A stretch of DNA of 64,000 bases, from contig PKTM01000029.1 of the NCBI GenBank assembly GCA_002869145.1, positions 1 to 64,000 on the forward strand, read 5' to 3'. Both the position numbers and the translations under genes were made by a program. Below are positions 1 through 64,000 of the stretch, one piece after another (the stretch's first letter is position 1; each line of letters begins with the position of its first letter). The notes below the pieces were generated by a model, which did not search any database, was not told the origin of the DNA, and saw only the letters and a list, made by a program, of their open reading frames with translations. Source of the stretch: Denitrovibrio sp. (GTDB taxonomy: Bacteria > Chrysiogenota > Deferribacteres > Deferribacterales > Geovibrionaceae).

Positions 1-99
1 AAAATAGGCGTAAAACTTACCACTCTTACCAAAGAGCAGGCAGAATATATAGGTGTACCAGTTGAGGGTCCATACAAACCGGATCACTACAGGTACTAG
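1..99 (+). CDS. ahcY: Adenosylhomocysteinase, C-terminal end (partial)
   Basis: The window opens inside a reading frame that codes for the last 32 residues of S-adenosylhomocysteine hydrolase. The family's C-terminal signature is visible ([20 protein letters not shown] and a final Tyr). The enzyme cleaves S-adenosylhomocysteine to adenosine and homocysteine in the methyl cycle. The stop is TAG at 97-99. A possible SAH/MTA deaminase lies much further on at 53.9 kb, so this genome may have two routes for SAH disposal. The 5' part is outside the window. Confidence 0.88.
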
Positions 100-100
100 T

Positions 101-1474
101 TTGGATATTAGAAAAAAATATGCAGCAGTTGTAATTGGTGCCGGCCCTGCCGGCATCGAAGCTGCTAAAACAATATCAGAAGGTGGCAGAAAAGTTCTGC
201 TTGTGGACAGGAGTATAGGCGGTAACTACTGCTCCGGCGGGAGTGTTATTTCAAATACTCTTTTACACATAAGTCATCTTTATGAGCGTTTTGTAAACAA
301 AACATCAAACTTTGTCAGCACAGACTGTAATCATGAACTTTCCTTCGACTTCAAAAAAGCAAAAAAACATGTAGAATCAGTAACTTCTAAAGTTATCAAA
401 GGCTTTATGGACGAACTGTCTTCTACTGATGTTGATATCGTGAAAGGTTTTGCGACATTTACATCAAAAAACTCTCTGATCATTTCCACTGCTGATGAAG
501 GAGATATAGAAGTAGAGTTCGAAAAAGCCATAATAGCAACAGGTTCCAATAACATGAGTGCAAATGTGCCTTCTACAAAAAAACTTCTGGACACATCTAA
601 CATCTTTGATCTGGAAACAACACCAAAAAGTGTTGTCGTGGTTGGCGGAGGCTTCATAGGAACTGAATACGCTACTTTTTTCAAAAGAATTGGCTGTCAT
701 GTTACAATAATAGAAAAGAGTGACAGACTGCTTGGTTCGATAGATGCTCAGGTAGTAAAAGAATTTGAGGACCAGCTTAAAAAAAGCGGTGTGGAAGTGC
801 TAAAGGGCGTTTCAGTGGATAGGATAGAGAAAGTAGGAAACAAAACCATTATCTTTCTAAATGATGATAATAAAATAGAAGGGGAAGAGGTCTTTGTGTC
901 CATAGGCCGTGCTCCAAACATAAGTAAACTTTTGCCTGAGAATGCAGGGATAAAGTTTGATGAAAGAGGTTTCCCTAAACTGACCAAAAAACTTCGTACA
1001 ACTAACAAGGATATTTATATGGTGGGTGATGCCACCGGTCTGAATATGTTTGTAAACTGGGCATATATGTCAGCAGAGATAGCTGCATGTGAGATACTGG
1101 AACACAAACGCAATATCTCGCCATACCTTTGCCCTAGAATACTGGAACTGGATCCGGAAGTAGCTTCTGTGGGGCTTTCTGAAGTTGATGCAAAAGAGGC
1201 TGGGTATGATTTTAAAGTTGTCAGGCACAGCTTTAAAAACTTTGAGAGGTCTGTTGCACAGGGGACTGTTAAGGGGTTTATTAAGATAATATATGATGCG
1301 AAAGATAAGAAAATTTTAGGATGTCACGCTGTTGGAAGCGGAGCAAGCGAGCTTGTGAGTACTTTTGCAATGATGGTTCAATCCAAAATGCCTCTGAACA
1401 GAATAGAAGATTTCATATTTAATCATCCTACATTTTCCAATGTCTTATGTGATATTGCCGGAAAAGTAAAATGA
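101..1474 (+). CDS. Dihydrolipoamide dehydrogenase-like flavoprotein lacking the redox disulfide
   Basis: This is a member of the pyridine nucleotide-disulfide oxidoreductase class I family (457 aa from the TTG at 101; a start at 53 would overlap ahcY and adds residues unlike the family). Residues 10-18 form the FAD-binding GxGPAG motif, around 178-190 lies the NAD(P) GGGFIGTE motif, around 310 the second FAD contact MVGDATG, and the C-terminal dimerisation domain ends with an HPT motif. The position of the CxxxxC pair reads GGNYCSGGSVISNT: Tyr43 and Ser48 replace the two catalytic cysteines, and the usual Pro-Ser-Lys is Ile-Ser-Asn. It therefore cannot do normal lipoamide or mercuric reductase chemistry. 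The His of the His-Glu pair is kept, but the Glu is Asn. It directly follows ahcY and overlaps plsC by 4 bp. The substrate is unknown; electron transfer from NAD(P)H to FAD and another acceptor is possible. Confidence 0.8.
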   Translation: MDIRKKYAAVVIGAGPAGIEAAKTISEGGRKVLLVDRSIGGNYCSGGSVISNTLLHISHLYERFVNKTSNFVSTDCNHELSFDFKKAKKHVESVTSKVIKGFMDELSSTDVDIVKGFATFTSKNSLIISTADEGDIEVEFEKAIIATGSNNMSANVPSTKKLLDTSNIFDLETTPKSVVVVGGGFIGTEYATFFKRIGCHVTIIEKSDRLLGSIDAQVVKEFEDQLKKSGVEVLKGVSVDRIEKVGNKTIIFLNDDNKIEGEEVFVSIGRAPNISKLLPENAGIKFDERGFPKLTKKLRTTNKDIYMVGDATGLNMFVNWAYMSAEIAACEILEHKRNISPYLCPRILELDPEVASVGLSEVDAKEAGYDFKVVRHSFKNFERSVAQGTVKGFIKIIYDAKDKKILGCHAVGSGASELVSTFAMMVQSKMPLNRIEDFIFNHPTFSNVLCDIAGKVK

Positions 1475-2196
1475 AAATATTATACGCTATATACAGCATC
1501 TTCGTTTGGATATCACTATCTCTGGCGACAGCTTTTCTTGTAATAGTAGGATTTTTTCCTCTTATGTTCGGCAAAAATATTTTTATGAATCTTGCAAGGA
1601 TATGGGGGAAGATAAATCTTCTGCTTTTTGCTGTCAGATATGAAGTTGAAGGGCTTGAACATATAAAAAATGACAAACACTATGTTTTTATGGGTAACCA
1701 TCAGAGTTATGTAGATATATTTCTGCTTCTTTCAATTATAGATAAAGACTTTGTCTTTATGGCGAAAGAGGAGCTTTTTAAAATCCCTTTCTTCGGGTTT
1801 GGCATTAAAACTCTTGGCTTGATACCTATCAACAGAGGCGAGAGCCGAGATGCACTCAAGAGTCTGTTTGCTGCTGCGAAAAAGATTTCGGAAGTATTTT
1901 CGGTACTGCTTTTCCCGGAAGGGACAAGGTCACCAGACGGAGATATGCTCCCTTTCAAAAGAGGTGCTTTTACTTTGGCAGTACGCACCGGGTTCGAAAT
2001 AGCACCTTTTGTGCTTGAAGGTACAGCAAAATCTCTGAAAAAGAAGAGCTTTCTTGTAGTTCCTTTTCAGAAGTCCAAAGTACGCTTCCTTGAACCTGTA
2101 AGCCCTGAAGGTCTGAAAGACAGAGATCTCCTTAACATTATCAGAGAAAAGATGGAAAATGAGCAGAAAGAACTTCGCGATTCTTGGACTAGGTAG
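1471..2196 (+). CDS. plsC: 1-acyl-sn-glycerol-3-phosphate acyltransferase
   Basis: PlsC adds the second acyl chain to lysophosphatidic acid to make phosphatidic acid at the inner membrane. The protein is 241 aa, normal for the family. It has an N-terminal hydrophobic segment (about residues 5-32), the catalytic NHQSYVD motif (HX4D, His77 and Asp82), the substrate-binding FPEGTRS motif (148-154) and the IPINRG block in between. Its ATG overlaps the stop of the upstream flavoprotein gene by 4 bp (ATGA) and its 3' end overlaps folK by 38 bp, so the genes are probably translated as one unit. Confidence 0.92.
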   Translation: MKILYAIYSIFVWISLSLATAFLVIVGFFPLMFGKNIFMNLARIWGKINLLLFAVRYEVEGLEHIKNDKHYVFMGNHQSYVDIFLLLSIIDKDFVFMAKEELFKIPFFGFGIKTLGLIPINRGESRDALKSLFAAAKKISEVFSVLLFPEGTRSPDGDMLPFKRGAFTLAVRTGFEIAPFVLEGTAKSLKKKSFLVVPFQKSKVRFLEPVSPEGLKDRDLLNIIREKMENEQKELRDSWTR

Positions 2197-2665
2197 CAAC
2201 CTAGGCCGCAAATCAGCCAATCTCTGCTGTGCACTGAAGCTTATAAGTGGTTTTTGCGACATCGTAGAGGTTTCCCCTGTTTATAAAACCGAATCCCTGC
2301 TGAAAGACGATCAGGAGAGTTATTTTAACTTATGTGCTTTGGTCAGAAGCAGCCTTGAACCTTCTGAGCTTCTAAACAACCTTAAGAATATCGAACATAA
2401 AATGGGGCGTGTTGACTCAGGCCACTGGTACACAAGAATAATTGATATAGATATAATCGACTATAATAATACGGTCTTCCAATCTGATAAACTAAATATT
2501 CCTCATCCTCAGATGAGCGTGCGAAGCTTTGTTCTTTACCCTTTACAGGATGTTGCCCCTGAATATGTTCATCCATCAAGTTGCTTGACCATATCAAATA
2601 TGTTAAATTTAATTAAAGATAATCTAGGTATAAAAAGGTTGGGGGTTGCACTGTGGCAGTTATAA
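2159..2665 (+). CDS. folK: 2-amino-4-hydroxy-6-hydroxymethyldihydropteridine pyrophosphokinase
   Basis: FolK transfers pyrophosphate from ATP to 6-hydroxymethyl-7,8-dihydropterin in folate synthesis. At 168 aa it has the family length. The N-terminal GLGSNLG motif, the central FNLCALV segment, and the HPPK signature TRIIDIDIIDY (two Asp ligands for Mg) are all visible, followed by the conserved IPHPQMSVRSFVLYPL block. It starts inside plsC and its end overlaps the next gene. The later folate genes thyA and folA lie at 46-47 kb, so the pathway is scattered. Confidence 0.93.
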   Translation: MSRKNFAILGLGSNLGRKSANLCCALKLISGFCDIVEVSPVYKTESLLKDDQESYFNLCALVRSSLEPSELLNNLKNIEHKMGRVDSGHWYTRIIDIDIIDYNNTVFQSDKLNIPHPQMSVRSFVLYPLQDVAPEYVHPSSCLTISNMLNLIKDNLGIKRLGVALWQL

Positions 2666-3351
2666 CAATTTCCAGACAATACGGATGCGGTGGAGAATAT
2701 GTGGCTGAACGTGTTGCTGAGATTCTGGGATACAGACTATTTAATAAAGAACTGGTAAAATTTGCTGCGATACTTACAGGCTCAGATGAAAATAAAATTA
2801 AAGCCTTTGATGAAGAACAACACTCTACTTTCCGTTCTTTTATGTCTAAATATTTCGACGCAAACATGTTTTCCGATCTTTTTAAAGATACAGACTATTC
2901 GCCCAAAACACTTCGAAAGATAATGTCGGAGGAGCATGAGGCTTTTTTTGATGTTTATAAAGGCAGTGAAAACATTGTTGATGCAGAATCTTTCCAAGAG
3001 ATGATAAAGCGTATTATAAACAAAGCTGCAGAAGATATGAATGCTGTTATTCTTGGAAGAGGCGGGGTGTGCATACTGGAAGATAATATTGAAGCGCTTC
3101 ATTTCAGGCTTGTGGCAACGATGGATGACAGGGTTAAATGGGTCTGCATGAGAGAAGAGATGAGCAAAAAAGATGCTTATGAAAAAATTAAAGATACAGA
3201 CAATAGAAAACGTAAATACTTCAAGCACTATTTCGATAGAAGCATAGACGACCATTGGATGTACCATGGTATTTTAAACCTCTCAAAACTCGATTTAACC
3301 GAAGCGACACACGCTATTGTTGATATTGCTAAAACAAAATACAAAATTTAA
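2653..3351 (+). CDS. Cytidylate kinase-like family protein
   Basis: This 232 aa P-loop protein belongs to the cytidylate kinase-like family (Pfam AAA_26 type), not to canonical Cmk. The N-terminus ITISRQYGCGGEYVAERVAE contains the family's divergent nucleotide-binding loop, and VILGRGGVCI in the middle is typical. The GTG at 2653 follows a G-rich Shine-Dalgarno region and overlaps folK by 13 bp. Its substrate is not known for the family; nucleoside monophosphate phosphorylation is an inference. It closes the ahcY-plsC-folK series, since a new promoter precedes hisS. Confidence 0.8.
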   Translation: MAVITISRQYGCGGEYVAERVAEILGYRLFNKELVKFAAILTGSDENKIKAFDEEQHSTFRSFMSKYFDANMFSDLFKDTDYSPKTLRKIMSEEHEAFFDVYKGSENIVDAESFQEMIKRIINKAAEDMNAVILGRGGVCILEDNIEALHFRLVATMDDRVKWVCMREEMSKKDAYEKIKDTDNRKRKYFKHYFDRSIDDHWMYHGILNLSKLDLTEATHAIVDIAKTKYKI

Positions 3352-3361
3352 GTTTTGCTTG

Positions 3362-3390
3362 TTGACTAGCGGTCTAAATTGGAATATTAC
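3362..3390 (+). promoter_or_regulatory. Probable sigma-70 promoter for hisS-aspS
   Basis: TTGACT at 3362-3367 and TATTAC at 3385-3390 are separated by 17 bp, close to the housekeeping consensus. It sits just upstream of the GGAGG ribosome site (about 3400-3404) and GTG start of hisS. Seen by eye only. Confidence 0.55.
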
Positions 3391-3414
3391 TAGAGTTTTG
3401 GAGGATCATTTCAA

Positions 3415-4677
3415 GTGTATAAAAAGGTCAAGGGGTTCAGGGATATTTATGGTCTGGAATCCCGTTACTGGCAAAAAGTAGAGAAGGTTTTCAAAGAGAC
3501 CTTTCAGACATTCAACTATCAGGAGTTCTTCCTGCCTGTCCTTGAAAAAGTAGAGGTTTTCGATAGAGGTATAGGTGCTTCCACAGACATCGTGGAAAAA
3601 GAGATGTTTGCCTTTGAAGACAGAGACGGCTCCTATGTTGCTCTCCGTCCTGAAGGTACAGCCTCTATTGTCCGTGCGTATGTGGAGAACAAGCTTTATA
3701 ACCCTCCTTCAGTGTCTAAATATTACTACATAGGACCTATGTTTCGCAGGGAACGTCCTCAGAAAGGTCGCTTCAGACAATTCACTCAGGCGTGAATAGA
3801 GGTTTTTGGTACTGGCGGTTCTGCTGTTGATGCTGATGTCATATATATACTCTACAAGCTGGCTGTGAATCTGGGCATAGATAAATACATTACTATGGAG
3901 ATTAATTCTATAGGATGTCCCGCTTGCAGGCCTGCTTACAACGAAAAGCTTATAGAATTTTTTAACAAAAATATAGATAACCTCTGTGAGGATTGTGTCA
4001 GAAGACTTGGTAAAAACCCGATGCGCATTCTGGACTGCAAAAATGAAGGGTGCAAAGCTGTCACAAAAGATGCTCCCGTTGCCATAGACAACCTTTGCGG
4101 TGAGTGCGAAGAGCACTTTGAAGGGGTTAAAGGCTATCTGGACACCTTAGAGGTTCCTTATAATGTTAACCCTATGATGGTTCGGGGACTGGATTATTAT
4201 GTCCGTACAGCCTTCGAGATGGTTACAGATAAGCTTGGGTCTCAGTCTGCTGTGGGCGCAGGCGGCCGCTACGATGGGCTTATTAAACTTTTGGGCGGTC
4301 CTGATATACCCGGTATAGGCTTTGCAACAGGTATTGACAGAATGGTTGCGCTCTGTATGCTTAATGAGACAGAAAAGGAAAATGAAACTGATGTTTTTGT
4401 AGTTTCTTTTAAAGATGTGTCAGACAAGACTGCTATGAAGCTTGTAAACGGCTTCAGAAGTGCTGGAATTATAGCCGACATGGACTATGATTTCAAAAAG
4501 ATGAAGAAGCAGTTCTCTCTGGCGGACAAAAACGGAGCTAGGTTCACCATTATACTTGGTGAGGATGAAATGGTTAAGAATACTGCGGCTGTTAAGGATA
4601 TGGAAACAGGCTCGCAGGAAGAGATAGATATTGATAATATAATAAAATACATATCCGATAAACTCAGGAGGAATTAA
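3415..4677 (+). pseudogene. hisS: Histidyl-tRNA synthetase interrupted by one in-frame TGA
   Basis: Class II histidyl-tRNA synthetase, which charges tRNA-His. The two parts (codons 1-126 and 128-420) are in the same frame and join without loss of residues. Motif 1 region, the motif 2 stretch [17 protein letters not shown], the HisA motif GLDYYVRTAFE, motif 3 (GFATGIDR) and the C-terminal anticodon-binding domain are all present. The TGA (3793-3795, codon 127) falls where HisS proteins have an invariant Gly (QxGxEVFG), so GGA to TGA is the simplest explanation. The start is GTG behind GGAGG. As the enzyme is essential and the only copy seen here, sequencing error, read-through, or a second copy elsewhere must be considered; the downstream half alone lacks motif 2. 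Confidence 0.85.
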
Positions 4678-4678
4678 A

Positions 4679-6469
4679 TTGCTTTCACATATGGGCGATT
4701 GGAGAAGATCACACACTTGCGCAGATCTGAGACCGGAAAACATCGGGCAGGAAGTCTGTCTTATGGGCTGGGTGCAAAGACGCAGAGACCACGGCGGGGT
4801 TATATTTGTAGACCTCAGAGACAGAGAAGGGCTGACACAGGTAGTAATGAGCCCTGAGTATAATAAAGATGTTCATGCTGTTGCAGACTCTATAAGAAAT
4901 GAGTTTGTTGTAGCTGTTAAAGGGAAAGTAGGCATGCGCCCGGAGGGAACACTTAACGACAAGCTCCCTACTGGTCATGTAGAAGTTATGGTTGATGAAC
5001 TCAAAATCCTTAACAATTCAAACACACCTCCTTTCATGATTGACGATTTTACTAACGCCAATGAAGATATCAGGCTTAAGTACAGATATCTCGACCTTAG
5101 AAGAAGAAAGATACAGAATAACCTCATAACTCGTCACAACATAGTGCGAAACATGAGAGAGTACCTTTATGATAAAGGATTTCTTGATATAGAGACACCT
5201 TTCCTTACAAAATCGACACCAGAAGGTGCCAGAGACTATCTTGTGCCAAGTCGTGTTAACCCGGGTAAATGTTACGCACTGCCTCAGTCACCGCAGATGT
5301 TCAAGCAGCTTCTTATGGTGGGTGGATACGATAAGTACTTCCAGATAGTCAAATGTTTCCGTGATGAAGATCTCAGAGCTGATCGTCAGCCTGAGTTTAC
5401 TCAGCTTGATATTGAGATGTCATTCATAGACAGGGAAGACCTGATGGAGCTTCTGGAAGGGCTGTTTATACAGATTTTTGACAGAGTTAAAGGGGTGAAA
5501 CTTGATCGTGGATTCCCAAGAATGTCCTATGACGATGCTATGGAAAAATATGGACACGATGCTCCTGACACACGCTTTGATATGTTTCTTAAAACTATTA
5601 ATGAGCTAGTTGCTGACTGTGGTTTTAAAGTATTCAGAGAGGTAGTCGCTGAGGGTGGTGTTGTTAAAGCTATCAACGCCAAAGGAGCAGGACAGAAATA
5701 CTCCAGAAAGGACATTGACTCTCTTACTGAGCTGGCTGTTTCACTCGGAGCAGGCGGTCTTGCATATATTAAAGTTAATGAAGATGGCTTACAGTCTCCA
5801 ATAGTTAAGTTTTTAGGGGATTCTGCCGATAAGATAGTAAGTGAAATGAATGGTGAGCCCGGAGACATTATATTCTTCGGTGCTGGAAAGAAAGATATTG
5901 TTAACCTCTATATGTCTAAAGTAAGGCTGAGGCTGGGTAAAGAGCTCGGACTTATAAAAGAGGGTGACTACTCATTTGTGTGGGTACTTGACTTTCCACT
6001 GCTAGACTACGATGCAGAAGCTAAGCGTTATGTCGCTATGCACCACCCGTTCACAGCACCTTTGGACGAAGATATCCCGTTGTTTGACACAGACCCAGGC
6101 CAGATGAGAGCGAAAGCTTATGATCTTGTTTTAAACGGCTCCGAGATAGGCGGCGGTTCTATAAGGATACACAGGTCAGACGTACAGGAGAAAATGTTTA
6201 GCGCTCTAGGCTTTACACCGGAAGAGAGAGAATACAAATTTGGCTTTTTTATAGAAGCACTTAAGTATGGTACACCTCCTCATGGCGGTATTGCCTTCGG
6301 GGTAGACAGAATAGCCACAATATTAACTGGTTCTGACTCAATAAGAGACGTTATCGCTTTCCCTAAGACCCAGAAAGCAACAGACCAGATGAGCGAGGCT
6401 CCGAATAATGTGGATGAAAAACAGCTTAAAGAATTATGTATGAAGTTCGAAGTTGTTGAGAGTGACTAA
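4679..6469 (+). CDS. aspS: Aspartyl-tRNA synthetase (bacterial type)
   Basis: Charges tRNA-Asp (and possibly tRNA-Asn). At 596 aa it has the bacterial length, with the N-terminal OB-fold anticodon domain (about 8-105), class II catalytic motifs (RYLDLRR, FRDEDLRADRQPEFTQLD, and GIAFGVDRI near the C-terminus) and the bacterial GAD insertion domain in the middle (about 280-420). The TTG at 4679 is the likely start because GGAGG ends 7 nt before it; the in-frame ATG at 4691 would be too far. It follows hisS by 1 bp, a common bacterial pairing. Confidence 0.95.
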   Translation: MLSHMGDWRRSHTCADLRPENIGQEVCLMGWVQRRRDHGGVIFVDLRDREGLTQVVMSPEYNKDVHAVADSIRNEFVVAVKGKVGMRPEGTLNDKLPTGHVEVMVDELKILNNSNTPPFMIDDFTNANEDIRLKYRYLDLRRRKIQNNLITRHNIVRNMREYLYDKGFLDIETPFLTKSTPEGARDYLVPSRVNPGKCYALPQSPQMFKQLLMVGGYDKYFQIVKCFRDEDLRADRQPEFTQLDIEMSFIDREDLMELLEGLFIQIFDRVKGVKLDRGFPRMSYDDAMEKYGHDAPDTRFDMFLKTINELVADCGFKVFREVVAEGGVVKAINAKGAGQKYSRKDIDSLTELAVSLGAGGLAYIKVNEDGLQSPIVKFLGDSADKIVSEMNGEPGDIIFFGAGKKDIVNLYMSKVRLRLGKELGLIKEGDYSFVWVLDFPLLDYDAEAKRYVAMHHPFTAPLDEDIPLFDTDPGQMRAKAYDLVLNGSEIGGGSIRIHRSDVQEKMFSALGFTPEEREYKFGFFIEALKYGTPPHGGIAFGVDRIATILTGSDSIRDVIAFPKTQKATDQMSEAPNNVDEKQLKELCMKFEVVESD

Positions 6470-6482
6470 AAAATAAGAAAGT

Positions 6483-6510
6483 TTGACAACTTACGAATTT
6501 GACATATTAT
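6483..6510 (+). promoter_or_regulatory. Probable sigma-70 promoter for the LysM lipoprotein gene
   Basis: TTGACA at 6483-6488 is followed after 16 bp by TATTAT (6505-6510). A second TTGACA lies at 6499-6504 but has no well-spaced -10 box. The gene it precedes starts at 6563. Confidence 0.5.
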
Positions 6511-6562
6511 ATATGGTATGATAGCATTAACTTAATAATAGGAACTAGAAGGGAGGACTCTA

Positions 6563-7411
6563 ATGACTAGGATTTCCAAACTGATACTATTTGCTGCCTT
6601 AGTGGCTGCTCTTGTTGTAACAGGTTGTTCTAAACCGCCTGTACAAGAGATGGACAACGCTAGAGCTGCAATGAAAGCTGCACAAGCCAGTGGTGCAGAA
6701 AAATGTGCTACTGAAGAATACGCTAAAGCTAAAGAAGCTCTTAATGCAGAAGAGGCTAAAATGGCTCGTGCTGAAAGTTCTGACAACAAAGGCGAACTTT
6801 ATGAAGAAGCAAAAGCTGAACTTATGACTGCTATTGCTGATTTTGAAAAGGCTAAAGAGGTCGCTATTGAGCGTTCTAAGATAAATGACAAAGCTCAGGC
6901 AGAGCTTGATGCTTATAAGAAAAACCTGATGGTTTCTGCGAATGCAGATGCAAGCAAATATTCCGCTACTTATAAAGCTACAATGGCTAAATTAGCAAAA
7001 GCTCAGGCGCTTATAGATGAGTGCGAAGGCATGAAAGCTATGGCTGTTTTAAAGCAGGTAGAGGTTGACAACGCTATGATTCAGCAGGAAATTATCGAAG
7101 GTAAAGCTGCAGAGATGAAAGCTGAAGCTGCTCGTAAAGCTAGAATCAGAGCTCAGATGATGAAGGCTCAGACTGAAGAATATACTGTTGTTAAAGGTGA
7201 TAACCTTTGGAACATCTCTAAGTCTAAGTACATGAACCCATTTATGTGGCCACTTATTTACTGGGCTAACAAGGATCAGATAAAAGATCCTGACCTCATC
7301 TTCCCTAAGCAGGTCTTTAAGATTCGCAAATACTTTGAAGATGACGAGAAGTCTAAAGCAACAAACTTCGCAAAAACAAGAGGACCATGGTCACTCTTTG
7401 ACGGAAAGTAA
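6563..7411 (+). CDS. LysM-domain lipoprotein with an alanine-rich helical body
   Basis: A 282 aa envelope lipoprotein. The signal peptide ends in the lipobox VTGC (Cys22), so it is expected to be lipid-anchored. Residues 25-210 are a long, charged, Ala/Lys/Glu-rich helical region of the DUF4398 type, probably coiled. The C-terminal LysM domain (about 212-262, EYTVVKGDNLWNIS onward) binds peptidoglycan glycan chains. The stretch PFMWPLIYWANKDQIKDPDL is typical of LysM lipoproteins in delta-proteobacteria and Deferribacteres. A structural or cell-wall tethering role, like that of Pal/Lpp-type proteins, is inferred. It has its own promoter and a strong terminator, so it is a single transcription unit. 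Confidence 0.82.
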   Translation: MTRISKLILFAALVAALVVTGCSKPPVQEMDNARAAMKAAQASGAEKCATEEYAKAKEALNAEEAKMARAESSDNKGELYEEAKAELMTAIADFEKAKEVAIERSKINDKAQAELDAYKKNLMVSANADASKYSATYKATMAKLAKAQALIDECEGMKAMAVLKQVEVDNAMIQQEIIEGKAAEMKAEAARKARIRAQMMKAQTEEYTVVKGDNLWNISKSKYMNPFMWPLIYWANKDQIKDPDLIFPKQVFKIRKYFEDDEKSKATNFAKTRGPWSLFDGK

Positions 7412-7434
7412 AAATCCTCTCAATCTCATAAATA

Positions 7435-7463
7435 AAAGGCGGTCATTTCGACCGCCTTTTTTG
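7435..7463 (+). terminator. Rho-independent terminator after the LysM lipoprotein gene
   Basis: AAAGGCGGTC and GACCGCCTTT form a 10-bp stem around a 5-nt loop, followed by T residues. The opposite strand also has a T-rich tail, so it can also stop minus-strand transcription. Confidence 0.85.
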
Positions 7464-7588
7464 TGTCCAATATTCAAATGCTTATTTACAAATGTTATGT
7501 AATAAAAACTCACTTACGCTCTGTTAAATCCATTGTAATAGGTCATTAAATGCGTATATCATAATAGTTAGATAGATTGATAACCTTG

Positions 7589-8098
7589 TTAAATATAAAT
7601 ATTTTTATACTCTAAATATCTGTCAGCATAGTCACGTATACCTTTTATATCGTCATCTGAGAGTGTTTTTACAACTTTTGCAGGGCTACCCATCAAAAGA
7701 GAGTTTGGTGGATACTTCTTGCCTGGCGGAATGAGTGAACCGGCTGCTATGATTTAGTTTTCGCCAATTACAGAGTTATCAAGCACTATAGCGCCTATCC
7801 CCACAAGCACGTTGTTATGGATAGTGCAGCCGTGCAGCATAGCGTTATGGCCTATGGTAACGAAATCGCCTATGTTGGTGGGAAATTTATCAAGAGTTGT
7901 ATGGATAACAGTGCCGTCCTGTACATTTTAGCATTTCCCTATAGTTATTTTTTCAACATCACCCCTGAGAACAACATTAAACCATATACTTCTGTTATCA
8001 TCTAAGATTACTTCACCAATAACATCTGCGCTGTCTGCAACATACACGTTTTTTCCTATTACTGGTTTTGTTTTGAGCCGTCTTTTTACACTATCCAT
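7589..8098 (-). pseudogene. Gamma-carbonic anhydrase / YrdA-like hexapeptide protein, two in-frame stops
   Basis: Reading the minus strand from the ATG at 8098 (behind AGGTGG) gives a 169-residue left-handed beta-helix protein of the gamma-carbonic anhydrase/YrdA family: SIWFNVVLRGD, NVQDGTVIH, IGHNAMLHGC, VLVGIGAIVLDN, IIAAGSLIPPGK, and LLMGSPAKVVK. The metal-binding His residues of the family (in VIHT, IGHNAMLHG) are kept. Two TAA codons break it, at 7928-7930 (codon 57, IGKC*NVQDG) and 7754-7756 (codon 115, IGEN*IIAAGS). Both places usually hold Ser or Thr, and TCA to TAA would explain both. There are no frameshifts. Because of the stops, no long open frame marks this gene. Confidence 0.8.
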
Positions 8099-8255
8099 AT
8101 TCCACCTATATAATATCTGCTATTAATAACCCAAATGATAAACAAGTTACAAAAAAGGTCAACTGTTAAAAATAAATTTGACTCAGACTTAATTATAATT
8201 ACAATTATACTGGTAAGTTCATGGTAATCATCTAAATAATAATTTAACAAAAAAC

Positions 8256-8285
8256 TTGACAATATTTAACTCTTTAATATATAAT
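8256..8285 (+). promoter_or_regulatory. Sigma-70 promoter for the XRE-cupin regulator
   Basis: TTGACA (8256-8261) and a perfect TATAAT (8280-8285) are 18 bp apart, 29 bp before the ATG of the regulator gene. Confidence 0.7.
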
Positions 8286-8313
8286 TCAAACCAATTAAAT
8301 TATGGGGTGATGT

Positions 8314-8850
8314 ATGTCTTATGGTATAAAACTCAGAGAAACAAGAAAAAAACTAGGTATGACACTTGAAGATATCTCCCAGAAAACCGGCTTCACTAAA
8401 AGCTTCATCAGTCAGATTGAAAACGGAAAGAATTCACCCTCTATAGCATCTCTTAAAAAGATATGTTATGCACTTGGAACAACCATAAGCGAGCTTTTTG
8501 AAGACGAGCGTAATATCGTTAATATTTTCAGTGATCAAGACTATAAAGTATTTAAAAATAAAAGCATTACAATGTCATTTTTAGCGTCTAAGCTTGTTAA
8601 CCGTAAAATGGAGCCTATCCTTATAGAGATAGACACATATGGTGAAACCGGCACAGATTTTTACCACCACACAGGTGAAGAGCTCGGCTTTGTTATAGAA
8701 GGCGAAATTTGCGTTGTAATCGGCAAAGAAGAACATTTCCTCCGCACTGGCGAATGTATATATTTCAGTTCAAATCTTCCCCACAAAATACGCAACAGAA
8801 CCGACAAGACTGCTGTTGCATTTTGGGTTGGAACACCACCAAGTTTTTAA
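8314..8850 (+). CDS. XRE-family transcriptional regulator with C-terminal cupin domain
   Basis: A 178 aa DNA-binding protein. Residues 5-60 form an HTH_3/XRE domain (LRETRKKLGMTLEDISQKTGFTK... with the recognition helix near SFISQIENG), and residues about 105-175 form a small-molecule-sensing cupin (TDFYHHTGEELGFVIEGE, and CIYFSSNLPHKIRN). This is the SutR/PuuR-like architecture that usually controls a nearby metabolic gene or operon in response to a bound ligand. The panBCD genes follow on the same strand after a structured 130-bp gap, so control of pantothenate synthesis is possible but unproven. The start follows a GGGGTGA ribosome site. Confidence 0.85.
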   Translation: MSYGIKLRETRKKLGMTLEDISQKTGFTKSFISQIENGKNSPSIASLKKICYALGTTISELFEDERNIVNIFSDQDYKVFKNKSITMSFLASKLVNRKMEPILIEIDTYGETGTDFYHHTGEELGFVIEGEICVVIGKEEHFLRTGECIYFSSNLPHKIRNRTDKTAVAFWVGTPPSF

Positions 8851-8880
8851 CCTTGACGAAGTTATTATAATATACTAATT

Positions 8881-8980
8881 TAGCTGTGCTTGGATCCGGA
8901 AGGACCGAGACACGCGAAAAGTTTTACTGCCTTTCTACGTGCTCGTACATACCATCTGGTATCCTTCTGCCGGAGGTAAT
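8881..8980 (+). promoter_or_regulatory. Structured leader region before panB
   Basis: The gap holds a possible hairpin (CGAGACACG at 8906-8914 with CGTGCTCG at 8938-8945, one bulged A) and a short palindrome ATACCA-TC-TGGTAT (8949-8962) directly before the GGAGG of panB. It could be an operator for the neighbouring XRE-cupin protein or an RNA leader. No known riboswitch class was recognised. Confidence 0.3.
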
Positions 8981-9790
8981 ATGAGCAAAATATCTGAGCT
9001 TAAAAAGATAAATGTAAACACCTTTAAACTTATGAAAGTTGAGGGTGAAAAAATTGCTACTCTTACTGCGTACGATTACACCTCTGCCAAAATCTTAGAC
9101 GAAGCCGGCGTTGAGCTTATCCTTGTAGGCGATAGCCTCGGTTCTGTCATGAACGGCTATGAAAACTCTATACCTGTCACACTGGATGAAATAATTTATC
9201 ACTGTAAATCTGTTAAAAGAGCTGCCAAAAGAGCTTTTCTTGTTGCTGATATGCCTTTCGGCTCTTATCAGGTGTCTGACGAAAAAGCTATTGAAAACTG
9301 CATCAGGGTAATCAAAGAAACAGGCTTTGAGGCTGTTAAAATCGAAGGCGGCAAAAACAGAGCTGCTCTTATACGTAAACTTACAGATGCAGGCATTTTA
9401 GTCATGGGACACATAGGTCTTATGCCTCAGATGGTAAATGTTATGGGTGGATACAAAATACAAGGACGCACTGGCCACGAGGAACTTTTAAGCGATGCTC
9501 TTGCACTGGAAGAAGCAGGCGCTTTTTCAATAGTACTGGAAGGAGTTGTTGCAAGTGCTGCCAGAATCATTTCTAAAAATCTAACAATACCAACAATAGG
9601 CATAGGTGCCGGAGCAGGCTGTGATGGTCAGATTCTTGTCTACCACGATGTGTTCGGGCTTTTTGATGACTATACTCCAAAATTTGTTAAAAAATACGCT
9701 GATCTCAAGACTGTTGTCAATGAAGCGTGTTCAAAATATATAGACGATGTGAAGACTGTAAATTTCCCAGAAGACAAACATACATTTTAA
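8981..9790 (+). CDS. panB: 3-methyl-2-oxobutanoate hydroxymethyltransferase
   Basis: PanB makes ketopantoate from alpha-ketoisovalerate and methylene-tetrahydrofolate, the first committed step of pantothenate synthesis. The 269 aa protein shows ATLTAYDYTSAKILDEAG, ILVGDSLGSVMNGY, AVKIEGG, VMGHIGLMPQ and the catalytic-Glu segment ALEEAGAFSIVLEGV, then the IGIGAGAGCDGQILVYHD motif. The ATG at 8981 is chosen because GGAGG lies just before it; the frame is open back to 8939 but those residues are not part of the family. It heads panB-panC-panD. Confidence 0.95.
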   Translation: MSKISELKKINVNTFKLMKVEGEKIATLTAYDYTSAKILDEAGVELILVGDSLGSVMNGYENSIPVTLDEIIYHCKSVKRAAKRAFLVADMPFGSYQVSDEKAIENCIRVIKETGFEAVKIEGGKNRAALIRKLTDAGILVMGHIGLMPQMVNVMGGYKIQGRTGHEELLSDALALEEAGAFSIVLEGVVASAARIISKNLTIPTIGIGAGAGCDGQILVYHDVFGLFDDYTPKFVKKYADLKTVVNEACSKYIDDVKTVNFPEDKHTF

Positions 9791-9799
9791 GGTTTATTT

Positions 9800-10651
9800 A
9801 TGAAAATTATTGAAACTGCTGCAGAAACTAAAGCCGAAGTGAAAAGACTGAAAATGCAGGGTAAAACTGTGGGTATGGTTCCCACTATGGGCTTTCTCCA
9901 CGAGGGTCACATGAGTCTTGTGAAACAAAGTGTCGAGGACAACGACGTCACTGTTGTAAGCATATTTGTGAACCCGACACAATTCGGTCCAAATGAGGAT
10001 TTAGAGGCTTATCCAAGAGATTTTGAAAAAGACAAAGCTATGCTTACAGAAGCTGGTGCTGATATTATATTTTACCCTTCTGTAGATGAGATGTACCCAG
10101 AAGGCGCCATCACAATGGTTAAACTCGCCAGCATAACGGAGACTTTATGTGGTGTTTCAAGGCCGGGTCACTTTGACGGAGTAGCTACAATTGTTTGCAA
10201 ACTTTTTAATATAGCATCACCGGACAGGGCTTATTTCGGATCGAAAGACTATCAGCAGCTTCAGGTAATAAAACGTATGGTGAAAGACCTTAACATGGAT
10301 ATTGAAGTGATTGACATGCCTATTGTCCGAGAAGAGGACGGGCTTGCAATGAGCAGCAGAAATATATATCTGAAACCTGAAGAGAGAGAATCAGCCCTTA
10401 GCCTCTCTAGGTCATTTGAAATAGTCGAAAGGCTTATCGATGCTGAAGAAATCAGTGCAGATGTTGTGCAGCTCAGTGTAGAGGAGTTCATAGCTGGATA
10501 TCCTCATACAGAGATAGATTACATAGAGATAGTTCACCCTGAACGTATGACGGAGATGGAAAAATTAACAGAGGACTTTGTTGTTGCTCTTGCTGTTAAA
10601 GTGGGCAGAGCGAGACTGATAGATAACAAATTTTTTAGTGTAAAAAAATAG
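9800..10651 (+). CDS. panC: Pantothenate synthetase
   Basis: PanC joins pantoate and beta-alanine with ATP. The 283 aa sequence has the HIGH-like GFLHEGHMSLV, FVNPTQFGPNED, the GHFDGVATIVCKLFNI block, FGSKDYQQLQVIKRMV and the KMSKS-like MSSRN motif. It begins 9 bp after panB. All three pantothenate enzymes specific to the pathway are therefore encoded together; only ketopantoate reductase is not seen here. Confidence 0.95.
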   Translation: MKIIETAAETKAEVKRLKMQGKTVGMVPTMGFLHEGHMSLVKQSVEDNDVTVVSIFVNPTQFGPNEDLEAYPRDFEKDKAMLTEAGADIIFYPSVDEMYPEGAITMVKLASITETLCGVSRPGHFDGVATIVCKLFNIASPDRAYFGSKDYQQLQVIKRMVKDLNMDIEVIDMPIVREEDGLAMSSRNIYLKPEERESALSLSRSFEIVERLIDAEEISADVVQLSVEEFIAGYPHTEIDYIEIVHPERMTEMEKLTEDFVVALAVKVGRARLIDNKFFSVKK

Positions 10652-10680
10652 AGAATTTGCAAAATATATGAGGTGTTTAA

Positions 10681-11049
10681 ATGCTTAGAGACATGTTTAA
10701 GTCTAAAATCCACAGAGCCACTGTGACCGATGCAGACCTGCACTACGAAGGGAGTATAGGTATTGACGAAAACCTTATGGAAGCCGCAGGTATCATGGAA
10801 TATGAAAAAGTAGACATCTGGAACATTACTAACGGCGCACGTTTTCATACATATACTATCAAAAGCAGAAGAGGCAGCGGTGATATATGTATTAACGGTG
10901 CAGCTGCACGCCATGTACAGGTTGGAGATATGGTCATCATCGCTACTTTTGCCATGATGGACGAGAAAGATCTGGAAAACTACAAACCTACAGTGGTTCA
11001 GGTTGATGCGCAAAACAAAATTGTAAATAAAGATCAGGTTCTGGTTTAA
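10681..11049 (+). CDS. panD: Aspartate 1-decarboxylase precursor
   Basis: PanD decarboxylates aspartate to beta-alanine for PanC. It is made as an inactive 122 aa chain that cleaves itself between Gly24 and Ser25 (YEGSIGID), turning Ser25 into the pyruvoyl cofactor. The family blocks [33 protein letters not shown] and MVIIATFA are present, and the catalytic Tyr/Thr region looks normal. It follows panC by 29 bp with a GAGGTG ribosome site. Confidence 0.95.
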
Positions 11050-11130
11050 ACTACAACTTTGCTCCTGTTTATGGTTTGCATAAAACAGAAATAGTTGCTA
11101 TATTTTAAAAAAAGGATACTGAGGTTTATT

Positions 11131-11583
11131 ATGTCTGATTACAAGCAGTATGTTAATCTTCTTTTAAATAATGAAAAATACGGTATAGATATCATGGATA
11201 TTGAAGAGATTCTCCGTATGCTTGAAATAACCAAAGTGCCTAAGGCTCCAGACTTTGTTGAAGGTATAATAAATATCAGAGGCAAGGTGATACCTATTGT
11301 TGATCTTCGTAAGAAGATAGGAATAACTGCCAATGAGTATACTAATTCTACCAGAATAATAGTTGTGGGTCTCAAAGGGAAGAAGGTCGGGTTGATCGTT
11401 GATCAGGTTGAAGAAGTTCTCCGTGTGGAGACCAACATTATCGACAAAGCTCCTGCGGCCTCAACAAGTGTTGATAATACCTACATCAAAGGTGTAGCAA
11501 GACTCAAATCAGGAATGGTCATCATTCTTGATGTTCACGAAATTTTCGGCAAATCCGAAGCGAATGCTTTAAGCATGTTTTAA
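11131..11583 (+). CDS. cheW: CheW-like chemotaxis coupling protein
   Basis: A single-domain CheW homologue of 150 aa, which links chemoreceptors to the CheA kinase. Family hallmarks are YGIDIMDIEEILRM, TKVPKAPDFVEGIINIRGKVIPIVDLRKKIG, GLIVDQVEEVLRV and the C-terminal MVIILDVHEIF. The ATG at 11131 is preferred over the upstream TTG at 11095, which adds non-conserved residues. It lies between panD and recG, far from other chemotaxis genes; a second cheW with a receptor is at 58.8 kb. Confidence 0.88.
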   Translation: MSDYKQYVNLLLNNEKYGIDIMDIEEILRMLEITKVPKAPDFVEGIINIRGKVIPIVDLRKKIGITANEYTNSTRIIVVGLKGKKVGLIVDQVEEVLRVETNIIDKAPAASTSVDNTYIKGVARLKSGMVIILDVHEIFGKSEANALSMF

Positions 11584-13866
11584 ATGACAAACGACAGAGG
11601 CAGGATACTCAGGCTTTTGTCTGAGATAAAAGATTCCGGCTCTGCTTTTTACAAAGAGCCTGAAAAATACCTTAAAAAGATAATAAATATCGAGACCCGT
11701 CAGAAATCACTGGCGGGTCTTGCTGCTTCTGCACTTGAGAACAATAATCCATCCACTGCTGAGCTTGATGCCATCCTTTCTGAGTTGACTATGCTCGCAC
11801 ACTCGCTAACGGTAAAAGATGAAATGAAGCCGGTAAAAGCTTCTGAACTTCCGGGTATTGGTAAAAAAGCTGAGGAAGCACTGAAAAAACAGCATATTGA
11901 GACTGTAGAGGATGTTTTATATAACTTCCCATACAGGTATGAATATATAGGGGAGTCTAGAAGCGGTAAACTGGCCATTACGGGGACTTTTCAGAGCGGA
12001 GCTGTGGTTACAACAAAAAACCGCAAACGTATTTATAAGGCTGTTTTTATCGGCGACAGCGGGCAGTTTGCTGCTGTATGGTTCAGGTTTTCTGCTGGTT
12101 ATCCTGCTGGAGTTCTGAAAGAGGGGAAAAGTTATACTCTTTACGGTCAGTCCGGTTCATTTTCAGGCATGCCTTCAATAATCCATCCGCAGTTCATGAA
12201 AGAATCAGAAATGGGTAATATTATACCTGTATATTCACTGCCGAAGGCTGTGGCTCAAAAAACTTATTATGGAGCGGTGAAAGCGGCTCTGGAAAAATAT
12301 TTAGACACAGTGCCGGACTTACTCCCGGCAAGACTTGAAGAAAAATATAAATTCCCTTCGGCTAAACAGTCTCTAATAGATATCCATACCCCTAAAAACC
12401 CATATGAGCTGGAAATGCTCGCTGACCGCAGGCATCCTGCTGCTATGCGGTTCATATATGAAGAGTTGTTTTACCTACAGATGGGTCTGCTTTATAAAAA
12501 ACGTTCATACGAAAGACAAAAAGGAACAGTTTTTAACATTAAAACAGAATATCTTGACTGGATAAAGAAATTACTCCCTTTTAAGTTTACCGGAGCACAG
12601 CGAAAGGTTATGGCTGAGATATTTAACGATATGTCGTCAAACTGACAGATGAACAGTCTGGTGCAGGGTGATGTGGGAAGCGGGAAGACCATTGTAGCTT
12701 TTACAGCAGGGCTTGTGGCTGTAAAAAATAGTTATCAGGTGGCTGTGATAGCTCCCACTGAAGTGCTTGCCAGACAACATATGGCAAACCTGACTAAGCT
12801 TATAGCAGGGACAAACATTTCAGCTGCACTGCTGACAGGCTCAACCACATCTGCGGAAAAACGTCACACCAAAGCGCTGATATCAGCCGGACATGTGGAT
12901 TTTGTCGTAGGCACTCACGCAGTTATACAGGAGGATGCCGATTTTGCTAAGCTTGGTCTTGCCATAATAGACGAACAGCATCGTTTTGGTGTTGAGCAGA
13001 GAAAATCACTGATAAATAAAGGTTATATGCCTGATATTTTATTGATGACCGCCACGCCTATCCCCAGAACACTAGCACTCTCTTTCTACGGCGATCTTGA
13101 CATTAGCATAATAGACGAAATGCCGCCCGGGAGAACACCAGTTAAAACTAAAAATGTTAACTCTATAGAATTGGTTTATCCGCTTATGAAAGAAGAGATA
13201 GGCAAAGGACACGGAGTTTATGTTATTTATCCGCTTATAGACACCAGTGAAAAACTATACCTGAAAGCTGCAACAGACGAATATAGAAAGCTTTCTGAAG
13301 TTTTCGGGGTCGAAAATGTGGGACTGCTCCACGGCAGGATGAAGCATGAGCAGAAGCAGCAGCTTATGGATGCATTCAAGTCAGGCGGACTGTCTGTTCT
13401 TGTTTCCACAACTGTTATAGAGGTTGGGGTAGATATACCGCAGGCTACTGTTATGGTGATTGAAAATGCTGAAAGGTTTGGGCTTTCGCAGCTTCACCAG
13501 CTAAGAGGACGGGTAGGGCGAAGCGACAGACAGTCTTACTGTGTTTTGGTCAGCTCAAGTGATATTTCCGAAGAGGCGGCAGAGAGAATTAATGCTATGT
13601 GCACCACCACAGACGGTTTTAAGCTTAGTGAAGTGGATCTTGAAATGCGTGGTCCCGGTGACTTTTTCGGTACCAGACAATCAGGACTGCCGGAGTTTCG
13701 GTTTTCAAACATCGTTAGGGATGTAAAAATTTTACAGAACGCACGTAATGACGCCGCAGACATTCTTATTGATGACCCTGATCTTTCCCAATCAAAAAGC
13801 ACTGTCATAAAAGAAGTTCTGGTGCGCAAGTGGCGCAGAGAGCTGTCATATATAGAGATAGGATAA
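11584..13866 (+). pseudogene. recG: ATP-dependent DNA helicase RecG interrupted by one in-frame TGA
   Basis: RecG remodels stalled replication forks and Holliday junctions. Codons 1-353 hold an N-terminal extension and the wedge/OB domain (LPGIGKKAEEALKKQHIETVEDVLYNFPYRYE). After the TGA at 12643-12645 (codon 354) the same frame continues with Walker A (QGDVGSGKT), DEQHRFGVEQR, TATPIPRTLA, and the RecG C-terminal HQLRGRVGRSD and MRGPGDFFGTRQSG blocks. About 760 residues in total match a full RecG. The TGA stands in the variable segment two residues before the conserved MN, where other RecG proteins have residues such as Gly, Arg or Tyr; GGA or CGA to TGA would do it. No frameshift. The ATG directly follows the cheW stop. 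Confidence 0.85.
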
Positions 13867-13952
13867 GTATTATAAAAATGTCTTAATATGGATTGATTTC
13901 TATTCTCATCTGCGGTTTAATATATTAGTAAACAAATTCAGGAGGCATGCCG

Positions 13953-14489
13953 ATGCAGTTAACAAAGTTGAACGAAGAACAGCTGAAGAATATCAGCACA
14001 AGTATCAACCTGCAAAGAGCTGAAAACTACGTAGGGAAGTTTCATGACTGCGCTGTAGACAGCTCAATGATCAAAGGCACCATCAAAGGAAACCACGGAG
14101 ATTACACTGTTACGCTGAAAATCGACACAGACCCCATAGAGTTTGAATGTAATTGTGAAAAAGGTAAAAATATGTTCTGCAAGCATGCCGCAGCTTTGGG
14201 GCTCACATATATTTATACTCCATGGGAATTCGCCAGTAACCAAAAAATGGACAGAAAGTCCATCCGTACTACAGAAGAGATCAAATTTTTTATCAAAACC
14301 ACACCTATGAAACAGCTTCTGGATGAACTGAAAAAGATTGACGTCTCTATATCTGAACTTGCAGATTTATCAGGCATTACAATGAAGCAGATATCCAGCA
14401 TTGTAAAAGAAGACACCAACGGTAAGCACCATACGCTAACAGATCCTTTGAAACTCTCGTGCTTGTATCTTCTTGAAAAATATTCCTAG
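13953..14489 (+). CDS. SWIM zinc-finger protein with a helix-turn-helix-like C-terminus
   Basis: A 178 aa protein of unknown role. Residues 66-78 form a SWIM zinc finger (CNCEKGKNMFCKH, with Cys66, Cys68, Cys76, His78), a motif seen in proteins that bind DNA or proteins. Residues about 125-150 (ISELADLSGITMKQISSIV) look like a helix-turn-helix. The second ATG is taken as the start because GGAGG is 7 nt before it; the first ATG at 13947 is only 1 nt from the site. It stands alone after recG and ends at a strong terminator. Confidence 0.72.
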   Translation: MQLTKLNEEQLKNISTSINLQRAENYVGKFHDCAVDSSMIKGTIKGNHGDYTVTLKIDTDPIEFECNCEKGKNMFCKHAAALGLTYIYTPWEFASNQKMDRKSIRTTEEIKFFIKTTPMKQLLDELKKIDVSISELADLSGITMKQISSIVKEDTNGKHHTLTDPLKLSCLYLLEKYS

Positions 14490-14495
14490 TTTTAA

Positions 14496-14525
14496 AAAAG
14501 CCCCTCATTTGAGGGGCTTTTCTTG
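14496..14525 (+). terminator. Bidirectional terminator between converging genes
   Basis: AAAAGCCCCTC-ATTT-GAGGGGCTTTT forms an 11-bp stem with a tetraloop and T/A flanks. It separates the SWIM gene from the alcohol dehydrogenase gene on the other strand. Confidence 0.88.
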
Positions 14526-14529
14526 TTAT

Positions 14530-15702
14530 TTATAAAGCTTTTCTTAAAACTTGTTCTGAGACATTCAGATCAACATCTCCATGCTCGGAAAGTGCTGTCA
14601 TTTTATGCTTTTTAAGGTTTTCTAAAATAGGTTCTATATCCTTTTCGCCAACACCATAGTCAGAAAGTTTTGTGCCTACTCCTAAACTGTGAAAAAACTC
14701 TTCGGTTTTTGCAATGGCTGAATCCACGCGTTCATCATCAGTTCCAGTTTTAATACCAAAAACTCTTTCGCCATATTGGATAAGTTTTTCTTTCTTTTGT
14801 GTTTTTCTCTCTTTCCACATAGCAGGGAGAACAATGGCTAGTGTTTTAGCATGATCTATACCGTGCAGTGCTGTCAGCTCGTGTCCTATCATATGCACAG
14901 ACCAGTCTTGGGGCACTCCAGAGCCTATAAGACCGTTTAATGCCATTGTGGAACACCATACAAGGTTTGCCCTCGCATCATAATCATTTGGGTTATCAAC
15001 GGTCTTTTTTCCTATTTCAACAAGAGTCTGAAGGATACCTTCTGCTGTTCTGTCCTGAAAACGTCCCTCAGCAGGATAAGTCACATACTGCTCAACAGTG
15101 TGCACAAAACTGTCTATGACACCGTTTGCCACCTGAGTTGCAGGGAGACTGAAGGTATATTCAGGGTCTAATATTGAAAATTGAGGATATGCTTCTTTAT
15201 GGAAAAAAGGAAGTTTATCAGTGCCTTTTGTTACAACAGCGCCATTGTTCATCTCTGATCCTGTGGCCGGAAGGGTTGCAACAGTTCCCAGCGGAAGTAT
15301 CTTTTCGGTCTGAGCTCCTGCGAAACCAAGATAAAGGAGTTCTTCTTCTTTGCCGAAATATTCATCTGATACGGAAGCAACTGCTATAAATTTTGTTCCG
15401 TCCATAACAGAACCGCCGCCCACTGCAAGCAGAAAGTCGATATTATTTCCCCTCACCGTCAGCACAGCTTTCATAAGTGTCTCAAATTTTGGATTTGGTT
15501 CGATACCGCCAAATTCAAAAACTGCTCTGTCAGACTTAGCGAGTTCCTTCTTAACAGCATCCATAACACCATTTTTAATAACACTGCCGCCGCCATAAGT
15601 TATCAGTACTTTAGCATTTTTTGGGATCTGCTTATCAAGCTGTTTTATCTGGCCTTTTCCAAAAATTATTTTTGTGGGGTTGTAAAAAGCAAAATTATTC
15701 AT
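14530..15702 (-). CDS. Iron-containing alcohol dehydrogenase (YqhD/BdhA type)
   Basis: A 390 aa group III metal-dependent alcohol/aldehyde dehydrogenase that reduces aldehydes with NAD(P)H. The N-terminus FYNPTKIIFGKGQIKQL and the dinucleotide-binding YGGGSV and AVGGGSVMDGTK motifs place it with YqhD and butanol dehydrogenase. Metal ligands are seen in GVIDSFVHTVEQY and in GHELTALHGIDHAKTLAIVLP. The substrate cannot be told from sequence; aldehyde detoxification is typical for YqhD. The ATG has an AAGGAGA site. It is a single-gene unit. Confidence 0.9.
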   Translation of the reverse strand: MNNFAFYNPTKIIFGKGQIKQLDKQIPKNAKVLITYGGGSVIKNGVMDAVKKELAKSDRAVFEFGGIEPNPKFETLMKAVLTVRGNNIDFLLAVGGGSVMDGTKFIAVASVSDEYFGKEEELLYLGFAGAQTEKILPLGTVATLPATGSEMNNGAVVTKGTDKLPFFHKEAYPQFSILDPEYTFSLPATQVANGVIDSFVHTVEQYVTYPAEGRFQDRTAEGILQTLVEIGKKTVDNPNDYDARANLVWCSTMALNGLIGSGVPQDWSVHMIGHELTALHGIDHAKTLAIVLPAMWKERKTQKKEKLIQYGERVFGIKTGTDDERVDSAIAKTEEFFHSLGVGTKLSDYGVGEKDIEPILENLKKHKMTALSEHGDVDLNVSEQVLRKAL

Positions 15703-15983
15703 TAACTATATTCTCCTTATAAAATTGATCATACTTAATATACTAACCTTATGCGGCAATTTCACACCCCTTTTTATGTAAATTTTTTTAAATAATAAAC
15801 TAATTTTAGAAAATAATAAGTTTCGGTGTATCTCAAGTCAAAAATATTTTATTATAACCTTGTAAAAATGCGTCAGATTTGTTAAAACACTGAAGTTTTA
15901 TCCGCTGTTACCATTAAGACATGCACCGTCAGGGTAAACGGTATAAATATATTATGCACTAGTACTTTACAGGGAGGCTTGAC

Positions 15984-18900
15984 TTGCCAAAAAGAGAAGA
16001 TCTCAAATCCATCATGGTTATAGGTTCTGGTCCGATAGTTATCGGGCAGGCCTGTGAGTTTGATTATTCCGGAACTCAGGCGATAAAAGCGCTGAAAGAA
16101 GAGGGCTACCGAGTTATACTTATAAACTCTAACCCCGCTACAATTATGACTGACCCTGAGATTGCCGATGCCACATACATTGAACCTCTCACTGTGGAGA
16201 TGGCTGAAAAGATATTGGCTAAAGAACGCCCTGATGCGATACTTCCAACCGTTGGCGGCCAGACAGCACTGAATCTGGCAAAAGACATCAATGATGCCGG
16301 ACTGCTGGAAAAGTACAATGTTGAGCTTATCGGTGCAAAGATCGAGGCCATAGATAAGGCTGAAGACAGGGATCTGTTTAAAAAAGCTATGCAGAAAATT
16401 GGACTGAAACTACCCGCTAGTGCTGTTTGCAACACTTATCAGGACGCACTGGACTGTATAGAAGAGATAGGCTTTCCTGCTATTATCAGCCCATCATTCA
16501 CTCTAGGCGGTACAGGCGGAAATGTAGCCTATAACAAAGAAGAGTACAAAGAATATGTCGAATGGGGGCTTGAGGCCTCTCCTGTCACAGAGATACTCGT
16601 AGAAAAATCCGTTTTAGGCTGGAAAGAGTACGAGCTTGAGGTCATGCGTGACCTGAATGACAACGTTGTTATTATCTGTTCTATAGAAAACGTAGACGCT
16701 ATGGGTGTTCACACAGGAGACAGTATAACTGTGGCTCCGGCACAGACTCTTACCGACAAAGAGTATCAGGAGCTAAGAAACGCATCTATAAAAGTTATAC
16801 GCGAGATAGGGGTTGATACAGGCGGTTCAAACGTACAGTTTGCTGTAAACCCTGAAAACGGAGATCAGATAATCATCGAGATGAACCCGAGGGTTTCCAG
16901 AAGCTCGGCACTGGCATCTAAAGCGACAGGATTCCCTATCGCAAAAATTGCTGCAAAGCTTGCAGTTGGATACACTCTGGATGAGCTTAAAAACGATATT
17001 ACCCTGAAGACTCCTGCGTCTTTCGAACCCACCATAGACTACTGTGTAACCAAATGGCCTAGATTTACTTTCGAAAAATTTCCAGGCGCAGATAACACAC
17101 TTACAACACAGATGAAATCTGTTGGTGAGGCGATGGCAATAGGCCGTACATTCAAAGAATCTTTCCAAAAAGCCATCAGTTCACTGGAGATAGGAAAATC
17201 AGGTTTTGATGAGATATATACTGCTGAAGAGCTTAAATCTGAGAAAACACAGGATGAAATTCGGGAGTACCTCAGAAGACCTACAGCAGAGCGCATGTGG
17301 TATCTTGCTGAGGCTTTCAGGTCTGGCTGGACAATCCAAGAGATACATGAAACATGCTTCATTGACCCGTGGTTCCTGCATAATATCAAACAAATAATCG
17401 ACTTTGAGGCGGAGCTGAAAGAGCTCACCATAACAACTATAACCGAAGACGTTTTCAAAAAAGCGAAAGAGTACGGATTTTCTGACAAGAGGCTTGCTAA
17501 ACTTCTCGGGTGTAACGAACTGGATGTATGGTCAAAAACAAAGGGTCGTGTGGTCTATAAAAGAGTGGACACATGCGGTGCTGAGTTTGAATCATACACC
17601 CAATACCTTTACAGCACTTATGAGCGTGAGTGTGAAGCCGAACCTACTGACAGAAAGAAGATAATGATCCTAGGCGGTGGTCCTAACCGTATCGGTCAGG
17701 GGATAGAATTCGACTATTGCTGTGTACATGCATCATTTGCTCTGGAGGAGATGGGGTTTGAAACCATTATGGTCAACTGTAACCCAGAGACGGTATCTAC
17801 AGACTACGATACTTCTGACAGACTTTACTTTGAGCCTCTTACCAGAGAGCATGTGCTTAACATAGTTGAAAAAGAGAACCCTGTAGGGGTTATTGTACAA
17901 TTCGGCGGTCAGACACCTCTTAAACTGGCTGTACCGCTGGAAAAAGCCGGTGTGCCTATTCTGGGAACATCACCAGACAGCATTGACTGTGCTGAAGACA
18001 GAGAGAGATTTAAGGCGCTGATGCACAAGCTGGACATAATGCAGCCAGCGAACGGCATAGCAAAAGCCGCAGAAGAGGCTTATCAGATAGCAGATGAAAT
18101 AGGCTACCCTGTTGTTGTGCGTCCTTCGTATGTTCTTGGCGGTCGGGCAATGGAGATTGTTTACGACAGAGAATCGCTTGTTAACTATATGGTTCACGCA
18201 GTAAAGGCGAGTGAAGACCACCCTGTTCTTATTGATAAATACCTTATCCACGCAACAGAAGTAGATGTGGATTCTATAAGTGATGGCGAAATCTGTGTAA
18301 TAGGTTCCATTATGCAGCACATAGAAGAAGCAGGAGTTCACTCCGGCGACTCAGCATGCTCTATTCCGACAAGAACCATAAGCGAAGACATCAGAGCCCA
18401 GCTTATGCGCAAAACCAAACAGATAGCGAAAGAGCTTAATGTTGTGGGACTTATGAACATTCAGTATGCTATAAAGGATGACCAGATATACATGCTGGAG
18501 GTAAATCCCAGAGCCTCAAGAACAATACCTTTTGTAAGTAAATCCATAGGAGTACCCCTTGCTAAACTTGCCGCAAAGGTAATGGCAGGAGCTAAACTGA
18601 CAGATTTAGGATTCACCAAAGAGGTCAATATAAATTATCACACTGTAAAAGAATCAGTGTTCCCGTTTGTTAAATTCCCAGGAACTGATGTTGTGCTGGG
18701 GCCGGAGATGAAATCTACTGGTGAGGTCATGGGTATTGACTATGACTACGGCGCAGCTCAATATAAAGCACAACTTGCCGCAGGGAACAAGCTTCCGAAA
18801 GTAGGGAAAGTTTTTATCAGTGTAAAAGATGACGCTAAAGAAGACATACTCTCCATAACAAGAGACCTGTACGATCTCGGTTTTGAGATAATTTCCACCT

Positions 18901-19205
18901 CTGGTACATTTAAATATCTCTCCGAAAACGGCATAGAGGTAGAGAAAGTGGCAAAGGTTCACGAAGGAATAAGACCAAATATCGTTGACAAAATCAAAAA
19001 TGGTAAGATAGCATTTGTTATAAACATCCCGGAAGGAAAAAAGTCACGTTTGGACGGAGAGTCCATCAGGCGTGTCATGTTGAGCTACAGCATTCCTTAT
19101 GTAACCTCTTTAGAGGCTGCCACAGCATCTGTTATAGCCATTAAGTCTGGGCAAAAAGGGATAAATGTTACACCTATTCAGGAATATTATACCAGAGGGA
19201 AGTAA
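15984..19205 (+). CDS. carB: Carbamoyl-phosphate synthase large subunit
   Basis: CarB makes carbamoyl phosphate from bicarbonate, ammonia from CarA, and two ATP, for pyrimidine and arginine synthesis. The 1073 aa chain holds two ATP-grasp halves (starting with [22 protein letters not shown] and [20 protein letters not shown]), the oligomerisation region between, and the C-terminal allosteric MGS domain (about 935-1073). The TTG start follows GGGAGG by 7 nt. carA is not adjacent. It is translationally coupled to pyrK through TAATG. The 281-bp gap before it holds only an imperfect ACCGT/ACGGT inverted repeat near 15926-15943. Confidence 0.96.
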
Positions 19206-19987
19206 TGGTTGGAAAAATAGTCCGTAATCAGAAACTTAATGATAAGTACTATCTGCTTGAGATAAAGTGTGAGGAATTTGTAAGGGAAGCGAAGGTTGGT
19301 CAGTTTATCATGATAAACACCCGCCATCAGGACTATACAAACGACCCTCTTCTACGCAGACCGCTTGGCGTAGCAAACATAGAGGGCGACAAATTCAGCC
19401 TTGTGTATATGATAGTAGGGAAGGGAACAAGACTCCTTTCCGAGTGTCAAAAGGACACAGAGATAAGCTTTTCTGCTCCTTTGGGCAGCACATTCACACT
19501 TCTTCGTAAAAAGCGTACGGCACTTCTTGCCGGGGGGATAGGTATTGCACCTGTTTATTGGCTGGCGAAAACTCTGAAAGAAGCTGGGTGCGTTGTTGAT
19601 CTTTACTATGGCGGACGCACTATGGACGATGTTGTTTTGCTGGAAGAATTAAAAGAGACAACTGATCATTTAGTAGTGACCACTGACGACGGATCTGCAG
19701 GAATAAAAGGACTAGTCACCGATCCGTTTGGCGAAAACGTAAATTCATACGATCAAATATATGCCTGTGGCCCTAAAGGAATGCTTCGTGCTGTCAGCGA
19801 GATAGCCATGGGAGCTGATGTTCCTGTTGAGGTTTCTCTTGATGAAAGGATGGCTTGTGGTCTTGGCGCATGTCTGGGCTGTATCATCTATGTGAAAGAG
19901 GGTGACGAGACATTACAGAAACGCTGCTGTGTGGAAGGTCCTGTCTTTGACGGTTCCAAAGTTGTTTGGGATACAGTGTGTAAATAA
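19205..19987 (+). CDS. pyrK: Dihydroorotate dehydrogenase electron-transfer subunit
   Basis: PyrK passes electrons from the PyrD flavin to NAD+ through FAD and a [2Fe-2S] cluster. The 260 aa protein has a ferredoxin-reductase-like FAD domain (LRRPLGVANIE), an NAD domain (LLAGGIGIAPVYWLA, YACGPKGML) and the C-terminal cluster ligands Cys218, Cys223, Cys226 and Cys241/242. Its ATG overlaps the carB stop by 1 nt, and pyrD follows after 77 bp. This fits a class 1B, NAD-linked dihydroorotate dehydrogenase as used by anaerobes. Confidence 0.94.
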   Translation: MVGKIVRNQKLNDKYYLLEIKCEEFVREAKVGQFIMINTRHQDYTNDPLLRRPLGVANIEGDKFSLVYMIVGKGTRLLSECQKDTEISFSAPLGSTFTLLRKKRTALLAGGIGIAPVYWLAKTLKEAGCVVDLYYGGRTMDDVVLLEELKETTDHLVVTTDDGSAGIKGLVTDPFGENVNSYDQIYACGPKGMLRAVSEIAMGADVPVEVSLDERMACGLGACLGCIIYVKEGDETLQKRCCVEGPVFDGSKVVWDTVCK

Positions 19988-20064
19988 GGCTAGTGCCCGG
20001 TTTAATTGACACTAATGAAACCTTTGGTTTTTCAGGTGTTCTTGAGTAATATTGTGAGGGGATC

Positions 20065-20985
20065 ATGAGCGATATATTGAAAACTACATTTTGCGGGGTA
20101 AAGTTTAAAAACCCTGTAATAACTGCCAGCGGAACATTCGGATACGGTCTGGAATATGTCAAACATATAGACATAAGCAGGCTGGGCGGCATATCTGTTA
20201 AAGGTATATCCCTTACAGAAGTACCCGGAAACCCTATGCCCCGGATAATGGAGACCACATCAGGCATGCTGAACGCCATAGGATTGCAGAATGTAGGTGT
20301 AGAGCGTTTTCTAAAAGAGAAACTCCCTGCGCTCAGGAAACACGACACAAAGATTATTGTAAATTTTTGGGGTAAAACCCTGGAAGAATATGTAAAAGTA
20401 GCTGAGATTCTGGATGATGCAGATGTTGATATGCTTGAGATGAATATCTCTTGCCCGAACATAAAAGAGGGCGGTATCGCTTTTGGCACTGACCCGGAAA
20501 TGACTTATAAAGTTACTAATGAAGTAAAAAAAGTCCTTAAAAATAAACCACTTATGGTGAAACTATCCCCTAATGTTACAAATATCAGAGTTTTTGCAAA
20601 GGCGTGCGAGGACGCTGGTGCTGATGCCATCAGCGCTATTAACACGCTGCTTGGAATGGCTATAAATATTCATACACGCAAACCTTATATTTCTAATGTT
20701 ACAGGCGGTCTTTCAGGCCCTGCCATAAAGCCTGTTGCGGTTCGTATGGTTCATGAGACATTCAGCTCCGTCAAAATCCCTATTATGGGCATCGGCGGAA
20801 TCACTAACTGGCAGGACGTAGTGGAATTCGCACTGGTAGGTGCAGGAGCCGTACAGGTAGGCACTGCAAACTTTGTTGACCCTCAAATACCTATTAATAT
20901 CATTGATGATCTGGAAAACCATTTAAAAGTGAACAATATAGCGTCCTTTTCAGAACTTGTTGGTAAAGCGGATTTTTCTAAATAG
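20065..20985 (+). CDS. pyrD: Dihydroorotate dehydrogenase, catalytic subunit (class 1B)
   Basis: PyrD oxidises dihydroorotate to orotate. At 306 aa it shows the class 1 blocks NPVITASGTFGYG, GISVKGISL, MLEMNISCPNIKEGG, MVKLSPNVTNI, AISAINTLLGMAI, VTGGLSGPAIKPVAVR and MGIGGITNWQDVVEF. The adjacent pyrK shows the PyrDB/PyrK heterotetramer form. The ATG follows GAGGGG. It is the last gene of carB-pyrK-pyrD. Confidence 0.95.
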   Translation: MSDILKTTFCGVKFKNPVITASGTFGYGLEYVKHIDISRLGGISVKGISLTEVPGNPMPRIMETTSGMLNAIGLQNVGVERFLKEKLPALRKHDTKIIVNFWGKTLEEYVKVAEILDDADVDMLEMNISCPNIKEGGIAFGTDPEMTYKVTNEVKKVLKNKPLMVKLSPNVTNIRVFAKACEDAGADAISAINTLLGMAINIHTRKPYISNVTGGLSGPAIKPVAVRMVHETFSSVKIPIMGIGGITNWQDVVEFALVGAGAVQVGTANFVDPQIPINIIDDLENHLKVNNIASFSELVGKADFSK

Positions 20986-21054
20986 GAAATTATTCTCACT
21001 TAACATTTAAAAAAATCATGCAGTAATTCAAAATGCGATTAAAAAAAAGTAATT

Positions 21055-21170
21055 GATACTAATTAGGTATCATCTGGTAAATATCTATCATGATAAATAA
21101 ACCTTTATAAGATATTTTATCTAAAACCCCTTTGAGCACCTTGACTTGATCATATAAATCAATTAGTATC
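21055..21170 (+). repeat. Repeated GATAC-TAATT elements, candidate operators for the hom operon
   Basis: GATACTAATT (21055-21064), its near reverse complement AATTAGGTATC (21061-21071) and the exact reverse complement AATTAGTATC (21161-21170) occur upstream of hom. The last copy overlaps the predicted -10 box. The spacing of about 100 bp would suit a repressor that loops DNA or binds two sites. The binding protein is not known. Confidence 0.4.
21141..21169 (+). promoter_or_regulatory. Probable promoter of the hom-apgM-lysC-cimA operon
   Basis: TTGACT (21141-21146) and TAGTAT (21164-21169) are 17 bp apart. The -10 lies inside the third copy of the AATTAGTATC repeat, which suggests that promoter use can be blocked by a bound protein. 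Confidence 0.45.
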
Positions 21171-21221
21171 TCATGACGTATAATTTAGACAGTAAAACTG
21201 TATCCAGAAACGGAGGATTTA

Positions 21222-22541
21222 ATGACTGGCAAGGTAAATGTAGGGCTTATAGGATACGGTACAGTAGGCAAAGGAACCGCTGAGGTACTTATTAACAACA
21301 GACTCACTATACTTGAAAATACTGGGGTTAACGTCAGCCTTAAAATGGTGGCTGACTTAGCAATAGATAAGTCGAACCTGGATGAACTTCTTTCAGAGGT
21401 TGAAGTAGTCACCAATAACGCATCAGATGTAATTAACGATCCTGAAATAGATATTGTTGTGGAACTCATAGGCGGATACACACACGCTAAAGACTTCATT
21501 ATAGAAGCTTTGAACAATAAAAAACATGTGGTTTCAGCAAATAAAGCACTTTTTGCTATGCACGGAACAGAGATATTTCAAGCGGCTGACTTCAACGGCG
21601 TAAATGTTCTTTTTGAAGGTGCTGTTGCAGGCGGTATACCTATTTTGCGTGTACTTAAAGAAGATCTCGCTGCAAACAACATTAAAGAGATATTTGGGAT
21701 TATAAACGGCACAGCAAACTATATCCTCACCAGAATGGAAAAAGAGGGGAAAGAGTTTAAAGATGTGCTTCATGTTGCACAGGACAAAGGCTATGCGGAA
21801 GCTGATCCTACTTTCGACATAGAAGGCATTGACACAGCGCATAAAATAGCTCTTCTTGCCTCAATAGGCTTTAACACTCTTATACCTTTCGAAAAAATAT
21901 ATGTGGAAGGTATCACAAATATTAAGCAGATAGACATCGAGTTTGCTAAAAAACTTGACTGTAAAATAAAGCTTCTGGCCATTGCAAAAAAACACGAGGA
22001 CGATATTGAGGTGAGAGTTCACCCTACAATGGTTCCTGATATAGAGCTAATGGCTCAGGTTGATGGTGTTTTCAACGCAGTGGAGATTATTGGCGACATG
22101 GTAGACAAAACAATGCACTACGGCCGAGGAGCAGGTGGCAAACCAACTGGCTCTGCTGTGGTTGGAGATGTTATCTCCATTGCTAAAGATATAGCCTCCG
22201 GATGTACAAAAAGAACACCTATTCTTGGCTTTACCAGAGAATATACATATTACTACCCGATCAAAGACATAAAAGACATTCAGTCCGCTTTTTATCTGCG
22301 TTTCAGCGTTGTTGACGAACCCGGCACTATGGCTACCATAGCTGGGATACTTGCCAAATACGGCATCAGCATCTCAGAAGCTATGCAGACTGACGAACGT
22401 GACCCGGGCGAAGCTGTGAATATGGTCTTTATGACACATAAGACTGTAGGCAGAATGCTCCACGCCGCACTGGAAGAGATAGACAACTCAGATGTCATAC
22501 GTGACCAGACAGTTGCTATCAGAGTTAAGGAGCTTGTATAA
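21222..22541 (+). CDS. hom: Homoserine dehydrogenase with C-terminal ACT domain
   Basis: Reduces aspartate semialdehyde to homoserine, for threonine and methionine. The 439 aa protein has the N-terminal NAD(P) motif GLIGYGTVGKGTAEVL, the substrate region GIINGTANYILTRM, KGYAEADPTFDIEGIDTAHK, GRGAGGKPTGSAVVGD, and an ACT regulatory domain (about 355-439, FSVVDEPGTMATIAGILAKYGISI). The ATG follows CGGAGG. It leads an operon for the aspartate family and isoleucine, with feedback control by amino acids likely through the ACT domain. Confidence 0.95.
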   Translation: MTGKVNVGLIGYGTVGKGTAEVLINNRLTILENTGVNVSLKMVADLAIDKSNLDELLSEVEVVTNNASDVINDPEIDIVVELIGGYTHAKDFIIEALNNKKHVVSANKALFAMHGTEIFQAADFNGVNVLFEGAVAGGIPILRVLKEDLAANNIKEIFGIINGTANYILTRMEKEGKEFKDVLHVAQDKGYAEADPTFDIEGIDTAHKIALLASIGFNTLIPFEKIYVEGITNIKQIDIEFAKKLDCKIKLLAIAKKHEDDIEVRVHPTMVPDIELMAQVDGVFNAVEIIGDMVDKTMHYGRGAGGKPTGSAVVGDVISIAKDIASGCTKRTPILGFTREYTYYYPIKDIKDIQSAFYLRFSVVDEPGTMATIAGILAKYGISISEAMQTDERDPGEAVNMVFMTHKTVGRMLHAALEEIDNSDVIRDQTVAIRVKELV

Positions 22542-22542
22542 A

Positions 22543-23709
22543 ATGAAATATCTGGTACTGCTCACAGACGGGATGAGCGACCACAAGCAGGACGAGCTTG
22601 GCGGTAAAACCATTATGGAATATGCAAACACGCCTAATCTGGACTATATGGCAGAAAAGGGTGTTTGCGGGCTGATAAAGACAACTCCAGACGGTTATTA
22701 CCCCGGCAGCGATATCTGCAACCTCTCCATGATAGGTTATGACCCTACTCGATTTTACTCAGGCAGAAGCCCGCTTGAGGCTGTCAGCGCCGGAGTAGAG
22801 CTGAATGAAGGCGACATGTGTTTCAGATGCAATCTAGTCACATACGAAGGGGATATTTTAGAAGATAACTCAGCACATCATATAGATAACGCCACAGCTA
22901 AGAAGGCTGTCGCTGCTCTGAACAGTGAATTTGGAGCTGAGGGGCTAGAGTTCGTAAGCGGACTAGGCTTCAGAAACCTTATGGTAATGCGCGGTGTGGA
23001 TTACGACATCAAAACTGCTCAACCCCACGATATAATTGGAAAAGACTCACTGCCTCATCTTCCAACAGGAGAGGGTTCTGAGAAGATAATCAAAATAATG
23101 AACCGAGCAGGAAAAATCCTTAACTCAGGAGATTTTGGCAAGGCAAACGGAATATGGATATGGGGAGAGGGGAGAAAACCTTCTTTGCCGGCATTTAAAG
23201 ATATGTACGGTCTGGACGCCTCAGTTATAGCCGCTGTAGACCTTATCAGAGGTATTGGCATGTGCGGCGGGATGAAAGTAATAGATGTTCCAGGCGCAAC
23301 AGGATTTATCGACACAAACTTCGCAGGGAAAGCGGAATACGCTATAAAAGCCCTTGAAGACAGCGATTATGTTTTTCTTCATGTGGAGGCAGCCGACGAG
23401 GCCGGACACATGGGAATTATTGAAGAAAAAGTGAAAGCAGTGGAGAATATTGACAGTAAAATGTGCCCTGTCATTCTTGAAGGGATGAAAAAATTCGGGG
23501 ATTTCAGAATACTTGTATCTCCTGACCACCCTACACCTGTAAAGCTCAGAACTCATGTTCCGGAGCCGGTACCGGCTATCATTTTTGGTACAGGCGTAAA
23601 CCCTGATGAAAATCAGGCTTATAGTGAATTTATAAAGCCGACCTTCTTTATAGAAGACGGGTATAAGATTGCGGAATTTTTTCTTAAAAGCACCGTAATA
23701 AACGGTTAG
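22543..23709 (+). CDS. ApgM-type phosphoglycerate mutase-like protein, probable homoserine kinase
   Basis: A 388 aa member of the alkaline-phosphatase-like, cofactor-independent phosphoglycerate mutase (ApgM) family. Visible blocks are VLLTDGMSDHKQDELGGKT, the Ser nucleophile region YPGSDICNLSMIGYDP, HLPTGEGS, and the metal sites HVEAADEAGHMG and SPDHPTPV. It lies directly between hom and lysC, and this ApgM subgroup has been proposed as a non-homologous homoserine kinase (the TIGR02535 type) in bacteria without thrB. A role in making O-phosphohomoserine is thus more likely than glycolysis, but both are open. The ATG at 22543, just after the hom stop, is the family start. Confidence 0.78.
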   Translation: MKYLVLLTDGMSDHKQDELGGKTIMEYANTPNLDYMAEKGVCGLIKTTPDGYYPGSDICNLSMIGYDPTRFYSGRSPLEAVSAGVELNEGDMCFRCNLVTYEGDILEDNSAHHIDNATAKKAVAALNSEFGAEGLEFVSGLGFRNLMVMRGVDYDIKTAQPHDIIGKDSLPHLPTGEGSEKIIKIMNRAGKILNSGDFGKANGIWIWGEGRKPSLPAFKDMYGLDASVIAAVDLIRGIGMCGGMKVIDVPGATGFIDTNFAGKAEYAIKALEDSDYVFLHVEAADEAGHMGIIEEKVKAVENIDSKMCPVILEGMKKFGDFRILVSPDHPTPVKLRTHVPEPVPAIIFGTGVNPDENQAYSEFIKPTFFIEDGYKIAEFFLKSTVING

Positions 23710-23727
23710 CCACACAAGGAGGGACCT

Positions 23728-24942
23728 GTGGGCATTGTTGTAATGAAGTTCGGAGGAACCAGTGTAGGTTCTTTGGAACGGATCAGAAATGTTGCGAAAA
23801 TTATCGCTAAAAAGAAAGAAGAAGGGCACGATGTAGTTGTTACATGTTCAGCTATGGCTGGGGAAACTGACAGACTTATTAACCTTCTTAAAGAAGTTGA
23901 CGAGGATTTTTCCCCTCGTGAGTATGATCAGCTTGTTCATACTGGTGAAACAGCTAGTACACCTCTTGTAGCCCAGACGCTCATCACTATGGGTTATCCT
24001 GCTGTATCACTTACCGGATACCAGTTTGGTATGATAACGGACGGCTCTTACGCTAAGGCCAGGATATTAGAGATTAACCCTGAGCGAATCTTTGAAGAGC
24101 TTAAACAGGGCAAGATTTGCATCTGTGCTGGTTTTCAGGGGCTTGACCCAAAAACAGACGACATAAACACTCTCGGCAGAGGCGGTTCAGACACCACAGC
24201 GGTTGCCATTGCAGCAGCACTTAACGCTAGCGTATGCGAAATATACACAGATGTGGATGGAATATATACAGCTGACCCCAGAATTGTTAATAATGCTAAA
24301 AAACTTGACAGGATTTCATACGACGAAATGCTCGAACTCGCTTCTCTCGGTGCGAAAGTGCTCCAGTCTAGGTGCGTAGAGCTAGGTATGAACCATAATG
24401 TTGATATTCTTGTACTATCCTCTATGGAGGAGAAACCAGGTACACTTGTCACAAAGGAGGACGAAGAGATGGAGCAGGTTATAGTAACAGGCGTTGTTTC
24501 TGATAAAAATCAGGCTAAAATAACAATTACAGCAGTGCCGGACAAACCGGGTATTGCATCAAATATTTTTAATAAAATTGCAGAAGCAAACATTAACGTA
24601 GACGTTATTGTTCAGAATGTCAGCAAAGAGGGTAACACAGACCTTTCTTTTACTGTTCAAAAGACAGATATAATAAAAGCTAAAGAAGTATGCACTATAG
24701 TAGCTAAAGAGATAGGTGCAAGAGAGGTTAGAGCTGACGAGAACATCGCCAAAGTTAGTATTGTGGGTGTCGGGATGAGAAGCCATGCAGGCGTAGCCGC
24801 AAAGATGTTTACACTTCTGGCTGATACAGGCATTAATATACAAATGATTACAACAAGTGAGATAAAGGTTTCCTGTGTAATAGAGGGTAAATTCTCAGAA
24901 CTTGCAGTGAGAACTCTTCATGAGGCTTTTGTCGAGGCATAA
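23728..24942 (+). CDS. lysC: Aspartate kinase
   Basis: Phosphorylates aspartate at the entry to lysine, threonine and methionine synthesis. The 404 aa form has the N-terminal [11 protein letters not shown] motif, the catalytic [15 protein letters not shown] block, [14 protein letters not shown], and two tandem ACT domains (about 265-404). The GTG start sits 4-5 nt after AAGGAGGG. It is placed between the putative homoserine kinase and cimA, so flux into the whole pathway is expressed together. Confidence 0.95.
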
Positions 24943-24963
24943 ACAGAAGAATAGGGGATTATT

Positions 24964-26544
24964 ATGGGAAGACGAGTGGAAATATACGATACCACGCTCA
25001 GAGACGGTACGCAGGGCGAGGACGTAAACTTTACCATCGCGGACAAGGTTAAGATAGCAGAGGCTCTGTACGATTTTGGTGTATCATATATCGAAGGAGG
25101 CTGGCCAGGGTCTAACCCCAGAGATATCGGTTTTTTCAATGCTGTAAAAAAATCAAATGTTCCAGATGAATATATAGCGGCCTTCGGAAGCACTAGGCGT
25201 GCAAAAAGAACGTGTGATAGCGACGAGAATATTCAGGCTTTGCTAGAGGTTGAAGTTCCGAATCTTACCATTTTTGGAAAAACATGGGATTTACACGTTA
25301 CAGAGGCTTTGAAAATTGATCTTGAGCATAATCTTGAGCTTATCAACGACTCGCTCTCATACCTTAAAACTAAGGTGGATAAAGCTTTTTATGATGCTGA
25401 GCATTTTTTTGACGGCTATAAAGCAAATAAAGACTACGCCATTAAAACTATTAAGGCTGCTATGGATGCCAAGGCTGATTGCATTATTCTCTGCGACACT
25501 AACGGCGGCACAATGCCAGAAGAGATCACAAGTATTATGCAGGAACTGATAAAAGTAACATGTAATTACCCACTAGGAATACATTGCCATAACGACAGTG
25601 ACTGTGCAGTTGCAAACTCTGTAATTGCTGTACGAAATGGTGCTGTGCATGTTCAGGGTACAGTTAACGGATACGGGGAGAGATGCGGGAATGCAAACTT
25701 AATGTCTGTAATCCCAAACCTTCAGCTGAAATACGGTTACGACTGTGTCCCTGCTGAAAAGCTTAAAAACCTAAGAACAGTTTCAAGATACATAAATGAA
25801 CTTGGGAACCTGAAACACAATATCCATCAGCCATACGTAGGGCGCTCATCCTTCGCTCATAAGGGTGGAGTTCATGTGAGTGCTATTATGAAAAATTCCA
25901 GCACATACGAGCATATTCAGCCTGAGATGGTTGGCAACCGACAGCGTGTACTTTTGTCTGATCTTTCAGGTAAATCAAACCTTATCTATAAAGCTAAAGA
26001 TTTCGGGCTTGACGTAGACAGCTCTGATCCGAAGATAAACGCAGTTGTAGAATCTCTTAAAGAGCTGGAAAACAAAGGCTTTCAATATGAAGGTGCAGAA
26101 GCATCTTTTGAGCTTCTTATGCGTAAAACTATGGGAACATTTACTCCTTTCTTCGACTCTATGAGCTATAGAGTTCTGGACGAGAAAAAAACAGACGAAA
26201 GTCCTCTGGCAGAGGCTACTGTTATGCTTCAAGTGGAAGGCGAGAAGGAACACACTGCTGCTCAAGGTAACGGCCCTGTAAATGCCATAGATAACGCTAT
26301 TAGAAAAGCTCTGCTGAAGTTCTATCCAAATCTTGCAGATATGGAACTGGTTGACTATAAAGTAAGGATACTAACTGCCGGATCTGGTACAGAGGCCGTC
26401 ACCAGAGTTCTTATAGAATCTAAAGATTCTGAATCCGTATGGGGTACTGTAGGTGTAGCTACAAATATTGTTGATGCGTCATATCAGGCTCTTATGGACT
26501 CAATAGAATATAAATTACTTAAAGATAAAGAAAAAATAATATAA
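24964..26544 (+). CDS. cimA: (R)-citramalate synthase
   Basis: CimA condenses acetyl-CoA and pyruvate to citramalate, giving 2-oxobutyrate for isoleucine without threonine deaminase. The 526 aa sequence matches the long CimA type: EIYDTTLRDGTQGEDVNFTI, YIEGGWPGSNPRD, LCDTNGGTMPEE, IHCHNDSDCAVANS, VQGTVNGYGERCGNANL, and a C-terminal LeuA-type regulatory domain (about 395-520). Its place behind hom and lysC matches a shared branched-chain/aspartate operon. LeuA is excluded as first choice because the GGWPGSNP block is characteristic of CimA. Confidence 0.93.
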   Translation: MGRRVEIYDTTLRDGTQGEDVNFTIADKVKIAEALYDFGVSYIEGGWPGSNPRDIGFFNAVKKSNVPDEYIAAFGSTRRAKRTCDSDENIQALLEVEVPNLTIFGKTWDLHVTEALKIDLEHNLELINDSLSYLKTKVDKAFYDAEHFFDGYKANKDYAIKTIKAAMDAKADCIILCDTNGGTMPEEITSIMQELIKVTCNYPLGIHCHNDSDCAVANSVIAVRNGAVHVQGTVNGYGERCGNANLMSVIPNLQLKYGYDCVPAEKLKNLRTVSRYINELGNLKHNIHQPYVGRSSFAHKGGVHVSAIMKNSSTYEHIQPEMVGNRQRVLLSDLSGKSNLIYKAKDFGLDVDSSDPKINAVVESLKELENKGFQYEGAEASFELLMRKTMGTFTPFFDSMSYRVLDEKKTDESPLAEATVMLQVEGEKEHTAAQGNGPVNAIDNAIRKALLKFYPNLADMELVDYKVRILTAGSGTEAVTRVLIESKDSESVWGTVGVATNIVDASYQALMDSIEYKLLKDKEKII

Positions 26545-26553
26545 TTTTAACTG

Positions 26554-26579
26554 TGCCGTCTGTCTAAAGGCAGGCGGCA
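26554..26579 (+). terminator. Hairpin after cimA, possible terminator
   Basis: TGCCGTCTGTC and GGCAGGCGGCA pair over 11 bp (two G-U pairs) around a TAAA loop, right after the cimA stop. There is no clean T-run after it, so it may be a weak terminator or a processing/stability stem. Confidence 0.5.
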
Positions 26580-26588
26580 TATTACCAC

Positions 26589-26616
26589 TTGACACTATTA
26601 ATTTAAGAATTATAAT
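26589..26616 (+). promoter_or_regulatory. Promoter for a candidate small RNA
   Basis: TTGACA (26589-26594) and TATAAT (26611-26616) are 16 bp apart; a second TATAAT lies at 26622-26627. No plus-strand gene follows for 800 bp, but a strong terminator hairpin does. Confidence 0.6.
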
Positions 26617-26623
26617 TATTGTA

Positions 26624-26767
26624 TAATCAATTTACTATTTACATATTTATAAATTTTTAGAAAACAGCTACTTAACAACAAAAAAATAAAATAGAACTTT
26701 AGCCCGGCTATTTCTATGCTTTATCCCTCCTCCCCCCTTAAAGCATGTAGCCGGGATTTTTTATTTC
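26624..26767 (+). ncRNA. Candidate small RNA with a C-rich terminator loop
   Basis: Between the promoter and a T-run there is about 140 nt with no open reading frame. The 3' end folds into two coaxial 8-bp stems: CCCGGCTA (26703-26710) with TAGCCGGG (26748-26755), and ATGCTTTA (26716-26723) with TAAAGCAT (26739-26746). They enclose a 15-nt loop TCCCTCCTCCCCCCT and are followed by ATTTTTTATTT. A loop of repeated CCUCC could pair with Shine-Dalgarno sequences, as C-rich sRNAs do in other bacteria. The exact start is inferred. The hairpin may also end minus-strand transcripts of the next gene. Confidence 0.5.
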
Positions 26768-26829
26768 ACCAAGCTTTTAATGTTAAAACATGATGGTCAG
26801 GTTGGATATTAGTGATAATTAAGCAGTAG

Positions 26830-27297
26830 TTATTTTACAGCAGGTGTTTTTTCTTGAATCCAGTCATTTTCAATAGCTATATCTACTATTCTCATTGCAA
26901 CAAAGTCAACTGTTTTGGTGCAGTTCTTATATTTACCAAGCCCGAAGACTTTTGAACTGTTTTTAGTAATAACTCTGCAGCAAGCGCTTCTGAACTCGTG
27001 TCTGAATTCGTCATGAAGCTGTTTGACTATATCTTGAAGTTTTTCTGTAGATTCGTCAGGGGACAATCTTCCGCCCATAGTGCTTAAAACAAATGTCCCG
27101 CCGGCAAGTGCTCCGCAGATACAGCCTGAGCCGCCAATACCCTCAACAAAGGCTGACATACCTCTTTTCATAGCATCACTATATTCATTATCAGTATACT
27201 TTTCAAATGCTAGCAGAACAGCTTCGGAGCAATGATATCCGCTTTTGAAGAGCCTTACAGCTTCGATAGAAACTTTAACAGCTAATGGTTCAGGCAT
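26830..27297 (-). CDS. C_GCAxxG_C_C family redox-motif protein
   Basis: A 155 aa cytosolic protein of the C_GCAxxG_C_C family, whose function is not established; the conserved cysteines suggest a redox or metal role. The family pattern is visible: a first Cys in SGYHCSEAVL (about 23), the GCICGALAGGTFVL motif (about 58-71), a CC pair near 107, and a Cys near 125. No signal peptide. It converges with the candidate small RNA and diverges from the binding-protein gene at 27.4 kb. Confidence 0.78.
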   Translation of the reverse strand: MPEPLAVKVSIEAVRLFKSGYHCSEAVLLAFEKYTDNEYSDAMKRGMSAFVEGIGGSGCICGALAGGTFVLSTMGGRLSPDESTEKLQDIVKQLHDEFRHEFRSACCRVITKNSSKVFGLGKYKNCTKTVDFVAMRIVDIAIENDWIQEKTPAVK

Positions 27298-27446
27298 TAA
27301 ATATTCACCATATTTTTACTATTAGAAACACTTTTGCTAAAATAGTATATACTGCAGTCATGTCAATATATATTTAGGGTACTCTTTGTTGTATTGTTAA
27401 ACTCTTTTAGTTACAATAAATATATACTCAAAATATTGAGGTTTTA

Positions 27447-28544
27447 ATGTTACGTTTTGTATTTATTTTAATTTTATTTATGACGTGTAATGCAGCTTTA
27501 TCCCATGAGATCAAAATAACTGATCTCTTTGACAGAGAGGTGATGATCCCTGCAAAGATTAATAAGGTCATAGCTCTGGGTTCCGGCACTCTTCGCCTTT
27601 TGGTATATGCAGGAGCGCAGGATATTGTTGTTGGAAAAGAGCTTTATGAGGACGAATTGACAAAAGATTTCAGACCTTATACATATAATCTTTCAGACAA
27701 ATACTATGAGCTTCCAGTGGTTTCAGCAGGCGGGCCTGGTGTCATGCCTGATATTAATCAGATTAAAACTCTGACTCCTGATGTAATATTCACAACAACA
27801 CTAGATAAAGACCAGATAGATAACTTGTCAAAACTCACCAATTCCCCAGTTGTAGGGTTAACTTACGGAGCTGTAGTACATACTGATCTTGAAAAGATAA
27901 AAATGTCGCTCAGACTGATAGGCTATATAACACATACTCAGCAGCGTGTGCAGTACATTTTGAATAAAATGGCAATGCTTAGAAAAGACCTCTACTCCCG
28001 CTCTTTTGGGCAAAATAAAAAATCAGTTTTTATGGCCTCCATAGCCTTCAAAGGTCCCAGAGGCTTCGGCAGCACAGAAAAAGAACATCCATCATGTTTA
28101 ATGCTGAACGTTACAAATATTGCAGATGAAATAATTGCTGAACCTGCAAAAAATAAACATATTGTACTTGAAATTGATACTATTATCAAAAAACAGCCAG
28201 ATTTTATATTTTTAGACATATCTGGTAAAAATTCGTTAATCCAAAATTATCAAAAACTATACTCTGATCTTACAAAGTTAAATGCTGTAGAAGAGGGCAA
28301 GGTATTTTCTGTGCTCCCTTATAACTTGTATAACTCAAACATAGAAAACATATTTATCACCGCTTACTATATTGGAAAAAAAGTTTATCCTGAGCAGTTT
28401 GCGGACGTGAAACTGGAAAGTGTTGCGAGTGATATATACAACAGCTTTCTTATGACCAACCCATTTGACGATGTAGCATCCAAATATGAAGTTTTCAGGC
28501 AGGTCATCTTCAAAGAGAGCGGCATGAAGTTTTTTAAAAGATAA
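27447..28544 (+). CDS. Periplasmic ABC-type iron/cobalamin substrate-binding protein
   Basis: A 365 aa secreted protein of the FecB/BtuF-like (Peripla_BP_2) family. Residues 1-19 are a signal peptide ending near AALS. Then follow ITDLFDREVMIPAKINKVIAL, VVGKE and the central helix that links two lobes. Such proteins deliver ferric siderophores, haem or cobalamin to an inner-membrane ABC importer. No permease or ATPase gene is next to it and no Fur box was seen in the 149-bp gap before it, so the ligand is open. Confidence 0.8.
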   Translation: MLRFVFILILFMTCNAALSHEIKITDLFDREVMIPAKINKVIALGSGTLRLLVYAGAQDIVVGKELYEDELTKDFRPYTYNLSDKYYELPVVSAGGPGVMPDINQIKTLTPDVIFTTTLDKDQIDNLSKLTNSPVVGLTYGAVVHTDLEKIKMSLRLIGYITHTQQRVQYILNKMAMLRKDLYSRSFGQNKKSVFMASIAFKGPRGFGSTEKEHPSCLMLNVTNIADEIIAEPAKNKHIVLEIDTIIKKQPDFIFLDISGKNSLIQNYQKLYSDLTKLNAVEEGKVFSVLPYNLYNSNIENIFITAYYIGKKVYPEQFADVKLESVASDIYNSFLMTNPFDDVASKYEVFRQVIFKESGMKFFKR

Positions 28545-28568
28545 GACGGGTTTTTACACCCGCCTTAA
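28545..28568. terminator. Terminator between the binding-protein gene and pyrC
   Basis: AAGACGGGT and ACCCGCCTT flank a short loop. On the minus strand the mismatch becomes a G-U pair and a T-rich tract follows, so it is best as the end of the pyrRBC transcript and also serves the plus-strand gene. Confidence 0.65.
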
Positions 28569-28581
28569 CATTTTAATTATT

Positions 28582-29856
28582 TTAAGCCGGAAACTCAAAA
28601 ACAACTTTACCGTTTTTAATAGTATAAAGTGCGGCGCCTTTAAGCATTTTACCTATGAAAGGTGAATTGGTAGATTTTGACTGGTTCAGTTCCAGAGTAA
28701 ACTCATACTCTTTTTCTGTGTCTACCACAACGATATCTGCAAGTTTACCTTCGGCTATCTCGCCTCTGTCTGCCTTTTTCAGCAGTTTTGCAGGATTGTA
28801 TGATGTAAGTCTCACAAAATCGTTCATGCTTATTACACCTTTCGACACCAGCTCTAATGATAATGGTAAAAGTGTTTGAAGCCCTGTTATGCCGAACATA
28901 GCAAGATCAAACTCAACATTCTTCTCGTCTATATGATGTGGTGCGTGATCGGTTACAATACAGTCAATATCGCCGTTTTTAAGGCCTTCTATCATAGCTT
29001 CCACATCTTCTTTACCTCTAAGAGGCGGATTCATTTTAAAATTGGTATCGTAGCTTAGAAGCTCTGTGTCATCCAGTTTGAAGTGATGAGGAGTAACCTC
29101 ACATGTGACATTGAGCCCCTTAGCTTTAGCCCAGCGAATAAGCTCAAGTGTTCCTTTTGTGCTGATATGACAGATGTGTACATGAGTGCCAGTCAGTTTT
29201 GACATGAGGATATCACGTGCGACCATAACCTCTTCTGATTCGGCAGGGATGCCTCTAAGACCTGTAACAGTGGCTGTCTCACAGTCGTTTATAACACCTG
29301 CACCTGCGAGCGATTTATCCTCTGCGTGGCTTATAACAAAAGAGTTAAACTGTGATGCGTATTCTGCTGCACGCCTGAAGACCTCTGCACTGCAAACGGG
29401 CTTTCCGTCATCAGAAAAACCGATTGCTCCGGCTTCTGCCATATCGCCCATCTCTGTTAGCTCTTCCCCGTCCATCTTCTTTGTCATGGCTCCTATAGGA
29501 AAAATGTCGCATACACCAAAGTCTTTCCCTTTTTCTATCATGTATTTAGTGATAGTAGAGTTGTCGTTTACAGGCTTTGTGTTCGCCATAGGGCAAACAG
29601 CAGTTACACCGCCCGCTGCGGCAGCTTTTGAACCGGAAATGATATCTTCCTTGTAGTCGAGTCCAGGGTCACGAAAATGCACATGCATGTCTATCAACCC
29701 GGGTACAACATATTTTCCTTTACAGTCTATTGTTTTATCTGCTTTTTCATCAGCAGATGCGCTCAAAGATGCGATAATCTCGCCATCTATAAGTATGTTT
29801 CCATCTATTGTCTTGTCATAGTTAACAATTTTACAGTTTTTCAGCAGTGTTTTCAC
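28582..29856 (-). CDS. pyrC: Dihydroorotase
   Basis: Closes N-carbamoylaspartate to dihydroorotate. This is the long amidohydrolase type (424 aa), as in Gram-positive bacteria and Deferribacteres. The metal-binding [10 protein letters not shown], the [14 protein letters not shown] block, the HAED and CHIST His ligands, EVTPHHF, and DHAPHH are present. It overlaps pyrB by 26 bp and is the last gene of pyrR-pyrB-pyrC. Confidence 0.95.
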
Positions 29857-30784
29857 TTTGTCCCCCTTTTTTCAGTCCAAGTAGATAAAGTGCGGCCATA
29901 CGAACAGCCACACCGTTTGAAACCTGCGGCAGGATAACAGATCTGCTGCAGTCAGCAACGTTGCTCATAAGCTCAACACCTCTGTTGATAGGTCCTGGGT
30001 GCATAACTATAGCATCCTCTTTGGCGAGGTTTAGCTTCTGGTTAGTAAGGCCGAAGAATTTTGCATACTCTCTCGTTGAAGGCAGAAGTAGTTTCCCCTG
30101 ACGTTCCCTTTGAACACGAAGCATCATCACAACATCAGCGCCTTCTACTGCTTCTTCCATAGTAGCGCACTTTCTGCAACCGAAAGGTTCTATGTATTTA
30201 GGAAGCATTGTCGGAGGACCAAAAAGACGAACGTTTGCGCCGAGTTTTTTCATAGCCCATATATCAGACCGTGCAACCCTTGAGTGGGTTATATCGCCTA
30301 TGATAGCTATCTCAAGACCTTTTATGTCACCTTTGTGCTGTCGTATGGTCAGCAGGTCAAGCAGAGCTTGTGTTGGGTGTTCATTCAGTCCGTCACCAGC
30401 GTTAATAACCGATGCATCTGTGTTTTCAGATATAAATTTAACAGAACCGGAGTATGCGTGGCGGACAACAAAAACATCTGAGTGCATGTATTCCATGTTC
30501 TTTACAGTGTCGATCAAAGTTTCCCCTTTGGTAGTACTGCTGGAGGAAGCGGAGAAATTTACAGTATCAGCGGACAGCCTTTTTCCGGCTATCTCGAAAG
30601 ATGTTCTTGTTCTTGTGGAAGGTTCAAAGAAAAGGTTTATAACTGTTCTACCTTTGAGAGTGGGAACCTTCTTTACGTCCCTCTCGTTAATCTCGCAAAA
30701 TGTCTGGGCGGTATCCAGCAGGTAGGTTATCTCTTCACTGCTCAGATCTATCATACCCAGAAGGTCTTTCCTCTTATAAGACAT
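29831..30784 (-). CDS. pyrB: Aspartate carbamoyltransferase catalytic subunit
   Basis: Joins carbamoyl phosphate (from CarB at 16 kb) and aspartate. The 317 aa chain has the carbamoyl-phosphate site [12 protein letters not shown], the segment [27 protein letters not shown], and [10 protein letters not shown]. No pyrI is next to it. Together with the carB-pyrK-pyrD unit this gives most of the UMP pathway; carA, pyrE and pyrF are not in the window. Confidence 0.95.
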
Positions 30785-30802
30785 CAGACACTCCTTTATA
30801 TA

Positions 30803-31339
30803 TTACGGCTTTTTATGTATTGCTACAGAGTCACTTCCAGCTTGTTCTTCAAGTGACACTTCAATTAATTCATCCATAGAAGTAGGCACAACCTTTCCTA
30901 CAAAATCAGGCTGAACAGGTAGCTCTCTGTGGCCTCTGTCTATGAGGACTGCCATCGAGATCTTTTCTGGTCTGCCAAGGTCTATCAGTGCATCCATTGC
31001 TGCTCTTGTGGTTCTTCCGGTGAACATTACGTCATCCACCAGAACAATGTGTCTGCCTGCAATATTAAAATTAATTTCCGTTCCATGCAGCACAGGATAT
31101 TCAGCAATAGTGGTTAAGTCATCCCGATAAAGCGTTATATCGAGATACCCCACCTGAATGTTTGTGTATCCCTCGTTTTTAAAAATTTCGTTCAGCCGAT
31201 TTGCAAGATGAGCGCCGCCTCTGCGGATACCCACAAGGCATATCTCTTTGGCATCTTTTACATCTTCCACAATCTGATAAACGATTCTGTTCAGAGTTCT
31301 GGACATTTCATCTTTGTTCATTATCTCTTTGGACGGCAT
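30803..31339 (-). CDS. pyrR: PyrR bifunctional pyr attenuation protein / uracil phosphoribosyltransferase
   Basis: A 178 aa PyrR. In other bacteria it binds pyr mRNA in response to UMP and promotes termination; it also has uracil phosphoribosyltransferase activity. The PRPP-binding VLVDDVMFTGRTTRAAMDAL is clear, as are LVGIRRGGAHLA and the C-terminal LIDRGHRELPVQPDFVGK. It leads the pyrRBC operon, and an intrinsic terminator stands in its own leader, which is the expected regulatory target. Confidence 0.94.
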   Translation of the reverse strand: MPSKEIMNKDEMSRTLNRIVYQIVEDVKDAKEICLVGIRRGGAHLANRLNEIFKNEGYTNIQVGYLDITLYRDDLTTIAEYPVLHGTEINFNIAGRHIVLVDDVMFTGRTTRAAMDALIDLGRPEKISMAVLIDRGHRELPVQPDFVGKVVPTSMDELIEVSLEEQAGSDSVAIHKKP

Positions 31340-31355
31340 TATTTCCTCCGTTTAT

Positions 31356-31397
31356 AAAAAAAAAGCCTTCTAACCGCTTAAATCGGCAGAAGGCTTT
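31356..31397 (-). promoter_or_regulatory. Intrinsic terminator in the pyrR leader (candidate PyrR attenuator)
   Basis: On the minus strand AAAGCCTTCT (31397-31388) pairs with AGAAGGCTTT (31371-31362), closing a 16-nt loop, and nine T follow. It lies 5' of the GGAGG and ATG of pyrR and downstream of the promoter, so it would cut off transcription before the first gene. An antiterminator or PyrR-binding loop could not be identified with certainty. Confidence 0.75.
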
Positions 31398-31452
31398 GCT
31401 ATTCAAAAAATGTTATTATGTCTTATTTTTAATTTCATCTTACACCCGAAAA

Positions 31453-31482
31453 ATAATAGCCTTCATGAAGCTTATTTGTCAA
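31453..31482 (-). promoter_or_regulatory. Promoter of the pyrRBC operon
   Basis: On the minus strand TTGACA (31482-31477) and TATTAT (31458-31453) are separated by 18 bp. The transcript would start near 31446, giving a leader of about 105 nt that includes the terminator. Confidence 0.65.
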
Positions 31483-31555
31483 CGAATTTTGTTGATAAAA
31501 AGTGTAGTATTTTATAAACTCACTATAGAATAAAGATTTTTAAAATGAGGTAGAA

Positions 31556-31954
31556 ATGAAGCACATTAAAAACTCCGTCTTGTCCCTTGTATTGCTTTTT
31601 CTAGTAAGCGCATGCATACCTGCACCGCTTATCATAGCAGGTGGAGCGGGTGGTGGAACATACGCATTTACCAGCGATCATATAAAAGACAAATTTGACA
31701 TCTCCAAAGAGCAGGCCTTTGAAACTTTAATAGGCATCATTACTTCCAATGACGGCAAAGTTGTTGTTTCAAGTATAGCAGATGGCAAGATTGAGGCTAG
31801 GATTGGTAAATCTATCCTTTTTGTCAGAATAAAGCCATTGAATGAAAGAACAATAGAAGTGAGTTTTAGAGCGAAAAAACATATAGAACTTATACCCGAT
31901 AAAGAGACATCTATAAGATACTACAGGCTCTTTATAAAAGAAGTTACTAAATGA
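31556..31954 (+). CDS. Small lipoprotein, DUF3568-like
   Basis: A 132 aa envelope protein. The signal peptide with lipobox VSAC (Cys20) predicts lipid anchoring. The following IPAPLIIAGGAGGGTYAFT glycine-rich stretch and the FETLIGIITSNDGKVVVSSIADGKIEA region are like the DUF3568 family of small lipoproteins with no known function. It overlaps the acetyltransferase gene by 4 bp (ATGA) and starts a long plus-strand gene series. Confidence 0.72.
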   Translation: MKHIKNSVLSLVLLFLVSACIPAPLIIAGGAGGGTYAFTSDHIKDKFDISKEQAFETLIGIITSNDGKVVVSSIADGKIEARIGKSILFVRIKPLNERTIEVSFRAKKHIELIPDKETSIRYYRLFIKEVTK

Positions 31955-32400
31955 TAAGAAAGGCAGTAATGGCTGATGCGAAAACTATCCAGTCCCTTGT
32001 GAATACTTATGCAAAGGACGGCGAGATGCTTCCGCTCAGCATAAACGATATTTATGAAAAGATACTGGAGTTTGTTGTCTGGGAAGAGGATGGAGTACTG
32101 CTTGGCTGCTGTGCGATACATCCAACATGGCATGACCTGGCAGAGATAAGGTCTGTTGCTGTGAGCCCTGATTCAAAGAAAGGCGGTATTGGAAAAGCAC
32201 TTGTAGAGAAATCTATTGATACTGCACAGATGCTCGGTATTAATAAGATATTTCTACTCACTTATGTTCCTGAATTTTTCGCAAAGCTTGGCTTTACTGA
32301 TGTAGAGAAGGAAGAGCTTCCGAAAAAAATCTGGTCAGACTGTCTCAAATGCACTAAATTCCCTGACTGCGATGAGATTGCAATGATAAAATCGTTATGA
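31951..32400 (+). CDS. Short ArgA-like N-acetylglutamate synthase (GNAT)
   Basis: A 149 aa GNAT acetyltransferase. The acetyl-CoA site is seen in IRSVAVSPDSKKGGIGKALVEK, and the sequence HPTWHDLAEIRSVAV plus the C-terminal LKCTKFPDCDEIAM are typical of the stand-alone short N-acetylglutamate synthases found in delta-proteobacteria and relatives, which start arginine synthesis. Kinase-like ArgA domain is absent. It is coupled to genes on both sides by 4-bp overlaps. Confidence 0.78.
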   Translation: MIRKAVMADAKTIQSLVNTYAKDGEMLPLSINDIYEKILEFVVWEEDGVLLGCCAIHPTWHDLAEIRSVAVSPDSKKGGIGKALVEKSIDTAQMLGINKIFLLTYVPEFFAKLGFTDVEKEELPKKIWSDCLKCTKFPDCDEIAMIKSL

Positions 32401-33716
32401 CACAATCTGTTCAAAGACTCTTAGAAAAGCACAGTAGTGAATATGACAATATCTCTGTACATATATCTTTGTCGAAGTCGAAGTCTGTTCAGCTTGATGG
32501 AACTGCAATAGAATCCGTGGACTACAGCGACAGCGCTTCCACCATAGTCCGATGTGTGAAAGATGGCAAAATGCTAACTTATGCCTTAACAGGGACAGAT
32601 GAAGATTCTCTGAAGGCTTTTTTTGCAGGCGCTGCAAAAGCGATATCCTACCTTCCATCTGATGTAAACAGGTTCATCCCATCTTACAGTTTGCCTGAAA
32701 AGAGTGCTGACTATTTTGATAAAAATTTTGACGATATCAGCATGGAAATGCTTACAACAAAAGCTGTAGAGGTTACAGAGACAGCATTAGAGAATGATAA
32801 AAGAGTGAAGTCGGTTAAACAGTCTTCAGTCGCAGCATCAAAATCAACCTCTGTCATAATATCTACAGCAGGTCCTGTACTCAAAGCAGAGAAGACTGTC
32901 TTTTCTGCCGGAGCATATCTTATAGCTGAGGATAATGGGGAAGAGAGGGACGGTTATGACTACGTCTCTTCAGTGAAAATGAAAGGGCTGGACTATAAAA
33001 CATCTGCAAAAACAGCGGCCATGAACGCATGTTCGCTTTTAGGTGCGAGACAGATAAAATCAGGAAAGTATCATATAGTTTTTTCTGCATCTGTGATGGC
33101 AGATTTTATTGAGTTGCTGCTTGACCTTACAGATGGGGAAAACGTATTTAAAGGTGTCAGCCTTCTGGGTGGGAAAAAAGGGCAAAAGATAGCTTCTGAG
33201 GGGTTTTATCTGACAGATAACCCGCTTGTTCCTGACGGAATTGCAAGCAGAGCCTTCGATGATGAGGGGCAGCCATGCTTACCTCTTGAGATAATAAGCG
33301 CTGGAGTTCTGAACACATATCTTCACAACAGCTATACAGCAAAAGCTTTAGATGAAGAAAATAATGCCAGAGCAGTTCTTACTGACGGCGGATATACTGC
33401 TGTTGGCTGTACAAATATATCACTTAAGTCAACCACAAAGGAAAAACCTGGCAAATTCGCCAATGAATATCTTTTTATAACAGAGGTTATGGGGATGCAC
33501 ACTGCTGACCCTGTGAGCGGTGATTTCTCTGTGGGGATAGCCGGTATATATTATAAAGACGAAAATAATGCATTTCCTTTCAAAGAAGCAGTCATATCTG
33601 GAAATCTGACACATCTTCTGGAAGGTATGATACATACATTTGACAACAGACGAACTTTCGGGAATATTACAACTGCGGACACGCTTTTTGATAAAATGTC
33701 CGTTAGCGGAGTATAA
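32397..33716 (+). CDS. pmbA: TldD/PmbA family protein (PmbA/TldE type)
   Basis: A 439 aa member of the TldD/PmbA family. In other bacteria TldD and PmbA form a protease that matures microcins and degrades CcdA; TldD carries the HExxxH zinc site and PmbA does not. No HExxxH is seen here, and the C-terminal GVKGGLNT-like fold region (ISAGVLNTYLHNSYTAK, FSVGIAGIYY) matches PmbA. The partner tldD is not in this window. It overlaps the upstream acetyltransferase by 4 bp. Confidence 0.85.
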   Translation: MTQSVQRLLEKHSSEYDNISVHISLSKSKSVQLDGTAIESVDYSDSASTIVRCVKDGKMLTYALTGTDEDSLKAFFAGAAKAISYLPSDVNRFIPSYSLPEKSADYFDKNFDDISMEMLTTKAVEVTETALENDKRVKSVKQSSVAASKSTSVIISTAGPVLKAEKTVFSAGAYLIAEDNGEERDGYDYVSSVKMKGLDYKTSAKTAAMNACSLLGARQIKSGKYHIVFSASVMADFIELLLDLTDGENVFKGVSLLGGKKGQKIASEGFYLTDNPLVPDGIASRAFDDEGQPCLPLEIISAGVLNTYLHNSYTAKALDEENNARAVLTDGGYTAVGCTNISLKSTTKEKPGKFANEYLFITEVMGMHTADPVSGDFSVGIAGIYYKDENNAFPFKEAVISGNLTHLLEGMIHTFDNRRTFGNITTADTLFDKMSVSGV

Positions 33717-33722
33717 AAACAC

Positions 33723-34835
33723 ATGATTATCGAAGATATCATTAATGAACTGGACGCTTTAGAGAAAGAGATAAAGAGTTTTCAAACGGCTATGAACGTC
33801 GAAGAACTCGAAAAAGAGATTGCAAAGGTAGATGAGCTATCCGTAAGCGACCATAATTTCTGGAATAATAAAGAATCAAAAGTCATGCTGAAAGAACAAG
33901 CCGTAATGAAAAGAAAACTGGAAGAGTGGAATAACCTTATTTCTCTGAAGGAAGATATTGATGTTCTTATCGAGCTTTTCAGAGAGGGCGAAGAGGGTAT
34001 GGAGGGTGACATTGAGGAGTCTATCAATTCGCTTGCGAAGATAGTCGCTGATTTTGAACTGAAACTGGTTCTCTCTGCACAAAACGATGGAAACAACGCT
34101 ATTATCACGATAAATTCCGGCGCAGGCGGGACAGAGGCCAACGACTGGGCTGCAATGCTCTACCGCATGTACACCCAATACGCTGAACGGCAAGGCTATA
34201 AGTATGACATCCTTGACTATATGGAAGGTGAGGAAGCAGGCATTAAAAACGCCGTAATAAACGTTAAAGGTCCATTCACATACGGCTACCTAAAAGGTGA
34301 AACAGGCGTGCACAGGCTTGTGCGTATATCACCTTTTGACTCTGCAAACAGACGGCACACATCGTTTGCTGCTGTTTTTGTAACTCCTGAGATTGAGGAC
34401 GATATTGAAATTGATATCAGCGAATCCGACCTTGAGATAGACACTTACAGAGCAAGCGGAGCAGGGGGGCAGCACGTAAATACGACTGATTCTGCTGTCC
34501 GCATTACACACGTGCCTACTAACACTGTGGTGACCTGTCAGTCTGAGCGAAGCCAGCATAAAAACAAGGCTCACGCCATGAAGATACTGAAGTCCAGACT
34601 TTATGAGCTTGAAATTGATAAAAAGAACGAAGAGAAACAGAAACTCGAAAATACAAAGACCGAAATAGGGTGGGGTAATCAGATACGCTCATACGTTATG
34701 CATCCTTATAAAATGGTCAAAGACCTTCGTACAAGGCATGAAACAGGAAATGTTGACTCGGTGATGGACGGCAACCTAGACCCTTTCATCAGAGCATATC
34801 TACTTTATACAGCGGGCATCGAAACTGATGATTGA
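33723..34835 (+). CDS. prfB: Peptide chain release factor 2, without programmed frameshift
   Basis: RF2 ends translation at UGA and UAA. The 370 aa reading frame is continuous: the usual in-frame UGA near codon 25 that many prfB genes use for +1 autoregulation is absent. The codon-recognition motif SPF (RISPFDSANRRHTS) and the catalytic GGQ (RASGAGGQHVNTTDSAVRITH) are intact. Its presence shows that UGA is read as stop in this genome, which bears on the TGA codons inside hisS and recG. It overlaps alr by 8 bp. Confidence 0.95.
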   Translation: MIIEDIINELDALEKEIKSFQTAMNVEELEKEIAKVDELSVSDHNFWNNKESKVMLKEQAVMKRKLEEWNNLISLKEDIDVLIELFREGEEGMEGDIEESINSLAKIVADFELKLVLSAQNDGNNAIITINSGAGGTEANDWAAMLYRMYTQYAERQGYKYDILDYMEGEEAGIKNAVINVKGPFTYGYLKGETGVHRLVRISPFDSANRRHTSFAAVFVTPEIEDDIEIDISESDLEIDTYRASGAGGQHVNTTDSAVRITHVPTNTVVTCQSERSQHKNKAHAMKILKSRLYELEIDKKNEEKQKLENTKTEIGWGNQIRSYVMHPYKMVKDLRTRHETGNVDSVMDGNLDPFIRAYLLYTAGIETDD

Positions 34836-35925
34836 TAAACTTAAAAGACTCCGACCTACTTATGCAGAGATAGACCTGCCTGCTTTTGTACGTAATATTG
34901 AAACTGCGCGCAAGCACTCAGAGACAGATGTAATAGCTATAATAAAGGCTAACGCTTATGGTCACGGGGAGCTTGAGCTTGCTGAATACGCATATATGCA
35001 TGGCAATGTTACAAAATTTGGCGTAGCAACTATTTTAGAAGCCATAATACTCAGGGAACACTTGGGGAGCGGAGTTAGTATTTTTATTCTTGGTAAAGTA
35101 GACGAAATCTTTTTCCAAGAAGTATATGAACACCAACTCATTTTGACTGTTATGGATGATGATGCAGCATACAGCTATGATAAATTTTTAAAAGAAAACG
35201 GTGTCACAGCAGAAGTATCTGTAAAGATAAATACCGGAATGAACAGACTGGGGTTTTCAAGCGATATGAGCTGGTATGGTTTTACCTCAAGCTATACAAA
35301 CCTCCGGCCTATACACGTTATGAGCCATCTATCTTCTGCGGATTCAGACAAGGAGTGGACAGAGCATCAGATATCAGAATTTAGTAACTTCATAAGAAAA
35401 AATGGAATAAAATGCCACACAAGCCTCTTTAATTCAGCGGGTATATGTGGATATGAAAATAAATTTTCCCTCAGCAGACCTGGAATAATGCTTTATGGCT
35501 ATGTAGATGGCGAGAATGATGTTAAAATGGATAAAGTTATGCGGATATTCTCCCGCATTGTTCAGGTACAGCAGCTTAAAAAAGGTGATGCGGTCAGTTA
35601 TAACCGCAGATTCTTTGCAGATAAAAACATGAAAATAGGGGTTGTCCCTATGGGTTATGCGGATGGTTACCCCAGACTGCTGACTAACAAAAGCCATGTC
35701 TTTGTTAATGGAGTCAGATGCCCCCTAGTTGGCACGGTTTGCATGGATATGTTCATGGTTGACCTGGAAGGGGTAAACACCGAAGAAGAGATGACAGTAG
35801 AGATTCTTGGTGATAATATAGATGCGAAAGAGCTTGCAGATATGGCAGGTACTATTTCTTACGAGATACTTACGGGGATACAGGATAGAATCCCTAGAAT
35901 ATATATGCAACAGGCGGAAGGATGA
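34828..35925 (+). CDS. alr: Alanine racemase
   Basis: PLP-dependent racemase that supplies D-alanine for peptidoglycan. The 365 aa protein has the PLP-lysine motif IIKANAYGHG (Lys40), KINTGMNRLGF, HVMSHLSSAD, the catalytic-Tyr region GDAVSYNRRF, MGYADGYPR, and the VGTVCMDMFMVD block. It overlaps prfB at the start and mlaE by 4 bp at the end. Confidence 0.94.
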   Translation: MIDKLKRLRPTYAEIDLPAFVRNIETARKHSETDVIAIIKANAYGHGELELAEYAYMHGNVTKFGVATILEAIILREHLGSGVSIFILGKVDEIFFQEVYEHQLILTVMDDDAAYSYDKFLKENGVTAEVSVKINTGMNRLGFSSDMSWYGFTSSYTNLRPIHVMSHLSSADSDKEWTEHQISEFSNFIRKNGIKCHTSLFNSAGICGYENKFSLSRPGIMLYGYVDGENDVKMDKVMRIFSRIVQVQQLKKGDAVSYNRRFFADKNMKIGVVPMGYADGYPRLLTNKSHVFVNGVRCPLVGTVCMDMFMVDLEGVNTEEEMTVEILGDNIDAKELADMAGTISYEILTGIQDRIPRIYMQQAEG

Positions 35926-36692
35926 TAAGACTGCTTAATTTCCTGGGCGATCACTTTATCGGCATTATTAATACTTCAGGGAGCATGACATTAATGTTTC
36001 TGGATTCCCTTCGTCTTATGTTTGTCAGACCTTTCAGAGTAAAACTTCTTTTCAAACAGATAGAGTTTATTGGCGTTAATTCACTTACGGTCATAATACT
36101 CACAGGTAGCTTCACCGGAATGGTATTTGCGTTTCAAAGTTATATAGGATTTCAAAAATTTGGCGCTGAACAGATAGTAGGGACTGTGGTTGCTCTTGGT
36201 ATGGCCAGAGAGCTGGGGCCTGTGCTTTCGGCTATTATGGTTGCTGCACGTGCAGGTTCGGCTATGACAGCAGAGATAGGAACCATGAAGGTTACAGAGC
36301 AGGTTGATGCGCTAAACGCACTTGGTGTTGATCCTGTACAATACCTTTTTGTCCCTAGAATCCTCGCAGGTTTTATTGTAATGCCTATGCTGAACGCCAT
36401 AGCGGTTTTCTGCGGTATTGTGGGCGGATTTGTTGTCAGCATTACAGTTTTGGGTATCAATAAGACCTTATATTTAGAATATATGTTTCAATTCATAGAG
36501 CTTGGAGATTTTATTAACGGAATGGTCAAGGCTTTTGTTTTCGGCGGAATAGTAACGCTAGTCGGATGCTATAAGGGCTACATGACCACCGGCGGCGCAG
36601 AGGGTGTTGGTAAATCCACCACAGAATCTGTTGTCATGGCCAGTGTAATGATACTTGTATTCGACTATGTGCTTACAGCATTTATGTTTTAA
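35922..36692 (+). CDS. mlaE: MlaE-type ABC transporter permease
   Basis: A 256 aa inner-membrane permease of the MlaE/YrbE family, which with MlaF and MlaD moves lipids across the envelope to keep outer-membrane asymmetry. About five or six hydrophobic segments are seen, and the MlaE blocks FTGMVFAFQSYIGFQKFGAE, LGPVLSAIMVAARAGSAMTAEIGTMKVTEQVDAL and GCYKGYMTTGGAEGVG are clear. It is followed by the ATPase and the MCE protein. Confidence 0.93.
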   Translation: MIRLLNFLGDHFIGIINTSGSMTLMFLDSLRLMFVRPFRVKLLFKQIEFIGVNSLTVIILTGSFTGMVFAFQSYIGFQKFGAEQIVGTVVALGMARELGPVLSAIMVAARAGSAMTAEIGTMKVTEQVDALNALGVDPVQYLFVPRILAGFIVMPMLNAIAVFCGIVGGFVVSITVLGINKTLYLEYMFQFIELGDFINGMVKAFVFGGIVTLVGCYKGYMTTGGAEGVGKSTTESVVMASVMILVFDYVLTAFMF

Positions 36693-36740
36693 ATTTATAT
36701 ATATAGTAACTATAGCTTGTTTTTCAAAAATGGAGTTGCA

Positions 36741-37496
36741 GTGGAATACGCACTTGAATGCATCGACGTACATAAGAGTTTCGGCAGGCACCAGATACAC
36801 AAAGGGATAAACCTTAAAGTTGTGAAAGGCGCCATCACATATATTATAGGTCCGTCCGGAACCGGGAAGTCTGTGCTTTTGAAACAGCTTTGCGGACTTA
36901 TGCCCCCTACTAAAGGGCGTGTTATTGTAAACGGAAAAGACCTTACATCATTAAACAGAAACGAACTTGTTAATATGAGGAAAAAATTCGGTATACTGTT
37001 TCAAAACGCTGCACTTTTTGACTCTATGAATGTTTTTCAAAATGTTGCTTTCCCGCTTGTAGAACACTCAAAAATGTCGAAAGATGAAATAGCAAAAACA
37101 GTCACTGAAAAACTTCGGCTGGTTGGCATGAAAGATGTAGAGGACAAAATGCCTTCTGAGCTGTCCGGTGGTATGAGAAAACGTGTAGGGTTGGACAGAG
37201 CCATAGCTCTTAACCCGGACATTATCCTTTACGATGAGCCTACAACAGGTCTCGATCCTATCATGTGCGATGTTGTAGATACTCTTATACACGATACACA
37301 AAAACAACTGGGGGTTACATCCATTGTTATCTCCCATGATATAGAAAGTACATTGAAGATTGCTGATTATATAGCAATGCTTTACGATGGAAAGGTTGTG
37401 CTTTACGGTACGCCTGAAGACTTTAAAAACACTGACAACCCTTATGTTAAGCAGTTCTTCTCTGCGAGCAAAGAGGGCCCCATAAGTATCATATAA
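36741..37496 (+). CDS. mlaF: MlaF-type ABC transporter ATPase
   Basis: The 251 aa nucleotide-binding subunit of the MCE lipid transporter. Walker A is GPSGTGKS (37-44), the signature LSGGMRKRVGLDRAIAL, and Walker B IILYDEPTTGLDP. The GTG at 36741 is preferred because GGAG stands 5 nt before it; a TTG at 36717 would add eight poorly conserved residues. It lies 48 bp after mlaE and 11 bp before the MCE gene. Confidence 0.93.
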   Translation: MEYALECIDVHKSFGRHQIHKGINLKVVKGAITYIIGPSGTGKSVLLKQLCGLMPPTKGRVIVNGKDLTSLNRNELVNMRKKFGILFQNAALFDSMNVFQNVAFPLVEHSKMSKDEIAKTVTEKLRLVGMKDVEDKMPSELSGGMRKRVGLDRAIALNPDIILYDEPTTGLDPIMCDVVDTLIHDTQKQLGVTSIVISHDIESTLKIADYIAMLYDGKVVLYGTPEDFKNTDNPYVKQFFSASKEGPISII

Positions 37497-37507
37497 CGGA
37501 GCGGATT

Positions 37508-39124
37508 ATGAATTTCGGACTTGAAGCAAAGGTCGGGGTATTTGTGATAGGCTGTCTCATGCTTATCGGAGCAATGTCTCTGAGACTTGTTGACTACACT
37601 TTTGGCAGCCAGGACGGTATGCATGTAAAAGCTATGTTGGATGATGCCGCAGGACTCACTAAGGATGCTACTATCATCTTCAGTGGTGTGGAGGTAGGCA
37701 TAGTGGAAGATATAAGACTGGAACATGGTAAAGCTGTGGCTGATCTTCTGGTGCAGGCAGAACATGACCTCCCTGCAAATCTTAAGATCCTTGTTCGTTC
37801 CAAAGGATTTCTGGGTGAAAAGTACGCAGAATTAAAACTCGCTGGTGCAGACCGGATAGGTGTCTTGAAAGAGGGCGATGTACTTCAGGAATCAGGAGAA
37901 ATAACAGATTTCGACCAGTTAGGTAACAAAATCGGCGACATAGCAGATGACGTTAAGGCGATAACAGCCTCCTTACGCCAAGTTCTTGCGACAGAAGAGG
38001 CAAGAAGCAACATGACCGTGACTCTTCAAAATATCCGCGAAATTACAGACTCTGTAAATAAACTTGTTTCAGACAACCAGCAGCGCATGAATATGATAAT
38101 TTCAAATACAGAGAAGCTGACTGAAACCCTAAGCGACCTTACAGTTGCTAACGCTGGAAATATTAATGAGATCGTACGAAATATCAACTCAATAACACGT
38201 GACCTGAAAGCGCAGACACCTTTAATAGCTGAAAACCTTGCTGTTGTTACGCAAGCTCTCAGGCAGGACGGCCCTGACATCACCAAGAATATCAAAAACT
38301 TTTCTGGTGATCTGGACGATGTTATGTCCAGTCAGAAGGAAAACCTGAAAAAATCAATCGAAAACATAGCTACTGTTACAGGCAAGCTGGAGCAAACAGT
38401 TGACAACCTTAACAACATCACCGGAAAGATCAATAAAGGTGAGGGGTCAATTGGACGCCTTGTTAATGATGAGGACACTGTAGACAACCTTAACGGTGCA
38501 CTTACAGGCATTAAAGACACTTTAGGCAAACTTGACCAGTTCAGGGTAGACCTTGCCTTCTCCGCTGAAAGTTACGGTCAGACAGATAATTCGAAAGGGC
38601 ATGTTGATGTGAAAATAACACCAAGCCAAAAAAGATATTATCTTATAGGACTTTCCACTGACCAAAATGGAACTTCTGAAACAAAAAATACAAGTGTAAC
38701 CAGAGATTATACTAAAGGCACCGAAACTGACTACACCTACTACGAAGAAAAGACTGAACAGAATCCGAATGCAATGCTGTGGACACTTCAGTATGCACAC
38801 AGATTCTGGGACGATTTCTTTTTCCGTGTAGGGCTTTATGAATCTGATGCAGGTGTCGGCTTTGACTACCACCCACTGGGCGGAGATCTGGAAGACAAAC
38901 TTAAGTTTACTGCTGATATTTACGATTTTCCTGATAATGATGATGACAGAGAGGTGCGCACAAAAATTGGCGCGAAATATAAGTTCTTTAAAAATCTCTT
39001 TGTAACAGCAGGTTATGATGATTTCCTCAACTCTGACACAGATTCATGGTTTGTGGGAGCTGGTGTAGAGTTTCGTGATGACGATCTTAAATATCTGCTT
39101 GGAAAAACACCTATACCTAACTGA
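37508..39124 (+). CDS. mlaD: MCE/MlaD family protein with long helical middle and beta-rich C-terminal domain
   Basis: A 538 aa MCE protein, over three times the length of E. coli MlaD. Order: one N-terminal membrane helix (about 10-28), the MCE domain (about 36-116, VKAMLDDAAGLTKDATIIFSG), a long coiled-coil/alpha-helical region (about 135-345, with many T-x-x-L and Asn-rich heptads), and a C-terminal domain (about 345-538) of alternating polar/aromatic strands (for example AMLWTLQYAHRFWDDFFFRV and WFVGAGVEFRDDDL) that resembles an outer-membrane beta-structure. This could be a one-protein bridge from inner to outer membrane. Substrate is probably phospholipid. Confidence 0.85.
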   Translation: MNFGLEAKVGVFVIGCLMLIGAMSLRLVDYTFGSQDGMHVKAMLDDAAGLTKDATIIFSGVEVGIVEDIRLEHGKAVADLLVQAEHDLPANLKILVRSKGFLGEKYAELKLAGADRIGVLKEGDVLQESGEITDFDQLGNKIGDIADDVKAITASLRQVLATEEARSNMTVTLQNIREITDSVNKLVSDNQQRMNMIISNTEKLTETLSDLTVANAGNINEIVRNINSITRDLKAQTPLIAENLAVVTQALRQDGPDITKNIKNFSGDLDDVMSSQKENLKKSIENIATVTGKLEQTVDNLNNITGKINKGEGSIGRLVNDEDTVDNLNGALTGIKDTLGKLDQFRVDLAFSAESYGQTDNSKGHVDVKITPSQKRYYLIGLSTDQNGTSETKNTSVTRDYTKGTETDYTYYEEKTEQNPNAMLWTLQYAHRFWDDFFFRVGLYESDAGVGFDYHPLGGDLEDKLKFTADIYDFPDNDDDREVRTKIGAKYKFFKNLFVTAGYDDFLNSDTDSWFVGAGVEFRDDDLKYLLGKTPIPN

Positions 39125-39125
39125 T

Positions 39126-39908
39126 ATGAATATAGATATCGCTATCTCCACCTGCCCGAACGATACGTTTATATTTGGCGCTATGCTGAACGGGCAGATA
39201 CATGTTGATCATAAATTCAAGCCTTATCTGGACGATGTTCAGGTGCTGAACAGGATGGCTCTGAAAAACAGCGCAGATATCATAAAGGTTTCATATGGGG
39301 TAATCCCGGACATTCTTGACAATTACAGTATACTCAAATCAGGCGGAGCGCTCGGTTTTGGCTGCGGGCCTCTGGTGGTAGCCAAAGAAGACAGACCTGT
39401 CAAAGAGCTGGAAAGAGTTGCTATCCCCGGTGTAAACACTAGCGCGTTCCGTTTTTTCAAAATGTTTTTCGGAGACAAATTTCACTTCATTCAGATGCGT
39501 TTTGACATGGTTATGCCTGCTATTTTATCAGGCGAGGTTGATGCCGGCGTTGTGATACATGAAGGGCGTTTCGTTTATGAAAAAATGGGACTTGTGAAAC
39601 TTTGTGATCTAGGTGAAATATATGAAAATAAATTTAAATCACCTGTTCCTCTTGGAGCTATAGTGATTTCGAAAAGTATTATTTCAGAGGCAGAGCTCAT
39701 TAATTTCCGCATAAGAAAATCTATAGAATTTGCAGAGGCGAATTACGAAAAAGTGCTGCCGTATATTCAGGAGCATGCAATGGAGATGGATGATGAGGTC
39801 ATCTGTCAGCATATAGAGCTTTATGTAAATGAGTTTTCCAAAGACGTCACTCCGGCAATACCAGCACTTTGCAGCTTTCTAAATACGGATGATTCTGTTT
39901 TTGTATGA
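39126..39908 (+). CDS. mqnD: 1,4-dihydroxy-6-naphthoate synthase (futalosine pathway)
   Basis: MqnD opens cyclic dehypoxanthine futalosine to 1,4-dihydroxy-6-naphthoate for menaquinone. The 260 aa sequence has the N-terminal DIAISTCPNDTFIFGAMLNG, DVQVLNRMAL, the glycine-rich ALGFGCGPLVV, and GVVIHEGRFVYEKMGL. The ATG at 39126, one base after the mlaD stop, gives the family N-terminus; the longer open frame from 39075 runs into mlaD. It shows that the organism makes menaquinone by the futalosine route. Confidence 0.92.
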   Translation: MNIDIAISTCPNDTFIFGAMLNGQIHVDHKFKPYLDDVQVLNRMALKNSADIIKVSYGVIPDILDNYSILKSGGALGFGCGPLVVAKEDRPVKELERVAIPGVNTSAFRFFKMFFGDKFHFIQMRFDMVMPAILSGEVDAGVVIHEGRFVYEKMGLVKLCDLGEIYENKFKSPVPLGAIVISKSIISEAELINFRIRKSIEFAEANYEKVLPYIQEHAMEMDDEVICQHIELYVNEFSKDVTPAIPALCSFLNTDDSVFV

Positions 39909-39962
39909 TTTTGCTATCTTGCAGACAGATGAACTATCTGATATTATGAATATAAATATATC

Positions 39963-42098
39963 ATGAAAAGAATAGAATTACTCCTAGGTATCAGCAATAT
40001 AATTCTGAATGCCGGAGATACAAGTACAACACTTAAAAAAATTGCTACTTTCCTGAAAGAAGCAGTAGAGAGCGATGTCTGTTCCATATACCTTTTGGGT
40101 GGTGCGAACCGAGACAAACTCATTCTTTCAGCAACAGAAGGTCTGAGCGATTCCGCTGTAGGGTCTGTTATATTAGGGCTGAACGAAGGTCTGACAGGTC
40201 TTACATACACAGAAGACAGCTACACATTTATAAGAAATGCTACTAATCATAAAGAATTTCATTTTTTCCCGGGGATAAATGAAGAACCTTATAACACATT
40301 CATAGGCATACCGCTAAGAAGCAGAGATCACGAGTTCGGTGTCCTTGTTTTCCAGTTCCGCAGGAACAAAAAGAATACCAGCATACTTAGAAAAGTGCTT
40401 AAAACAGTTGCCTCTCAGGTTTCTGGTCTTATTCTGCGGCATTATCTTATGCAGAGTGACGAAGGCGAAATGCTTGCCGATGACGGCTCAGAGCGCATTG
40501 AAAATGGTGTACCCCTTTCAAGCGGTATAGCGTTTGGTGAGCCTGTGATGGTTATGGCGAAATTTATCGAGAAGACACAACATCATATGTCGCCGGAAAA
40601 AGAACTGAAAGCATTCAGGCAGGCTTTTGAGAAAACAAAGACTGATCTTGAAAATCTTATAAGCAAAATGGTCAAATCCAGACAGCAGATTGCTTCAAAC
40701 ATTTTTGAAACACACCTTATGATGCTGAATGACGCCACCTTCAGAAATGAAATAGAACAACAAATAAATGAAAAACATAAGAGCGCATCTTTCAGTGTGC
40801 GTCAGGTTGCGGATAAATTCATAAGACGTTTCAGAGCTATTAATGATGCATATCTCAGAGAGAGAGCTCAGGACGTCGAAGATATAGCATTCAGACTGCT
40901 TACCCACCTTGGTGCTGTTTCCAAAAATACAACTCTGCCTGAAAACTCAGTCTTATTTGCGGACAGACTGACTCCAGGTGAGACAGCTTCTCTTGACCTT
41001 GAAAAAGTGTGCAGTTTTGTTACCGAAAAAGACGGTGTAACCAGTCACACTGCAATTCTGGCTAAAAGCCGTAAAATACCTGCTGTGACAGGGATAGCTA
41101 ATATCCTGCATAAGGTAGAATCTTCAGAAAATGTTATAGTAGATGGTTATGAGGGGCTGGTTATTTTTAACCCCTCACCTGAAACTATTGAGATATATAA
41201 AGAAAAACTTGCTTCAAAAAAACTCCCAGACGAGGACAAAGAGTACGCATGCAGGAATCTCATTCTGTCTGACGGCTCAAAAGTTCATTTTTATGCCAAT
41301 GTATCATCTGTACTGGACTCTGAAAAAGCAGAACTTTTCTGTGCGGACGGTATAGGACTTGTAAGAACTGAAATTTTTTACCTTACAAAAGAGGTAAAAA
41401 CCAGCATTGAAGAGCGTATAGAAGACTATAGAGGAATACTCAGAGCTTTTTCAGAGAAACCTGTTGTTTTTCGCCTGCTTGATATTGGTTCTGATAAAAA
41501 ATCAGCTTACGAAGCTTTCGAAGACAATCCTGCTCTAGGTAACAGAGGTGTAAGGCTCCTGCTTACTGATTACCGTGAAATGCTGGAATACCAGCTAACA
41601 GCACTCATAAGGCTTAATAAAGAGTATGGAAACATAAAGATAATGGTTCCGTTTGTGGCTGATGCCAAAGAATTTTTTCAGGTCAAAAATATTGCTAAAG
41701 ATATTGCGGAGAAAGAAGATGCTGTGCTGCCTGAAATGGGTGTTATGCTTGAAATACCTTCACTTCTTTTTCAGCTGGATCAGCTTAAAGGTGAATGTTC
41801 GTTTTTCAGCGTAGGAACTAATGACCTTTTCCAGTATGTTTTTGCTCTGGACAGAGGAAACCCAAAAGTAAGCTCTTTATATAAGCTTGACAACAGCTCG
41901 TTTCTTACACTGCTGAAAGTCATACTGGACAAATCAAAAGAGCTTGGTATCCCCGTAGAGATATGCGGCGAGATGGCTGCAGATTCAGAGATGCTTACCA
42001 AGCTGATAGACATGGGCTACAGAGATTTCAGTGTCAGCCCATACGCAATAAACGAGCTTAAATATAATATGCAAAAAATAGTCGAAACACAGCTATGA
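39963..42098 (+). CDS. ptsP: Phosphoenolpyruvate-protein phosphotransferase of the nitrogen PTS (EI-Ntr)
   Basis: A 711 aa PtsP. An N-terminal GAF domain (about 1-160) is followed by the PEP-utilising enzyme I parts: the linker helix domain, the phospho-His site EKDGVTSHTAILAKS (His362) and the PEP-binding barrel (LGNRGVRLLLTDYREM, PEMGVMLEIPS, FFSVGTNDLFQYVFALDR, CGEMA). It phosphorylates an NPr partner and signals nitrogen or carbon state. No NPr or EIIA-Ntr gene is adjacent. Its stop overlaps the next gene by 4 bp. Confidence 0.92.
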   Translation: MKRIELLLGISNIILNAGDTSTTLKKIATFLKEAVESDVCSIYLLGGANRDKLILSATEGLSDSAVGSVILGLNEGLTGLTYTEDSYTFIRNATNHKEFHFFPGINEEPYNTFIGIPLRSRDHEFGVLVFQFRRNKKNTSILRKVLKTVASQVSGLILRHYLMQSDEGEMLADDGSERIENGVPLSSGIAFGEPVMVMAKFIEKTQHHMSPEKELKAFRQAFEKTKTDLENLISKMVKSRQQIASNIFETHLMMLNDATFRNEIEQQINEKHKSASFSVRQVADKFIRRFRAINDAYLRERAQDVEDIAFRLLTHLGAVSKNTTLPENSVLFADRLTPGETASLDLEKVCSFVTEKDGVTSHTAILAKSRKIPAVTGIANILHKVESSENVIVDGYEGLVIFNPSPETIEIYKEKLASKKLPDEDKEYACRNLILSDGSKVHFYANVSSVLDSEKAELFCADGIGLVRTEIFYLTKEVKTSIEERIEDYRGILRAFSEKPVVFRLLDIGSDKKSAYEAFEDNPALGNRGVRLLLTDYREMLEYQLTALIRLNKEYGNIKIMVPFVADAKEFFQVKNIAKDIAEKEDAVLPEMGVMLEIPSLLFQLDQLKGECSFFSVGTNDLFQYVFALDRGNPKVSSLYKLDNSSFLTLLKVILDKSKELGIPVEICGEMAADSEMLTKLIDMGYRDFSVSPYAINELKYNMQKIVETQL

Positions 42099-42682
42099 TG
42101 ACTGGTCTGCTCATATCTATATCCATTTACTGCATTATCCACAGTATTCTAGCGGATTCCGCCATTATGGGAAAAGTCTACTTCAAGTGGTGGTACAGGT
42201 TTTTTTATGTGGTTCAGTCAGTAGTGCTTCTTTTCCCTGTTTTGTATTTTTATCAGCAGATACCTTATGAGCCTTTCTTTCAGCCAAATCTTGCACAAAA
42301 AAATCTGCTCAATATAATATGGGTTTCAGCAACAGCATTTGCACTTTATGCCATGCGTAGCTACGATAACCAGTCTTTTTTAGGCTTTACTCAGCTTCGG
42401 GCAAAGATGAACGGTGAAACTTATAAATATGAGAAACCAGTACTCACCAAAAAGGGCGCACTCTCAGTGGTTCGTCACCCATATTATACAGCTGCATTGG
42501 TGCTCATCTGGTCAAGACCTCTCAGCGTAAAAGACTTATACTTAAATATTGTGCTTACAATATATTTTCTTCTCGGTACAATAAATGAGGAGCGCAAACT
42601 GAAAAAGGAATTCGGTCAAGAATACCGCGACTATATGAAAGAAGTTCCTGCGCTTATACCGTTTATTAAACTGAGGAGATAA
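42095..42682 (+). CDS. Membrane methyltransferase of the isoprenylcysteine/NnrU-like family
   Basis: A 195 aa membrane protein with four or more hydrophobic segments. The C-terminal VRHPYYTAALVLIWSRPL and EERKLKKEFGQEYRDYMKEVP blocks are the S-adenosylmethionine-binding signature of ICMT/PEMT-type methyltransferases. Bacterial members have no settled substrate; lipids or polyprenyl compounds are possible. It stands at the head of a five-gene cluster with two arsenosugar-type genes, a disulfide reductase and a TVP38 protein. Confidence 0.78.
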   Translation: MMTGLLISISIYCIIHSILADSAIMGKVYFKWWYRFFYVVQSVVLLFPVLYFYQQIPYEPFFQPNLAQKNLLNIIWVSATAFALYAMRSYDNQSFLGFTQLRAKMNGETYKYEKPVLTKKGALSVVRHPYYTAALVLIWSRPLSVKDLYLNIVLTIYFLLGTINEERKLKKEFGQEYRDYMKEVPALIPFIKLRR

Positions 42683-43306
42683 ATGTCTGACAGCGCATAT
42701 ATAATTCTCATTAAATACCCACAGGCAGGCAAGGTGAAAACCCGATTGGGTCAATCAATAGGGGATCAGAAAGCGGCTGAGTTTTATAAAGCTCTTGTGG
42801 AAAACCTTCTATCATCACACTCCGGCGTATACGACACACTTCTTTTCATACAGCCATATGATAAACTGAGTGATTTCGAAGCTTGGCTGGGGAACAGCTA
42901 TAAATATTTTGCTCAGCGGGGGGCAGATATTGGCGAAATAATGTTCAACGCTCTGTCTGATGCCTTCAATGAAGGATACAGCAAAGTTGTCCTTACAGGG
43001 AGCGATATACCCGAACTTAACGGAGATATAATTAACGAAGCTTTTCAAAAGCTGTCTGATACAGACGCTGTAATAGGTGAGTCTGAGGACGGCGGGTATT
43101 ACCTTATCGGTTTTAACAATACCAAGCTTGATATAAGCTTCTTTACAGATATTAAATGGAGCAGCGATATTGTTTTTTCTGAGACTTTGAATATATTTAA
43201 AAAAGCAAATTTATCGTTTAGCAAAACTAAAAAACTTCTGGACATAGATACTGTTGCTGATCTTAAAAGATTAAATTTAAAATGGGAGAAACCCTATGAT
43301 GTATGA
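42683..43306 (+). CDS. TIGR04282/DUF2064 family sugar-nucleotide-type transferase
   Basis: A 207 aa protein of the DUF2064/TIGR04282 group (nucleotidyltransferase-like fold), named for arsenosugar biosynthesis clusters. Clear blocks: IILIKYPQAGKVKTRLGQSIG, AQRGADIGEIMFNALSDAF, VVLTGSDIPELNGDIINEAF and GESEDGGYYLIGFN. It may make or process a nucleotide-activated sugar. The radical SAM ArsS that defines true arsenosugar clusters is not here. It begins directly after the methyltransferase stop and overlaps the next gene by 11 bp. Confidence 0.82.
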   Translation: MSDSAYIILIKYPQAGKVKTRLGQSIGDQKAAEFYKALVENLLSSHSGVYDTLLFIQPYDKLSDFEAWLGNSYKYFAQRGADIGEIMFNALSDAFNEGYSKVVLTGSDIPELNGDIINEAFQKLSDTDAVIGESEDGGYYLIGFNNTKLDISFFTDIKWSSDIVFSETLNIFKKANLSFSKTKKLLDIDTVADLKRLNLKWEKPYDV

Positions 43307-44705
43307 TTTTATTGTTATTGGCGGCGGTTCTGCGGGGCTTGTTGCTGCGAAATTTGCGAAAGGGCTTGGCAAGAAGACCGCTATTGTAGAAAAAAATAAA
43401 CTTGGCGGCGATTGTACCCATTCCGGCTGTATCCCCAGTAAAACACTTCTCAAATCAGCACACATGGCTGATAGTATCAAAAATCTCAAAGAGTTCGGTC
43501 TGACCATGGACACATCTTCACTGGATACTTCTAAGGTTATGCAGCATGTGCGGCAGATTGTAGCAGGTGTATATGAGAGTGAGACACCTGATGTCATTCG
43601 TGCGGAAGGTATAGATGTTATAGAAGGCTGTGCTGAGTTCAAAGATAATGACACTATTATTGTAAACGGGGAAGAGATAACCTCTAAGATATTTCTGATA
43701 GCAACTGGATCTTCGCCTTTGATACCTCCTATAGAAGGGCTTTCAGAGGTAACTTCATATACTAACGAAACTATTTTTTATATAGATGAGCTTCCATCAT
43801 CAATAGCTGTTCTGGGCGGCGGACCTATAGGCATCGAGCTTGCCACAGCTTTCAATGCTTTGGGTGTTGACACAGCTGTAATAGAGATGGGGAGCAATAT
43901 TCTGCCCAAGGAAGATATGGAGCTGTCAGAGCTTCTAAGGGCAAACATGGAAGAAGATGACATAAAGATACTCACAAATACTAAAGTTATCTCTGTGAGC
44001 CAGAACGAGGGCTTCCTGACGTTAAAAACTGAAGGAGCCGTGGAAGAGGTTCATGCAGAGGTGTTTCTTATAGCAGCAGGGCGAACACCTAATGTAGAAG
44101 GGATGAATCTTTCAAAAGCCGGTGTAAAGTATAATAAGCATGGGATAAAAGTCGGCAGGTATCTTAACACAACAGCACCGAACATATATGCGGCCGGAGA
44201 TGTTGTTGGCCCCTATCAGTTTACACATGTAGCCGATTATGAAGCTGTAACAGCGACTCGCAATGCTCTGATTCCTTTCAACAAAGCGGTTGATTATTCG
44301 AATATTGGCTGGTGTACATATACCGAGCCAGAGCTTGCCAGATGCGGCCTGACTCAGGAAGAGGCCGAAAAGGTATACGGTAAGAATAAGATACGCGTTT
44401 TTAGATATCTTCAAAACGATGTTGATAGAGCTATTACCGATGGAACCTCTGTCGGCATGGCAAAGTATGTAACGAATAAAAACGGAAAAATATTAGGCAT
44501 TCACATTCTGGGCGAACGAGCAGGAGAAGTTATTCACGAGCCTATGCTGGCAAAAAAACTCAATATACCTTTTCAGGAAATTGCTGATCTGGTGCACATT
44601 TACCCTACATACTCTTATGCGGTGAGACAGCCTTCCAAATATGCTGCCGTAGAAATGCTTCTCGATAATCCTATAGTAAAGTTTATTCGGGGGCTTAAGA
44701 AGTGA
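43296..44705 (+). CDS. Dihydrolipoamide dehydrogenase/mercuric reductase-like flavoprotein
   Basis: A 469 aa FAD-dependent disulfide reductase. The FAD motif VIGGGSAGLVAAKFA, the redox pair GGDCTHSGCIPSKTLLKSA (intact CxxxxC), the NAD motif LGGGPIGIELATAFNALG, YAAGDVVGPYQFTHVADYEA, and the C-terminal HIYPTYSYA (the family's HPT position reads Tyr-Pro-Thr) are visible. The MerA N-terminal heavy-metal domain and C-terminal Cys pair are absent, so it is not a true mercuric reductase. Such genes often lie beside TVP38 genes, as here (4-bp overlap); the substrate is unknown. Contrast with the cysteine-less homologue at 101-1474. Confidence 0.85.
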   Translation: MMYDFIVIGGGSAGLVAAKFAKGLGKKTAIVEKNKLGGDCTHSGCIPSKTLLKSAHMADSIKNLKEFGLTMDTSSLDTSKVMQHVRQIVAGVYESETPDVIRAEGIDVIEGCAEFKDNDTIIVNGEEITSKIFLIATGSSPLIPPIEGLSEVTSYTNETIFYIDELPSSIAVLGGGPIGIELATAFNALGVDTAVIEMGSNILPKEDMELSELLRANMEEDDIKILTNTKVISVSQNEGFLTLKTEGAVEEVHAEVFLIAAGRTPNVEGMNLSKAGVKYNKHGIKVGRYLNTTAPNIYAAGDVVGPYQFTHVADYEAVTATRNALIPFNKAVDYSNIGWCTYTEPELARCGLTQEEAEKVYGKNKIRVFRYLQNDVDRAITDGTSVGMAKYVTNKNGKILGIHILGERAGEVIHEPMLAKKLNIPFQEIADLVHIYPTYSYAVRQPSKYAAVEMLLDNPIVKFIRGLKK

Positions 44706-45373
44706 TCAAAAAGCTGATCATCCTTGCAATAATAGTTGTTATTGCTGTGTTTATAAGAAACAGTCCGTATTCAGAATATCTTACATTCTCATATCTGGAA
44801 GAAAATTCTGATGCTCTTCTCGCTTATGTATCTGATAATAGGTATATTTCTATAATATCTTATGTTTTCGTTTATATAGTTGTCGCAGGTCTTAATCTGC
44901 CGGGTGCTGCTGTCATGAGTCTTTCCGGCGGGTTCTTATTTGGCGCAGGCTTCGGTACTGCTTTTGCAGTCACAGGTGCAACCCTTGGCGCATGTATAGG
45001 CTTTCTGGTTTCCAGATATCTGCTTGGCGATGTACTTAATACAAAGTACGAAAAACAGCTTGCAAAGTTTAATAAAGAATTAGCAGTAAACGGATATTTA
45101 TATATGCTCACGCTCCGGCTGATACCCATATTCCCGTTTTTTGTCATAAACATAGTGGCTGGGCTGACAAAACTGAGACTTTTTACATTTTTCTGGACAT
45201 CTTTTATAGGCATGCTGCCAGGTGGTTTTGTATATGTTTATGCAGGCAGCAGATTAAGCAATATCGAATCACCTAAAGATATATTTTCACCCGGTATGAT
45301 CTCTGCTTTCATCCTTTTTGGACTTTTAATGCTGGTACCTGTTGTTTATAAAAAAGTAAAGGGGAGGGTATGA
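44702..45373 (+). CDS. TVP38/TMEM64 family membrane protein
   Basis: A 223 aa protein of the TVP38/TMEM64 (DedA-like, SNARE-associated) family, with about five membrane helices. The family core is PGAAVMSLSGGFLFGAGFGTAFAVTGATLGACIGFLVSRYLLG and LRLIPIFPFFVINIVAGLTK (given in pieces: PGAAVMSLSGGFLFG; RLIPIFPFFVINI). Members may act as lipid scramblases or transporters. It overlaps the reductase gene before it and the glycosyltransferase after it by 4 bp each, a coupling seen in many genomes. Confidence 0.87.
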   Translation: MIKKLIILAIIVVIAVFIRNSPYSEYLTFSYLEENSDALLAYVSDNRYISIISYVFVYIVVAGLNLPGAAVMSLSGGFLFGAGFGTAFAVTGATLGACIGFLVSRYLLGDVLNTKYEKQLAKFNKELAVNGYLYMLTLRLIPIFPFFVINIVAGLTKLRLFTFFWTSFIGMLPGGFVYVYAGSRLSNIESPKDIFSPGMISAFILFGLLMLVPVVYKKVKGRV

Positions 45374-46029
45374 AGCTCTCTATCATAATACCGGTTCATA
45401 ACGAACAAGAGAGAATAAACAGCCTGATAGAACATTTAAAAAGCCTTGGTGATTTCGAGATTATAGTTTCCGACAGTAATGGCGAAACTAACAATATTAT
45501 TATACATAAAGACATTATAAAGAAAACCTCAGCTAAAGGTAGAGGTAATCAGCTTAATGCTGGAGCTGAAAAAGCAACCGGTGATGTTTACTTATTCTTG
45601 CATTGCGATACTGTTTTGACGGAAGGGTTTGACTTTGAAATTGAAAAAGGTTTGAAAACGCACTCAGCAGGCGCTTTTGCATTGAAAATAGACAGTAAAA
45701 GTCTATTTTTCCGCCTGATAGAAAAAGGTGTCTCCATACGTAATAAAATAACAAAAATCCCTTATGGAGATCAGGCTCAGTTCTGCTCCAGAGAGGCTTT
45801 TGATAAAATAAAAGGATTCAAAGATATCCCTATTATGGAGGATGTCCGGATTATGAAAGATTTTAAGAAGTCAGGTATTAAGATATATCTATCCAAAATG
45901 CCTGTTCTGACATCTCCAAGACGATGGGAAAAAGAAGGATTGGTCTATACAACTTTACGAAATTGGTTTATCATCCTACTTTATAATATGGGCGTAAGTC
46001 CGCACGCTTTAAAGCGTTTATACAAATAA
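45370..46029 (+). CDS. TIGR04283 family glycosyltransferase (arsenosugar-cluster type)
   Basis: A 219 aa GT2-fold glycosyltransferase. IIIPVHNEQERINSLIEHL is the N-terminal motif, FLHCDTVL the DxD-like metal site, and GDQAQFCSREAFDKIKGF and IPIMEDVRIMKDFKKSG match the TIGR04283 group that usually accompanies TIGR04282 proteins. It probably moves a sugar to a small molecule or lipid. It is the last gene of the five-gene cluster; thyA follows after 15 bp. Confidence 0.84.
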   Translation: MKLSIIIPVHNEQERINSLIEHLKSLGDFEIIVSDSNGETNNIIIHKDIIKKTSAKGRGNQLNAGAEKATGDVYLFLHCDTVLTEGFDFEIEKGLKTHSAGAFALKIDSKSLFFRLIEKGVSIRNKITKIPYGDQAQFCSREAFDKIKGFKDIPIMEDVRIMKDFKKSGIKIYLSKMPVLTSPRRWEKEGLVYTTLRNWFIILLYNMGVSPHALKRLYK

Positions 46030-46044
46030 ACACAGGGGTGAAAG

Positions 46045-46908
46045 GTGCAGGTTTATAAAGATCTTGTAAAATATGTTCTGGACAATGGAGTCTATTTACC
46101 AAACAGAACAGGTGTAGCAACTTATAGCGTTTTCAGCTATTTCTATAAAGTTAATCTGGCGGAAGGATTTCCGCTTCTGACAACAAAAAAAATGTTTTTC
46201 AACTCTCTGGTTCACGAGCTTTTCTGGTATCTTTCCGGCGAGGAACACATAAAAGACCTGCGCACAAAAACCAAAATATGGGATGCGTGGGCGGATGATG
46301 AAGGAAGACTGGAAACCGCATACGGAAGGTTCTGGCGAAGATTTCCTGTTCCGGAACGCGGGCTCGATGGCGAAAGCTGGGGGCGGCGCTGGACATATAA
46401 AGACCCTGAATCAGGCATGTTAGTATTTGATCAGATACAGTACGTTATTGATACATTAAAAGAAATTAAAATTAACCCGAACTGCTCAGGCCAGCGAAGA
46501 ATGGTTGTGTCCGCATGGCACCCTGCAAACGCAGCCGAGAGCAAGCTTCCGCCTTGTCATTATACTTTCTGTTTCTCTGTAAAGGACGGCAAACTGAACT
46601 GCCACCTAACACAAAGATCAGGCGACATAGCCCTCGGCATACCTTTTAATCTGGCATGCTACGCACTTCTCACAACTATGCTTGCAAAAGAGACAGGCCT
46701 TGGACTTGGTGAGTTTGCACACACTATAGTAGATGCACATGTTTACGAAAACCACATAGAAGGTCTGAAAGAACAGCTTGAAAGAGAACCTATGGCTCTT
46801 CCTAAGCTTGAAATTGCTGACAAACCTTTCAACCAACTCAGTTTTGACGACATAAAACTTGTTGATTATCAGTCACATCCATCTATACGTTTCGAGGTTG
46901 CTGTATGA
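46045..46908 (+). CDS. thyA: Thymidylate synthase
   Basis: Makes dTMP from dUMP and methylene-tetrahydrofolate. The 287 aa protein has LPNRTGVATYSVF, LLTTKKMFFNSLVHELFWYL, AYGRFWRR, the catalytic-Cys region LPPCHYTFCF, the LTQRSGDIALGIPFNLA block, and DAHVYENHI. The start is the GTG at 46045 behind AGGGGTGAAAG. It is paired with folA, which recycles the dihydrofolate that ThyA makes. Confidence 0.96.
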   Translation: MQVYKDLVKYVLDNGVYLPNRTGVATYSVFSYFYKVNLAEGFPLLTTKKMFFNSLVHELFWYLSGEEHIKDLRTKTKIWDAWADDEGRLETAYGRFWRRFPVPERGLDGESWGRRWTYKDPESGMLVFDQIQYVIDTLKEIKINPNCSGQRRMVVSAWHPANAAESKLPPCHYTFCFSVKDGKLNCHLTQRSGDIALGIPFNLACYALLTTMLAKETGLGLGEFAHTIVDAHVYENHIEGLKEQLEREPMALPKLEIADKPFNQLSFDDIKLVDYQSHPSIRFEVAV

Positions 46909-47375
46909 CAACCGCCCTTATAGTTGCCATGACAAAGAGCAGGGTGATAGGCAAAGGCAACAGCATGCCATGGCACCTGCCGGATGACCTTAAACTGTTT
47001 AAAGCCAAAACTTCAGGTCATATTATAGCAATGGGCAGAAAAACTTATGAATCCATAGGCAGACCACTTCCTAACAGAGAAAACTTTGTGATATCAAGAT
47101 CGGCAGAAAGCATAGAAGGGTGCAGAGTATTTCACTCCGCAGCAGAATGCATTGAAGCTGCAAAAGATTATGACAAAAAGCTTTTTTTTATAGGGGGCGG
47201 TCAAATATATGCTGAAGCTGTAAGTTTTGTGGACGAAATGCACATATCCTATGTTAAAAATGAATTTGATGGTGATACATATTTCCCTGATTTTGATTTA
47301 AATGAGTGGGAAGTAGCTGAAACTGTTGATCATGAAGACTTTACTTATGTTAGATACATCAGAAAATCAGGCTGA
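46905..47375 (+). CDS. folA: Dihydrofolate reductase
   Basis: Reduces dihydrofolate with NADPH. The 156 aa chain has the family N-terminus LIVAMTKSRVIGKGNSMPWHLPDDLKLFK (seen as VIGKGNSMPWHLPDDLK), GRKTYESIGRPLPNREN and FIGGGQIYAEAV. It overlaps thyA by 4 bp and its 3' end overlaps a converging glycosyltransferase gene by 9 bp. Confidence 0.95.
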   Translation: MTTALIVAMTKSRVIGKGNSMPWHLPDDLKLFKAKTSGHIIAMGRKTYESIGRPLPNRENFVISRSAESIEGCRVFHSAAECIEAAKDYDKKLFFIGGGQIYAEAVSFVDEMHISYVKNEFDGDTYFPDFDLNEWEVAETVDHEDFTYVRYIRKSG

Positions 47376-48449
47376 AACCAGTGCGTTGTAAAGCTTGATA
47401 TACCTGGTTACCATAGCACCTTCTGAAAACTTAAGTGCTGTATGAAATGCGTTCGCAGAAAATTTTGACTCCATAATCATATCATCATATATTTCTAGAA
47501 GATTTTCTGAAAGTTCATCACTATTGCCGACTTCGCTCAAAAGTCCGTTGAAATTGTGTTTTACGAGCTCAGGTATGCCCCCGGCTCTTGTTGCAGCAAC
47601 CGGTCTGCCCATAAAAAGGGCATCTATTATTGAAGTGCAAAGTCCCTCGGTTTTGGACGACATGCAAAAAACATCAAAAATAGAAATGTGTTCATACACA
47701 TCTTCAACATGTCCTGTGAATATTATACTGTCAGCACAAGAGAAATCAGCTGAGTAATTTTTTATTTCGTCAAACATAGGGCCGCCGCCGACAATTATTA
47801 GTTTTGCATCGTCGACAACCTCGCAGAACTTATCAAAAGAGTTTATAAGTGTGCGGTGGTCTTTATGGTCTGAGATATTCGCAATATTACCAATAACATA
47901 GGTCTCATCGTTGATTCCGTATTTCTCTCTCAGCTCAAGAACTCTGCTGTAGTTGATGTTTTTTGGAAATCTTACGCCGCTTGGAATTACAGGAATATTG
48001 TCAGCCTTTATACCGTCATCAACCAGTATCTTCTTGATAGCATTAGATATTGCAACTATACAATCAACTTGGGAATTACTGTATTTTTTCCTGCTTAAAA
48101 AACCTTTGTTTATGCTGAAATCGACTCTTCTGGTGTTTATCAGTCTGAAGTTTCTGCTGGTAATCTTAGCAAACAGAGCAGGGGTTAGAGAATGTGCATC
48201 ATGGGTGTGCACAACATCAGGTTTTTCATGTTTAATAATTGCCTTTAGCTCACTTAGAAAACTGAGATCTGTTTCACCTTTGAAAGATACAGGAATCAAC
48301 CCCGGGAGGCCTTTTTTGCAGAGTTCGCCTTTCTCATTGCAGACGATAATAGATTCGATACCGGAACTGAGAAGTCCTTCGTGAAGAAAAAGTACCTGTC
48401 TCTGACCGCCTCTCCATTCTCTGCCTGTATCTATGTGAAGTATTTTCAT
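47367..48449 (-). CDS. Glycosyltransferase family 4 (GT-B fold)
   Basis: A 360 aa GT4-type glycosyltransferase. The N-terminus ILHIDTGREWRGGQRQVLFLHEGL, VVHTHDAHS, VIPSGVRFPKNI, the nucleotide-sugar region YVIGNIANISDHKDHRTLI, and the EX7E-like FDVFCMSSKTEGLCTSIIDALFMGRPVAATRAGGIPELV segment (core TEGLCTSIIDAL) are clear. It probably adds a sugar to lipopolysaccharide or another envelope glycan. It stands alone and converges with folA. Confidence 0.85.
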   Translation of the reverse strand: MKILHIDTGREWRGGQRQVLFLHEGLLSSGIESIIVCNEKGELCKKGLPGLIPVSFKGETDLSFLSELKAIIKHEKPDVVHTHDAHSLTPALFAKITSRNFRLINTRRVDFSINKGFLSRKKYSNSQVDCIVAISNAIKKILVDDGIKADNIPVIPSGVRFPKNINYSRVLELREKYGINDETYVIGNIANISDHKDHRTLINSFDKFCEVVDDAKLIIVGGGPMFDEIKNYSADFSCADSIIFTGHVEDVYEHISIFDVFCMSSKTEGLCTSIIDALFMGRPVAATRAGGIPELVKHNFNGLLSEVGNSDELSENLLEIYDDMIMESKFSANAFHTALKFSEGAMVTRYIKLYNALVSA

Positions 48450-48562
48450 AAGACCTTTATCATAATGCCTTTATAGGAAAAGTCAAAGTGATATATAAAT
48501 CAGTATTGTAACTTTATGAATGTATTGTATATTTAATGAAAATAAAACACGCGGCATAATTT

Positions 48563-50173
48563 ATGAAAACCGACAATAAATATTTATTACTAATTCCAAA
48601 ATCTATAAAAATTCAGATGATCATAATGATATCTGTCTTTGTCTGCCTTCAGATAGCTGTTACTGTTGTCATTTTTAACGGTATAGTGGGCAAGTATCTG
48701 GAAGATTCTCATAAGAAAAGAACTATCGGACTGGCAAAAACCATAGCCAGAATGCCCCTTGTTATAGAAGCACTCGAAAGCGGGGAGACTAGCGAAACAC
48801 TTCAAAAGACTCTAATCGATATGCAGGAAGCCATAGGGGCACGTTTTATAGTGGTAGCCAGAAAAGACGGTGTACGCTTAGCCCATCCGGTAAAAGACCG
48901 TATCGGAAAACAATTTGTTGGCGGTGACCAGTATCTGGCAGTGGAGAAAGGGGAAACCTATACATCAACTGCCGTAGGAACATTGGGACCATCACTACGT
49001 GGTTTTTCTCCGGTAAAAAATAAGGATGGAGAAATTCTTGGTTTTGTAGCGGTAGGGTATTTAGAGACTAGCGTAATGAAGGTTATCAGAAGTGCGCAGA
49101 AAGAGCCCGCGGCATATTTTTTCATAATGCTTTTCGTGGGGTTGGTAGCAGCCAGTATGATAGCTAATTATGTAAAAAAACTAACCCTGGGACTTGAGCC
49201 AAAGGAGATTGCATCCCTGCACAGGGAGCGTGAAATCATTCTTAACTCAGTGCGTGAAGGTATTATTGCTGTTGATATATCAGGCCGTATACGCTTCGCT
49301 AACAAAGAGGCTGGCAGGCTTCTTAACATAACCTCAGATATAAGAGATGCACACATAGACTCTATACTGCCGCAGGCTTATATAAGTCAGAGGATGAAAG
49401 ACAGGAGCGAGGCTCTTGATGAAGAGATATTTGCAGCGGGTCACATGATGCTTTTTAATATTGTAACAGTAATCATCAACGAACGCCCTGAAGGCGCTGT
49501 GGCATCTTTTAGACGTAAAGACGAGATGGACTATATGAATAGCGAGCTTCGACAGGTAAAGGCTTGCTCAGAGCTTCTGAGAGTGCAAAGCCATGAGTAT
49601 TCCAATAAGCTGCACACAATCAGCGGACTTTTACAGCTGGAGGAATACGATGAGGCAAAAAACCTTATTCTTAGTGAGTCAGAAGGTTATCACAGACTGG
49701 TGGAGTTTACCGACACCCGAATCAACTGCCCTATGATAGCAGGAGTGATACTTGGCAAATACAACAGGGCAGGGGAGCTTAAATGCGGGTTTCATGTTGA
49801 TTATGATGGAGGCTGGCAGACAGCCCCGGCGCATCCGGAACACATTGTAACTGTACTTGGAAACCTTATCGATAACGCTATAGATGCTGCTAAAGGAAAT
49901 AAATCTGTAAAACCAATAGTTTCTGTAAGTGTTTATGAAAATGAAACAAATTTCCTTATAAACGTGGAAGACTCAGGTTCAGGGCTGCCAGAGGAGATGG
50001 ATATATTCCAGAAGGGTGTTTCAACCAAATCTGACAGCAGAGGGATAGGACTTTACAATGTATCAATGGCTCTGAAAGCACTTTCCGGAACAATAAAGAG
50101 CAGTGACTCGAAGAGGCTTGGCGGAACACTTTTCAGCGTTATTATTCCGAAAATAAACAGGGGGCAAGAGTGA
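48563..50173 (+). CDS. dcuS: DcuS/CitA-type sensor histidine kinase
   Basis: A 536 aa membrane sensor. Two membrane helices (about 19-41 and 186-205) flank a periplasmic PAS-like domain (about 42-180, with SLRGFSPVKNKDGEILGFVAVGY). A cytoplasmic PAS (about 222-320) is followed by the DHp segment VQSHEYSNKLHTISGLL (phospho-His344) and an HATPase domain (LGNLIDNAIDAA, SGSGLPEEM, GIGLYNVSMAL). This is the CitA/DcuS family that senses C4-dicarboxylates or citrate. It overlaps dcuR by 4 bp and precedes a Dcu transporter gene, which supports a C4-dicarboxylate role. Confidence 0.88.
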   Translation: MKTDNKYLLLIPKSIKIQMIIMISVFVCLQIAVTVVIFNGIVGKYLEDSHKKRTIGLAKTIARMPLVIEALESGETSETLQKTLIDMQEAIGARFIVVARKDGVRLAHPVKDRIGKQFVGGDQYLAVEKGETYTSTAVGTLGPSLRGFSPVKNKDGEILGFVAVGYLETSVMKVIRSAQKEPAAYFFIMLFVGLVAASMIANYVKKLTLGLEPKEIASLHREREIILNSVREGIIAVDISGRIRFANKEAGRLLNITSDIRDAHIDSILPQAYISQRMKDRSEALDEEIFAAGHMMLFNIVTVIINERPEGAVASFRRKDEMDYMNSELRQVKACSELLRVQSHEYSNKLHTISGLLQLEEYDEAKNLILSESEGYHRLVEFTDTRINCPMIAGVILGKYNRAGELKCGFHVDYDGGWQTAPAHPEHIVTVLGNLIDNAIDAAKGNKSVKPIVSVSVYENETNFLINVEDSGSGLPEEMDIFQKGVSTKSDSRGIGLYNVSMALKALSGTIKSSDSKRLGGTLFSVIIPKINRGQE

Positions 50174-50850
50174 TCAAGGTCATGATAGTCGAAGATGATG
50201 TGGATATTGCTAATCTTCACAGACGTTTTACAGAGAAAGTGCCAGAGTTTGAAGTAACTGCTATAGCTAACAGCATAGAAGATGCCATAGAGATGGTAAC
50301 TATTGTGAAGCCTGACCTTGTTATGCTGGATCTATATTTTCCAGAGGGCTCAGGCATGGATTTTCTCTGGAAAGTCCGCTCAGCAGGGCTTACCACCGAC
50401 ATTATACTCATAACAGCGGCAAGGGATGTTTCTGCTTTACAGGAGGCTGTGCGTGGCGGAGCATTCGATTATATCGTAAAACCTGTTGTCTTCGAAAGGT
50501 TTAAGAAATCCCTTGAGCGATTTAAAGAGTACAAGAAAGAGATGCTGTGTAAAAAAAGCCTAGAGCAGAATGATATCGATCATTTGCTGGATAGGCATGC
50601 AGATCATATTTCACATACAGACATGCCTAAAGGCATTGATCCTATTACATTAAAAAAGATTATGATCGTATTCGACAAGCTAAATGATGCCATGAGCGCA
50701 GAAGAAGTCGGCAGACACATAGGAGCAAGCCGTAACACTGCAAGGCGATACTTAGAATACTTAATTGGAGCGGGCCTTTTAACTGTGGATATAGATTACG
50801 GAACAGTAGGGCGGCCGGAGAAAAGATTTAAGAAAACTGAAAGCACGTGA
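50170..50850 (+). CDS. dcuR: DcuR/CitB-type response regulator
   Basis: A 226 aa response regulator. The receiver domain has the acid pocket EDD (8-10) and phospho-Asp54 (LVMLDLYFPEGSG), with the switch residues T/K (ITAARD, YIVKP). The C-terminus has the CitB-type helix-turn-helix (SAEEVGRHIGASRNTARRYLEYL). It is expected to activate the transporter gene that follows 130 bp later. Confidence 0.9.
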   Translation: MIKVMIVEDDVDIANLHRRFTEKVPEFEVTAIANSIEDAIEMVTIVKPDLVMLDLYFPEGSGMDFLWKVRSAGLTTDIILITAARDVSALQEAVRGGAFDYIVKPVVFERFKKSLERFKEYKKEMLCKKSLEQNDIDHLLDRHADHISHTDMPKGIDPITLKKIMIVFDKLNDAMSAEEVGRHIGASRNTARRYLEYLIGAGLLTVDIDYGTVGRPEKRFKKTEST

Positions 50851-50903
50851 GCAAAAAGTGCAAAATCTACTTTAATTACTTAAAAGCCCTTATCTCCGAA
50901 TAG

Positions 50904-50931
50904 TTTACAAAATAAATAGCATATATATACT
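50904..50931 (+). promoter_or_regulatory. Probable promoter of the Dcu transporter gene
   Basis: TTTACA (50904-50909) and TATACT (50926-50931) are 16 bp apart in an AT-rich gap between dcuR and dcuB. Binding sites for DcuR would be expected here, but no repeat stands out. Confidence 0.45.
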
Positions 50932-50980
50932 TCCAGTTATGAACTATGCGAAAGATCGCAGGTTACAACGGAGGTACACA

Positions 50981-52306
50981 ATGTTATATATGCAATTTTT
51001 CTTTTTACTTGTAATGCTTTACCTCGGAAGCCGCTATGGCGGTATTGGTCTCGGGGTAGTTTCCGGTATAGGTCTCGTTATTGAGGTCTTCGTGTTCGGT
51101 ATGACACCAACATCACCACCAATCACAGTAATGCTGATTATCCTTGCGGTAGTCACCTGTGCGTCCATTCTGGAGGCGGCAGGGGGGCTTAAGTATATGC
51201 TCCAGATTGCTGAAAGGCTGCTCAGGTCTAACCCAAAAATGGTTACAATCCTCGGGCCACTAGTCACTTACACAATGACATTCATGTTGGGCACAGGCCA
51301 CGCAGTTTATTCTATTATGCCTATTATAGGTGACGTGGCACTTAAAAACGGTATCAGGCCGGAACGTCCAATGGGAGCAGCTTCAGTAGCATCTCAGCTT
51401 GGTATCACAGCCAGCCCAATCTCTGCAGCTGTAGTATACTACCTGTCACAGCTATCTAACATAAACGAAAACATCACACTTTTTACAATTCTAGGGGTTA
51501 CAATCCCAGCAACACTTTGCGGTTGTATTGTTATGTCAATATACAGTCTTCGCAGGGGTAAAGAGCTCGCTGATGATCCAGAATATCAAAGAAGGCTTCA
51601 AGACCCTGTGTGGGCAGAGCGCATTAAAAACACAACAGCAACAACACTTGATGAAGTGCTTCCGGCATCAGCAAAACACGCCGTAATCATATTCATATCA
51701 GCACTGGTCTCTATTGTAATAATAGCAATGTTTCCTTCAATAAGAACTCTTGCAGGTGCAGCAAAACCTATCTCTATGTCTGTTATTATACAGATGATGA
51801 TGCTCGCTTTTGGCGGTATTATCCTTATAGTGACAAAAACTAAAACCAATAAAGTACCAGAAGGGGTAGTGTTTAAGTCTGGGATGGTTGCAGCAATAGC
51901 AATCTTCGGTATTGCATGGATGAGTGATACATACTTTCAGTTTGCAATGCCAAGTTTTAAAACAGGTATCACAGCGATGGTTCAGTCATATCCATGGACA
52001 TTTGCATTGGCTATGTTTGTAGTGTCCGTAGTGATCAACTCACAAGCTGCTACATGCAGAATGATGCTTCCGGTAGGACTTGCAATGGGACTTCCACCAG
52101 CACTTCTTATTGGTATCATGCCTTCATGCTATGGGTATTTCTTTATACCAAACTATCCATCAGATATTGCAACTTGTAGCTTTGACTCAACTGGAACAAC
52201 AAAGATCGGGAAATGGTACTTTAATCATAGTTTTATGATTCCCGGGATACTGTCAGTAACCACAGCATGTATTGTGGGATATGCCATAGCAATGATTCTT
52301 ATCTAG
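50981..52306 (+). CDS. dcuB: Anaerobic C4-dicarboxylate transporter, DcuA/DcuB family
   Basis: A 441 aa inner-membrane antiporter for fumarate, succinate, malate and aspartate. It has about ten to twelve hydrophobic segments and the Dcu blocks FGMTPTSPPITVMLIILAVV, LGTGHAVYSIMPIIGDVALK, GIRPERPMGAASVASQLGIT and FFIPNYPSDIATCSFDSTGTTKIGKWYFNHSF (core NYPSDIATCSFD). The ATG at 50981, 6 nt after GGAGG, is preferred to the upstream ATG at 50939. Assignment to DcuB rather than DcuA rests on the DcuS-DcuR neighbours. Confidence 0.92.
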   Translation: MLYMQFFFLLVMLYLGSRYGGIGLGVVSGIGLVIEVFVFGMTPTSPPITVMLIILAVVTCASILEAAGGLKYMLQIAERLLRSNPKMVTILGPLVTYTMTFMLGTGHAVYSIMPIIGDVALKNGIRPERPMGAASVASQLGITASPISAAVVYYLSQLSNINENITLFTILGVTIPATLCGCIVMSIYSLRRGKELADDPEYQRRLQDPVWAERIKNTTATTLDEVLPASAKHAVIIFISALVSIVIIAMFPSIRTLAGAAKPISMSVIIQMMMLAFGGIILIVTKTKTNKVPEGVVFKSGMVAAIAIFGIAWMSDTYFQFAMPSFKTGITAMVQSYPWTFALAMFVVSVVINSQAATCRMMLPVGLAMGLPPALLIGIMPSCYGYFFIPNYPSDIATCSFDSTGTTKIGKWYFNHSFMIPGILSVTTACIVGYAIAMILI

Positions 52307-52319
52307 CTTATAAATTATA

Positions 52320-52357
52320 AAAGACCCATCTGAAAATATCAGGTGGGTCTTTTTTTG
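52320..52357 (+). terminator. Rho-independent terminator after dcuB
   Basis: AAAGACCCATCTGA pairs with TCAGGTGGGTCTTT (one T-G pair) around an AAATA loop, followed by seven T. Confidence 0.88.
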
Positions 52358-52673
52358 TGCAAAAATTCAATATAACAAGTTTGTAGTTTTCAGCTCCGAA
52401 GGTAAACACCTTACGCCGTATTTAAAAACGCTTTAAAACGCAAATAAACGGCTTGGATTTTGTAAGCCCCTGAAATCAAAGCTCTCCAACCAATTGATAC
52501 ATTATAATATTATTTTCCTAACAGGGCACAGTACTTCATATTCATATCAAAACCAATAACGTCCGATAAGATATATTATGTTAAGTATGATAGGATGAGA
52601 TAGCAGGATAAGGGATAAAGAGCTAAGATTAATTTGGTGATTACAAGGTTTGATAAGAAAGGTGTCTTTTTTT
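52358..52673. other. Gene-free stretch with a purine-rich GATA-repeat segment
   Basis: No convincing gene was found in these 316 bases. From about 52562 to 52650 the plus strand is purine-rich, with several short GATA-containing words (GATAAGA, GATAGGA, GATAGCA, GGATAAGG, GGATAAAG). No known RNA family or terminator was recognised, and short frames in it end quickly. Confidence 0.4.
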
Positions 52674-52922
52674 TTAAGTATCCAGAATTATGTCCACTAC
52701 CCTCTGAACATCTGCAGTGCTGAATGAATCGTTGCCACAGCCAACATCGCCAAAAGGTTCATAGTTTATAAGCCGCCCAAGCAAATCGTCCAGCATGTAG
52801 CTGTCTTTGTATTTATCCTGGTATGCACATATCTGTTTTATCTCAGCCAGCAGCACATCAGGCAGATCCTGTTCATTGCTTGCACGTTCAGCTTCTTTTA
52901 ATATCTGTTCAAAAATTTCCAT
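52674..52922 (-). CDS. Small protein of unknown function
   Basis: An 82 aa acidic, mostly helical protein from the ATG at 52922 (a TTG at 52955 would add 11 residues). The sequence starts MEIFEQILKEAERASNEQDL and ends in STADVQRVVDIILDT. It has no membrane segment, signal peptide or motif I recognise. Coding is supported by its amphipathic pattern and length only. It stands alone between the dcuB terminator and the candidate sigma-54 RNA. Confidence 0.5.
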   Translation of the reverse strand: MEIFEQILKEAERASNEQDLPDVLLAEIKQICAYQDKYKDSYMLDDLLGRLINYEPFGDVGCGNDSFSTADVQRVVDIILDT

Positions 52923-53171
52923 GTTTATTCCACTTGTTCTTTCATACTTATACAATAAATTTTTCTGAGCTGACTAGAGCCTTTTTAAGCTTCTTTTTTT
53001 TGTTTATCAACATGTTTTCCTTTTGTTGCTGCTAAAACTTCTAATAAAGCTTCTTATCATTAACAATCAATAATTAGACTATTCTACACATACAACTGTA
53101 CAATATTCTCCATTATTTTTGCATTTTTATATTTGGAAACATTTTATCAGTAATTTACGGTGTTTTATTTC

Positions 53172-53187
53172 TGGCACGCCATATGCT
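53172..53187 (+). promoter_or_regulatory. Sigma-54 promoter
   Basis: TGGCACGCCATATGCT matches the -24/-12 consensus TGGCACG-N4-TTGCW at all but one fixed position, and the GG and GC pairs are 12 bp apart as required. There is no plus-strand protein gene directly downstream; the next feature is a terminator 50 bp away. Confidence 0.7.
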
Positions 53188-53197
53188 TATATAAACA

Positions 53198-53262
53198 TAA
53201 CATAAACGTTTCTCAAAAAATAAACTCCATAAATTAGGGGCTGCAGCAGGCCCCTTTTTTAT
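53198..53262 (+). ncRNA. Candidate sigma-54-dependent small RNA
   Basis: From the predicted start 12 nt after the -12 GC, about 65 nt of AT-rich sequence without an open frame ends in the terminator AGGGGC-TGCAGCAG-GCCCCT (53236-53255) plus six T. The T-run is on the plus-strand side, so the hairpin belongs to a plus-strand transcript, not to the converging YqaA-type gene. Size and boundaries are inferred. Confidence 0.45.
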
Positions 53263-53693
53263 TGGGCAACAGCGCTTAAAGTGAAATATGTCAAAAGCGA
53301 GTACCTCGCAGCCTTTCCTGTAAAAACCAAAAATGTAAATTTAACAAAAGAATATTTCAAAATTCCACTGACAACACAAAGTGGGTCACCTATAACAGGC
53401 AGCCAAGAAAACAGGAGAGAATAGGCTCCGTATTTGTTATAAATAGTTTCAGCTTTCGCCCTATTTTGCTCTTTAATTTTTAAAAACTTGGCTCCGCTAT
53501 AACCTATCAGATAGTTTGTAGCTCCGCCTAAATAGTTTCCTGTTGCAGCTGTAAAGACAAGAATATAAGGATCAAGCCCCTTAACGAGCAAAACGATAAG
53601 CAGCCACTCACTTCCAAGAGGGATAATAGTCGCCGCCACAAACCCCATAAAAAACATTCCGTAATAACCATAGCTTGCGATAAATTCATGCAT
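53259..53693 (-). CDS. YqaA family (DedA/SNARE-associated) membrane protein
   Basis: A 144 aa inner-membrane protein with about four hydrophobic segments. The blocks AATIIPLGSEWLLIVLL, TAATGNYLGGATNYLIGY and LLFSWLPVIGDPLCVVSGIL are typical of the YqaA branch of the DedA-like family, relatives of the TVP38 protein at 44.7 kb. The role is unknown; lipid transport or membrane homeostasis is likely for the family. Its stop lies at the end of the converging small-RNA terminator. Confidence 0.85.
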   Translation of the reverse strand: MHEFIASYGYYGMFFMGFVAATIIPLGSEWLLIVLLVKGLDPYILVFTAATGNYLGGATNYLIGYSGAKFLKIKEQNRAKAETIYNKYGAYSLLFSWLPVIGDPLCVVSGILKYSFVKFTFLVFTGKAARYSLLTYFTLSAVAQ

Positions 53694-53923
53694 ATGTGTT
53701 TATACTCGTTTTTTTGCTTATCAGGTATAGGAATTATTGTATTATTTTATAATATTTTCATAACTTATCTTTAATGATAAATACTTAGAATAGGCACAAA
53801 CGTATATATCTCCCTGTGCTAAAACTTGCTTTTACTCATACAGTTATGATAATCTGAAAATTGTGCGGCAGAGTTTACCGCTAATTCTTCTCTCGATACA
53901 AATTAAACTCCGGAGGTATCTTA

Positions 53924-55219
53924 GTGGAAAGAAAGGCTTATTATGCTGAGTATATATATTATCAGGGCGAAATGCATCGCGACTCCTACCTTCTGGTACA
54001 AGGAGACAGAATACATGGCATCTCAACCCACGCTGACGAAGAAGGAAACACTGGCTACACAATTGAGCACTTTCATAACTCGCTCATAATACCCGGATTT
54101 ATAAATACACACACTCACCTTCCTATGGTTCTGTTTCGTGGGATGGCTGATGACCTTGCTCTTATGGACTGGCTGAAAAATCACATCTGGCCGGCTGAAT
54201 CAAAATGGCTGTCAGAAGAATTCGCCATTACTGCTACAGAGCTTGCAGCTGCAGAGATGATTAAATCTGGCACTACAACATGCAACGACATGTACTTTCA
54301 TGCAGGTACAGTGGCATCAGTGCTTAAGAGAACAGGGATGCGAGCAGTTATAGGTGTTGGTGTTCTCGACTTTGCTACTAAATTTGGTAAAAATGCAGAT
54401 GACTATATTGAAAGGGCTGCTGAGTTTTATCTTAAATATGAGAAGGATAAACTTATATCCCCTGCCCTCTGCCCACACGCTCCATATACTGTTAAACCAG
54501 AAAACTTTAAAAAATGCATAGACTTCTGCGCCAAACATGATGTTCTGCTTTGCACCCATCTTTCTGAATCGCCTCATGAAAATGCCGAAAGTATCCAAAA
54601 ACACGGCAGGACACCAGCTCAGCTTATGAATGACATGGGAGCACTTGATATAAAGACAAATCTGGCACACTGCGTACACATTAACGATGAAGAGATAGCT
54701 CTTTTCGCTGAGAAAGGCGTAAATGTATCCCACTGCATTCAAAGTAATATGAAACTCGGAAGCGGTTTTGCCCCGGTAAAGAAGATGCTTGATGCCTGCG
54801 TGAACGTATCCATAGGGACAGACGGAGCGGCCAGCAATAATGACCTTGACATGATAGGCGAAATGAACTCTATCGCTTTGGTACATAAAGGACTTAATTT
54901 TGATGCTACTGCCCTTTCAGCTGAAACTGTGCTAAAAATGGCCACGGTAAATGGTGCTAAAACTCTGGATCTGAAAAGGGTCGGAGAACTTAAAAGAGGT
55001 AATCAAGCTGATTTTATAGTGCTGAGCTTTGATGAACCCCACATGACACCTGTTTTCAACCCACTGTCACATCTTGTTTATTCAGCCAAATCTACTGATA
55101 TAACTGCTACATATGTGGCCGGACAATGCCTTATGAAAGACAGACAGCTCAAAACTCTGGATGAAGAAAAGATAAAAGATGATGCCCGCAGATGGGCTCT
55201 AAAAATAAAAAATAATTAA
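53924..55219 (+). CDS. mtaD: 5-methylthioadenosine/S-adenosylhomocysteine deaminase
   Basis: A 431 aa amidohydrolase that deaminates MTA and SAH (or related adenosines). The metal site [27 protein letters not shown], the substrate site [10 protein letters not shown] and the metal Asp in [19 protein letters not shown] are visible. The GTG start follows CGGAGG. The next gene is purB, so adenine or inosine salvage fits. Closely related atrazine-chlorohydrolase-type deaminases are the main alternative. Confidence 0.85.
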
Positions 55220-55238
55220 TTACCGATACGAGGAAATG

Positions 55239-56675
55239 ATGAAAGACTATAAAAGCTACTCAAACCCGCTTCAGGAAAGATATGCAAGTTCTGAAATGCT
55301 TTACCTGTTCTCGCCGCATAAAAAATTCACCACATGGCGCAAGCTGTGGATAGCACTTGCCGAATCAGAGAAAGAGCTTGGTCTGAACATCACAGACGAG
55401 CAGATTGCAGAGCTGAAGGCAAATGTGGACAACATAGATTTCGAATATGCAGCCCAGATGGAGCGTAAATTCCGTCATGACGTTATGGCGCATGTACATA
55501 CATACGGTGAGTGCTGCCCAAAGGCGATGCCTATTATCCACTTAGGCGCAACCAGCGCTTATGTAGGCGACAATACAGACGCAATAGTTCTGAAAGAAGG
55601 GATGGAGATAGTCCATAAAAAACTTGTAAACGTTATGGACAACATGGCGAAATTCGCTCGCCAGTACAAAAATGTCCCTACCCTCGGTTTCACACATTTC
55701 CAGCCTGCACAGCTTACAACAGTAGGCAAGCGTATGTGTCTTTGGCTTCAGGATTTTGTACTTGACTTTGAGTCGCTTGAGTTCGCTCTGGATAATATCC
55801 GTTTCAGAGGTGTTAAAGGAACAACAGGCACACAGGCCTCTTTTCTGCACCTTTTCGACGGTGACCACGAAAAGGTCAAAGCCCTTGACAAGATGGTTAC
55901 TGAAAAGATGGATTTCGAAAAAGTACTCACAATAACTGGTCAGACATACACCAGAAAACAGGACACAAGAGTTCTCTCAGTTCTGGCTCAGATAGCGGAA
56001 ACTACACATAAAATGGCCACAGACCTTCGTCTGCTTGCCAACCTTAAAGAGATTGAAGAGCCTTTCGAAAAAAACCAGATTGGCTCCAGCGCAATGGCAT
56101 ATAAACGTAACCCTATGCGAAGCGAGCGTGTTTGCTCACTTGCCAGACACGTCATAGCTCTCAGTATGAACCCATACATGACCCACGCTACACAGTGGTT
56201 TGAGCGCACACTGGACGACTCAGCAAACCGCCGTATAAGTATCTCTGAGGCTTTTCTATGTATAGATTCGATACTGGAGCTGCTTTACAACATCACTTCC
56301 GGACTTGTTGTGTATGAGCGGATGATAGAAAAACGCGTTATGGAAGAACTACCTTTTATGGCAACAGAAAACATAATCATGGAATCCGTGAAACGCGGTG
56401 CAGACAGACAGGTTATGCATGAAGTTGTGCGTGTTGCGTCTATGGAGGCAGGTAAACGTGTAAAGATGGAAGGTGAATCAAACGACCTTCTGGACAGGCT
56501 CGCCGACAACGAATCCGTACCGCTTAATAAAGAAGAGATACTCGGTCTGCTTGACCCTATAAAATTCGTAGGACGTGCGCCAGAGCAGGTTGACCAGTTC
56601 CTCACAGAAGAGATAGACACTGTTGTGGAGAAATACAAAGATCTGCTTGGTATGGATGTAGACATAAAGGTTTAA
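55239..56675 (+). CDS. purB: Adenylosuccinate lyase
   Basis: Cleaves SAICAR and adenylosuccinate in purine synthesis. The 478 aa protein has [17 protein letters not shown], the [18 protein letters not shown] block, [11 protein letters not shown], and the fumarase-superfamily signature [15 protein letters not shown]. Two ATG codons in a row occur at 55236 and 55239; the second is better spaced from the GAGG. It lies 20 bp after the deaminase gene, suggesting joint expression. Confidence 0.94.
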
Positions 56676-56715
56676 GCAGTTTTAAAAAACTATTTAATGT
56701 CAGCATATTTCAGTT

Positions 56716-56731
56716 TGGCATTCTCTTTGCT
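56716..56731 (+). promoter_or_regulatory. Sigma-54 promoter of the chemoreceptor gene
   Basis: TGGCATTCTCTTTGCT carries the GG and GC pairs 12 bp apart and a full TTGCT -12 element. It is 59 bp before the receptor ATG, so the predicted start near 56742 gives a short leader. Confidence 0.7.
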
Positions 56732-56789
56732 TAAATTTAAGAGCGAATTCTTTATTATAGGAGTGTATTATGTAGTATAGGAGTTTATT

Positions 56790-58778
56790 ATGTTTAAAAG
56801 TTTAAAAATAGGCACAAAAATTGTGTTGGGTTTTTTAGCTGTACTTATAATTTTTGCTGGAGTTATTGGTTTTCAGCTAGATGGTATGAATAAGCTTGGA
56901 GCTCTACAGAAGGAAGGAGCCTCAAGAAACAAAGATGTTATTATTATTAAAGATATCGCAAATAGAGTAACTAATTTTTACTCAGACATTGCAGACGCAA
57001 TAATCAACGAAAATCTTGAAGAATCAAAATCGAATCTAGCTCAGTTTAAAATTCAGGCAAAAAAAGATATGGATACCGTGATGGCTCTGGTTGATACAGA
57101 TGAAGAGCGTCAGGAAGCAAAAGAATTTGTAGAAGAGTACAATAACTACATCTCTCTGTATGAAGATAAATTACTAGTCTTATTAAGCGAGAAAGATGAC
57201 CTTATCACAAGGGCTGAAGAAGCTATAGCCTTCAAAAACGTTGCCCTGCATGTTGAGCAGGTTTATCCTGTCTTTGCTGATGCTATAATAAACAGAAACC
57301 TAGAGGAAACTATCGAAGCCCTTGCAGGGCTGAAAGAACAGGCCGGTAAAGATATTGCTATTGTAAATAAAATGGTTGATCATGATGACGAAAGAGCTAT
57401 AGCCAAAGAATTTACTAAGCATTATATGGCTTTCATAGGTCTGTTTGAAGAAAAGCTCCTTCCAGAGCTTCGTAAAGGAACAAATGCATCTATTCCAAGA
57501 ATTAGAGCTATCGATGAAGAGGCTGATATTGAAAGAGAAGATGCTATTGAACATATTTCCGAGCTCGTAGCGGCACTGGATGCAGAAAGAGTTAAAGCAA
57601 GAGAGGATTATCAAAGAATCAAAGCTATGGACGAAGAGATTGACAATGCAAAAGAGAAAACTCTTGAGCCGCTTACACACATAAACCTTTCACTCACAGA
57701 AGAATCTATAGAATCAGCAGAACTCTTTGATGAGGAAAAAACTCTGCTGCTGGAAGTTGCTCTGATCGTGGCAGCCATAGGCTTTGCTATCGGGCTGCTT
57801 TTTGCATTCATCATATCCAGAGCAATTTCTAAACCTCTAAAAGAAGGTGTCGCCATATGCGAAACTGTCGCATCGGGTGATCTGAGAGTAGAGATAAAGG
57901 TTAACTCTGAAGATGAGACCGGTCAGCTTCTTAAAGCTATGAAAAACATGGTGGAAAAGCTTAAAAGTATAATTTAAGATGTAAATACAACTGCAGAGCA
58001 TGTAAACTCTGGCAGTCAGGAGTTGAGCTCAGGCGCCGCTACTATCGCACAGGGCGCTACAGAACAGGCCGCAGCAGCGGAGGAAGCGTCATCTTCTATG
58101 GAAGAGATGACTTCAAACATTGCTCAGAACTCTGACAATGCACTCCAGACGGAAAAGATAGCTAAAAAAGCTGCTGATGACGCTCAGGAGAGCGGAAAGG
58201 CTGTGAAAATGACTGTAGCAGCCATGAACGACATCGCCAGCAAAATCTCCATTATCGAAGAGATCGCAAGACAGACCAACCTTCTCGCACTTAACGCCGC
58301 CATAGAGGCTGCCAGAGCGGGAGAGCATGGAAAGGGTTTTGCTGTGGTTGCTTCCGAAGTCCGCAAACTCGCCGAGAGAAGCCAGGAGGCAGCAGCAGAG
58401 ATCAGCGAATTATCTACAGAGAGTGTGGCAATAGCAGAAAGATCAGGAACTTTACTCGATAATATTCTTCCTGATATACAAAAAACTTCCGAACTTATTC
58501 AGGAGATTTCCGCATCATCCTCAGAGCAGACATCCGGTGCAAACCAGATAAATACTGCTATGACACAGCTCGATACAGTTATCCAGCAAAATGCAGGCGC
58601 GGCTGAAGAACTCTCCAGCACAGCGGAAGAACTTTCTGCGCAGTCAGAATCACTTCAGGAGATGATGAAGTTTTTCATCCTGCCACAAATGAAGGGACAG
58701 CAGATTGCGATATCAGGCAAAAAACCTGCTTTAGCTATTACAGATGAGAGTGATGACTACGAAGAGGATGAAGCATAA
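56790..58778 (+). pseudogene. Methyl-accepting chemotaxis protein interrupted by one in-frame TAA
   Basis: A chemoreceptor of 662 residues once the stop is bridged. It has one membrane helix near 10-30, a periplasmic helical sensor domain with two homologous halves (ADAIIN-NLEE at about 68 and 163), a second membrane helix near 323-345, HAMP (about 345-395), and a signalling domain with MA hairpin tip ([41 protein letters not shown]; core [11 protein letters not shown]). The TAA (57975-57977, codon 396) sits at the junction of HAMP and signalling domain, [15 protein letters not shown], where Glu is common. GAA to TAA would explain it. The frame is otherwise intact; cheW follows after 15 bp. 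Confidence 0.85.
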
Positions 58779-58793
58779 TTTCGGGGGTTTTTT

Positions 58794-59279
58794 ATGGATG
58801 ATACTAAAACAGATGAGTCGATTCAGGTTCTCACATTTGAACTCGGAGAGGAATTATTCGGCATAGATATAAGCAGTGTCAGGGAAGTGCTTGACCAGTC
58901 TAACATTACAAAAGTCCCTCAGATGCCTGAATATATGGTGGGTGTCATAAATATCAGAGGTAATGTGGTTCCTATCATAGATATGAACCTGAAATTTTAT
59001 AACAGACCCACTGTAAAAACTATTAAGACATGCATAGTTATTACTGAGGTTTATATGGGTGATGACCTTGTGGTACTTGGGGCACTTGTGGATTCAGTGG
59101 ACGAGGTTATAACCTTTGACGCTAATACTCTTGAGCCAGCACCAAAGATGGGCACACAGCTTAACACTGCATTTATAAAATGTATGGCTAAAAAAGATGA
59201 TAATTTTGTGATTGTTCTTAATGTAAATAAAGTATTTACCACCGAGGAAGCTGTGCTTGCGGAGACTATTGCAGAGTAA
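58794..59279 (+). CDS. cheW: CheW chemotaxis coupling protein
   Basis: A 161 aa CheW. Hallmarks: FELGEELFGIDISSVREVLD, ITKVPQMPEYMVGVINIRGNVVPIIDM, LGALVDSVDEVITFD and VIVLNVNKVF. It shares the INIRG core with the cheW at 11.1 kb but is only moderately similar in the rest. It is probably in one transcript with the chemoreceptor from the sigma-54 promoter. CheA is not in the window. Confidence 0.9.
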   Translation: MDDTKTDESIQVLTFELGEELFGIDISSVREVLDQSNITKVPQMPEYMVGVINIRGNVVPIIDMNLKFYNRPTVKTIKTCIVITEVYMGDDLVVLGALVDSVDEVITFDANTLEPAPKMGTQLNTAFIKCMAKKDDNFVIVLNVNKVFTTEEAVLAETIAE

Positions 59280-59289
59280 ACTTAACTTT

Positions 59290-59382
59290 CCTTCCCCCCC
59301 TTTAACAAAGGGGGACTAAGGGGGATTTATATTAAGACTGCAATACAAAAATCCCCTCCAGCTCCCCTTTAAAAGGGGAGTG
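59290..59382. repeat. Pair of C/G-rich palindromic repeat elements in inverted orientation
   Basis: CCCCCTTT-AAC-AAAGGGGG (59296-59314) with ACTAAGGGGGATTT behind it, and a diverged inverted copy AAAATCCCCTCCAGC then CTCCCCTTT-A-AAAGGGGAG (59362-59380). Each is a hairpin and the two can pair with each other. Elements of this kind (AAATCCCCCTTAGTCCCCC and relatives) are dispersed intergenic repeats in several phyla. It lies between converging cheW and dinB genes and may act as a terminator. Confidence 0.65.
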
Positions 59383-59400
59383 ATAATACCTTGTTATGTG

Positions 59401-60606
59401 CTAGAACTCTACATTGCGGGTGCCGTCCGGTCGCCAGGCGGGAGAAATAGTCTTTGCACCTCTCCGCTTACAGTTCAGCACTGTGGCAAAAGAGACAGCT
59501 TCCTTGCCATATTTATTGTTTATTTTGTCAATAGTGTCATATATTTCAGGCCAATTCTGAAAGTCGTCCATTATGTTCGAAAGCATCACACACCCCGGAA
59601 CCAGAGAACCGAGAGAGACTCCCAAAAGCCTGATAGATATTTCACAATCCCAAAGCTCATCAAATATGGATAGTGCGATATCGTAAATGTGATGGGTAGC
59701 AGCGGTGAAAAAACCGAATGTTCTCCTTTTGCCTATGGTTCCCATTTCGGTATCTCTGATAGTTACATGCAGTGTTTTTCCGGAATATCCGTTCTTTCTC
59801 GCTCTGGCCGAAACCATCTCTGATAGCTGTAAAAGGTAACCTGCGGCCTCTTCTCTTGTTCTGATGTTGTGAGGGAGTGTCATGCTGTGCCCTATGGACT
59901 TAACAGGGAGCTCTTCGTTTTCCACCCCGTCCGGATATTTGCCGTGTGCCATCATGTAGAGCCTGTTTCCGTTAATGCCGAACATCTCCGCCAAACGCTC
60001 TTCGCCTAACTGACGTAAATCTGCGGTATTAAAAATGCCTAGATTGCGAAATCTTTCATTAAGTCTGCGCCCTATTCCCCATATGTCACCAAGTTCAAAA
60101 CTATCCATAAAATCTGCCATCTCGTCAGACTCCACCATGTAGAATCCGTCAGGCTTGTGAATCCCTGATGCCATCTTAGCAATAAGTTTGTTAGGCCCGA
60201 CACCTACGGAACATGTGACATTAAAACTACGCTTTACATGGCTTTTTATCATGTAGGCTATGCTTGTGGGGTCACTTTCGCATTTTGATACATTAAGGAA
60301 TGCTTCATCTATGGAGTAAGCCTCCACTTCGGGCGTTATTGTGCGAAGATATTTGATTATTTCGGATGAAACGTGTGTATATACTCTGTTACTGGCACAA
60401 ACAAGCTGAACTGACGGGCAGGCCTTCATCGCTTCATATTTGCTCATTCCTGTTTTAACGCCAAGCGCCCTTGCCTCGTATGAGCTGGTAACAACAACAG
60501 TGCGCTCACGGGCTCCTATGACAGCTATCGGCTTTCCCCGCAGATGCGGGTTTGCCGCTTGTTCCACAGATGCGAAAAACGCATCCATATCCATACAGAG
60601 AATCAT
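59401..60606 (-). CDS. dinB: Y-family DNA polymerase (DinB/Pol IV type)
   Basis: A 401 aa translesion polymerase. Catalytic residues are seen in CMDMDAFFASVEQ (two Asp) and YSIDEAFLN (Asp-Glu), with the finger region VVTSSYEARALGVKTGM, GVGPNKLIAKMAS, a helix-hairpin-helix (WGIGRRLNERFRNLGI) and the little-finger domain. A clear beta-clamp peptide was not identified at the C-terminus. It is the third gene of the lexA SOS cassette and overlaps the small gene before it by 4 bp. Confidence 0.92.
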   Translation of the reverse strand: MILCMDMDAFFASVEQAANPHLRGKPIAVIGARERTVVVTSSYEARALGVKTGMSKYEAMKACPSVQLVCASNRVYTHVSSEIIKYLRTITPEVEAYSIDEAFLNVSKCESDPTSIAYMIKSHVKRSFNVTCSVGVGPNKLIAKMASGIHKPDGFYMVESDEMADFMDSFELGDIWGIGRRLNERFRNLGIFNTADLRQLGEERLAEMFGINGNRLYMMAHGKYPDGVENEELPVKSIGHSMTLPHNIRTREEAAGYLLQLSEMVSARARKNGYSGKTLHVTIRDTEMGTIGKRRTFGFFTAATHHIYDIALSIFDELWDCEISIRLLGVSLGSLVPGCVMLSNIMDDFQNWPEIYDTIDKINNKYGKEAVSFATVLNCKRRGAKTISPAWRPDGTRNVEF

Positions 60607-60854
60607 TTGCCGTCCCCTTCGTCCATAGCCTCCAGATACCAGCAGGCATCCATAGCGCTGAATGACAGCTCAAACACGTTAAAACCGTCTGTAACTGTAT
60701 ATTTATGGATTATGTCGGAGCCTGACCTCTCCTTCCAGCGGTAGCAAATCTCTTTTACCACTACCTTTTCACCGGAAAGGCTGAACCAGACAGGTTTGGG
60801 CGAACTGTCAAAAACCGCACCGACACGTACCCGCTCATGCAGGTTCAAAAGCAT
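60603..60854 (-). CDS. Small DUF6504-like protein of the SOS cassette
   Basis: An 83 aa protein between lexA and dinB, overlapping both (20 bp and 4 bp). The core PVWFSLSGEKVVVKEICYRWKE and the end FELSFSAMDACWYLEAMDEG resemble DUF6504 proteins, which in other bacteria are found next to Y-family polymerases in mutagenesis cassettes. Function is unknown; an accessory role for the polymerase is inferred from this linkage. Confidence 0.6.
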   Translation of the reverse strand: MLLNLHERVRVGAVFDSSPKPVWFSLSGEKVVVKEICYRWKERSGSDIIHKYTVTDGFNVFELSFSAMDACWYLEAMDEGDGK

Positions 60855-61440
60855 CTGAACCTTCTGTCATGCGGAGCACCATCTTAAGATGGCCTATGAC
60901 CTCAAAATCATCATATTCTCCCACCGGAATGGGCTCAAACTCTTCGTTTGCAGGCATAAGGTAAACACCTTCTGCATTTTGTCGAAATGTTTTAAGGGTA
61001 ACCTCTCCATTAATGCGGAATGCCCCTATTTGTCCGTTTGAAATGACAGGACTTGGCTTAATTAGTACATAGTCGCCGTCTACAATTGCTTCTTCTTTCA
61101 TGCTGTCACCGTCAACTTTCAGAAAGAAGTGCCCGCCGGAGCGTATTGTCAGGCGATCGAGCTTCATGTAGCCTTCAACGTTTTCCGCCGCCTCAACAGG
61201 CACACCAGCTTTAATGCGGCCGATCACAGGGATACCTTTTTCAGGGATTTCTATCCCCCTTGCGATGTTGCCTGAACGGTTTAGAAGTCCGCTATCAGCG
61301 AGCCTGTCCAGCATCTTTTTAACACTGGCAGTGGATGACAGACCCATACCTTTTGCTATCTCACGGATGGATGGACTGTATCCGTTGTCTCTAATAAAAC
61401 TTTCTATAAATTTGATAAATTTCTGCTGTCTGTCTGTCAT
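60835..61440 (-). CDS. lexA: LexA repressor
   Basis: SOS repressor of 201 aa. The winged-helix domain (about 1-65, GYSPSIREIAKGMGLSSTASV) is followed by the self-cleavage site Ala78-Gly79 (KAGVPV) and the catalytic Ser113 (GDSMKEE) and Lys150 (EVTLKTF). RecA-stimulated cleavage would free the lexA-DUF6504-dinB operon. The start follows an AAGGAGG site, and LexA boxes of the GAAC-N4-GTTC type lie upstream. Confidence 0.94.
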   Translation of the reverse strand: MTDRQQKFIKFIESFIRDNGYSPSIREIAKGMGLSSTASVKKMLDRLADSGLLNRSGNIARGIEIPEKGIPVIGRIKAGVPVEAAENVEGYMKLDRLTIRSGGHFFLKVDGDSMKEEAIVDGDYVLIKPSPVISNGQIGAFRINGEVTLKTFRQNAEGVYLMPANEEFEPIPVGEYDDFEVIGHLKMVLRMTEGSDAFEPA

Positions 61441-61506
61441 GCCGTACCTCCTTGAAGGCTGATGTAAGTGCCAAACCCTTCATCTTCACTCAGGGCTGCA
61501 ACAAGA

Positions 61507-61518
61507 GAACATGCGTTC
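61507..61518. promoter_or_regulatory. LexA box (operator) of the lexA operon
   Basis: GAACATGCGTTC is a perfect GAAC-N4-GTTC palindrome, the LexA/DinR site type of Gram-positive and several other bacteria. It lies just downstream of the predicted lexA -10 box on the minus strand, a position that blocks initiation. Confidence 0.72.
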
Positions 61519-61529
61519 GCCTATAATGT

Positions 61530-61557
61530 ATTTTAATATAATATGGAGGAATGTCAA
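61530..61557 (-). promoter_or_regulatory. Promoter of lexA-DUF6504-dinB
   Basis: On the minus strand TTGACA (61557-61552) and TAAAAT (61535-61530) are separated by 16 bp. The perfect LexA box follows at the start site; a weaker one lies upstream. Confidence 0.55.
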
Positions 61558-61567
61558 GAAAAAATAA

Positions 61568-61579
61568 AAACAGATGTTC
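61568..61579. promoter_or_regulatory. Second, imperfect LexA box
   Basis: AAACAGATGTTC differs from GAAC-N4-GTTC at one position and lies upstream of the lexA -35 box, 61 bp from the first box. It is close to the end of the next gene, so it may simply add to lexA control. Confidence 0.4.
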
Positions 61580-61597
61580 GCTATTTTACAGGTGTGT

Positions 61598-62074
61598 TTA
61601 TTGAAGTTCCTTACAGGAGAAGTCGTTAAGGATGACCTTTGTCATATTGGTTATTTTATATCTATCCGCATATCCGTCTTTAAGAGAGTTAATCAGCTTA
61701 TACTGGTTTTCTGCCATCACTGCTTCTCTGGCGGTCATTTCACGCAGTGGTTTTGCAAGAAATACCGGAACGTTGTAGCGAAGCTTCATGACAAGCTTTG
61801 CATTTTTCCGCTCTGGAAAAAAAATCTGAAGATTTGTGTAGCATGAGGTTCCGACTTTATCTCTTCGCTCATACAGCGTTAACCCTTCCATGTAAAGGAC
61901 ATATCCATCTTCTTCGTTTTCTGCTTTATCTATCCCCATAGACACAAATTCGCCTGAAGGTACGTCCATTGCTTCTTCCAGAGTTTGCTCTACTCCGGTT
62001 TCTTTTACACCGTATATTACTACAAAATAAGCTATTATCAGGACTATGACTGATCCTGTGAGGTATTTTACCAT
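61598..62074 (-). CDS. Membrane-anchored protein of unknown function
   Basis: A 158 aa protein with one N-terminal membrane helix (about 4-22, LTGSVIVLIIAYFVVIYGV) and a periplasmic or cytoplasmic domain of about 130 residues. No family was recognised. The rest is mixed alpha/beta with FFPERKNAKLVMKLRYNVPVF and an end in DFSCKELQ. It follows the ntrX-type gene by 22 bp on the same strand, so it is probably in that transcript. Confidence 0.7.
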   Translation of the reverse strand: MVKYLTGSVIVLIIAYFVVIYGVKETGVEQTLEEAMDVPSGEFVSMGIDKAENEEDGYVLYMEGLTLYERRDKVGTSCYTNLQIFFPERKNAKLVMKLRYNVPVFLAKPLREMTAREAVMAENQYKLINSLKDGYADRYKITNMTKVILNDFSCKELQ

Positions 62075-62096
62075 TATTTGTTCCTTTGGGTTTGTT

Positions 62097-63452
62097 TTAA
62101 GATTTTTCTATTCCGTAGGCTTTTATCTTGCGGTGCAGATAAGTTCTTTCTATCTCGAGTATTCTTGCCGAGCGGCTGATATTCCAGTCGTTATTTTTTA
62201 AAAAATTAAGTATATAGTGTTTCTCAAAATTTTCCTTAGCATGCTTCAAAGGATATTCGTATTCAACGTCGTAAGTTTTTGATGGAACGCCTTTGCCTTG
62301 GATGAATTCTGGTGCATCATCCACTGTCATTGTGTTATCTTCGGAGAGGACAACCATGCGTTCGATAAGGTTTTTGAGCTGGCGCACATTACCCGGCCAC
62401 TCAAAATGTATGAAAAGATTCATAAGCTCTTCATCCACTTTTTTCAGATCAAGTCCGTTCAGGGAACACGCATCTTTTATGAAGTGGTGAACAAGAAGCG
62501 GTATGTCGTCGTGTCTCTCTCTTAGCGGGGGTACACTAAGAGGCACTACGTTTATTCGGTAGTAAAGGTCTTCGCGAAAGTTTCCGGCCTCTATTTCGTC
62601 TTCCAGATTTTTGTTAGTAGCTGTGAGCAGTCTGAAATCAGACGACAGCGGTGAGTTCCCGCCTATTCTGGTGAATGTGTTATTTTCAAGTACTCTCAGA
62701 AGCTTAGCCTGAGAAGACATCTCCATATCGCCTATTTCGTCAAGGAAAACTGTGCCGTTGTCCGCCTCTTCAAAACGTCCTTTTTTGGCGGCGTGTGCAC
62801 TGGTGAATGCCCCTTTTTCATGACCAAACATCTCGTTTTCTAGAAGCTCGGAAGGGATGGCAGCGCAGTTTATCTCTACAAAGGACTGTCTGGAGCGTTT
62901 GGAAAGCATATGTATAAGCCTTGCCACATGTTCTTTCCCTGTACCGTTTTCACCTGTAACCATAACCCATGCATTTGTAGGGGCTATCTTTTCTATCTTT
63001 TTACGCAGATCCAGAAGAGGCTTGCTGACTCCTATGAGATCATACTTTTTAAGCTGGTCGCCCCGGGATTCACGAAGGTCACGTATTAGTTGAAATTTGT
63101 CTTTTAAATGTTTGACAATAAGCAATATTCTCTCAAGAGAAAGCGGCTTCTCAAGGAAGTCGTATGCACCCAGACGAATAGCTTCAACTGCGTTTTCAAT
63201 GTTACCGTGACCACTGATAATAACAACCTCAAGCTCAGGAAAATATTTCTTTATCTCTTTCAAACCGTCAATACCGTCTCTGTCGGGAAGCCATATATCA
63301 AGAAAGAGAATATCAAAGGAGCCCGACTTCAGCTTTGCTACTCCGTCTTTAAAATTAAGAGCGTAATCAGCAAAGTAGCCTTCGTCTTCAAGAATACCCT
63401 GAATGGTAGTGCAGATGTTTTTTTCGTCGTCTACTATAAGTATGTTTGCCAT
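62097..63452 (-). CDS. ntrX: Sigma-54-dependent response regulator (NtrX/NtrC family)
   Basis: A 451 aa activator with receiver (about 1-120; phospho-Asp52), AAA+ domain (about 140-375: Walker A GENGTGKE at 167-174, the sigma-54 contact GAFTSA at 214-219, Walker B GTVFLDEIGDM) and a Fis-type helix-turn-helix at the end (NWNISRSARILEIERTYLHRKI). Its partner kinase overlaps it by 1 nt (TAATG). The NtrY-like kinase favours the NtrX name, but NtrC-like regulators are similar. It could serve the sigma-54 promoters at 53.2 and 56.7 kb, though this is only a possibility. Confidence 0.88.
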   Translation of the reverse strand: MANILIVDDEKNICTTIQGILEDEGYFADYALNFKDGVAKLKSGSFDILFLDIWLPDRDGIDGLKEIKKYFPELEVVIISGHGNIENAVEAIRLGAYDFLEKPLSLERILLIVKHLKDKFQLIRDLRESRGDQLKKYDLIGVSKPLLDLRKKIEKIAPTNAWVMVTGENGTGKEHVARLIHMLSKRSRQSFVEINCAAIPSELLENEMFGHEKGAFTSAHAAKKGRFEEADNGTVFLDEIGDMEMSSQAKLLRVLENNTFTRIGGNSPLSSDFRLLTATNKNLEDEIEAGNFREDLYYRINVVPLSVPPLRERHDDIPLLVHHFIKDACSLNGLDLKKVDEELMNLFIHFEWPGNVRQLKNLIERMVVLSEDNTMTVDDAPEFIQGKGVPSKTYDVEYEYPLKHAKENFEKHYILNFLKNNDWNISRSARILEIERTYLHRKIKAYGIEKS

Positions 63453-64000
63453 TAAGCTGCCTTATGAAACTCCATAATAAATCTGGTGTACTTGCCGTAT
63501 TCACTTTCAACAGTCACCGAACCATTATGAACTTCTATGATCTTTTTAACAATCGCAAGGCCTAGGCCAGTGCCGTCCGGCTTCTTGCTGAAATATGGTA
63601 TAAATATTCTGTGCAAATCTTCCTGTGGAATACCTTTACCGGAGTCTTGGTATATTATCCTTAATTTATCGTCATTTTCAACAGCAGATATTAAGATATC
63701 CCCCGTTTCCTTCTTCATAGCATCTATTGAGTTGTTTACAAGGTTGATAAAAACTCGCTTCAGCTGTGCTCTGTCACCGTACATCTCAATATCGTTGCAG
63801 TCTATAGATATGTTCACATTAGGGTGTGAGACAGTATAGAAAGACGCAATCTCTTCTAAAAACGGACAAAATGGAAATACAAACTTTTTTAGCTCCGGCA
63901 GTCTTGCAAACATATTGAACTCGTTTACAAGTGTCTGTAATCCTTCAACTTCTTTTATAATTGTCTCCATGCTTCCAATCATGAACTCTTTTGATTCTTC
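63452..64000 (-). CDS. ntrY: NtrY-like sensor histidine kinase, C-terminal part (partial)
   Basis: The last 182 residues of a histidine kinase that continues past the window edge. EVEGLQTLVNEFNMFARLP is the NtrY-type helix after the DHp domain; the HATPase domain shows the N box FINLVNNSIDAM, G1 DSGKGIPQEDL, F box IFIPYFSKK and G2 GTGLGLAIVKKIIE. The phospho-His and the sensing domains are outside the window. It overlaps the regulator gene by 1 nt. Confidence 0.88.
   Translation of the reverse strand, partial: EESKEFMIGSMETIIKEVEGLQTLVNEFNMFARLPELKKFVFPFCPFLEEIASFYTVSHPNVNISIDCNDIEMYGDRAQLKRVFINLVNNSIDAMKKETGDILISAVENDDKLRIIYQDSGKGIPQEDLHRIFIPYFSKKPDGTGLGLAIVKKIIEVHNGSVTVESEYGKYTRFIMEFHKAA

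Follow-up and report, generated by a model that had tools for sequence, protein, structure and literature searches.

We identified a small RNA gene, designated sRNA1, in a stretch of 64,000 nucleotides (the window) from a 2.88-Mb genome of the phylum Deferribacterota. The gene has its own promoter and terminator, its hairpin is conserved in six families with covarying stems, and a second RNA, sRNA2, shares its unpaired C-rich motif. We consider it likely that sRNA1 is a trans-acting, probably Hfq-assisted anti-Shine-Dalgarno RNA repressing respiratory genes; from the sequences we infer its expression, base pairing, repression, Hfq dependence and inducing signal. The active part of this RNA of about 140 nt would be located in its terminator hairpin, whose 15-nt loop holds a C-rich seed that would pair with G-rich Shine-Dalgarno (SD) sites (GGGGAGGA, AAGGGGGGA) and thereby block ribosome binding, most likely aided by Hfq. 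In the window genome the likely regulon comprises respiratory and energy-conserving genes, with sdhCAB as the leading candidate. Relatives are numbered by family, f1 being the family of the window and g1 its genus.

Promoter, predicted transcript and genomic context of sRNA1

The sRNA1 gene is located between two genes which we take, from reading their translations by eye, to be cimA (24964–26544, plus strand) and a C_GCAxxG-type gene (26830–27297, minus strand). A separate hairpin GCCGTCTG...CAGGCGGC directly 3' of cimA (26552–26578) is presumably the terminator of cimA itself. The sigma-70-type promoter TTGACA-16-TATAAT occupies positions 26589–26616 of the plus strand, with its boxes at 26589–26594 and 26611–26616 separated by a 16-nt spacer, and matches the consensus at 12 of 12 positions, just as the original prediction had claimed. 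The three genomes sequenced from the genus share the identical promoter and spacer, 85–91 nt upstream of the hairpin, while the remaining nine f1 genomes carry an 11/12 version (TTGAAA-16-TATAAT). The promoter is thus found in 12/12 f1 genomes, and equally good ones arose in 0–1% of shuffles. A simple promoter scan detected good promoters in every f1 genome, in f3 and f5 and in a single f8 genome, and no convincing one in f2 and f7.

The transcript is expected to span about 26623–26762 (~140 nt). It would start with an A/U-rich 5' leader of about 79 nt (26623–26701, plus strand), a possible Hfq-binding region whose sequence is not conserved; among relatives the predicted leader varies between about 2 and 84 nt, and in f5 the predicted RNA is hardly longer than the hairpin. 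We dismissed a protein product of the locus, as the only plus-strand frame of at least 20 codons has 25 codons and runs through the hairpin. The gene-free RNA of about 140 nt proposed originally therefore holds in its predicted length and its lack of a substantial ORF, but not as a conserved unit, since its 5' half is variable and the RNA of other families is predicted to extend little beyond the hairpin.

Direct succession to cimA is observed in f1 (12/12) and f7 (3/3) only, therefore sRNA1 is not just the terminator of cimA. In f2, f3, f5 and f8 it is located away from cimA, which identifies it as an autonomous gene. A promoter and a terminator of its own are also what is expected of a trans-acting anti-SD RNA.

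A conserved terminator hairpin exposes a C-rich loop

The conserved core of sRNA1 (26702–26762, plus strand, as are all its parts), captured by covariance model R1, consists of a two-part terminator hairpin and a U-tail. In the outer stem CCCGGCUA (26703–26710) is complementary to UAGCCGGG (26748–26755) at 8/8 positions, and in the inner stem AUGCUUUA (26716–26723) is complementary to UAAAGCAU (26739–26746), again at 8/8. Both perfect stems, the 15-nt loop and the downstream T-run (U-tract at 26757–26762) are as first described. The apical loop UCCCUCCUCCCCCCU (26724–26738), the proposed anti-SD seed, contains the loop core CCCUCCUCCCC (26725–26735), which is predicted to be unpaired. The hairpin folds with a z-score of −6.8, matched by none of 200 shuffles, and the whole predicted transcript, which contains one hairpin, with a z-score of −3.5 (1/200). 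A terminator scan was limited to loops of at most 8 nt and therefore missed this structure. The genome of 2.88 Mb contains a single copy of the loop 10-mer CCCTCCTCCC and none of its complement.

In a DNA search of 60 relatives the hairpin was found at about 77–97% identity in six families, with diverged flanks. Model R1, built from ten sequences, matches once per genome in 26/26 genomes of f1, f2, f3, f5, f7 and f8 (E 1e-18 to 8e-6). The model search returned no match in f6, f9 and f10 and a single one in f4 at E 0.8 only; by this search sRNA1 is absent from all 20 f4 and f6 genomes. In the alignment of the 26 sequences both partners have changed at four stem pairs, three of the eight in the outer stem and one in the inner stem (U-A / C-G). 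Cells changed on both sides number 13 versus 3.8 in shuffles, and 95% of cells are paired versus 24–48% once the partner is slid. This alignment was fitted to the model; a MAFFT alignment of ten sequences yields the same four covarying pairs.

The loop core is invariant in f1, f3, f5, f7 and f8 although stems and leader change. In f2 it reads CCCUCCUCCCC, CCCUCCCCUCC or AAUCCUCCCC, with CCUCCCC always kept, and the loop in f3 and f7 is CCCCUCUU. The base of the outer stem and the end CCGGGATTTTT are likewise invariant, the latter being kept in 26/26 genomes. A constant loop combined with compensatory stem changes in relatives, the check suggested along with the original prediction, was hence borne out across six families, with the core unchanged in five of them. 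No Rfam match was found for the window element or its relatives; three sub-threshold matches in a search up to E 10 (E 0.56–3.7) were rejected as chance.

A second small RNA carries the same motif

Counting the 11-mer revealed exactly two copies in many genomes, with the reversed control near zero. sRNA2 was found in all six families that have sRNA1, and within f1 not in genera g1 and g4. In f2, f3, f5, f7 and f8 it consists of a TTGACA promoter, an unpaired CCCUCCUCCCC(CC)UCCUUAAAAUAUAU and a plain terminator whose sequence differs from family to family; terminator and A/U stretch are both variant in f5. The f1 genera g2 and g3 read UUUUCCCUCCCCUCCUUAACACACAU with the motif CCCUCCCCUCC. The 11-mer is exposed unpaired close to the 5' end of sRNA2, outside its terminator, in a fold structurally unrelated to that of sRNA1. 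In most families sRNA2 occupies a separate locus; in f5 it is convergent to sRNA1. Since the same unpaired motif occurs in two unrelated frameworks, the motif rather than the hairpin appears to be the functional element, and we regard this as the strongest argument for such a role. The heptamer CCUCCUU also occurs in the 16S tail (CACCUCCUUUCU).

Further candidates were rejected. Additional exact copies of CCCTCCTCCCC inspected in f1 are located in coding-looking sequence without adjacent promoter or terminator, and near matches to sRNA2 in the three genomes of the window genus (G000, G001 and G002) lack a promoter or a terminator. Outside the phylum one of two pattern matches was inspected and proved to be coding-looking, GC-rich and without hairpin. 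A palindrome, GTTTAATATATTAAAC, encloses the −10 region of the f2 sRNA2 and is a possible operator, and in f7 the sRNA2 leader contains an inverted repeat, GGTATTTgatagAAATACC, immediately 5' of the C-rich seed.

Predicted preference of the loop for G-run Shine-Dalgarno sites, with respiratory genes as candidate targets

We searched for targets by pattern in the window genome (G000). Binding to the ordinary GGAGG sites of the genome in general, as proposed originally, is not what the pairing energies indicate: the loop prefers G-run SD sites (GGGGAGGA, AAGGGGG) over the canonical AAGGAGGU. For AAGGGGGG we calculated −18.9 kcal/mol with the loop versus −11.7 with the 16S tail and for GGGGAGGA −17.1 versus −10.7, while for the canonical AAGGAGGUGA the order is reversed (−12.0 versus −17.3). 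AAGGGGG is a common SD-like site in this genome. AAGGGGG-N4-11-ATG occurs at 47 sites versus 2 for the reversed pattern; the pattern GGGGAGG alone hardly exceeds its reversed control (14 versus 10).

G-run sites precede sdhC, sdhB, nuoK, nuoM, rnfG, nqrD and other respiratory genes. About half of 44 inspected AAGGGGG sites are not convincing gene starts. The plausible ones include nuoK, nuoM, nqrD, mrpB, a molybdopterin oxidoreductase, a COX3-like gene and two Fe-S subunits of the DMSO/tetrathionate-reductase type, as well as glutamate dehydrogenase, a thiolase, an aminotransferase, trpA and cheW. GGGGAGG sites add sdhB and rnfG, and nuoN, livF and proW recur in relatives. Taken together, about 11 of some 24 plausible genes with either site are respiratory versus 0/60 genes of the window, a background of which 50 genes were scanned against Pfam and the others read by eye, with no respiratory-chain subunit seen. 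Fisher's test gives a p of about 1e-7 by gene and about 1e-4 by locus, with classes defined post hoc and one contiguous window as background. As AAGGGGG is still able to pair with 16S, one of the pairs being G-U, G-run sites may merely be a permitted SD variant.

The sdhC site UAAGGGGGGA can form 10 bp with the loop and the sdhB site GGGGAGGA 8 bp. Both computed interactions are better than those of 60/60 background window genes, a comparison that is circular for sdhB, chosen by the same motif, and affected likewise for sdhC, which entered via an orthologue so chosen. Pairing of sdhB with the loop ranges from −10.9 to −19.8 in families with the RNA versus −7.7 to −12.4 in f4 and f6, which lack it, whereas pairing of sdhB with 16S covers a similar range in both. 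The contrast is weaker for sdhC. The sdh sites vary among families, and pairing at f8 sdhB and at the f5 sites does not exceed that of ordinary sites. Overall, sRNA1 exposes a conserved C-rich seed with complementarity to SD sites, and pairing of the loop with such sites, a central point of the original prediction, gains support as a predicted interaction from sRNA2 and from the target-site statistics.

Alternative explanations

The hairpin ends in a U-tract, follows cimA in f1 and f7 and keeps the base of its outer stem and its CCGGGATTTTT end invariant, all of which would also suit a mere intrinsic terminator, serving cimA or some short transcript, with a loop devoid of regulatory function. 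We regard this as quite improbable: cimA has its own hairpin at about 26552–26578, with the 12/12 promoter placed between that hairpin and the one of sRNA1, and in four families sRNA1 is found away from cimA. A plain terminator is moreover not expected to fix an unpaired 11-nt core across five families while its stems covary, and the motif recurs in sRNA2 outside the terminator.

Where a small hairpin has an invariant loop, this is often a protein site. The C-rich loop could accordingly be bound by a protein, with the RNA acting as a sponge or as a structural component of an RNP. CsrA recognizes GGA, and since many G-run sites contain GGA a protein similar to CsrA might target the same mRNAs. 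The sRNA1 loop itself, however, lacks GGA, and the motif stays unpaired in both RNAs despite their very different structures, includes CCUCC, the anti-SD core of 16S, and is matched better by the candidate SD sites than 16S is; a protein site thus seems unlikely. An RNA from the opposite strand could fold into the same hairpin and would present GGA motifs in its loop AGGGGGGAGGAGGGA that might titrate a CsrA-like protein. This we consider extremely improbable, because promoter and U-tract of the relatives are both located on the C-rich strand and sRNA2 is likewise C-rich in sense. An anti-SD RNA read from the C-rich strand remains the explanation that we prefer.

Comparison with known anti-Shine-Dalgarno RNAs

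RsaE/RoxS of Firmicutes employ a C-rich seed against SD sites and have targets in central metabolism. The original comparison of the loop with RsaE-type RNAs is justified as an analogy but not as family membership, since Rfam yields no RsaE match to the sRNA1 region at the gathering threshold or up to E 10. The architecture of sRNA1 also differs from that of RsaE/RoxS (for RoxS see PMC8216469). In its predicted mode of action sRNA1 is also analogous to NmsR, NfeR1 and LhrC.

NmsRA and NmsRB of Neisseria meningitidis are sibling RNAs that share a seed and have three stem-loops each; their anti-SD motifs are located in a single-stranded region and a loop, and validated targets in the TCA cycle include sdhC (PMC5362039). 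Here, too, two RNAs share an anti-SD seed, with sdhC as a candidate target by prediction only, but sRNA1 has one hairpin and sRNA2 differs in fold and, in most families, in locus. The alphaproteobacterial NfeR1/alpha-r14 and cuckoo/CcsR RNAs expose an ultraconserved unpaired CCUCCUCCC on stems that are free to change; in alpha-r14 RNAs three hairpins have the motif, and NfeR1 acts independently of Hfq (PMC10746234; PMC10253847). An identical unpaired CCUCCUCCC is located in the sRNA1 loop (26724–26738), which suggests that distant phyla independently reached the same solution. In contrast to those RNAs sRNA1 has a single hairpin and one motif copy in the genome, and unlike NfeR1 it occurs only in genomes with Hfq. 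In LhrC1-5 of Listeria monocytogenes CUCCC in the terminator loop contributes to binding of target SD regions, with three such sites and five gene copies (PMC4132741). The sRNA1 motif is also placed in a terminator loop, but in contrast to LhrC the window element has no Rfam match. Judged by the features tested, sRNA1 belongs to neither RsaE nor alpha-r14. No sRNA described from the phylum Deferribacterota turned up in literature searches.

Co-occurrence with Hfq

All 26 genomes with sRNA1 encode Hfq (PF17209), as expected for an Hfq-dependent RNA, while Hfq was found in 0/20 genomes of f4 and f6, the two families also devoid of sRNA1. The outgroups f9 and f10 have Hfq and lack sRNA1. In an rpoB tree f4 and f6 fall within the order and are weakly supported as sisters, so the association may reflect a single joint loss. 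The co-occurrence is therefore suggestive of Hfq dependence rather than proof of it.

The findings provide two conserved families of sRNA that share one anti-SD seed and a respiratory regulon predicted down to its exact target sites, together with a natural comparison for the loss of Hfq inside one order. Tentatively, and with considerable doubt, one might go further and propose a second SD code in Deferribacterales, in which a subset of mRNAs, most of them respiratory, carry G-run SD sites with weak pairing to 16S and strong pairing to one or two dedicated anti-SD RNAs, a code that would have been lost with Hfq in f4 and f6. In that case the loop and these SD sites would diverge jointly from family to family, and under such co-evolution the AAGAGGGG sites in f3 and f7 would track the loop CCCCUCUU of these families.

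In addition to a normal Hfq of 74 aa, a 192-aa protein with two tandem Hfq domains is encoded in the window genome (contig C10 of G000, 245977–246555, minus strand). Almost every genome of the order that has Hfq also encodes a similar double-domain protein.
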